Below are positions 1 to 64,000 of a stretch of DNA of 64,000 nt, in pieces (position 1 is the first letter of the stretch; each line of letters opens with the position of its first letter). Source of the DNA: Branchiostoma floridae. Taxonomy: Eukaryota > Chordata > Leptocardii > Amphioxiformes > Branchiostomatidae. The position numbers and the translations under genes were made by a program. Under the pieces are notes generated by a model. The model did not search any database and was not told the DNA's origin. It worked only from the letters and a program-made list of their open reading frames with translations. The stretch spans positions 28,384,379-28,448,378 of the forward strand of contig NC_049981.1 of NCBI RefSeq assembly GCF_000003815.2. Direction: 5' to 3'.

Positions 1-196
1 TCAATCGTGCCATAAGATTTAGCAAATTTTTCGAATTGCCAATTGATGATAAGTACGCTTGTTGGCTCTTGCTACTCTTCCAGCTATAAAAAAGAAGAAA
101 CATATTATATAGCCAATAGTGTTCCCAAGTTTTGCTAACCAGTGATCATTGCGAATGTATGATTACTATACTTACTGGCTCAGATAGTTCTTTTAA

Positions 197-12367
<12,171 letters not shown>

Positions 12368-12680
12368 CACCGTCCAGAACGATCCCAACCTACCCACCCC
12401 TGCAGGGCAATGGCTTGGTCTTGTTGATGGTGCATGACGGAGAGTCGGACAATTCCATTTTAATCTGAGAGGGGACAGTTGCAGGGACCGGAAGTGAACT
12501 CAACTAAATGTATTATATTTCAGTGATATGATTGTGAGTTCCTGTTTCTGTGTGATTTTGTGTTATATGGTCCAAAATAGTTCTGATGGACCCAACCTTT
12601 TCCTTGCCTGGGATGAGAAGGGTTCCCAATGAATTTGTAAATAAATAATGTCCAGTCCAAATATTTGGAGATTAAAGACA
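12368..12680 (+). other. WDFY3: WDFY3 3' UTR with polyadenylation signal
   Basis: Follows the TGA at 12365-12367. It contains AATAAA-type signals near 12640-12650 (taaataaataatg) and an ATTAAA-like hexamer about 30 bases later, so cleavage is expected near 12680. Inferred from sequence only. Confidence 0.6.
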
Positions 12681-14151
12681 ACTTTTTGTGCTTGTAGATT
12701 GTACTCTATTTATGCTAAGTGGAGAACTTAAGAGTCATTGCACGAGAAAACCAGGCAGAGGCCGGAAGATGGGGGTCGGCCAAATCGACTCAAACTTTTT
12801 ATGTGTGATAGGTATGTGGAACTATGAACAGCCATATACTTAAAACCCTCCAGCTATTTTTCGTTATGGCGTTCTGGGACCCCCCTCAAAGACCCTCCAA
12901 AATCCAACAATTCTTGCCTGAAAATTACTGACATTTCGATGGCTATTCTGAAAAATCTAATTAAGGTACGAACAAAAGTTTTGCATTTTCATATAGCATG
13001 GGTTCTAAAGTGATACAGACCAGAAGTTGAAGATAATGCATTAAAGTTAAGAGGGTATGCCAGGGGGTTACCTGAACCATTGAAAGCAGAATTTTTGTCA
13101 CTGTAAATTTTAGTCATTTTTAAGGCGCAATAAAATCTATACCCAGCGGGTCTGGTGGATGGTTTTAATGTTGATAGAGAGAGGAACATCTACTCATTCA
13201 AAAACAATCGTCGTCTAATTGGGCCATACATAACGCGAGCCGTGAGAGGGGGGTCTATATGGGGATTTTTCGGGTTTTGGTCTTTAGTAAATCGGGTGAG
13301 TATATTACTCTATGGGGCGTAAGTCATGGCGAATGTTTGCGAAGTTGTTTGTGAACCATGCATAACTGTCAAAATATCATGATTGATAGCCAATATTAAT
13401 TTGGGCTCCATATGGGGGATTTGGGGATACTATAAAATTAACTTTGCTGATTTTATACATTTTTACTGTTACTTTTTAATATTATCAAACTGGTATCTGT
13501 TCCTAAATTACTTGTTCATACCAGCTATGTTGTGCATAATGAGAAGGCTCTACATGGGGGTTACCAGGACTCCACAAATGTGTGTGTTTCATAGAAAGGG
13601 CACATGGATGCAGATATACTTCATGCATATTAAAAAAAAACATTGAACAAGACCAGAACAAAGGTCAAGATTAATGCTTTTGGGGATGGATACGTGTACA
13701 TTATACTTTTTTTCATCAATACGGCTGCACTATAGGTACTGCTATAGACAAACAGCATTACATCAATGGATTGTTAATATGCCTGACTATCCACTCACCA
13801 ATATAAGGTCATGCTGATTAGGGAACTGATGTAACTTGGCTAATAAAAAAATGGCCGAAAAAATTTGCATCCATTATGGTGAGGTGGTGTGGTCAGGAAA
13901 GCTGAAGAAATGACAGAGTAAGATATACCAAACAACAGATTCTTGATTTTCGTTCTTTCACATCTTCTCGTTTGACCTTGGAATTGATGTTGGCAATCCA
14001 AGTAATTAGTCACATTTACGTTTGCCGATGTGTTTGCAATCTACGGCATATATTTGCTCATTTTGTAGCTGTTTTGTACGAATTACAGTATGGTTTGAAT
14101 CTTAATGTTTTTTCTGACAATAAAAAAAGCTTATAATTGATGTGCACACCA

Positions 14152-14368
14152 CAAGCCAAAAACAAAGTCTTTGATGAATCATCTACAAACAACAACATGA
14201 GATTTAAAAAATCTGATTAAACATTTAGCTGTAATTGCTAACAGACCCTGGTCGCCTGGTCACCCTGCACCAAAAACAAAGTCTTTGACGAACCATCTAC
14301 AAAGAACAACATAAGATTTAAAAAATCTGATTAAACATTTAGCTGTAATTGCTAACAGACCCTGGTCG
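14152..14368. repeat. Direct repeat inside the foldback core
   Basis: accaaaaacaaagtctttga and the following 80 bases up to gctaacagaccctggtc occur twice (about 14152-14250 and 14270-14368), separated by about 20 bases. Confidence 0.8.
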
Positions 14369-14508
14369 GACCTAATACTAGACATATTGCAATTGGGTAC
14401 AAAATCTCTTGAAAGCACTTTCTTTTTACATTTTTTGGTGAAAAAGCAATCTGCACATGTATGAGCATGTGCCTTGGATAGTTTCCAATACCTGTATGAA
14501 ACGAAGTA

Positions 14509-14848
14509 CAGGGCTCGAAATACCACCTGCATATGCAGGTTAGTGCAGGTAAAATTGGAGCTGTGCAGGTATTTCTGGTGTCTACCTGCACCTTAGCTGC
14601 ACTGGGCCATGTACTGGGTTTTATACATCAATGCCTTATGGTTCAGGTGTATATGGATTGTTATTAGCTGCATTGACTGTTACCACCTATAGTATAGAGT
14701 GTATAAAAGAAAAAAAATAGCAATGGTTCCTGAACAATTTTGGTACTTCCTGAATTCAGAGTGGTGCAGGTCAAATCTGTCTGGTGCAGGTAATTTCAAT
14801 GTTACCTGCACTAGTGCAGGTATGCAGAAAAAAGTATTTCGAGCCCTG
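14509..14848 (+). mobile_element. hAT-like MITE with TGCAGGT arrays, copy 1
   Basis: Termini CAGGGCTCGAAAT and ATTTCGAGCCCTG are inverted. Subterminal regions hold many copies of tgcaggt/acctgca, as hAT transposase-binding arrays do. A second copy in reverse orientation lies at 56543-56899. No clean target duplication remains here. Confidence 0.8.
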
Positions 14849-14998
14849 AAGTGTCATGTAGCCTATAACGGGCAGATCCAAATGGTCTGAGTTTTAGTCA
14901 CTTTATCTTTAATGATTCAAGGCCGTTGGACATTGCCAGTGCAGTCAAGTTTACGTCTTTATACATGACAAGATGAATGTAGTCAATGCTAGTATATA

Positions 14999-15458
14999 CA
15001 GTCAAACCTGTATTAGCGGCCACCTGGCCATAGTGACCACTTTTTGTCGGTCCCTTGGATTCGTAATGATTAAGAAATAGGCTTAGCGGCCACCTGTCCA
15101 ACGCGGCCACGGCCACACGATTTCCGGTCCCGTTGATACAGAAACATTGCCTATTGCAACCATACTGCAGCCTTATGTCACCCTGCACCGAGTTTGAAAT
15201 TGTAGTTTGCGAGGATTTGGAGTTCCTTACAGGGTCATTTTGGCGGTAGCAGAAGGTATGCATGCCTTGAGCATTAAAGTGCAAGTCTTTGTCGGTGAGT
15301 CGGTGACTTTACCGATCGAGACAATGTTACTTGGTGAGAAAGATCATTTGTAGCTTGCTCATGGTCAATTGATCAACATTTTCTCTATAGTGGCCAACTG
15401 TCTGTAGTGTCCATATTTCTCCAGTCCCTCGAGGGGCCGCTATAGACATGTTTGACTG
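14999..15458. mobile_element. Pogo/Tigger-like MITE with TA target duplication
   Basis: Termini CAGTCAAACCTGTATTAGCG and CGCTATAGACATGTTTGACTG are inverted and flanked by TA on each side. Internal gcggccacc motifs repeat. CAGT ends with TA duplication suggest the Tc1/mariner-pogo group. Noncoding, nested in the foldback core. Confidence 0.75.
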
Positions 15459-17085
15459 TAGTGTGTTGCAGTGCCTGCCACTCACCTTCCTCTTCTATCC
15501 ATCTAAGTTAATTGACTCCATGTTAGTGACCACAAATTGTGTGCTGTCATACTGGCTCTGTGCTACTGAAAGGCTTGTACAATATTGTAACCTGCTTGGC
15601 TGTAATATTGTAATTTGTTACTTTAATCTATTCTTTCGTAGCGTCATTTTGACAAAAGTGCTATATCACCACTTAAACAAAAGTGAACTGTCTTTTGAAT
15701 TTGCGTCTCGGCAGTTTACTTGATACTAAAGGGGTTCTATATGTAAAGGGTTCGTCATAGATTTTGTTTTTGGTTTGTCCTTATGGTAATGAATGAATAG
15801 CAATTGATGTACAGCACTTTGTAACCTAAACTGTGCGCTATAGTATACCGTAGTTGATAACAAAGTACAATGTACATGTAGTCATCATTTGAATAGCATT
15901 ATTGAATATTGACATGATAAAGGCTACTTTTTCCGGCCATTTCTGTATTTGTATACTCATATCAGTTCCACAAATCAGCATGACCTTATAGTGGTGAATG
16001 AATAGTCAGGCATATTAACAAACCATTGATGTAATGCTTTTTGTCTATAGCAGTACCTATAGTGCACTCATATTGATGAAAAAAAAGTATAATGTACATG
16101 TATCCACCCCCAAAAGCATTAATCTTGACCTTTGTTCTGGTCTTGTTCTATGATTCTCAATAATAAGACAATATGTATGAAGTAGATCCGCCTCCATGTG
16201 CCCTTTCTATTAAATGGTATCACATTTGTGGAGTCCTGGTAACCCCCATGTAGAGCCTTCTCATTATGCACGACATAGCTGGTAGGTACAAAGTAATTTA
16301 GGAACAGATACCGGTTTAATAACATTAGAAAGCAACAGTAAAATGTATAAAATCAGCAAAATTAATTTTATAGTATCCCCAAATCCCCCATATGGAGCCC
16401 AAATTAATATTGGCTATCAATCATGATATTTTGACAGTTATGCATGGTTCACAAACAACTTCGCAAACATTCGCCATGACTTACGCCCCATAGAGTAATA
16501 AAATCACCCGATTTACTAAAGACCAAAACCCGAAAAATCCCCATATAGACCCCCCTCTCACGGCTCGCGTTATGTATGGCCCAATTAGACGACGATTGTT
16601 TTTGAATGAGTAGATGTTCCTCTCTCTATCAACATTAAAACCATCCACCAGACCCGCTGGGTATAGATTTTATTGCGCCTTAAAAATGACTAAAATTTAC
16701 AGTGACAAAAATTCTGCTTTCAATGGTTCAGGTAACCCCCTGGCATACCCTCTTAACTTTAATGCATTATCTTCAACTTCTGGTCTGTATCACTTTAGAA
16801 CCCATGCTATATGAAAATGCAAAACTTTTGTTCGTAACTTAATTAGATTTTTCAGAATAGCCATCGAAATGTCAGTAATTTTCAGGCATAAATTGTTGGA
16901 TTCTGGAGGGTCCCTGAGGGGGGTCCCAGAACGCCATAACGAAAAATAGCTGGAGGGTTTTAAGTATATGGCTGTTCATAGTTCCACATACCTATCACAC
17001 ATAAAAAGTTTGAGTCGATTTGGTCGACCCCCATCTTCCGGCCTCTGCCTGGTATTGCCTGGTTTTCTCGTGCAATGACTCTTAA

Positions 17086-20000
17086 ATTGAACAATTATTG
17101 GGGAGTATAATGATATATAGATGGGACAGAGATTAGCATTTCAATCTACCACTGTCAGCTTAAATGTACCAAGATGGAACAACAAGTTGTAAAATTCTTC
17201 TCTTAGATGAAGTTTTAAAAGGGAGGTAAAGTAGAGACAATGGCTTCCCTACAGCAAATTAAATCTGCACCCTTTCCCGCCTTAGTATATCCTGATGTGT
17301 AATGTGTCCTCTCAACCAAAATATGGTCACTGACATCATTTGAAGCTGAGTACTAATAACAAAACTGAAAGAAATGGTTAAGACAAGGAGATCTTTCCTA
17401 GAAAATAAAAGTTGCTTTTTCGTAGGATTTACATATAACCTGCAGTTGAAACATAAGTCACCAGGGGGCTCAACATTTCCTTCTTCAGACCAAAATGAGT
17501 CTGAGAGTTTAAAATTAACCTCCTTACTTTCAAGTCAACTAACAGCTGAAACTATAATCTTGGCCAAAATGACCATGTCCAGGACACAGAATATCAGGAT
17601 TTGCTTCAGATGACTGGGACGTTCCACATGTAGCAGTAGACAAAGTGTGGGTCCAGTGGGATTCCATTGTTTCAACACAAGATTGTTTATTGTCTTGTCC
17701 CATTTCGCTAATTGTGTGGTACCGATGGTGCACAAAGTCCTTAATCTTCGGATCAATAGCTGAAAGGTGTATTGGCCATGTTACATTTGCTCTGCTGCTT
17801 GTAGAATTTCTGATATTGAATAGCTTGGTATTAGTGGGTTGTATTATGATTTGCATGTACCTGTAGTTGACCAATCATAGCCCAGAGAATTAATTTATGC
17901 AAATTAAGAAGAGTCAAATGGGAAGATGTTCCACATGACTCTTTCCAAGGTCTGTGTTACAAAACCAGGATAAGAATTCAGGCAATGCAATGCAAAGTTG
18001 TTATTATAGACAGTCTTTGGAGTGTGTGTGTAAGCACATAGATCAATGAGCTAAGTGCCACTACACAACACTTCCAACTTGTGTAAGATAATGTACATGT
18101 ATGGTGCAAAAATGCAATTTGTGTGTATATAGATTGTACTACACTAATTTTTATCTATTTGTGCTCTGCTAATGGCATTGCAGCTTTGTACCAGTGAAGT
18201 CAATGTTGCTGGGATTTCTTAAGTACACTTGCATGAAATGAAAGAACCTGACCAAATCCAGACTCAGTTTCTGTATTATGGTTTTAAAACTAGAAATTTG
18301 CTTTAAGGAGACTGCATTCTCTCTGTATAGCAATGATCAGCAACATTACCAAAACCTGAAACACGTAGCTAACATTTGGGGGAGGGGGTGTCTTGCTGAA
18401 CCTTCAAGTGAAAAATCAGATTCTAGATTTATTCATCTGTGACTGTTCATGGCACTCAATGATATCCCAATTTTTATAATTAGCTGTTGAGGTAATTCTT
18501 GATATGCAGGCTTTTTTCATGTCAGAAAAATTGTATGGTTATTGATAAAATTGCCCCAAACCTAAGAAAGATGAAGCATTCTGTTTGTCAAATATATCCT
18601 TGTCCAGAATATTATCAGTTAGAATCATCCAAACTCTGTGCAGTTTAGCTAATAACTGCATTTTCATTTGAAGTAAAGACTCTGAGTCTGTTACCAGTGG
18701 TAGATGCTATATGATGATCACTTGATACACCTACATAGCTTCAGACCAAGTAGCAATTCTAAACTTTGTCTACTGTTTTTGTAGGTAAATAGTTAAAAGA
18801 ACTATCACAAAGGCTTCCATGGTCACATAGCAAGATTTGATGCTCTTCTAGTGCATTACAAACAATTCTTCATGTCAGTATGTACTTTTATTAGACTATA
18901 TTTTGTCATTATGACATGTTACTCCTTTTTTGTATTTACAAAACTATAAATATGTATTTAGTTCTATGTACATTAGGATGATTAGGTTATATAGTTATGA
19001 TTACATGACTATGTATATTTTGTAACATACAGACTTTGTGTGAAACTTTGTCATTAGGTTCTATTATGTTATGCCTGATTATATTTCCTAAGATATTAGA
19101 CTTAATGTACAGTCAATTTACTGTGATTTTCAAGAAAGCGAGTTCCCAACTTGCCTTGGTGCTGGGCATCATGTGTATTTTGTTTGAGTTGTTTTTCTCA
19201 AATAGTCAGGACGTGACGCTGATGTTTAGAATAATGTTCCTGAGACCAAATGATTGCTTTTCTTTCACTGAATGTAACGTTATAGGAAAATGCCCGTATC
19301 CTGTCCATGGATGGAAATATTAGGTGGATGACCTACAAATCTTTGGAACATCTCAAAAGAGATGGTACTCTTTATTCTTAATTTTGGAAGTCTTAAGCAG
19401 ATATCATAAATATTGGATGATATTAGCTCATATCACGTAACATGATTAACATGAATAAGACAGTACTTGTCAGTATTGTTTTCAATTGTAGAAGGTCACA
19501 CTAAGCTAACATGTAAGCAACAGAAATGTGCAACAACATCAATGTCAGGCAGAAGTGTACTTGATATTATGTTGCATTTAGAGTTTTGCAAGCTTCAATG
19601 TATATCTCTGCCATATTTATTTCCAAGATGTATTTCTACCACTGTATAAACTCTACCTTAGACAGTAGAGATCAGAGTATTTATTGTAATGTGAGATGTA
19701 CATTGTTAGGTGGACATTTTATGTGCTGATTAGCTTTTTTTTAGTTTCGCACAGAGACAATGCAAACATATAAAGTGAAAAGATTTTCTTGCCATGATAG
19801 AAAAACTATGACCAGGTGAGAATTTCAGTCTTACAAAGTGTCTCAGTCATTTCTGTAAATGCATATGGAAAAGGAAGTGCAAGAAATGTTGGCCTGTGTG
19901 TGATATGATATTGCTCTGGATTCGTTGCTTGAAGCTCTGTACAGTACAGTACTTACTAGTAGTGGGCTAACTGGCAGGTGTTACATAATGAAGAAATCAG

Positions 20001-20427
20001 AAAGAAATAAACAATGCAAACTTCTGACCAGCAAGTTTTACTGTCTGATATTTATTTAGTGTGTCGTACGAAAATGCTAGCTGTTCTGACTTGCGTCGTT
20101 ATGAAAGGATGATAATTCAGGCACAAGTCAGGACTACATAACCAAGCAGATCGAGAGCCTAATCTGCAGTACCACTCACGGCCGCACTAAGATAAATAGC
20201 ACACCGTCAAACTACAAAATTTCTGTCTTTTTTGGTAAAATGGGGAAATCACCAAAAGCTCGCAAAGGCTGCATCCAATTTCAACTCTATAAAAAGACGT
20301 TAGGTTCATTGTGTTTGTCTCTTTGCCTATAAATACATCAAATCTTCCTTTCAAACTATGTGTTACTTGTCGAAGGTAACAACTTTGTTGACCTGTTGTA
20401 TTTCTTCAAGGCCACGCAAGGGGGCGT
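17086..20427. other. Intergenic stretch, no gene seen
   Basis: AT-rich sequence between the foldback element and the globin 3' end. The short open frames here (for example 19036-19323) have no splice context, family match or repeat structure that I can support. Confidence 0.6.
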
Positions 20428-22018
20428 TTAGCAGCCATCGCCGTGTACGGTCATGAACAGGTTCCACAGCTTGTCCCAGGCGGCCTTGGCATCGCCACAA
20501 CCTACTTCATCCAACAACTCCAACAGGATCGGCTTCATCAGCTGATGGAGACAAAAAGAGAATAACTTGGTCTCCTCGCGATATTCAAATGCATCAAGTA
20601 GATGGACATACATTGTACATGTACAATGTATATGTTCGGAACAGTTCCATTTGACTGATTTGTCCATCGTGTTTTGCCGGCGATCAGTCACCCCTTTATT
20701 CTATTCTATAGAGCGCCGTAGACCTCTATGATCACAATCTACCAAAATCACAAACTGACACCCATACAATCTACGTGTACGGACTAATTCAACTGGTACT
20801 TGTCTATACTTGTGGATAGGATGACTTACATTGATGTTGTCGTTAGTCATGCCCGCCGCCTTGTGAATGCGCCCGACGTTCCTCACGGTCTCATGTCCAC
20901 TTCCGTCCAAACCTTTGATGAAGTCGTCCAACGCCTGCACCACCTACAGAACAGGTAAATAGATAATACATAAATCATATGATTTATTGACAATTACCAT
21001 CAGTGTTAGGCTCATATAGTTATGCCCCGAAAACTTTATGGCGTCATGATAATTCAAAAGTATGCTCCATTAATGTTGTCGAGTTCTATTTGATGCGTTC
21101 TATTGCTTAGGATTACGTCACATTACCGAACCTGGGCCAGGCCGGGCAGCTTTCGGGAACAACAAAGATGATATAGAAGTCAACAAATTACTCAAGACGT
21201 AAAGAGAATAGTCGTGGGAATCATTTGTATATATATATTTTTACGTATGCATTTCTATATTTCGTTTCCACTAACAGCCCGGCCGGGCCCCGGTTTAAAA
21301 ATATGACGTTAGCCTTATGATGGCTTGTGTCCGGTATGTGGTCCTGTCTTCCTAAAGCGAATGGCTCTATTCACGAACCTTCCCACCGTGCTCACGGAGG
21401 GCGGCATTGCCGGCGAGACGCTCGCGCGGGATGTCTTTGAACTTCTTGAACATCGCCTTAGTAGAGTCTTTCTTCAGGAGCCTAAGTATCGGAAACGCAC
21501 AGATTAAGACAAGGAATTGACTACCAACTTCCACACATATTTCATCTTGGGTCGAACAGTGATCTCTCCTTGGGAATCATTCTGTCCCAAAAATGTATGT
21601 AGTAGAAGCCCTTTAATTGGACATTCCATTTGCCAGCGTTTTTCGTGCAATTATCCGGGTGGTGCAATAATGCGAAGTTATCCAACTGGACCGCACCGGT
21701 TTGGGATTTGTGTATTCCGTGCAATTAACAGAAGTGTGCAATTATCCGTTGTGCAATTAACTGGCTTATACTGTACGTTTTTTATCAAGTAGTACGCAGA
21801 CGTCAGGTCTGAACTATAAATACCACCAGCGTAGAAAACACCAAAAAGGACGTGCGAACAGTGAAAAGTACCAAATAGTATAAAATGTAGTCGCGATCAG
21901 ATAAAGTGAAGAACACTCACTTGAGAAAGACTCTCTCTCCGGCATCCTGGAAGGACGGTTTGGACATCTTAGCCCAGGAATCACTCACAGCCTTCTTGTC
22001 AGCAGCACTCAGACTCAT
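20428..22018 (-). CDS. Globin, four exons, 142 residues
   Basis: Haem-binding oxygen carrier or sensor of the animal globin family. Exons on the minus strand are 22018-21921, 21481-21379, 20943-20830 and 20541-20428 (TAA); the phases fit. The start MSLSAADKKAVSDSWAKM gives the usual A helix with Trp15. Phe44 sits at CD1 in MFKKFKDIP. His64 (LREHGG) is the distal E7 and His94 (GRIHKAAG) the proximal F8, so the haem pocket is intact. There is no signal peptide. The introns fall after residue 32 (phase 2, B helix), after residue 67 (E helix, just past E7) and after residue 105 (G helix); the first and last are the classic globin positions and the middle one is a central E-helix intron. Lancelets have many globins and I cannot say which one this is. 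Confidence 0.93.
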
Positions 22019-22060
22019 CTTGTTTGTTTTCTTTCCTTTTTTTACAGCAAAGGTCTGCCT

Positions 22061-22290
22061 GGTGGATAAAATTTGAGGAAATTAGAAGAGAGATATCGCT
22101 AGAACCAAGGAGGTTAAAAGTTAAATATTTTTAACCTCCTTGCTAGAACATTGTAAAGAAGCGACCATACAAAAAACTACGTTGAGCTGGTCAAAGTGTA
22201 AGTACACAACTTAACAACATACCTTCTGTCGACTGTTCCCGAAAGACTGGTGTGATCTTACCGAGTACGCGCTCCTTTTTATACATCTAG
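22061..22290 (-). promoter_or_regulatory. Globin promoter, TATA box and 5' UTR intron
   Basis: On the minus strand TATAAAAAGG lies at 22283-22274, so transcription should begin near 22250. A short noncoding exon ends with cagaag/gtatgt near 22224. An acceptor (ttatccaccag) near 22061 joins it to the exon holding the start codon. This gives a 5' UTR intron in addition to three coding introns. Inferred from signals only. Confidence 0.65.
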
Positions 22291-22299
22291 CCACGCCGA

Positions 22300-23845
22300 A
22301 CTTGTCATGCAAGACCCAAACTGGAACCTTTATTATTTTTGTTTTAAGTGGTCAAGCAAGGTTAAGGACGAGGTCTCTTCGATGAAATAAATTAAGCTTT
22401 AATATAATGATCTTTATTATATAATGGCCTGTATATTGAAAATTATTAATTGTATACGTACATAACTTATGTCTGTATCTCTTCTTCTTTGTTTTTATAT
22501 GAAGAACATCAGGATTGGCAAGAAGTGTTGAAACACGATGTGCTGTTTTAAAATGCCTACGTGTGTCTTGGCATGCCTACGTGCTCGAACAGTCGTACCG
22601 GTCCCCTCTTCATGCAGTTGTGTGCAGACAGACACCAGGTCCATTTGTTACGCCCCTTGCCTGAGTGTGGTCCGTGTTATAACGTTTCCATTATTTCGGT
22701 CGTGGTAACTAAACTTCAAGTGACTTTCTAGATTTGGAATACAAAGAATTGCTCTTTGCAGTTCAAACATCTAATACAACAAAAACAAAACACTTGTATT
22801 TTGTAATGTAGAAACCTTCAATTCTAAGGGTACAAACATCAATGCTTAAGTGACCGTGTTAAACCTAGAGCATGGCCAATAGACAAAGAAAGGATTTCGA
22901 AGGCTTGTCCAGAAAAAAATAAGATGACGGGCCGGTTATTTTCTACAGCTTATGTGAAGTCCTTTGCCTTTACTCATTCCCAACAGCTTCAAGATCATCT
23001 TTATGAAAACCAAGCATCTCTGACAACATTGATATCGTCTACACTAATGGTGTTGATTAATTAGATGAAAGAGGCGTAAAGTTCATCATTAAATTCCGTC
23101 GATACATATTCTCCATCTAAAATCTCTCCTGATTAAATGGTAGCGGTATATGGGCGTACATGTACACTAGACGTATGTCCTAAAATCACAGAACCTTCTG
23201 ATCTTCCTCAAACCCAACGTTAACCTTTATAGATATAGACAATATGCGCGTGGATTACAGTAGTGTCTTTATATAATTATGTTAATCATTGTTCTTTGTC
23301 ATATGTATGTTTCTTGTGTCTCTATCAATGTCATGTACTCGCAATTATCGTTCGGACACGAATTTGCAAATAATTACAATCACTAATGTTCAGGAGAACC
23401 ACCTAATACGGGTATGTACTATGGTAACGATGAGATCGCAAGCGTATTTCATTAACAGGCTTTCTTTTAATAGATAGATGGTATACCTTATGATTATCCT
23501 TAATCATACTTAGTACAGATATGTTCTATAGTAACGATGAGAACGAAGGTATTTCATTAACAACGGGTTCCTTTATAATACTGAGGTTTACAGTTTATTC
23601 CTTTCTTATTACTAGCTTCAACTAGGTCGCAGAAGTACACGTAGCGAGGTTTCCTTTATAAATGAACAGATATGATAGCAAAGCACATACTAGTAGGATG
23701 TTCTATCGAATATTCACAACAGATTCTATAACCACTACAGCGATTTCATGAACCATTTTTTTATCCTTCAGCACACCGACTCGGAAGGCACTGTTGCTCT
23801 AGCAGTAACCAGTATATCTTGACTAGACAGGTGTCCCTAGGTGCG
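22300..23845. other. Intergenic stretch between globin and XK-related gene
   Basis: AT-rich; I see no gene. The part next to 23846 probably contains the 3' UTR of the XK-related gene. The open frame at 23289-23477 is not supported. Confidence 0.5.
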
Positions 23846-25456
23846 TTACCAGTGTTGTATAACCATATCCAACATCTTGGTGTAAGTCGTCTTGGACCAT
23901 TCGATGGTGGTAGTCTTGGTGTAACCAGAGCTAGAGGAGCGCGTTTTGATGTACTGTGTCATCCTGTCGCGTCGTAAGGACCCTGCCCGCTTCCTCAGCG
24001 TGTAGACGTGATAGACAACGTTCAGCGCCACGGAGACGGCGTACCCAGCCGCCAGCACGCCCAGAGCAGTGGCGCCGTACCAGCGGTACGGGCTGAGCAC
24101 GTACCACAGCGTGACCATGGTGTAGTTCTCCACCGTGATGAGGATGGTGTTGGTGACCAGCGGGACCACGGTGTGCTGCCGGGTGAACGTCACCCAGCTC
24201 ACCACGTCAATCGGCGCCACTGCCAGGATGCTGACCCAAACAGGCTGGAGCTTCAGCTCTTCTTCTCCCTGCACCGCCGCCTGCGTCTTCCCCACCTTGG
24301 TCTCCACCACTGCCATGGTGATCCAGTGCACGGCGATGGGGACAGCGATGTATGGCATCAGGACGGAGCTGAACAGAGCAATGGTCGCCACCCTGCAGCA
24401 CACCTCCACGATCTTCCACGCCGCGAACAGGACGTTACTGATGATCTGAGTCCCCTTCTTCCCACGCTTCCAGTAGTAGTACTCGTACACCATCAGAGCC
24501 TTGACGGCGGCGAGCAGGGAGGTCGTCACCGACGCGATCATCTGGATATTCACGGGAGGAGTTGTAGGACCGCCCGTCTGGGCACTGGAGGCTGTGTCGG
24601 TGTTGTCATGGATGAAGGAGATGTTAATGATGCCAGGCTCCTCCCCTTTACTCCTGTAATGCTGCACGATCGTGATGTACAGCTGTAGGCACAGCTGCGG
24701 CACTGCCTCCAGCATGGTCTCCACCAGATGGATCTGCGGCAGGAACGCGTACTTGCTGTCTCCTATATCCGAGCCTCTCTTGAAGCGCTGGTACAGAACC
24801 CAGTAGTCCACAAACACGCCCATCTGCAGCACGCACAGGACCAGCACCCACCACCCCCTGGTGATGACCCTGTCCATCTCCTGATTCTCGTACCCCAGAC
24901 ACACCCAGGTCCACACCTGCATGACTATGGACGGCAGCAGGATGAAGGCCAGGGTCAGCCCGAACCACGTGTAGTCCCTGCTGTTGTAGTAGGAGACCGC
25001 CAGGAGGACATCAGTCAGCAGATCCACCAGATACAGGCCCAGCGGCAGGACCACGATGATCACCACTTGGACGTAGAAGTTCTGCAGCAGTGACGTCAGT
25101 TTGTCAACACATCCTGAACAACAACCCTTGTTGTCCTCAATCTGCACAGTAGTTTTCTTCTCATACCTTCTTCGCTTTGCCTAAAAAAGAGATAGATTTC
25201 AGGTATACGTACATCTTGATATCTAAAAGGCTACATGTTTAGCATAAGCAGGTAGTACGCTTAAACATACTAAGCTTATACATGTAACGTTAAACACTTC
25301 TTGTGTAACTGCTACGTAGTTTGAGCCAACCGCTAGTGCTGTTTATACAGAAGCGTTATAAACCCCAAATTTGGAGTTTGAGAAGTAAGACATAAGGATA
25401 TCATAGGTTAAGGTGTGATAAGGAACGCTTACCTTCCACCTGCCACCTGTGTCCAT
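23846..25456 (-). CDS. XK-related (XKR) family membrane protein, 452 residues
   Basis: XKR proteins are polytopic plasma-membrane proteins; some family members act as phospholipid scramblases. A short first coding exon (25456-25433, MDTGGRWK) joins in phase 0 to a long exon (25180-23846), with gtaagc donor and ttttttag acceptor. The longest uninterrupted frame alone would miss the true ATG. Family hallmarks are seen: LVDLLTDVLLAVSYY, LLPSIVMQVWTW, HLVETMLEAVPQLCLQLYI, WKIVEVCCRVATIALFSS. I count about eight to ten hydrophobic segments. A basic KRRRYEKK patch precedes the first. The C-terminal tail is Ser/Thr/Lys-rich with no obvious DxxD caspase site, so caspase activation like XKR8 is not supported. 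The coding exon is GC-rich compared with its flanks. The subfamily is not assigned. Confidence 0.9.
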
Positions 25457-27404
25457 AACTGTTAAGACGGTAGGAGCGACGTCTTGGAATCAACGGAGAC
25501 CACAAGAAGGGTCCGGAAAAGCTTATGTCCGTCCAGTGAACAGGTGTCAAAGGTGTGTTTGCGTTCCACACAAAGGTTAGCACCTAGTTCCCTCACCTGT
25601 GACACGTACACAGAGGGATATTCCCTGTACTGACGAACAATTCCAACACTTTTCCTTGTCGAAAATTTAGCATATACACAAGCTTTTCTGAACAGAATGA
25701 TCAGATGAGGGGGAAAATGGCGGGCTACAAGCTTGGGGATTTAGAATGCTTCGTAAATAACTCACCAACCGCCAACAGAACTAACAAAGACTGAGCAAAC
25801 AGGTCGACTCGGACATTAATTTATTTTGCTGGGTCAGCTAACTTAGGCAAGGACCGCCCATGCAGGTAAACATTTATGTGTGCATTAGCCCCATCAAACT
25901 GTTCGGAACCAGGCCACAGCCTGGCTGGCCGTTGGTAGGACTTGATAACAGCAAGTATTATTTAACCATTAATCAGCCCATATGAGTGGTACAACTCACC
26001 ATGACTTGGAAACCTTGGGATGGCAGAGGGTTAATCATCAATTTGTAGTCAAAAGGTGGCATCTTTGAATACCATTTCTAAGATATCACTTCAATAAGCA
26101 AGATCTGTTGGTAAGGACAGATTCTTGATAAAGTTGCTCTCTTTTCACTGCAAAGAATCCACCATCTATAGTTACATATGGACTGGCAAAGTCTCTCATT
26201 GTAGACAAATTTGAAACCATGTCTAAAACTCCTGAATAACAGCTAATTCACTTTTTTTTCTGCTAGCTAGACTTGTACAATCTACATTGAGAGAAAAACA
26301 TTCTCCACTAAACAGATATGTTTCATCTACTTATTTCACTTAGTAACTGACATCTCTGTAGTTGATAAATGAATAAACAAAGTGTCACAAACCTAAACAA
26401 CTTATGAAACAATTAAACTGTAACACAACTTTTAAAGTAAGAAATAAAATGCATGACACATTGGATGTTTGTTATATTACGTATATTTACAACATGTCAA
26501 AATGGCCTGTTGTTCAGCCATTTTTCTCACAGATGGACACTATAACCATATGCTCTTCTTTGTGTTGATATTTACATGGTGTCAAACTGAACCATCTTTC
26601 AGCCACTTTTCCTCAGAGCAACTACAGCATTAAATTTTGTATGGTTGTCTATTTTCCTTTCTTCCTATGTTGCCCTGTTCATTCAATTTGTCAATATGTA
26701 ATTTCTGTAGAAATGGATTCTGAGTGTGTTATATTCACTGCACAATGTTACAATGCAAAGTTCATATTTCTTTATCAATACTGATGAAAGAATGGATAGA
26801 TAATAAGTGGGTTCATGGTTCCAACTCAGCGTGCACAGTGTGATGATTTATGGGTAGGAAATGAAAGGTGAACACACCTGATGAAACATACATGTAAAAC
26901 ATAGCTGGAAACGTATTAAGTATGGTGCGGACAAGAACTGTTTACATGCCAGGGCCCTTTGGATTTAACCTGGTTATTGGGTGGGCCAACATCTCTCTGT
27001 TCACAGCTGGGGGCTGAATTACAAGGAGTGAGCTAAATCGCAAGGGTTTGGAGAGGCTACCGTTCTGTGCTAACTCAGGTGACATCAATACTACAGTAAC
27101 TACTCCAGGTGTGGCCATACAACTGTAGATTTTAAAACCCCCACTCTTTACAATTGTTGTGCTCAAGGTGTGTCTCATCTCAAACATGGGGCATCCATTT
27201 ATCCGAGGGAAGGCCCTAACCACAGCAAGGTACTCATTTCCACCTGTGAAGTGAGGAAAGTCTTGTAAAGTGCCTTTTGCAAGGGTACAAGATCAGTGGC
27301 ATATCAACAGAATATAACCTCTGGGTTATGGGCCAAACACCCTGCCGTATGCCACACAACCCCACAAACCATGAACCCACATATATCAACACTCCATATT
27401 TCCT
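25457..27404. other. Intergenic stretch, XK-related 5' side to INTS10 3' side
   Basis: Contains the XK-related 5' UTR/promoter (from 25457 upward) and probably the INTS10 3' UTR (below 27405). No further gene or clear repeat seen. Confidence 0.5.
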
Positions 27405-30400
27405 CTACAGGAGGTTCTGTAGGATGATGTCCCTCTCCTCAGTCAGGAACTTCTTAATAAGGGTGTCCACATGTTCAGAACAACGGGCCACCTGGCGCTC
27501 CATGGCCAATCGGAAGTCTTCTTTCACACCTTTGTGAACTCCTCTCGTCACTGTTCTTTGTCTGAAACAAAACAATAATAGCTGCAAATTTCATTGGATA
27601 AAAAATATGAGGTAATAAAGGTGCAAGTCATGCCATAAATGTCTTGCTTAGTCAAAGTTTACAATGACTCAGTTTTGTAGTTCAAAGTTTGAAAATTGTT
27701 TATCTATGTACAGTATAAGTTGTAATGTGTGTCACTTCTATACACTATCATCATCAATACAAAGACATTTCCTGACAGTTGAGAACACAACTGTTTTGGT
27801 CAATATTCATGGACTAAGGAGATATCATATAAAATCAATAGATTATTGCAGAATCTGGGAATGGGCAAAAAGAAAGTAGGGTCGGCAGTAATTGTTATAA
27901 ATCTACCAATTAGAATTAAAAGGGTGACCTATTACATTTGTACGTATATGTATACAAGTACTGCCTGTCCCTTGTCTTTGCCCAACTCACGGACAGAACC
28001 ATATCATTGTTCTCTCGTTAGAGTACATTTCATAATGGCACCAAAGTTGGGAAAGGGGCCCATTGTGCAACCAACTTGTTCTTATGGTTAATGCAACAAC
28101 AGCTGAAACAAGGAAACCAAAAGAACCACGAAACAAGGACGTTAACATCTTTCACAAGAAGGTTTGTTGCCCAGTCCATACCTCTGAACTGGTGTTGGAG
28201 ACCTGTGTTTGCAGTTAGGCAACAGGATAGAACAAGAGATATTGGAAACCAACAATGTTAGCAGGATCTATCAATCATGCAAGCAGAAGAAGTCCACAGA
28301 ACATTGGGAAAACAGAACAGTTTCCAGTTAGGAAACAGGATAGAATAGGAGACATAGGAAACCAACAATGTTAGCAGGATCTATCAATCATGCAAGCAGA
28401 AGAAGTCCACAGAACATGGGGAAAACAGAACAGTTTGCAGTTAGGAAACAGGATAGAATAGGAGACATAGGAAACCAACAATGTTAGCAGGAGCTATCAG
28501 TTGGGCATCAAGAGTTAGACAGAATGTTAGGAAAACAGAATAGAGTGCTGCTGCTAGAGTGCTACAGATTGTAATGCTCTGAAGATGAAAGAGGAGTAGG
28601 CAAAAGTGACAGTGAAGGTATGAAACCCAAAAATAAGATGAGCACAATGCACAGTCACCAGCCACTGTTTACACATACAGTTGTCTGTGAACGTCACAGA
28701 AGGTTGGCACTTGATACACAATAATGACGAGAATGATAAAAGAGGTAAAACAGATACCTTGTTCTTGCAAGTACATCCTATACAGGCACAAGAGAACAGA
28801 TGAACAGGCCACTTTAATTACCTGGATATAGCTGTTGTACTGACAGGCAGAAGATCCAGGTTGATTTTGCCACCTTCAGGGGTCTTCAAGAATGCAAATT
28901 CCTCCAGCATATCAATGTCTGCCATTGAGTCAAGGTCATACCTGAAATTCCTAGCCCTCCCTACCCCAAACAACATGCAAATATATCAATGTTAAGATAA
29001 TGCTAAGTACAATACAAAGGATGGAAGGAAGGATGGATGGTTCGATGGATGGATGGATGGAAGGATGGATGGAAGGATGGATGGATGGATGGATGGATGG
29101 ATGGATGGATGGATGGATGGATGGATGGATGGATGGATGGATGGATGGATGGATGGAGGAAGGATGGATGGAGGAAGGATGGATGGAGGAAAGATGGATG
29201 GAGCAAGGGTGGAGGAAAGAATGGAAAAATATAACCAAAACATTATGAAAGAATGAACATATGAATGAAAAGGATACTGATGACATAGTTGAAGAAGATG
29301 TTGTAAGTAAAGCTCCCTTGGTGAACAATCTTTTCCACAGCTTTGATAAACAGCTCCTCCTGGCTGGGCCAATCATACTGCAGCATGACTATCAGGTGAC
29401 CCAAAGACATGTCATCTTCTGATTCACCCAGAGCATTTCTCTGGAAAAAAAAAACATGTAACGTTACAGATTTTAGTGCTAAAGTAATCAACTCCTTTGA
29501 AGATGGTCATCTTAGACAATCCGTCTTAGAAATCAACAAGAAATCAAAAGTCTACTTGTAAAGCAAGGAATACACAGGTAGTTTTTTTTTTAATAGTAAT
29601 TACTATACTACATATCATATACACCACAGGAAAAATCCAGCTCTGACTAATCTTAGCTCAAGCTAATCAAATGCTAGCTGATGATTGGCCAGATTGTGCC
29701 AACTTCTGATTGGCCAGTTTTGGTACCCACTTTAAGACATGTGACAAGCACATGCATACAGTATGGAAGGATGTCAGCTTCTGTGCAGGACAGCATCAGC
29801 AACTGTCGACCTGAAAAGAAAACATATATAAAATTGGCAGTAGAAGTGAACTAAATGTTTTGAATTGGAAATTCTGCTGCAGTACCACAGAAAAATACCA
29901 CAGGTGATCCATAATCAATCTTGTGCTTTGCTTTGTCGACACCTATCAACATGCCAAATGCAGCTATCCAGAACAGTTACTAGTACTGGTCTCCATTGCA
30001 AGGTAAAATATATTGCTTACAACCTAAACACCATATGGCTTGTTTATGTAACTTACTTTCTTTGTCAGCTTTCTGTTGTTTGGAAGGAGGGGTATCCCCA
30101 GGCTGTGGTTCTACTGGTAGCTCTGCGATGGCATCCAAGGCAAGCTCACACGCTCTCTGGACAGGCACACAATTCATAACTTTTATAAAGGATTTTTGTA
30201 CATACATTACAACATAGTACAATGTAGTAGATATCCATTATTTGACTATACTGCTGCTGGGATCCCTGACATGGGTAGGTAGCAGTCGATAATCTTCACA
30301 CATACAAGTAGACAAATTACTGTAAATGCATTTAAGTTCGCGGGGATTTAATTTCGCGGAAGCTAGAAAAAGGACTTTTCGCGGTGGTTTTAAGTTCGCG

Positions 30401-33400
30401 TTAACACGATACACTGCAGTCTTATACCATAATAGAAAAAATGTTCACGGTGGTTTTAAGTTTGCGATGAAGTGGTCACAGCGAAAACTGCAAACATTAA
30501 TCCACCGCGAACATTTCTGCATTTACAGTACCATCTGACAAACCCGTGAGACACAATCATATGTCAATTTGATTAGTGTTCATCCGGTGTACTAGAATGA
30601 TTATCTCTCCTGTGAATCATCATGACAGTAAAGCTCACCTGATAATTGCCCAGACAGAAATGGCAGGAACTCAGCTGGAGGGACAACCTAAGTAGAGTCT
30701 GAAAATGCAAAAAACATGAATTCATCAGTCAACATATAAACACAAAAAAAGTATTAAGTAATAAAAGCACATAAACAAAACCTAAAACAAAATGAATTGA
30801 GCAGTTGACATGTGTAGACTGATCCTGACTGTCCATCATAATTAACAGCTCAACCAACGATAGCGTGGTCATAATAATTTCAACCAATGAGTATCCTTCA
30901 AATATTTCTGTAGTTGTTTTTTTTTCATTTTTATGGATGTGGGCTGAGCTACAGGATCGGTCTAGACAACTGAGACCAAATCTGGTGGCTACAGACAGAA
31001 GTATTATGCAGTGCATGACTAGTGGAGAAGGAGTTTGCTATAAGTAATAAGGAAACACCTGTCTGTTCTCATCCTGGTCCTTCCCACCACAGCTACTCAA
31101 CAGTTCCTCCAGTAGACTGACTGCTTTCTGCTGATCACCCTGTATGGTGGAAACATCATGGATAAAGGTAGAGCCAACATTTACAAACAAATCTTACAGC
31201 TTAATATCTACATTTGTCTGTCCTTAAACATGATTATCATATAGCCAGGCGCTGTGGACCAATCAGAAGGCCCCGTTCCACGTTGGTTATGACGCCGTAA
31301 CACTTAGATTCCGGCCAGGACGGTGTGTATCCTCCTTCTGATTGGTCAGAATGAATCGACATCGACACCGGCAACAATGTCGATGCAAATCGACACCGGT
31401 GCCGGTGTCAATTCATTCTGACAAACCAGACTGAGCAATACACACAAGATATGCAGGGTTTGGCCAATCAAAAGGAGCGAAACATATGCCAGAGCAGAGG
31501 GAATAAGTACAGACTGCAAGGAGGGAATAGCTCCTTCTGTTAACATTGATAATGAGTTTTGTTGTTCTAAAAAGCGAAAGACTGCAATGTTTTGAATATT
31601 TTCTGTGGAAATTTTGGTTTCAAACTGCAATCTGTAAACAAATGTATGTACCAAGGAACAAATGTGAACTTTCAGAAATTCAACAAAGGAATTCACACGT
31701 ATAGTACCAAGGGATCTATGCGTCATACAGGAGTTTGCAAGTTTGGGTAGGCTATATGATAATAACGTTAATGACCCGCCTGTTCCTCGGTGTACATGGT
31801 GTCATAACGCCTGGTCCTTTGTTATAACCACCTCATAAAACCACCTCATTCGCTTCGCTCACTCAGTGGTTTTATTTGGTGGTTATAGCAAAGGACCAGG
31901 TGTTATGACACCATATACACCTTGGGGCGGGTCATTAACCCTTAATTATTACTCTTTGTATGAAAAAGGGCACTTCAACTACAAGAGGCAACAGCAGTCA
32001 ATGTTTCAGCATGTTAAACTAACACCCAAAAAAATAAGCATAAACTATTCATTTATAAGTAGCAATAGTTCAATGTAATTTTTGCAGGTCTGTACCACCT
32101 GGCAGATACACATAAATGTCTATATGTTAGAGGTACATCTTTGTATACAGGTAAGCACCACCCACCTGGTAGAGAAGCATATCAATGATGAAGGACTGGA
32201 GCCACACCCACCCCTCTGTCTTCCAGTGTTGGTTCAGCCGAGTGAAATCTGCAGAAAGGACATTTCACAACATTTTATTCCCACAAGAGTCAGGACATTT
32301 GACAATAACGTGGATGATTTAAAAAAAATATGTTTGACAAACATCCAGTCTTGTGCATACATGTATATAGATTGTATTGAATATGCATCAACACTTCCAC
32401 TGTATAACCTACCTTTCTCCATGACATGTTGTTTGTGCAGTAGTCTCCAGCAGTCGATGGCCGTGCGGAAGGATGCCATCCCTTCAGGCGGCACCTGACC
32501 TGTCTTACTCATCTGGATATTGGCTCTACCTGACTTTTGACCGGCTTCGTCCTCAGAAGTGCNNNNNNNNNNNNNNNNNNNNNNNNNNNNNNNNNNNNNN
32601 NNNNNNNNNNNNNNNNNNNNNNNNNNNNNNNNNNNNNNNNNNNNNNNNNNNNNNNNNNNNNNCCAATTGATGGGCTTGGTTGTCATACTGGTCTAAAATG
32701 ATCACTACAGTCTAGTGTTCTGACTTACACGGTCCTATGTGTAATGTAACTACATAGTTTATGTATTTATGTTTGATATTGGTGTTCCGACTGGTCCGAA
32801 TTTTACAGTATGACCAGGACCACCTCAGATGGGATGCAAGGTAAAAGGCCCCATGTTTGAAGAGACACCACAAGCAAGTTAAACAACCCACCACACTCAA
32901 TAGAAAAGAGTAATGATCCATCCCAGTGTGAGTGGAACAAACATAACAATCCAGCTGGCCTTGTGCTCGCGTACTTACCAGACAAAACAGGTATGTTGCA
33001 CCTACATGTAACTAGATCTTTTACCGTTTTTTTCATTCATTCACCGTTTACGCAAAACAAAAAGAAATGTACCTGAGAAGAGCTCAGGCTGCACAGCTAC
33101 AGTGTAGTTGTGTACACACTGGTACAACAGGAATGTGGCTGAGTACAGGATGTGTTTCCTCTGACTGCTGTCCTCCAGGTCATCAGACTCCTTAGAGTAC
33201 AGATCCTTCAGGCACAGCCACTTGTCAGATAAACTCCTGAAATGTCAATGGGACAAAAAACACAAAAATTAAGCCAAGTCTTTGTAAGCTACCAAATTTT
33301 ACATCAAGTCCTGTGCATTTCAAATACTGTGTTGCCATGGCATTTATCTCATGTACTAAGTCTTCTCAAATACCCTAATTGCAAACTTACAAGTTGACAT

Positions 33401-36400
33401 ACTAATAGCTTACGTTTTCTTTAAATTTGTTACTCTTATAGGCATGATAAACACAGAAATAAAATTAGGCAATAAGGATGCGCTACATTTCTTTTCAAGT
33501 TGCATTTGCTCTTCTCTTCCTTTGATTGTACATATAGAAATGATACTGATGACTGATGAACACCCATAAGGGCTGTACCATTCTGAAACTAGGACAGGGG
33601 TGGACATACCTCTCTTCCTGTAGACTTGCCATGTTGATTTCCCAGCCACACCTGCAGCCGATGGTCATCATCAGTTCATGTAGTCTCTCCCATGGATCAG
33701 GCACCACACTCTCCTTGTCTGTCAGTCCCTCAATGGCAGCGTGTCTGGACAGGCCACTAAATACCGAGGCTTGTCGTTTCAATGGGGACTTATCTGATGA
33801 CAGGACTGGGCCTTTGGAACCTGGGATACAAGGAACATATTATTACTGGAAATACCTTAAAGTTTGTGGGAATTTGATTTAGTTGTGAGAAGAAACAGAG
33901 TGTTTGAAGCGGTTTTAAGCTCGAATTTTAAACGTGGGGGTAGGTGGACAGAATACAGAACAAACATTCTAGCAGTGGAGTGAAGAGGCTCTGTGAAAAC
34001 AGGGCATATAAAAAGTCAAGTGATGTCAATCAAAAGAGTGAAGTTACAAGTAAATCATTCACACAGGATGTGTTACAAGTACATCTGGAAACTCTGTCCA
34101 TGTGCAATATAACAATCTGCTGGATTGGGCGCAGTTCACAAGATGTCTGTGTTACAAGTGAATCATTCACACTGGATGTGTTACAAGTACATCTGGAAAT
34201 TCTGTCTATGCACAATGCAACAATCTGCTGGATTCGATGCAGTTCACAAAACTTCTGCAAGAGGGAGTAGTTGTGTGTTGTACCTTCCCTACCAGGAGGC
34301 TGAGTGAGGAAACAGATGTAGAACTCCATAGCCTTCTGCAGCCAGCGGTACAGCTGCTTGTGGGACACATCGATGTCCGGGCTGCTGCACACCAGGGGGA
34401 TGGTGTCACACACTGTGTGTAAGACACTAGGGATCAGTAACTGTATCTACATGTACATTATTACATAACATCCATTGGCATAATACCGGTCGGTTTACTG
34501 CAATTTCTCAAGCAATGCTAATTTGGCAAATGATCAACGCATCATTTTCTCCAGTTACATGTTGCTGTTACAGCTGACCTTTGCCACTTCTTCTGTGTAA
34601 ATTATTTTGTCTCTCTGGTCCTGCTAAAAACATAATATCGTAATTGGAACACACCGCGGAATTGCACGGAGAACGGGCGCGTGGTTGGAAGGGGGTGCAC
34701 TATACCGGTCGAACGAAACACGGCACAATTAACTGCCGCTATGTACCTTTATACATCCTCTGTTGTTCCTTTCTTTCCTGTTAGTAGTTGCACAAAACAA
34801 AAATCTGCATGAGCATACAAAAAGTCATGAGAAAATGGGCGTATACTGACAAGAATTTTCATTTAATTTTGATCCGTCACAACCGCTATGACGTAAAACT
34901 TTACTGCTGGCCGTAGCATTAAAAATGGCGGGAAAATGGCGGCGTACGTTCAATTTGACCCATTCAGCCGTAGATCCGGGCGATAATGCAACGGTTCCTC
35001 ACACTTTTACACGAGTTGTAGGTCACCAAAAGAAATTCAAGATTGCTGTTGAATCATGCTCGTCTTGTGCCGTGAGCACATGTGATTATTATCTACAAAT
35101 CTGGCGATGAACGTGACAGTGTGTTTGTCCCACGACGAGCTCGCCTGCCCCGAAAATGACCTGAAAACTTTTGGCCTTGTTGTCTTCGAATGCATTGTTA
35201 TCGATGCTTTGTAAATTATGTATTGGACACCTAGATGTCTGAAGTGTGCATACCTCAGAAATAACTATTGTTGCATGTGTAGATCTCTTTAAGTTCCACT
35301 ATTTTTAATCGACCGGTATAAGGCTTATGACCGGTATTATGCCAATGCATGTTAACAATTTGTTTGTTGATTTGGCCAAAATATTCATTTCCTCTGTCCA
35401 AAAAAAAAAAAACTTCATTACATAAAAATTATGGAAATGTACTTTGCAAGCTTGAAGTAACAGATTTGAAAAAAAAATAATTTAGAACATTGGCTCCCAA
35501 ACAATAAGGGACAGAAAAAGGAGCAGGAGACACCCCAAGGCCTGCAGGATACAAAGAGCCACACATGTAAACTTATTTACCAAAAAAATGTATAACCTTT
35601 TGGATGCCACTACATGTAGTCTCTTGCAACTCCTATTCGAGTGACAGCATAAGAATTTAGGCTCAGAACACTCAGAACTACAATAGTTCTCGGCAAAACT
35701 TCTATCCTCTTACCTAGCAGCTTCCTGTAACAGTTTACAGGTGAAGGTAGGCTTTCTCTCTTCTCTGTATCAAGCAAGGTGTCCACTAACTTCACCTGTG
35801 GGAATCAACATTGTTATTCCAAAACCTCACCCACAATGTGACAGTTAAAAATTCCATTCAAACTTTTCTTTTTCAAAGAGAATAAAAGGCATCAATGATT
35901 GTAAACTCTCTCATTTTCAACCATGCAACATAAACATTTGTATCTCATGACTTATGAGTTAAGCTTTCTTCTCTTCTCTAATTCACAAAAAAAGCTGTAT
36001 CATAACATAAGCCTTAAATTATTATAAAGATAAAGTAAGACAAAATGTAAAGAAGTTGTAGATACCCCATGTTCAGGTCTGGTGTCTGGGAACCTTGTGA
36101 GCAACAACAGCATCAGCCTGCAATGGTCAACTGCATTTCCAGACTTTTCTGCAAGAGGGGGCAAGCATATGTTCTACTTAAGCATATGTTGAGAGTAATT
36201 ACACAAATTCAATTTTCGCTGTCTTACTCAGTATACATCTTACAAACATTTAAGGTACGTTATATGTGTATTCCAGTTTCTTGTATCTACTACAATTGTA
36301 TGAGTAAATATGCCAATACACATACCTGCACTTTTCAGAAGTACATCTCTCTGTGCACTGCTAGGAAGAGATTCAAACATTCCTGGATAAAAGATAACAA

Positions 36401-39400
36401 AACATGACATTATAAATTGTTCTGACATTTTTGTGCACTTGGCTACATCTACAACAACATAGAACAACAGGTTTGTGATGCAAGTCTTGAATTCTAACCA
36501 GGGCTCGAAATTCATTTTTGGGATTAGGTGCACTGGTGCACCCAGCTTTAAAAATTTGGTGCACCAAAAAAATTTTGGGTGCACCACTTAAATTTAAGTA
36601 GGATGTAAAAAAAAATAATAACAAAACTTAGTTACAAGCTATCAAATTCTTAAACAAGTAACATGACAAGACATTTTTATTATCTTTCTAACACTTAGAT
36701 GTCAAGAATATGATACTAGTATACTTGATATCTTTCCATACATAAACCGAAGAAAATATTTGGGTGCACCCTTCCAATTTTGGGTGCACCTGCTAACCAA
36801 AAAATATTTTCACAAGGCACAGAAGAACAGTGGTTTACCAGCATAGAAGACAGTATCAGGGTCTCTATTGTCAGACTGGAGGGCAGATGTCATCTTGTGG
36901 ACCTCAGCCTGAAGTGTGGACTCATCCGAGAACTGGGTAAACCTGGCCAATAACAACAACAACCACATGGGTATATCTTATTGCAATGAATTATCACTTT
37001 AACATGATCCAGCATCACTTGAGAAATCTTATTGCAATTTAAGAGTTACATATGACTAATACATGTATGTTGTAAGAGAAAAAAAAGATAAAAAGCACTA
37101 TTATTAGTATATTTGCAGGGTAGATTTAGCTGTGACTTTCATCTCAAACCTAGGGATTGTCGGCTCTAGCCTTGTTCAACCCTTGTGACAGAGAAGCCAT
37201 ACTTACATTTAACTTAAAAGCTCAGTAGGATTTTTATTTAGTTAGAGTTAGTGATGGTATAATACTTTTTTTTTAATAGTACACAATTTACAACACGGGG
37301 TTGGAAGGTTATTCATTCACAACCAGGACATACAATCATAAAACTTACAGTGGGGTTCAAGCACCGAAATGGGGTACAACCTTTTTGGCGTAGTGGTTAG
37401 CATCATTGGGTTTGTGAGCTGGTGGACCGAGTTCGGTGTAGGTTTGAATCCCTAGAGCCCCGAGACTGTTTATACTCACATGTCGTACAGCATCTTGGCT
37501 GCACCTGCTGTGTTACCTGCAGCTTGTTCAACACTGTAGGCTTCATACTGCAAGGTGTATAAAACATGATTGAGAAGTAAGAACAGGCAAAGAGAATGGA
37601 TCAACAAAGAATAACCATTGTACTAACAATGGCTACAGTATATATTGACAGGGAACAGCCTGTCAATAGTCACTTCCTCTAATAAAGTATGTTGTTAGTT
37701 TTTGTACTTCAGGAAGACTTGGCTACTTTCTAATGTGTGGTAGCTAATAGAGTGAATAAAGTACCCATGTATCCGAGTACCTGAGCTGATTAGTCCATTC
37801 ACTAGTCCATCATGTTCATATATAGGATAGGACTAATCTCCCAGCAGATCCTATGGTAGCTTAGATAGCATCAAAAGCTGTCNNNNNNNNNNNNNNNNNN
37901 NNNNNNNNNNNNNNNNNNNNNNNNNNNNNNNNNNNNNNNNNNNNNNNNNNNNNNNNNNNNNNNNNNNNNNNNNNNNNNNNNNNNNNNNNNNNNNNNNNNN
38001 NNNNNNNNNNNNNNNNNNNNNNNNNNNNNNNNNNNNNNNNNNNNNNNNNNNNNNNNNNNNNNNNNNNNNNNNNNNNNNNNNNNNNNNNNNNNNNNNNNNN
38101 NNNNNNNNNNNNNNNNNNNNNNNNNNNNNNNNNNNNNNNNNNNNNNNNNNNNNNNNNNNNNNNNNNNNNNNNNNNNNNNNNNNNNNNNNNNNNNNNNNNN
38201 NNNNNNNNNNNNNNNNNNNNNNNNNNNNNNNNNNNNNNNNNNNNNNNNNNNNNNNNNNNNNNNNNNNNNNNNNNNNNNNNNNNNNNNNNNNNNNNNNNNN
38301 NNNNNNNNNNNNNNNNNNNNNNNNNNNNNNNNNNNNNNNNNNNNNNNNNNNNNNNNNNNNNNNNNNNNNNNNNNNNNNNNNNNNNNNNNNNNNNNNNNNN
38401 NNNNNNNNNNNNNNNNNNNNNNNNNNNNNNNNNNNNNNNNNNNNNNNNNNNNNNNNNNNNNNNNNNNNNNNNNNNNNNNNNNNNNNNNNNNNNNNNNNNN
38501 NNNNNNNNNNNNNNNNNNNNNNNNNNNNNNNNNNNNNNNNNNNNNNNNNNNNNNNNNNNNNNNNNNNNNNNNNNNNNNNNNNNNNNNNNNNNNNNNNNNN
38601 NNNNNNNNNNNNNNNNNNNNNNNNNNNNNNNNNNNNNNNNNNNNNNNNNNNNNNNNNNNNNNNNNNNNNNNNNNNNNNNNNNNNNNNNNNNNNNNNNNNN
38701 NNNNNNNNNNNNNNNNNNNNNNNNNTCCAAATAGTTGATGTACATAAAGAAAGTAAGGCATCGCTCGTTTTCAAGGCACTTAACGGCATGACCCCTCCCC
38801 ATCTTGCTGCATTGTTCTCCCAATTCTCAGAAATACACACACATAATACCCGTCTTAGATCACAAGGTAGACTCCTGCTGCCTAAAGCTAAATCTGAATA
38901 TAGAAAGAAAGCTTTTTCATACTCAGGGGCGGTGCTCTGGAATTCCCTGTCGTCCCAATTAAGATCTGCGAGGACACTGTCACAGTTTAAACGATTGTAT
39001 GACCAGGACTAAAGGATTCTGATTGTATATATTTTAACTTTAGTTCCTGTCATATCACAGCGGATCCTTTTGTTTGATTTCTGTATTATGTTTTGATGCT
39101 AAGACTGACATTTATGTTCTCTTCTGACTGTTATTTTTCATTTGCAAATCAACTTTGAAACAAACGCTGCCCGACCAGCGACACCTTGATATGCAAATTC
39201 CACTTTTCGTTACTTTGATTTTAAGTTGATCCACTGCCTGAATGTATTATTATTGTTATTATTACTACCATCATTATATTAAGTTATCCTGAGTTATTTG
39301 TATTGTAAATAGTTGACACCTGATGTTTAGTTATTTAAGTTTGACCTTTGATTTCAATTTTGATTCAGTTGTTGTGATTTTGTGTTATTTTATGTTGGGT

Positions 39401-39871
39401 TCTCCCCGCCCCCCAGGAGGTATTGAAAAACGCCAATAGGCGATGTATTTTTCTGGATAAATAAATAAACTGAAACTGAAACTGAACTGAAGAGTGTGTT
39501 TCGCTACATGGCAAATGGACAACTCTTTGCTGACTACAGTCCTTTGCCAGTTTGATGCCATTGTAGGATCTGCTTGGAGATAAGGATAGGACTGGACAGG
39601 GTTTTCCGCATTCCGGACTGGACAGGTTTTTCCGAAAACCCAGGAAAATGACTGAAACAGATACACTGCCCCCCTCCACCATGCACATACACAGTTGTAT
39701 CTCGTGATAAACGATGCTGTTACACACCTGCACGGAGAATTCCCCAGGAAAGAGTGTTCTAGCCGTGATGAGCCATGCCTTGGCGGCGTGAGGGTCTGAC
39801 TTCAGGCTTTCCCGGGCCCGATTCACCAGCCAAGCCGAATCTTCCCGCGAGTTTTGCTTCGCGGCAGCCAT
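27405..39871 (-). CDS. INTS10: Integrator complex subunit 10
   Basis: Subunit of the nuclear Integrator complex (snRNA 3' processing and transcription attenuation). Minus-strand exons in order: 39871-39728, 37547-37480, 36942-36839, 36382-36326, 36148-36066, 35795-35714, 34412-34293, 33820-33610, 33236-33073, 32562(gap)-32413, 32248-32166, 31139-31059, 30698-30639, 30156-30057, 29810-29731, 29440-29278, 28918-28822, 27561-27405 (TAG). Phases agree at every join I could test. About 668 codons are visible and about 40 more are probably hidden in the gap at 32563-32662. Matches to vertebrate INTS10 include [46 protein letters not shown] and [14 protein letters not shown]. The start is the ATG giving MAAAKQNS; upstream in-frame sequence has no ATG. 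Intron 1 holds a LINE fragment and the 843-base gap. Confidence 0.95.
28210..28550. repeat. Tandem repeat of about 113 bp, three copies
   Basis: Units beginning gcagttaggcaacaggatag / agttaggaaacaggatagaa start near 28213, 28326 and 28438. The third is incomplete. They lie in the last INTS10 intron and are noncoding. Confidence 0.8.
29020..29220. repeat. (GGAT)n tetranucleotide microsatellite
   Basis: About 200 bases of ggat units, pure in the middle and degenerate at both ends, in an INTS10 intron. It produces long open frames of WMDG or IHPS repeats on both strands that are not genes. Confidence 0.95.
30318..30530 (+). mobile_element. MITE, 'tactgtaaatgcattt' family, copy 2
   Basis: Starts tactgtaaatgcatttaagt and ends gcatttacagta. 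It contains three ttcgcggtggttttaagtt-like segments. It is the better-preserved relative of 5624-5831, in opposite orientation, in an INTS10 intron. Confidence 0.75.
31257..31440. repeat. Inverted-repeat segment, probably MITE remnant
   Basis: gaccaatcagaagg faces ccttctgattggtca. Next to it gtcagaatgaatcgacatcg faces the complement ending attcattctgac. Noncoding, in an INTS10 intron. Confidence 0.5.
31772..31934. mobile_element. Near-perfect palindromic MITE flanked by TTAA
   Basis: TGACCCGCC...GGCGGGTCA ends, with arms including ggtgtcataacgcctggtcc and the matching complement almost to the centre (cgcttcgctcactcagtgg). TTAA lies on each side (31768-31771, 31935-31938). The hairpin is about 163 bases. 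Confidence 0.8.
32563..32662. other. Assembly gap of 100 N
   Basis: Exactly 100 N, the usual placeholder for a gap of unknown length. It removes the 5' part of one INTS10 exon and its acceptor. Confidence 0.99.
34040..34260. repeat. Tandem duplication in INTS10 intron
   Basis: Two copies of about 110 bases share tgtgttacaagtacatctgg, caatctgctggatt and gcagttcacaa. They end just before the exon at 34293. Confidence 0.8.
34473..35347. mobile_element. Foldback element with cattggcataataccggtc termini
   Basis: Starts cattggcataataccggtc and ends gaccggtattatgccaatg. The core of about 830 bases holds an open frame at 34925-35110 (starts MAGKWRR) that matches nothing I know. It lies in an INTS10 intron. 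The target duplication is unclear. Confidence 0.65.
36499..36800 (+). mobile_element. hAT-like MITE fragment with GGTGCACC motifs
   Basis: Begins CAGGGCTCGAAAT like the element at 14509. It carries several ggtgcacc/gggtgcacc motifs near both sides. The expected closing terminus is missing, so the right end is truncated or diverged. INTS10 intron. Confidence 0.6.
37385..37475 (+). mobile_element. tRNA-like SINE head
   Basis: A-box-like ggcgtagtggttagcat and B-box-like ggtttgaatccc are spaced as in a tRNA. No good acceptor stem is seen, so it is more likely a SINE piece than a tRNA gene. It lies next to the INTS10 exon 37480-37547, just beyond its donor. Confidence 0.55.
37883..38725. other. 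Assembly gap of 843 N
   Basis: Run of N in INTS10 intron 1. It also removes the 5' part of the LINE fragment that begins at 38726. Confidence 0.99.
38726..39470 (+). mobile_element. Non-LTR retrotransposon (LINE) 3' end
   Basis: Open from the gap edge to TAA at 39010-39012. The frame encodes the C-terminal end typical of jockey/CR1-like reverse transcriptase proteins: [30 protein letters not shown], then LSQFKRL. A 3' UTR follows to about 39470, ending in aataaataaactgaaactg with short repeats. The element is opposite in sense to its host gene INTS10. The RT domain is lost in the gap or absent. Confidence 0.85.
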
Positions 39872-40115
39872 TTTGGAAAATGAATAGCTGTCTACTCCAA
39901 ACCTTTTAGTGCCTAAAATTTCTCTCGCAGAAAATGTCACTTTCTCCTCCAAAATTTATCGCAAACTCTCGCAAAATTAGAATATTTTTACTATCAGAAT
40001 CAAAAACGTGTTCCTATTGATTCTTGGTGGTCACTATGAATTCTGTTCAGCGCTATTATTGCGTTTTAGTAGCAGGCATGCGTACATTTGTGACGGCTGA
40101 CAAAATTAGTCGAAG
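39872..40115. promoter_or_regulatory. Divergent promoter between INTS10 and PCBD-type gene
   Basis: 244 bases separate the two start codons (ATG at 39871 on -, ATG at 40116 on +). No TATA box is apparent. Head-to-head housekeeping genes at this spacing commonly share one promoter; shared regulation is inferred. Confidence 0.65.
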
Positions 40116-41765
40116 ATGAGGCCCCTTCTCGTGGTGACCCGACCAGTGTTGACAAGGTGTTACCGTTTTGCAAGTAAAATGGTGAGTTTTAACATTGCAT
40201 TTCTTCTAGTCATCTGTCAGTCTATTTCCGAATACTTTAATCTGTAGTCTGCTTTGAGTATTTTTGTTTATTCAGAATGGTTCGATTGGAGTTCATGCTA
40301 TTAAAACGTGAACAAAGCTAAGCACCAAGTGCTAGTAGAGTAGAGTAACGTGAGTTGAACAGCTTTGATCTGAAAGTAAAGTAAAAATGGAACTTCTGTT
40401 TAGTTATAAACCGTGGCATTGACAGCTAAATTTGGCGGTAGTGTACCGCGAAGAGATGTGAAGAAGGACACGAGTGGTCCCAGACTAAGTTGGGTGTGTT
40501 TTTCTGCAGTCAAACTGATAGGATCACATCACCCCATCAGAATGTCTGGAGAAAAGGGGCGGGGTGCAATTTGGCAGCAGCGCTAGCCCAGCTTGTCATG
40601 CATTTGGGTGTGCGTCAACACGGCATATATGGGAAATGTAGATATCGTAAATATAATTTTATAAAGAGAGAACATAGAGAAGTTGTCTACTCCACTCCGG
40701 CGAAGTCACCTCATGATCTTGACACCTTAAATTTGTACTGGACAGACTGTTTTACGTTTACCTAGCTTGTCCAATCCTCATGCCTGAGGGTCGCATAGTC
40801 TTTTTAGCAAATGCCCACAAAGGCCCAGTCTGGAGAAGTCCGCGCAGCACAAATCTCATGAGCGCAGGTTGGGGACAGAAGTAAGTTACAGAATCACTGC
40901 AAGAAGACCTTTCACGGATCAAACTGCACATTTGCAGGTCAAAGGTGAAGTTCCCTGACTTGTAAACCGTTCTTGTCCCAAAGATACTTTAGAAGATACA
41001 AGTTCAGATGTATATGGCCATTGGTCAGTTTCCAATAATGTCAACATGAATGTCATTTCTGGTATCAGGCATCAGAGGCAAAGCGAGCAAAGTTGACGGA
41101 CAGTGAGAGGGAGTCCCAGTTAGAACCACTGATGGGGAAGGGGTGGACCATGGTAGATGGTAGGGACGCCATCTACAAGGAGTTTCTCTTCAAAGACTTC
41201 AACCAGGTATCTCCTTCCTTATGCTTATTCTTTACTTTCATTCTTATTCTTGACCTGAATGGTAAATCACTAAATGGTGGTATAGTGATCACTGTTGTGA
41301 AAGGCACTATAAAAGTGGAAATGTTCGCTGTGGTTTAATGGTTGTGGTTCTTGCACTGACCTCTTTTGCTGCAAACTTAAAATCACCATGAAAGTTTTTT
41401 CTGTCTTCTGCTTGCCTAAGCTACCATTTGCTTCAACCACTGACTTAAAACCACTGTGAACTCTCCATTTTATCCCTATCATTCAAGAAATAGAATACCT
41501 TGCTTTACAGTACCCCAGTTGCTGCTTTTTTATTTGTGTGACAAAACTGACCGTAAGCTTTTGTCTTTTGTCTCCTTTCTGGCAGGCATTTGGCTTCATG
41601 TCTCGCGTGGCTCTCAGGGCAGAGAAGATGGACCACCACCCAGAGTGGTTCAATGTCTACAACAAAGTCCAGATCACGCTCAGCACCCACGATGTGTCAG
41701 GGTTGTCAGGGCGGGACATCACCCTGGCAACCTTTATAGAGAAGGCTGCATCCTCCATCCAGTGA
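40116..41765 (+). CDS. Pterin-4a-carbinolamine dehydratase (PCBD1/2-like), 127 residues
   Basis: Dehydrates 4a-hydroxytetrahydrobiopterin in cofactor recycling for aromatic amino acid hydroxylases; vertebrate members also help HNF1 dimerise. Exons 40116-40181, 41069-41206 and 41586-41765 (TGA) join in phase 0. The core shows [26 protein letters not shown] and [14 protein letters not shown], the last holding the catalytic His pair and PEW signature, then IEKAASS at the end. The N-terminus ([18 protein letters not shown]) is basic, hydroxylated and free of acidic residues, like a mitochondrial leader. It makes the protein about 23 residues longer than PCBD1, closer to PCBD2. I cannot separate the two paralogues by eye. 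Confidence 0.93.
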
Positions 41766-42642
41766 TTCTTCCATTGTTAAGGCCTTGAGGGCAACTTAGG
41801 CTAGCTAGTGCTAATAATGGTGCATATTGATTGGTGAGCTTGTCATACATACAATTGTCATCTCTGTACACTACAAGTGTTATGATGAAATTACTTCTTG
41901 TATTTTCTCATATCTTGTAAGACTTGTATGGACTTGATGGTTCACTGAATTGTGGGGTATGGACAAGTGTATTGTGCTCACTATGAGGGCTTCTAGGAAA
42001 CAGAACAGAACACTTCCTATTGCTACTGAGGTGATGCATTCTTCATGATTGTAAAGCAAGATGACAGTACATAAAATGATTGATTTCTGTTTATGAGTTT
42101 GTACGCTTATGTGTAACATAGGTGATGCAACATAAAATTGGCATAATGGCAGTACTAAGTTTGAGAAAATCATGCTGTCTGCTTGATTAAAATGATTTTT
42201 CTGTCAATAGAGAATGTGCATGTGGATTTATTTACTAATATCTGGAGTAGTAAAATTCCACTGAAAACAGGTTTTTGTGGTACCCCTGATATGATGGATA
42301 ACTGGAACATTGCTGTATAGAGCAAGTCAAGGTTATGATCATTTCTTTCTGTTGTAATTGCAAGGATGTCTTGCTGGGGATTTAATAGAGATTATTTTGA
42401 TTGCCCTAAGGTGCCACAAGAGTGAAACTGGAAATGGTGAACTGTGTAGTAGGTAATGGTAATTGTGTTACAACTACTTGAAAACATAGGGAAGAATAAA
42501 GGCAACCTGATTGGTATGTGTATTCTGTTGTGATTTGCACACAATGTAGTTGTTTTGTGATGCCCCCACTTTGCGTTCCCAGTCCCCTGGTAACAGCAAT
42601 ATTGACCTTGGGCTAGTTGCCATTCACCCATTGTAGTGTATA

Positions 42643-43810
42643 TGTCACAGTGGAGATCACGATCCAGGAGAATCGCCGATCCTCCTAGGAGAGATCGCGA
42701 TCGGAGTTTCTCCTAGGAGAAACTCCGATAGATATAAGAAACAGATCCCGATCGCAATCTGTACTAATAGAATCGGCGATTCTCCTAGTATAGATTGCGA
42801 TCGGGATTTCTCCTAGGAAAAACTCCGATCCAAACTCAAACGATGCTAAGATGTATGAAACAGCAATAATTTTTTTGATAAACAATGATTTTATTCGGTA
42901 TTAATGCAAACCTACTAACTCATTACCAACTACACTCAAGCCTACTTGTGTCACTTCTACAATGTTAACTTCAACGAAGACTATCACACTTGAGTCACTT
43001 CTGCAACTTTACTCAAGGTACACTATAGTATATAGCATCACTATCATGGTAAATTTCATGTGAGTATGTTTTCTGATAAAGTAATTTCTGATAAAGTAAT
43101 ATCTTTTAAAGTAGTGGCAAAAATCTTATAATATGTGAAAGACACCAACAGGTGATCAAACAATGTGTCAGTATGCAAATTTCACGGCTTTGGAAGAACA
43201 ATAACAACTGTAAAGTTGTCAAACAGGTGTCAAAAAATCAAGCAGAGTTTCAAGATATTACTCACAATTTCACAGCTATTGAGTACATTTCACTAGTCAG
43301 ACTTGTACTGAATCATTTCACAGCTTTGGAAGAACAGTAACCATTTGACCAATAACCTATTGAGTACATTCACTAGTCAGACGTGTATGGCATCAAGAAG
43401 TGACAATAGTGAGGTAGCATTGAGTAGAAGTGTGCATTGAGTAAAGTTGCAGAAGTGACTCAAGTGTGGTAGTCTTTGGTGAAGTTAACATTGTAGAAGT
43501 ACAGAAGTAGGCTTGAGTGTAGTTGGTAATGAGTCAGGAGGTTTGCATTTGAAACTGAATAAAATCATTGTTTATCAAAAAAATTATTGCTGTTTCATAC
43601 ATCTTAGCATCGTTTGAGTTTGGATCGGAGTTTCTCCTAGGAGAGATCCCGATTGCAATCTGTACTAGGAGAATCGCCGATTCTACTAGTACAGATTGCG
43701 ATCAGGATCTGTTTCCTATATCTATCGTAGTTTCTCCTAGGAGAAACTCCGATCGCGATCTCTCCTAGGAGGATCGCCAATTCTCCTGGATCGTGATCTC
43801 CACTGTGACA
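42643..43810. mobile_element. Foldback element with palindrome-rich arms and TA flanks
   Basis: Starts TGTCACAGTGGAGATC and ends GATCTCCACTGTGACA, flanked by TA. Arms of about 380 bases (42643 to about 43022 and about 43434-43810) are inverted copies. They are packed with small palindromes such as tcctagga and gatcgcgatc. Matching frames at 42685-42885 and 43568-43768 are reflections of the two arms. No transposase. Confidence 0.85.
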
Positions 43811-44177
43811 TATATATCAAAGACATTCACTGGACCATTACAAATGCACACATCTGACACCTACCGTCGCTAAGACACCCAACGTAGAATTACACAGCCC
43901 AGACATTTGTAAAGTTACCGACGGATTCTGCAATATTCAACAGTGCTTCGTTTCTACGGTGAGTTGGGGCATTCAAACTTCAAATGAAGTCTAGATCTGC
44001 GTACGTACGTTGTGCTTCGCTATTCATACTGGTCGTCAAAAGTGAAAGCGGTTCCACAAATCTAAAAATAACGCTCAGCCGGTCTCTAAAACAGAAGCAT
44101 GTCGCTCAGACAAAGTAAAATGCAAAGAACATTGAACTGCTCCGTTCTTTTAGAACATTAATTTGATGTTATATATA

Positions 44178-44615
44178 TGTAACAGTGGTGTTTAAGTACT
44201 GCCTATCGTCCTTGCCCAAACGCACTAGTGCTTTTGTGGCGACGGTGATAGCGTTCGTGATTTGTGTTCTGCCGACCCCGGTTCGATTCCGGGTAGGGGG
44301 CATGTTGTTTCTTTCTGTTCTTACTCGCCCCTCTGAATTTCTACAATGGTTCCCACGCCGGCCCTGTGAGTAACAGGCTAGTATGTGCCACACAGGGATG
44401 TCGAACTCGGAGATTCGAGGACGAATCTTGAAGAAAAGGGGGAGTAGTGTAACAGTGGTGTTTAAGTACTGCCTATCGTCCTTGCCCAAACGCACTAGTG
44501 CTTTTGTGGCGACGGTGATAGCGTTCGTGATTTGTGTTCTGCCGACCCCGGTTCGATTCCGGGTAGGGGGCATGTTGTTCCTTTCTGTTCTTACTCGCCC
44601 CTCTGAATTTCTACA
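44178..44615 (+). mobile_element. Miniature LTR element (TRIM-like) with tRNA-like segment in each LTR
   Basis: Two direct 168-base repeats (44178-44345, 44448-44615) differ at about one base. Each starts TGTAACAG and ends TTTCTACA, the TG...CA form of LTRs. The 102-base interior starts with A then TGGTTCCCACG, like a primer-binding site. It ends in the purine run gaagaaaagggggag just before the second LTR, like a polypurine tract. TATA flanks both sides. The interior codes nothing. Each LTR contains gtggcgacggtgatagcg and ggttcgattcc with a perfect five-pair T stem (CCCGG/CCGGG), a tRNA-like segment with A and B box character. Confidence 0.8.
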
Positions 44616-44903
44616 TATACGAGAAATAGAAGGTGTAAGCAAAGGGAACGACGTCAACACACGTAAATACACTATGCGGCATGACACTTCAAAATGGCGG
44701 CAATTATAGAAAGTGAATTCGAAAGTAAAGTTAAGAGGGAAAACGTCTTAATCAGTGCTTGAATCAGAGGTGGCAGTGGTGTTTATGGAAAAGGGCATAG
44801 GACAGAGGTGTATGTAATTTTCCATGTTACGACAATTTTGTACCATACAGGATACGAAAACATCTTTGTTGATACCATTCAGACATCCATAACAACGGTC
44901 GCC

Positions 44904-47645
44904 ATGTCTGTTGTTGGGGTTACCGGCGGGACAAAGAAAAACCAAAGGGAAGAAAGGTCTGTTCTTATTCTAATAGTTGTTATGTTTCATTGATGATGTT
45001 TTTTTTTCGTAACAACCCTGTGGCTCTTGATTTGCAACTGCCAATAATAATTTTAGATATTCTGACCAAGGAGCTTTCATCGATCCCAACAGGGGCAGAG
45101 AGAATGAGGCGTATGTTGATGACGACTCCATCCTACCCAGTGCTTCAGAGGAGCAGGCCAATGATTCAGCGACTTCCAAACAAATGTACGTACTCAGTAC
45201 AAAAAATACTGAAACGATCTGACCTTTTACAAAATCTAGCCATAGAGTTAGGCTTGGTAATTTTGCACTGTGTTCAGACATACCTGCCCGGTGTGCTACG
45301 TGCCCGTGGGCCCCTCCAGTTAACGGACAGGTCGCTAGGAGTGTAATTTACGTCAGGTCGTTTTACGCGGTATCTCTTGTCATAATATAGGCACAGAGAC
45401 ACCAGTGCGTCCTACCAGGTCGATCAGTCATCAGGAGTAACTGATGTCAAGGTGACCATCGTAGATGACGTTGAACAAGAGACCAGTTCGTCTGACGAGG
45501 TGGATGATACCACACAGCAGAGTGAAGCTCCTCCGAGGTAATCTTGTGTCACTTGGGATGATTCAATTTAGCACCAATAAATGAAAGGTTATTTTGCTTA
45601 TAACACTCCGCGTCTCAAACCGTAATTGAGTGGATCCCTATAACTAGAGACTAATCTCCATGCAGATATTGCGGCGGTTTAAGATACATTTGTAGTATCA
45701 TAAGCTGAGGAAGGAGTTTAGCCGGCAAAGGACTTTTATTCCACCGCGAATGATACTATCTGAAAGTTAAACCGCCGCGCAAGATCTGCTTGGAGATTAG
45801 CCACAAACTGTACCTCTTATATAATGAATCAATATCGCGCATGCTACTAGTATGAAAAAGCAAACGAAGCGTTACAGTGTTACTTCAACGTTTTTCCAGG
45901 TCTGATGCTCAAAGCAGCGTCAGGAGTGAAACTGAAAAGACTGAATCAGGACAATATCAAGACCACGAAGAAGTCATCAGAGCAGACCATGGCGTCGACG
46001 AAAATGGAGAACAACAGGCACCGAACGCGGAAGACAACCGCGACCCAGAAAATAACCAGAAAAGATCAGAATCTACTAGCCTTAATCAGCAGTTTGCTAA
46101 CCATGCCGTCGCTGTTATCTGTCTATTGCTTTGCGTTAGCGCCTGCTTGGTAAACATTGCCTCTATCTTTCTCACGGTTTCATGCCTGTGGGGTCTATCC
46201 CCCGATGTGAGTGATGGGAACGTTGTTTATTCAAAAGGGAACAACACTATCACATGTGATCCATACGAGTCTCAGGAAAACATACCGTACAATCTTATCG
46301 ACCTCCTACTAGCGTTACAACCGATTGTTGTTATAGTTCTCTGGAAATACGGAGGTATTGCTGAAAGAATAGAGAAATACGAGGAAAAGGGTGATTACGA
46401 AGAAGAGCAAAAGGACAATACTACCGCAGACGTCGCACTGGTTATTTCGTTATGATTACCATAGCCCTGTTTTTCCTTCTTCACTGTGTAGAGTGCGCAA
46501 CCTGTTCTTTTTCTAGTCCAACTATTTTCTTTGGAACATTGGTCCGCGGTGTTCCCAAAAGCGTTTGTCCGTGGTTGAGCCTTCTGTTCCATCTCGTGTT
46601 CCCGGGATATTGCCTGTATTGTTGGTATGCCACTAAAATGGCCTGCGTGCTCCGCAGACGAGCGTACTACATTCGGAAGTACATCCAATCGGGCAAGAGT
46701 TCGACCATTTTCGATGAAAACGTAGGTCGGCCCGATATAATTCGGAGAAAACTTAACGACAACATTTTCGACGACAATTGGCACAGTGAAATTTGGGAGA
46801 ACATTTCCTTCCTCATGAACATCATGATGTTCTTCAGCGCTACGTTGGTACTGTTGTACACCCATGTGTATGTATCCGAAGTCCGCCTAACCCTAGGGGA
46901 ATGGACAACTCACTTCATGCGACTTGTTTCTATAGCCACCCTTTCCGTTGTCCCGTACATACACGTTGCTTTTGCCTGCGTCCGTGTGACTGAAGCCTAT
47001 AGTTACATAGCGGAGAGTATGGGTGGTGCATTTCAAGAGTCATACAGTCATACTTCGATCCAAGAATCGCACGAAAATTCCTTAGACATTTCGCAGGAAC
47101 CGGCTGGGTTAGATGGCCGGACTTGTCCAAGTACTCAGAACAGAGACGGGGAAAATACGTCGCTCGAGCGACTGGAATATCTCATTCAATGGCAATTCCT
47201 GCAGAGCAAGGTGTACAAAAAGTGTAAGGATGGGTTGACATCTGGGATATTGGGTTCGTCGTACACTACCCGCAGCGGTGTCCACTTGGCGTCGCTAGGC
47301 GTAATTATCGCTATGACATGGGAGGTTCTGGACCGTCTGAATGACTTTGACGTGGAGAGAGCAATCGCGCTTGGGAACACGAGGCAGGAAGCTTTCATCG
47401 TGACTCTCTTTGGTGTTCTTGCCTTCGTACTCTGGATCTCAGCTGCCAGCATCCTTTTATGCTATCGTTTAACGCACAAGATATGTGACTGCACCAAGTG
47501 TTTTGCACCACATGCAGTAAATAGGCGACTGATTGTGTACATAGTTCTTACAATTCTTTACTTCCTCGGCATGTACGTGGCTTTCTATCTTGTCGTTTAT
47601 CAGGACAGTTATTGTTACAGTTCATCCAACCCTCTGTTCGTATAA
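44904..47645 (+). CDS. Unrecognised polytopic membrane protein, paralogue A, with apparent frameshift
   Basis: I do not recognise this family. Four exons fit in phase: 44904-44956 (good Kozak, gccATG), 45057-45185, 45391-45537 and 45900-47645 (TAA). The N-terminal third is acidic, Ser-rich and probably cytosolic. About nine hydrophobic segments follow. Motifs shared with paralogue B (50323-52590): HCVEC, CWYAT.MACVLRRRA, YTHVY.SEV.LTLG, HVAFACVRVTEA, YTTR.GVH and a C-terminal NPL. A CDPYESQE-type loop with an N-glycosylation site (NNT) follows segment 1. Near 46411-46420 the frame breaks: upstream ends at TGA 46453-46455, while the next frame continues as YYRRRRTGYF, matching YRLRRTCYF of B. 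One missing base restores a 691-codon frame. A sequencing error, allele or new pseudogene are all possible. The weakest splice call is the gtctgt donor of exon 1. Confidence 0.75.
45651..45800. mobile_element. Short MITE in intron 3 of paralogue A
   Basis: Inverted ends ctaatctccatgcagatatt and its complement from gcaagatctgcttggagattag. Inner gcggcggttt faces aaaccgccgcgc. About 150 bases. Confidence 0.75.
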
Positions 47646-50322
47646 GGTAAAAAAAAGGCAAGAGTAGTCCATAGCCTTTTAAGGCCGTAGAGCCAGTGGG
47701 TTGTTATTCACCGTGTATATGGGAGGCGGCCTTCAACCCTCTCCTTCCACCGCTGTTTACCTCCCCAACCGAATTCAGGCTAGGTTCCCATTTTAAAGTC
47801 GTTCAAAGTGGCTTTCCCAAATGTGCATAAGTGTTCATGTATCTTTTCAAAGTGCTGAGAGTAAATATTGTCCAGTTTGGATTGTCTAGGATGTCATCTT
47901 TATACCGTGGCATTTCGAAGTGGAGTGATAAGATACTTACGTGTTCCTTTCATCATTGATTGAATTGAAAGACGCTATAATTTCATCCCGTGAACTATAT
48001 TGGAACGTATCAGAATGAAAGTTTATTCGTGTTGGCTGAATTGATAGTGGTATGAAAGAGATGAGATGTACATTGTATATTCCTGTACGACAGTTTACGC
48101 TGTATTATTAAAAATGATAGACGTTTAATTGCAAAGCAATTACGAAACAATTCTTACGAAACAATTACCACCAATTAAATCATTCAAGTTTAACTTTCTT
48201 AATTAAAACAAGTAGATGCCAAAGATAAAGGTACAAATGTATTTAGAGTTAATGATTAAACAATCTTGGTCCTCTTTCATGTAGCGTGTAACAAAGTGAA
48301 ACTTAAATGCAGCAGTTATCTCAAAGCAAAATCTCAACAAAACTATACTATAACCATCACCCCAAGGATGCTTACATTACAACTCAAAAGTTGAATTGCA
48401 ATTGAATGGTTGATGTGTGGTTGTCTGGCTGTAAACGTGCATGCAGTAAAACCGTTACTCGGTCAAAGAGCATCGCAAAATAATCTCAGAGCAAATGTTG
48501 GGATGAAAAATCCAACGTTTTCGAGTAGCCCTTTTTCTACCATTAGGATGTTGAGTATTAGTGCATGATAAACGGAAAGGCTTGAATCGTGAATATATCC
48601 ATTGCACTGTGTGCTTGTGGATATCGCAAAGCACAATGAAATGTCATGTCTCTCGTAACGTGGCAGTTATGTGGCAGTTACTTCAATCGGAATTTGCGAA
48701 CTTAACGGTTAAATGTGATCAAGGACGTTGTGTGAAGGACTTTCATCTTTCCGACTTTATTTGTTACGTAATTGCGTACCCACGGCCAGTCTTCTCACGA
48801 GACAGAAAAAGTGACTTTGCCCTTTCAGTGTCAACAGAACGGAACAACAGAGCTAGCCACCTGTTCTTATCGCACCTTCAAGTCAACTTGCAGACTTTGG
48901 TTTAGACGGTTGCCAAGGTGAATGTACATACTGTTTCACCCCGCGCACTGCTGCAAACTGCAATTTTGTTGACACATCAGGTCTAATTTACATTTCGTGA
49001 CTTGTGTCGGTTATAAATTATAACTGTTGTCATAGCACCTTGTGCGTCGTGGCATTTTTCAGTAGCGCCCAGAATGCTAAGAAGCCACTTTCACTTTAGC
49101 CTTCTCAGTTAGTCGGAGAAGCACAGGGAAAGTTGTTTGCCTCAACAAACGGGCTGCCCCCTCCGTGGTCGCTGGTTGGAAGACGCCTTGTCATTGAAGT
49201 AAGTTTAATTCCCACTTTTATCATCACTGTCAAAAATGTTTTGTGAACTCGATGATATATGAACGTATCGCTTTCTCGTTCCTTAATACGTGGCACTATG
49301 GGCGGGGCCGACAGTGGGTGGGACCCAAGAATCTGATCGTTAGGTATTCTGATACCATTAAAGCCAAAAATTGGCGGTCCCTCTACATATTATGAGGCCA
49401 GTACTGATTTTACTTTTGACTTTACTTTTTATCAGCGTCATTCATTCTACCTGTTTTTCAGGACCTTTTGGTGTTGACCTTTTTCTTACGGGCGCCAATA
49501 ATCGGTACCGTTGGTATTCCTAAACTCCAAGTGGGCGTTAGGGTGGATGAAAGCAACTTTTTTTTGGTAGCCATGCTGTCATAGTCACTGCGGATGTAAG
49601 AAATCGAGGTAAAGTGATTAAGATAAAAATGGTTTTGACGTGCAAATCAAATCTCTTAGTTTTAGATCACATAGGCAGGAAGATAGTCATTTTGTACCGT
49701 AACGTTTAACTGTGGCTACCATTCGTTACTTCTTACTGAATCAACAGAATTCATGAAGTCCCTGGCCTTGAGGAACAGTGATTCTTCGCGACTTACTTCT
49801 ACCATTGCAGAAATTCAGCTTCCTTCCGGTAAGTATACCCCCAACTCGGTCACTTGACTAAATTCAGAATACAACACGGTGCATTCCGTATCAGCCGAGG
49901 TACCAGCCCGACCACGCCGGGGTAGGATCGCCCCACTGCCAGACTTCCAGGGGTGTGGTCAATCTGAAATCAACTCAATCACTTATGAAAATCGGAGTAA
50001 CAAACAATTCAGATATTTCAATCCCAAGAAGATGTATTCCTTTACCTTTGTGCTAAATTTCAATTGATGAAAAAAATGAAACTGTTATAAAACCAATGGC
50101 ATTCCTTTATGAAGGACCATCGTATATCCATGTTTCTCGCCATCCGTGTGTCTATCTTTTTACATTTTCTGGTCAAATCAATCATCTGCATAATTACAGT
50201 ATTAGAAATACAAATATCTGCAAAGGTTTATAAACAAAGGGTAGTGTGAGAAGCACGGGAGCGAAAACTTAATCTGTCTACCCTTCTTGTACGTTATCCT
50301 TCAGTCACACACCTCTTTGGAC
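47646..50322. other. Intergenic stretch between the two membrane-protein paralogues
   Basis: No gene that I can support. At 49753-49832 a stretch opens with ATG and ends at a good donor (cttccg/gtaagt). It could be a noncoding first exon of paralogue B, since the acceptor tatccttcag just before 50305 would link it to the B start codon in a non-matching frame. The open frame at 48561-48905 has no recognisable features. Confidence 0.45.
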
Positions 50323-52590
50323 ATGGCAGATAACAGAAGATCTCAAAGCATCAAGTCTTTGGGGAGACAAAGCACACCTGGACTTTTGAACTTCAATCCT
50401 GACAACTGGAATCAATCAAGCAATAACCAGGTAAGTGGTCAAGAAGTTACTCCTCCAACTCAAACCAACCCAGAGAAACATGTCGGAGCATTATCGCTAA
50501 CGTTCTCTCTCTTCTTTTTTTGTTTCATTGCCTGTCTTAACTATACGTTGTATTAGGTAGCATTACTCTGGTTGCTTAATGAACGTGTAATCCTAACCGT
50601 GACCTTTGGGAAAAGCATTGCAAAAGACAGCTTTAGAAGTATTTCTACAAGGATAAACATCTCCAAGGATGTGACAGAATCAAAAACGTAATCCTTATAT
50701 CCTTTTTCTTCGTCGTTCTTCAAGAAAACCCAAGACAACCCCGCATTTCGAGATGATGAGGAAGCAGGCTCGGCAGGGACTACAGAAAGCCAACAAGAAG
50801 AATCGCCTAGTAGTATGGAGCAAGGTGTAAATAATGGTCAGACAAGTGACCCGAAACCGCTGCCATGTAAGAATATCATCGTTATTGTTCTTTCTCTCCT
50901 TTTCTGTTTCATTGGTTGCATTAACTACATAGGCAGTATTGGTCTGGAGGTTTTGTGCATGTGGGATCTGAACTTGGGGCGAAGCATGGCAAACTCAGTG
51001 GCAGGGATGCATACAAACCAAACTTGGTCAAGGATAAACGACACATGTGATCCCGCGAAATCTCAGGAGGATATCCCTTATGACCTGATTGACCTTGTAC
51101 TTTACATTCAACCTGCCATTGTTGTTATCTTCTGGAAATTCAAATTGGCAAAGCACGTTGATGAATACGAAGGAGGTTACGGTACCGACAAACAGGAGAA
51201 AAACTACCGTTTGCGTCGCACTTGCTACTTCATTTCCTTGAACTGGTTATTCCTTTTCCTTTTCCACTGCGTGGAATGTACAAGTTGTTCTTTCTTAAAC
51301 CCCAACGTTGTTTTCGGCACGGCGATTGAAATTATAAACAAAACAGCTTGCCCCTGGATAAGCATCGCCTTTCAAATGACGCTAGTGCCCGTGTACAGCT
51401 TGTGCTGTTGGTACGCCACTAACATGGCATGCGTGCTTCGCCGACGAGCTAAGAAGATAAAGGAAAAATCCGAGCAACTTTTTGGCACTGATAATCAAAC
51501 TAAAGATCCAAGGGCGATTCTAAAGGAACTATATACGGAGTTACTCTATGATACTTGGGGTGAGAAAGTTTGGAAGAATATTTCTTTTGTCATGAACATC
51601 ATGATGTATATCGCCGTCATCCTTTGTCTACTTTACACACATGTGTACATATCGGAAGTCGAGCTGACACTGGGGGCATGGTTTAGTCACTTCATGCGGC
51701 TGTTGACTATAGCATCTCTAGCTCTAACACCTTACATGCACGTTGCATTTGCCTGTGTTAGAGTGACCGAAGCGTTTAAGAAGATGTCAGAAAAAAGTAT
51801 AGAAGCCGAGCGACAGGATTACCATACAGACAGTAAGTACAATGATCATATTGCTGATTATGAATCTCGGGACTCAGGTCATGTTGACATGGGAGATATA
51901 GCAGTGCAGTGCGGTATCCCCAGCGAGAGGGAGAAGAGAGCTGATCGAATAAAAAATCGTGTCCAAGTGACCAAAGCGATGAAAGCAAGGCGGAACGATT
52001 TAACATTTGAAGATTCCCACACTAACCAGAGTGCTAAATCTGAGGAAGTTAAGATAGCTATTGAAATAAAAGAGATAGTCCAGTCGAGTGAAAGACGTGC
52101 ACAGTGGGCCAGGCTAATCAAAGAGATAGCCAAAGCTCAGGATACAGTGCTTTATAATGGGATACTTAGTTCGCTGTACACAACCCGGAATGGTGTACAC
52201 TGGACTATGTTAGGCATGGTAGGCGCTGTGGCATGGGAAGTTCTTGACCACTTAAATGCCTTTGACGAGAGCAAGGTCAGTGACACAAGTAAGGAAAGGT
52301 TTATGGTGGCATTGTTCGGTGCTCTGGCACTTGCAGCCGGCATGTCAGGGGTGCTGTTTGTGTTGTTTTGGCAGATCTGTGGCTGCTGCGGTTGTGGCAA
52401 TGTGCCGTTCAAAAAGACATGTTGCACAAACCTATCGTACAAAACAGGTGAAACGGACAAAACGAAAACGAAAATTTGCCTGGTCGCATTTGCAACCCTT
52501 ATCCTATGGAGCACAATATATACTTGTTTCTACTTCGCCGTCTCCGAGGATAATGATTGCACAATGGAACTGAATCCTCTTGTTACATAG
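50323..52590 (+). CDS. Unrecognised polytopic membrane protein, paralogue B, 657 residues
   Basis: Unrecognised family; intact copy of the pair. Exon 1 is 50323-50430 (MADNRRSQSIKSLG..., donor gtaagt), exon 2 is 50725-52590 (TAG), joined in phase 0. The N-terminus is acidic with PSS/EE stretches. Nine or so hydrophobic segments start at IIVIVLSLLFCFIGCINYIG. Cysteines cluster in HCVECTSCSF and ICGCCGCGN. A basic patch (CVLRRRAKKIKEK) follows segment 4. A charged cytosolic-type loop of about 150 residues separates segments 6 and 7. Four hydrophobic segments follow the HCVEC motif before that loop. The order and spacing of motifs equal those of paralogue A, 2.7 kb upstream in the same orientation, so the pair arose by tandem duplication. 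No receptor, channel or transporter signature that I know is present. Confidence 0.85.
50441..50690 (+). pseudogene. Decayed copy of the first membrane-segment exon in intron 1 of paralogue B
   Basis: The intron sequence translates to SLFFFCFIACLNYT, stop, then WLLN and FGKSIAKDSFRSISTRIN. This parallels SLLFCFIGCINYIG, MWDLN, LGRSMANSV and SRINDTC in exon 2. DNA similarity runs from tttcattg.ctg..ttaacta to aggataaac. The frame is open from the exon 1 donor to TAG, so intron retention would yield an 89-residue, one-segment protein. Confidence 0.7.
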
Positions 52591-54207
52591 TAAGTGAATA
52601 AAATAATAGGTAAAGTGGAGGAATGGGCAGTACACATATTAAGGAATCTATACCAATTTTTTATTTGACTTTCTACGTGTAACTAACTTGACAAACACAT
52701 TTTGGTGACTAAAATAATCTCCTGTTGTCCTATTGTTAAACACGTTTTCATCGTTTGTGTTGAATTCAACACTATCTAATACACCTAAACCTTTGCCCCC
52801 ACATGTCAAAACATGTGAAAGACGACCGAATCCTGAAGTTGTGATGTCAGGGGGAATGCTCTACTTGAAATCTTCCCACCATATCTGTGGTGTTGTAATT
52901 TTATTAAAAAATTCAGGTTCAATTAAACAAATTAACATTTACTATATACATGCGACGCAAGAACGTTTTCTGCTGTTTTTGCTACATTGAGTTTGCCAAG
53001 CCAAACTAGAATAGCCAAACAGTTATGTAATTAATGTAAATAATGTTACAGATTTTGAGAGAAGACATATATTCTACTGTATTCAAATTGGCAATGACAG
53101 CGATAATTTGAACTTTCCACATGCACCATATGTCCATGTGTGTTCTCTAAACTGTCTGTCATTATGAATAGTCAATTATAGTATGTCAGCAATCAGAATT
53201 ACAAATATGCACCTGTTGTGAAATATATTGGACATAGAAATGCAAGATGCATTTACGTTAAAGTGCTTTTTGTGTTTATTTTGCACAACTAAGAAGCCAA
53301 TGCAAAAGGAAAACTTGAAGCTGTTGTGCTACTTTGTGGTATGTGTCAATGGCCATGACTGGATTTACTCATCCTGAATTAAAAAATCATATAGTCATGT
53401 TAACAGTGATTCAAGTACCATCCATATGCAATTTGAGTAAGATGATTTTGACCATATACATAGACTCTATCCACATTTCATACAAGTAGATAAATGTAGG
53501 TCTTACTTGTATAGCAACTATGGCCTGCAGACACTGTACATACCTGGTAGATTATGGACAAAAGCATGTACATGTAATTTCACATGGCAGCAGATGTAAA
53601 AAATCTTCGTTAATGATGGGACAGGTAGTGATTTGTCAATGAAGGTGTATGCATTACTGATGTGTCAGTGTCACAAAGATAACAGATGTTATCTGAAATG
53701 TCTGATTGTTTTCCATATCCTATCCTGTTGCCTGCATACTTGTTTTATTATTGATTGCAAAGTGTGCACCTTTAATTTTTTCTGACAAGCATGCCAATTC
53801 CTATGAAAATGATCTCCATTCATGACTGAATAAATAGGCATTTGTGCAATTTCTATACATTGCAACTTTGTGAAAGGACTAAAAAGACAAGAATAAATGT
53901 ACAAATAAAATTGGTTGAAAGGTTTATGGTGAAATCTTCAGTGTTTTCAATGTGTTAGTGTTGTGTATTTTGAAACATGTATGTTCATGTTACACTGAAT
54001 ATCTGTGTAACCCTTGCATATTCAAACACTAAATGAGTATGGAAATTTTAATGTCTGAACATACAATGTATATTTTGGACCAGAAAGAGATTATCTACTA
54101 TAAATGAAAGATTTTAAGGCTTTATAATTAAATCCAAGAACCACAAAGAACTTATCAAACACAGCAAACACCACAACAATAAATTTTGGATATATTCATT
54201 TTGTTTT
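52591..54207. other. Intergenic, no gene seen
   Basis: AT-rich sequence. It begins with the 3' UTR of paralogue B (aataaaataatag just after the stop) and reaches the likely RPS24 3' end. No supported coding region or clear repeat. Confidence 0.5.
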
Positions 54208-54324
54208 ATTTTTGCCCACTGATGGAAGGGCTATAAAGTAGTAAACTGGCTGATGGTGACATCATCCCTGTGGATATAGTCCTCAGGTAACACTTCAAGC
54301 ATGGACCCTCAGCTGGGCAGTTTA
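54200..54324 (-). other. RPS24: Candidate RPS24 terminal exon (stop codon and 3' UTR)
   Basis: On the minus strand a 3' splice site (tgattatttgcag) is followed at once by TAA (54324-54322). AATAAA lies at 54213-54208. As the exon at 56282-56172 ends in phase 0 with KK, this would close a 131-residue S24. Vertebrate RPS24 also places its last one to few codons in separate tiny exons. Inference. Confidence 0.5.
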
Positions 54325-56171
54325 CTGCAAATAATCAAATACAAATGGGTAAGTACACAACTTATGATACATTATACAGGTTGCCATGTAAGGACTGCCA
54401 CAATCTCAGTACAAAAGAAAACAACAAAAGGCAGACTCAGAGAAACAAGAAAGAAACAATTTATACAAAAAATAGACTAGACTCTTCTAATGCTATTGTG
54501 TTGGTTGTTGCCAACATCCTACTAAACTTGATCCGCTAAGTACAAAACATGCAAATGCCTTGCAGAAAATGCAAAACACTGTCGCCATCCAAACACAAAC
54601 ACATCTGCGACAATCATGTTGAAGTCTTGTGCACACATCTCATGCACATCTCACCTTCAGGGTACCCACATAGACTATGTCTCAACGTCCCTGAGTGTGT
54701 GTGAAGAGGGAGGGTATCAGGAAGAACAGCAACCAGGGAGGGAAAATGGCAAGAAGAGATAAAAGATACCCAAAGAAATGTTAAAACAATCAACGGTCAA
54801 AGAAAAGAGCAACATTTAACAAGAGGTAAAAATATCACACTCATATCACACAAAAGGTTGAAACATGTAGATCTCTAACACAAAAAGAAGAAAATCGATA
54901 AAAAGGGAAATAAACGGCTAACCCTGTATGAAAACCCATGTTTTAGCATGTTGATGAAATGTTATTCTTACTATTTTTCAAGTTTCAACATGAACTTGAA
55001 GTTTACAAGCCAGCAAGTCTCCAGAGATATCAATTTTTGCCGTGCACTATACTTATAAGCAACCGGGAGCAAAAATAATGCCTGAGATGCACAATCATAC
55101 AAACAGTACCATAAACTGTTCAGTCAGAGAAGCCATTTATGCAGATAATCTGTTTGTAAACTCCATGCAAACTTGTCATGCAACTGACTGTTATAAAATA
55201 ACAACAACCCAATAACAATGAACCTGTTCCATTTCAAACATGCCACGAAACAGAATAGAGTTTTGATGTATTTGTGCACTGACCGAATGGCTAGGGTCAA
55301 AGTGCAACAAATTGAAGGTTGTCCAAAATGCTTTCTGACATCCTATTTTCCATAAACCCAAGGCAATAAAGACACTGGACTTTTCACACAATACCCAGGA
55401 CAGAATATTAGCAACACCAGATTTTGAGTTGGGCAGGCTTAAGGTAAAGTCATGCAGGTGAGAAACATCCATGCCCACCTGAGCTTCAGGCTGACAGGTG
55501 CATGAAACAAGACAAGGTCAGACAGGGACAAGGTCAGAGGTTAAAGGTTAATCTACAGATCATCAGTGTTTGGAGAGATGCGTGATATCATATAGAAGCA
55601 TTACAATTTACATACTTCAGGATTTCTGGACTGCCAACATTTTTTGGACAGTTAACTTTGCTAGTTTATTTTTTCTTTTCTTTTATGATTTCATATAACT
55701 GGGAAGACATCTTTTATCATGCAATTATTACTGCTTTCCTGTTGCTTTGTCTCCAAACACTGATCATACAAAATAGGTTAGTCACCAACAAGGACAGACA
55801 GTAGATATTAATAGTTCTATAAATTCGACATCTGTTCAATTTCTACAGGAATACGGGGAAAAGCTATCTAATATAGACGGGAAGACTCTGAAGAGAGTGA
55901 GCACTTTCCAGTTATGATTAGAGGCCGAGGACAAAACTTGTTAGTTGAGAGTAAGTGGCAAGTATGAGGGTGCATGCAGAACATTCATACAGTAACATGT
56001 AATGTAAATGACATATACTAGACCTAGAAGACAACAGATATCTTCACTACTAAGAATTTGATTATTTGCGATGCATATTTTTAAACTAGAGCAAAAATAT
56101 ATTTATTGATTGAAGGAACATCAAAAGTGTAGCACACTGCAGCATCTCTCTGCTGTGTCATCATGACATAC

Positions 56172-58379
56172 CTTCTTGCCAGCAGATACTTTAGTCTTCT
56201 TTACACCCCGAACCTTCTTCTGCCGGTTCTTTCTCTCCTTACGTTGTTTCCGAGAGGGCTTCTTCTTTTCATACAAACCATGCTGTGGACAGGTAAAAGA
56301 CAGACTCATTAGTGCTTAACTAATTATGAACATAACATATAAGTCAATTTTTTTCTAACGATGACGTGACAACAATACCAAACAATATAATATATAAATT
56401 TCCATTATTTATCTACTTTGGGACAACTTGAAACTTTATTCTTTCCCTTGCTTCACAAGTAATGAAGAATATCATAATTTAGTACTATTAATACTAAAAT
56501 AGGATCTTCATCAGTACTTACGCCAAAAAGCAGTCACTAAAGCAGGGCTTAAGTTAAAATACTTTTTTCTGCATACCTGCACTGGTGCAGGTAACATTAA
56601 AAATTACCTGCACCAGACAAATCTTACCTGCACCACTCTGAATTTGAAAGAGTATGGATCATAATAAAATTGTTAAGGAACCAATGCTATTTTTTTCTTT
56701 TATACTTTATAGGTGGTAACAGTCAATGCAGCTAATAACAATGCACAAACACCTACATGTACATAATCATATGACATTCATGTATAAAACCCAGTACATG
56801 ACCCAGTGCAGGTTAGGTGCAGGTAGACATCACAAATACCTGCACAGCTCCAATTTTACCTGCACTAATCTGCATATGCAGGTGGTATTTTGAGCCCTGC
56901 TAAAGCAACTGGATATGATTTTGGAAATGGCCAGACGTTTAAGTGTCACTGACGAAAGATAGCGGATTTCCAAAATCATTTCCAGTTGCTTGAGTAACTG
57001 CTTTTTGGCGTATCGTATTATCTGGATGTCTAACCTTCATTGACGTTCTTTTGTACTTGTTTGGCCTATCATTAATGATTAAGAGGTTGGAGAGAGACAT
57101 CTGTCTGTCTGTATCTGTATCTATATAGCCGGAACACACCAGCTGTGTGACATCTAATTCACTACTTTATTTGCAGGTTGAGACCTTTTCCAGTATTCAT
57201 CTTACATTTCTCTAGATAACAACAAAACTAAAAGCACCTACCCTGGCCAGCCTGTAGTTGGGTTCCATCTTCTTTGCGAAGTCCAAGGTATCGTAGATCA
57301 GACCAAAGCCGGTGGTCTTGCCACCGCCAAACTGGGTGCGGAACCCAAAGACAAAGACGACGTCGGGTGTGGTCTTGTACATCTTGGCGAGCTTTTCGCG
57401 GATTTCTGTCTTGGGAATGGTGGCTCGCCCCGGATGCAGAACATCCACGACCTAAAAAACACAAACATTTCACCTTTAATAACACATTAACAGTAACAGT
57501 ATGCTTTAAGTTTATGTAACTTTATTTAGTCATTACCATCATTTTTGTAATAACGAACAGGTTTCTCAAAAGCACATTACACCGATATGGAGACAAGTAA
57601 CTGGAACATACCATCTGCTTCCGCTGCATCAAGCGGTTGGTGAGGAATTTCCTCGTTCTTACGGTGACGACACCCTCACTCTGTCAGAAGGAAAAGGGCT
57701 CAGTCATTATCATATGTACATACATAGCATTACATTAGATATCATAAATGGTTGATAAATTTCTGATATGAACCATAATCAAATGTCATAATTTACATAA
57801 ATTTATCATAGCTGTACTAATAGGAATGACAAATTCACAAATTCTAATACGTGTGATATGGTAATACTAGTAACTGAAATATTTCATATAGATTGGGGCA
57901 TTTGTGTGCATGTTTTTCTACGGAACAGAGTCCTCTTGGGAAGTTGTACATGGAGAAAGAAGACGTTTGCGCAAAGAAATTATGGCACATCACAAGTACC
58001 CCCCTCCCCCATTTTATTTTGACTTTTGTAGTACCCTTCTTCATATAGAGAAATACTCATAAATGTGGTTTAAAGTTACGTTCGCAAAGAATTCAACACT
58101 GATAAACAGACGTTTATTTATTGTTGACTATTCCAACTAGAAATTTTGTTCACTGTTCGTCCTGACATGCCTGCACGTAAATATATATGTCCCTGCCTGG
58201 TGCCAAGATGCACACATTTGGAAACGTCTCTAAGTACTATTAATAGGTTACATGACCGAAATGTTGATTTCTTACGACGCATCGATAAGTTATATATCCT
58301 TACGCGTGATACAGGTAACACGATGACACTAATAACATTGAGATATTACAGGATTTTGTTGGTGTTTCTCACTCACCAT
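56172..58379 (-). CDS. RPS24: 40S ribosomal protein S24 (eS24)
   Basis: Component of the small ribosomal subunit. Minus-strand exons: ATG alone at 58379-58377, then 57680-57612, 57451-57242 and 56282-56172, all phase 0; the stop is in a later exon (candidate at 54322). The sequence carries [58 protein letters not shown] and [20 protein letters not shown], all diagnostic. An initiator codon isolated in exon 1 is also the arrangement in vertebrate RPS24. The 5' UTR contains a pyrimidine run (ttctctttccct, 58412-58401), a probable 5' TOP start. Visible length is 131 residues, the normal size. Confidence 0.96.
56519..57012. mobile_element. MITE with tacgccaaaaagcagt termini, split by a hAT-like insertion
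   Basis: Left end tacgccaaaaagcagtcact...aagcaactgg.tatgattttgg is the inverse of the right end ccaaaatcatttccagttgc ... actgctttttggcgta. The left arm is interrupted by the element at 56543-56899. Without that insertion the host is about 135 bases. It lies in the last RPS24 intron. Confidence 0.8.
56543..56899 (-). mobile_element. hAT-like MITE with TGCAGGT arrays, copy 2
   Basis: Reverse-oriented relative of 14509-14848. Termini cagggct and gagccctg, several acctgca/tgcaggt arrays, and shared core text (ttgttaaggaaccaatgcta against its complement at 14720). Flanked by the direct repeat ctaaag on both sides, partial evidence of an 8-bp duplication. Confidence 0.82.
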
Positions 58380-58965
58380 TTTGCCTGATTTCGGGCCACA
58401 GGGAAAGAGAACGAAATCGAGGGCGAGAAGTCACGTTAAACCTCGCGCGAACTGGCGAGATGTTCAGTTGCTTTCCTCAAAACGCATTGAAAAAGAATCA
58501 ATAAATGTGACAACTTCCATACATTTTTATGTAATATTCTAGTATCTAATAGATTTACTAGACAAAAAATATTTTTCTTTTATAAATCTCTATTTAGATC
58601 AAAATCTTATTTGTTATTTACTTATCCGATAACGTTCTGTCAGTCTGATGCGGTGTTTGACCCCATTTCCTAAAGTTCACCAAATTTGCTCGAGCTCTGA
58701 ACCATGAGATTTTTGGCCTGTAATTGCACAACCACTTGAAATATCTTTCTAAATAGATTCCCCGTGTGTCTACCTGTAGCTGTACGTTAACGCTGTAAAT
58801 ATCAACGAGCTACGTTTGTTACACGAACTTGGAATCGAGTCTCGACAGGATCGCCAGCTGCCCCCCTCCCTCATTTTTTTCATCACACAAATTTGACAAA
58901 AGGAGCAAACTGTTTTCAACAAACTCACTAACGTGTTCCAACATGCAGTATGATCATGCCTGACG
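58380..58965. promoter_or_regulatory. Divergent intergenic region between RPS24 and PARG
   Basis: 586 bases between the two start codons. The RPS24 pyrimidine-tract start lies near 58412. No TATA box is obvious for PARG. A shared promoter is possible but less clear than for INTS10/PCBD. Confidence 0.45.

Positions 58966-64000
<5,035 letters not shown>

Follow-up and report, generated by a model that had tools for sequence, protein, structure and literature searches.

Results

The window, by which we denote the whole 64-kb stretch of lancelet DNA that was analysed, contains several genes and a short repeat-bounded element at 44178-44615 (coordinates are on the plus strand unless otherwise stated). 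On the minus strand, an XK-related gene (23846-25147; Pfam PF09815, E 7.8e-43) consists of a single long ORF encoding 433 aa, and a further segment (39365-39952), probably an exon, matches Integrator complex subunit 10 over its residues 4-44; both indicate animal DNA. Beyond the element, two neighbouring plus-strand genes (45877-47645 and 50815-52590) appear by eye to encode multi-pass-membrane-like proteins; 46452-47645 and 50815-52590 share 36% identity across 453 aligned positions, and the three ORFs of these genes have no Pfam match at E 0.01.

The element itself is bounded by two direct repeats of 168 nt, delimited by repeat finding and blastn: a 5' LTR (44178-44345, TGTAAC...TCTACA) and a 3' LTR (44448-44615), whose starts are 270 nt apart and which agree at 167 of 168 positions, the sole difference being T/C at LTR position 133. 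Both copies start with TG and end with CA. A first-pass annotation of this DNA had described 168-base TG...CA direct repeats with about one mismatch, and its boundaries prove to be exact; it had also called the 102-base interior empty, and no sense ORF of at least 150 aa overlaps the 102 nt between the LTRs (44346-44447). With a short LTR pair, a non-coding interior and a total length of 438 bp, below the 1 kb expected of a TRIM, the element has a G+C content of 51%, as against 41% in its flanks.

Comparison of the flanks finds TATA on either side (44174-44177 and 44616-44619), a duplication of 4 bp whose match stops short of a fifth base, so that the target duplication of 4-5 bp which the annotation had proposed to look for is present at this copy. 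Because the insertion site is TA-rich, the 4-bp duplication by itself is modest evidence of insertion; alongside the rest of the evidence, it is consistent with an insertion made by an integrase. The near-identity of the LTRs (one difference in 168, or 0.6%) suggests a recent, possibly still active copy, in line with the recent insertion that had been proposed.

The signals for reverse transcription are found at either end of the interior. A primer-binding site (44347-44361), previously noted as a primer-site-like TGG..., starts one base past the 5' LTR, where the sequence is TGGTTCCCACGCCGG. When all N-free 15-mers on both strands of the window were compared with 22 primer sites (animal tRNA 3' ends), this site matched the complement of the tRNA-Glu(UUC) 3' end at 14 of 15 bases. 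The mismatch would form a G.U pair in RNA, and the match ends past base 15 (14/18). No other site-primer pair in the window reaches at least 13 matches; 26 pairs have 12, one of them being the same site compared with tRNA-Glu(CUC). The exact primer string had no occurrence in the literature searched.

At the 3' end of the interior the order is a polypurine tract, GAAGAAAAGGGGGAG (44430-44444), then TAG, then the 3' LTR, which bears out the purine tract claimed at first. The tract is among six purine runs of at least 15 that a scan found on the plus strand of the window and alone among them carries GGGGG; a further 11 runs of this length lie on the minus strand, the GGGGG comparison covering the plus strand. 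A likeness of the 3' interior to the ends of Gypsy chromoviruses was considered and dropped as unsupported, the literature matches to TTCGAGGACGAA being unrelated by title. Adjoining the 3' side of the primer site is a possible stem-loop, CCCTGTG...CACAGGG (44362-44397), recovered as a blastn self-match (72% over 36 nt, E 0.098) and recurring in the two folds computed below for the predicted RNA. Though weak when taken singly, it might serve in packaging or reverse transcription.

The primer site at the 5' LTR, the purine tract at the 3' LTR, the target site duplication and the TG...CA ends are those of a TRIM, and together with the LTR pair they agree on the layout that the first reading had given the element. 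The named primer (tRNA-Glu) and the 4-bp duplication are additions to that reading.

Each LTR further contains the B box, the perfect T stem and the A-box-like text that had been ascribed to it, all of which were located by pattern scan. The B box, GGTTCGATTCC, lies at 44280-44290 in the 5' LTR and at 44550-44560 in the 3' LTR, and the T stem around it (44277-44281/44289-44293 in the 5' copy) is CCCGG/CCGGG, a perfect 5 bp. The A-box-like text, TGGCGACGGTG, lies at 44237-44247 and 44507-44517, 43 nt upstream of the B box, with the order and strand right and the spacing tRNA-like. A strict B box, GGTTCRANNCC, occurs twice on the two strands of the window, both times within the LTRs; the loose form GWTCRANNC is common, with 15 occurrences in the window. 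Against the A box of Helenus, which is mostly TRGCY with YGG, the A box TGGCGACGG fits at TRGC and CGG and is mismatched at the Y of TRGCY; the LTR presents the Helenus combination of an A box with a B box GGTTC, the A box being imperfect.

The promoter boxes are conspicuous; the cloverleaf is not. ARAGORN at its default setting reports no tRNA at the element. At -ps90 it reports the LTR segment, and when the LTR is dinucleotide-shuffled, 2 of 1000 shuffles also score; at -ps80 it is positive for 55 of 1000 shuffles and for 25 places in the window, two of which are the LTRs, and the relaxed output for the LTR segment gives an undetermined isotype and a two-letter anticodon. Rfam also gave no tRNA: it matched no family up to E 1 over the 1001 bases of 43900-44900, and in a search of 101 bases to E 10 tRNA was absent among the matches listed, from which one lower-scoring match of a shared clan had been dropped without its name. 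Those listed were two of T-stem size to tmRNA, one to a lncRNA and a partial one to EBER1 (E 0.24, with 14.6 bits where the gathering score is 50) that we treated as chance. Furthermore, the 73-nt tRNA-like segment folds no better than its shuffles (z 0.44; 121 of 200 equally stable). Because there is no default ARAGORN call, no tRNA among the listed Rfam matches and no fold better than shuffles, the tRNA part looks like a degenerate promoter relic rather than a tRNA, and a functional tRNA gene with cloverleaf and anticodon was rejected on the same three grounds.

Blastn found no second copy of the element in the 64-kb window; it returned the element's match to itself, its own inverted repeat (E 5e-4) and otherwise short pieces at E of at least 0.07. 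Nor was an autonomous partner recognised in the window by blastn and a six-frame text scan, which contained no CCHC motif and two YxDD texts, at 1255 and 44986, the latter flanked by stops. The text at 1255 on the plus strand is YADD (EYADDMEL), possibly a remnant of a reverse transcriptase. Pattern scans for related loci in viral contigs gave no match, phages gave none at E 1e-5, and two pattern matches in prokaryotic MAGs (bacterial and archaeal contigs scanned) were taken as chance.

Discussion

These observations give good support to a TRIM layout in which each LTR carries a tRNA-like pol III segment, and from its sequence we consider the element likely to be a Helenus-type TRIM: an LTR retrotransposon of 438 bp, neither coding nor autonomous, with a degenerate tRNA-derived A box and B box in its LTRs. 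The alternative that survives best would retain the TRIM and dispense with the promoter: a Gypsy-derived TRIM of the ordinary pol II type, in which the A-box and B-box text is a relic or a chance occurrence with no transcriptional role. The degenerate tRNA fold and the missing default tRNA call speak for such an element, and a weak TATA-like TTTAAG at LTR 14-19 could serve to set a pol II start near LTR 44. Yet chance or a silent relic must then account for a strict B box found nowhere else in the window, its perfect 5-bp T stem, an A-box-like text that lies 43 nt ahead of it in the correct order and on the correct strand, and an ARAGORN level that only 2 of 1000 shuffles reach. AATAAA and ATTAAA are absent from the element in a pattern scan, as are TATAAA and TATATA; the absence of the first two also tells against pol II, a weak point given that the element is short. 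On balance we regard the pol II alternative as distinctly unlikely.

A tandem pair of tRNA-derived SINEs separated by a spacer and mobilised by a LINE would likewise place a tRNA-like promoter in each repeat, but it does not sit with the TG/CA ends and 4-bp duplication, with a tRNA-Glu primer site and a purine tract at opposite ends of the spacer, or with a repeat that by eye ends in neither an A-rich nor a simple tail. The first-pass annotation had itself raised an ordinary tandem SINE array lacking primer site, purine tract and target duplication, and as all three are present at the locus we reject this highly improbable reading on their account. A retrozyme, whose LTRs contain hammerhead ribozymes and which is likewise a small LTR element, would share the small size, primer site and purine tract, but no Rfam family, and hence no ribozyme, hammerhead included, was found up to E 1 over 43900-44900, which leaves that assignment with almost no probability.

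The Helenus-type assignment places the element among systems that have already been described. Helenus comprises TRIMs with tRNA-derived sequence in their LTRs (Kojima 2024, PMC10886601), reported from fungi, Selaginella and six animal phyla including Chordata, where the hosts are coelacanth, sterlet, paddlefish, cyprinids and other ostariophysan fishes (PMC10886601, Table 1). The likeness extends to a pair of short LTRs that bear A and B boxes, a primer site, a purine tract and a gene-free interior; to a length, 438 bp, inside the published range of 311-1263 bp; to a 4-bp duplication like those of animal Helenus; and to the predicted use of a tRNA 3' end as primer, tRNA-Glu being listed among the primers of bivalve Helenus (PMC10886601). 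Animal Helenus also have Gypsy-like primer sites (PMC10886601); no Gypsy partner was recognised in the window. This is a likeness to layout and published description rather than to an aligned consensus, and Branchiostoma, amphioxus and lancelet have no mention in the main text of PMC10886601. In the open-access literature searched (titles and starts of abstracts), no lancelet TRIM or Helenus member was found. As such, the element probably joins the already known group Helenus as a new member. Of the first-pass proposal of a tRNA-derived analogue of Cassandra, the kind of element does exist; the parallel invention that it envisaged had already been published as Helenus (PMC10886601). A lancelet host would extend tRNA-promoter TRIMs to an invertebrate chordate and add to their patchy distribution among animals. 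Pol III transcription, the TRIMp3 criterion, is called unproven for Helenus by the 2024 author too (PMC10886601).

If pol III does read the element, the position of its start and stop signals deserves attention. We consider these signals in LTR coordinates, in which the A-box-like text of the 5' copy occupies positions 60-70.

Transcription from tRNA-type promoters usually starts about 10-20 nt before the A box, and because of this usual distance a start is predicted near LTR 41-50 (44218-44227), a zone derived from the A-box distance only. Just before the A box, at LTR 55-58, a pattern scan finds TTTT (44232-44235 in the 5' LTR), the only sense-strand T4 of the 270-nt repeat unit; its counterpart in the 3' LTR (44502-44505) is the putative pol III terminator of the element RNA. 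Around the predicted start the LTR is self-complementary: an inverted repeat at LTR 24-77 (44201-44254) straddles it, with a fold of -21.7 kcal/mol that 1 of 1000 dinucleotide shuffles equals, and has at its centre a perfect 10-nt palindrome, GCACTAGTGC (LTR 45-54, 44222-44231), which overlaps the predicted R region; the palindrome count, N runs left out, is 89. Over its full length the LTR folds only a little better than its shuffles, of which 36 in 500 are equally stable. Because the predicted start lies near the centre of the inverted repeat, its two arms would come to lie at opposite ends of the RNA and could pair there as a panhandle.

The start site, the T4 range and the panhandle were all picked post hoc, with the sequence already seen, and the following figures are to be read accordingly: in 5000 shuffles of the repeat unit, T4 was confined to LTR 44-59 in 2% and absent in 14%; the predicted duplex of the RNA ends reaches -40.4 kcal/mol when the RNA starts at LTR 41 or LTR 44, -33.7 at LTR 47 and -28.1 at LTR 50, each reached by none of 1000 shuffles, and is weaker for a start at LTR 53 (-23.2; 11 of 1000). 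The predicted RNA as a whole has a fold of z -3.10 when started at LTR 44 (1 of 200 shuffles equally stable) and of z -2.24 when started at LTR 47 (3 of 200). One and the same inverted repeat forms both the LTR hairpin and the panhandle, and a single copy cannot separate the two.

From these positions a cycle of replication may be postulated. RNA polymerase III would start at about LTR 41-50 of the 5' LTR, read past the promoter-proximal 5' TTTT, a read-through which proximity to the start could permit, cross the interior and halt at the TTTT of the 3' LTR, yielding an RNA some 279-288 nt long whose first 9-18 nt recur at its 3' end as a short R repeat. The tRNA-Glu would then prime minus-strand DNA, the short R repeat would let the strand jump happen, with some help from pairing of the RNA ends, and the purine tract would prime the plus strand; finally, the integrase of an unseen Gypsy element would insert the copy and leave the 4-bp duplication. 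That the presumed terminator is a minimal TTTT, and that its 5' copy must be read through, counts against the pol III model.

The geometry so proposed has precedents in part. In Cassandra, according to PMC10886601, transcription starts and stops in the 5S part, giving the RNA terminal duplications of 18 bp, and its RNA has been modelled as a super-hairpin whose stems are formed by the LTRs (PMC7215508). The element shares with Cassandra the placing of pol III promoter text (here predicted) inside the LTR of a TRIM, and its predicted terminal repeat of 9-18 nt would correspond to the 18 bp of Cassandra, and its predicted RNA-end pairing recalls the LTR-stem super-hairpin. Cassandra, however, is 5S rRNA-derived, belongs to plants and is transcribed, whereas the element is tRNA-derived and its transcription is a prediction. 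Ajax, a nemertean TRIM with a partial 5S promoter (PMC10886601), is likewise an animal element with the promoter of a small-RNA gene in its LTRs; it differs in its 5S derivation, its 5-bp duplications and its tRNA-Leu primer. For the pairing of RNA ends a parallel is offered by Ty1, in which the CYC5:CYC3 interaction between 5' and 3' element RNA aids reverse transcription (PMC5454406). The predicted panhandle would act alike and might aid strand transfer, although Ty1 is another element with other sequences and the panhandle here is a prediction.

Promoter-proximal TTTT, short R and RNA-end pairing found no treatment for Helenus in the available main text of PMC10886601, in which a word scan returned 'terminator' once, about Cassandra, and 'hairpin', 'inverted repeat' and 'circulariz' not at all. 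The terminator placement and the RNA-end pairing are what is new here, as predictions. It is tempting to see in the element an invertebrate-chordate Helenus with its terminator within the start region, such that promoter, start and stop share one self-complementary segment of the LTR and the RNA has a tiny R and an end panhandle assisting first strand transfer, a tRNA-based counterpart to the 5S solution of terminal redundancy in Cassandra. We put this forward tentatively, as a serious possibility that we nonetheless find rather doubtful. If true, such a geometry would be a way for a tRNA-promoter transcript to gain the terminal repeat that LTR replication needs.

Some further features of the element and its flank were observed. 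An antisense ORF of 172 codons (44169-44687, minus strand) spans the entire element; it is the only ORF of at least 150 aa to overlap it, consists mostly of repeated LTR sequence and is probably incidental, remaining open through the element because the repeat spacing, 270, divides evenly by three. An 18-nt inverted match of 94% links the left end of the element, together with its TA-rich target (44171-44188), to a site about 350 bp upstream (43800-43817); it is probably chance, since by eye the likeness to the LTR ends after 11 LTR bases. About 400 bp upstream of the element, 43624-43787 consists of nested inverted and direct repeats of TCTCCTAGGAGA-like units, with a 64-nt direct repeat 83% alike and 58-nt inverted arms 76% alike.
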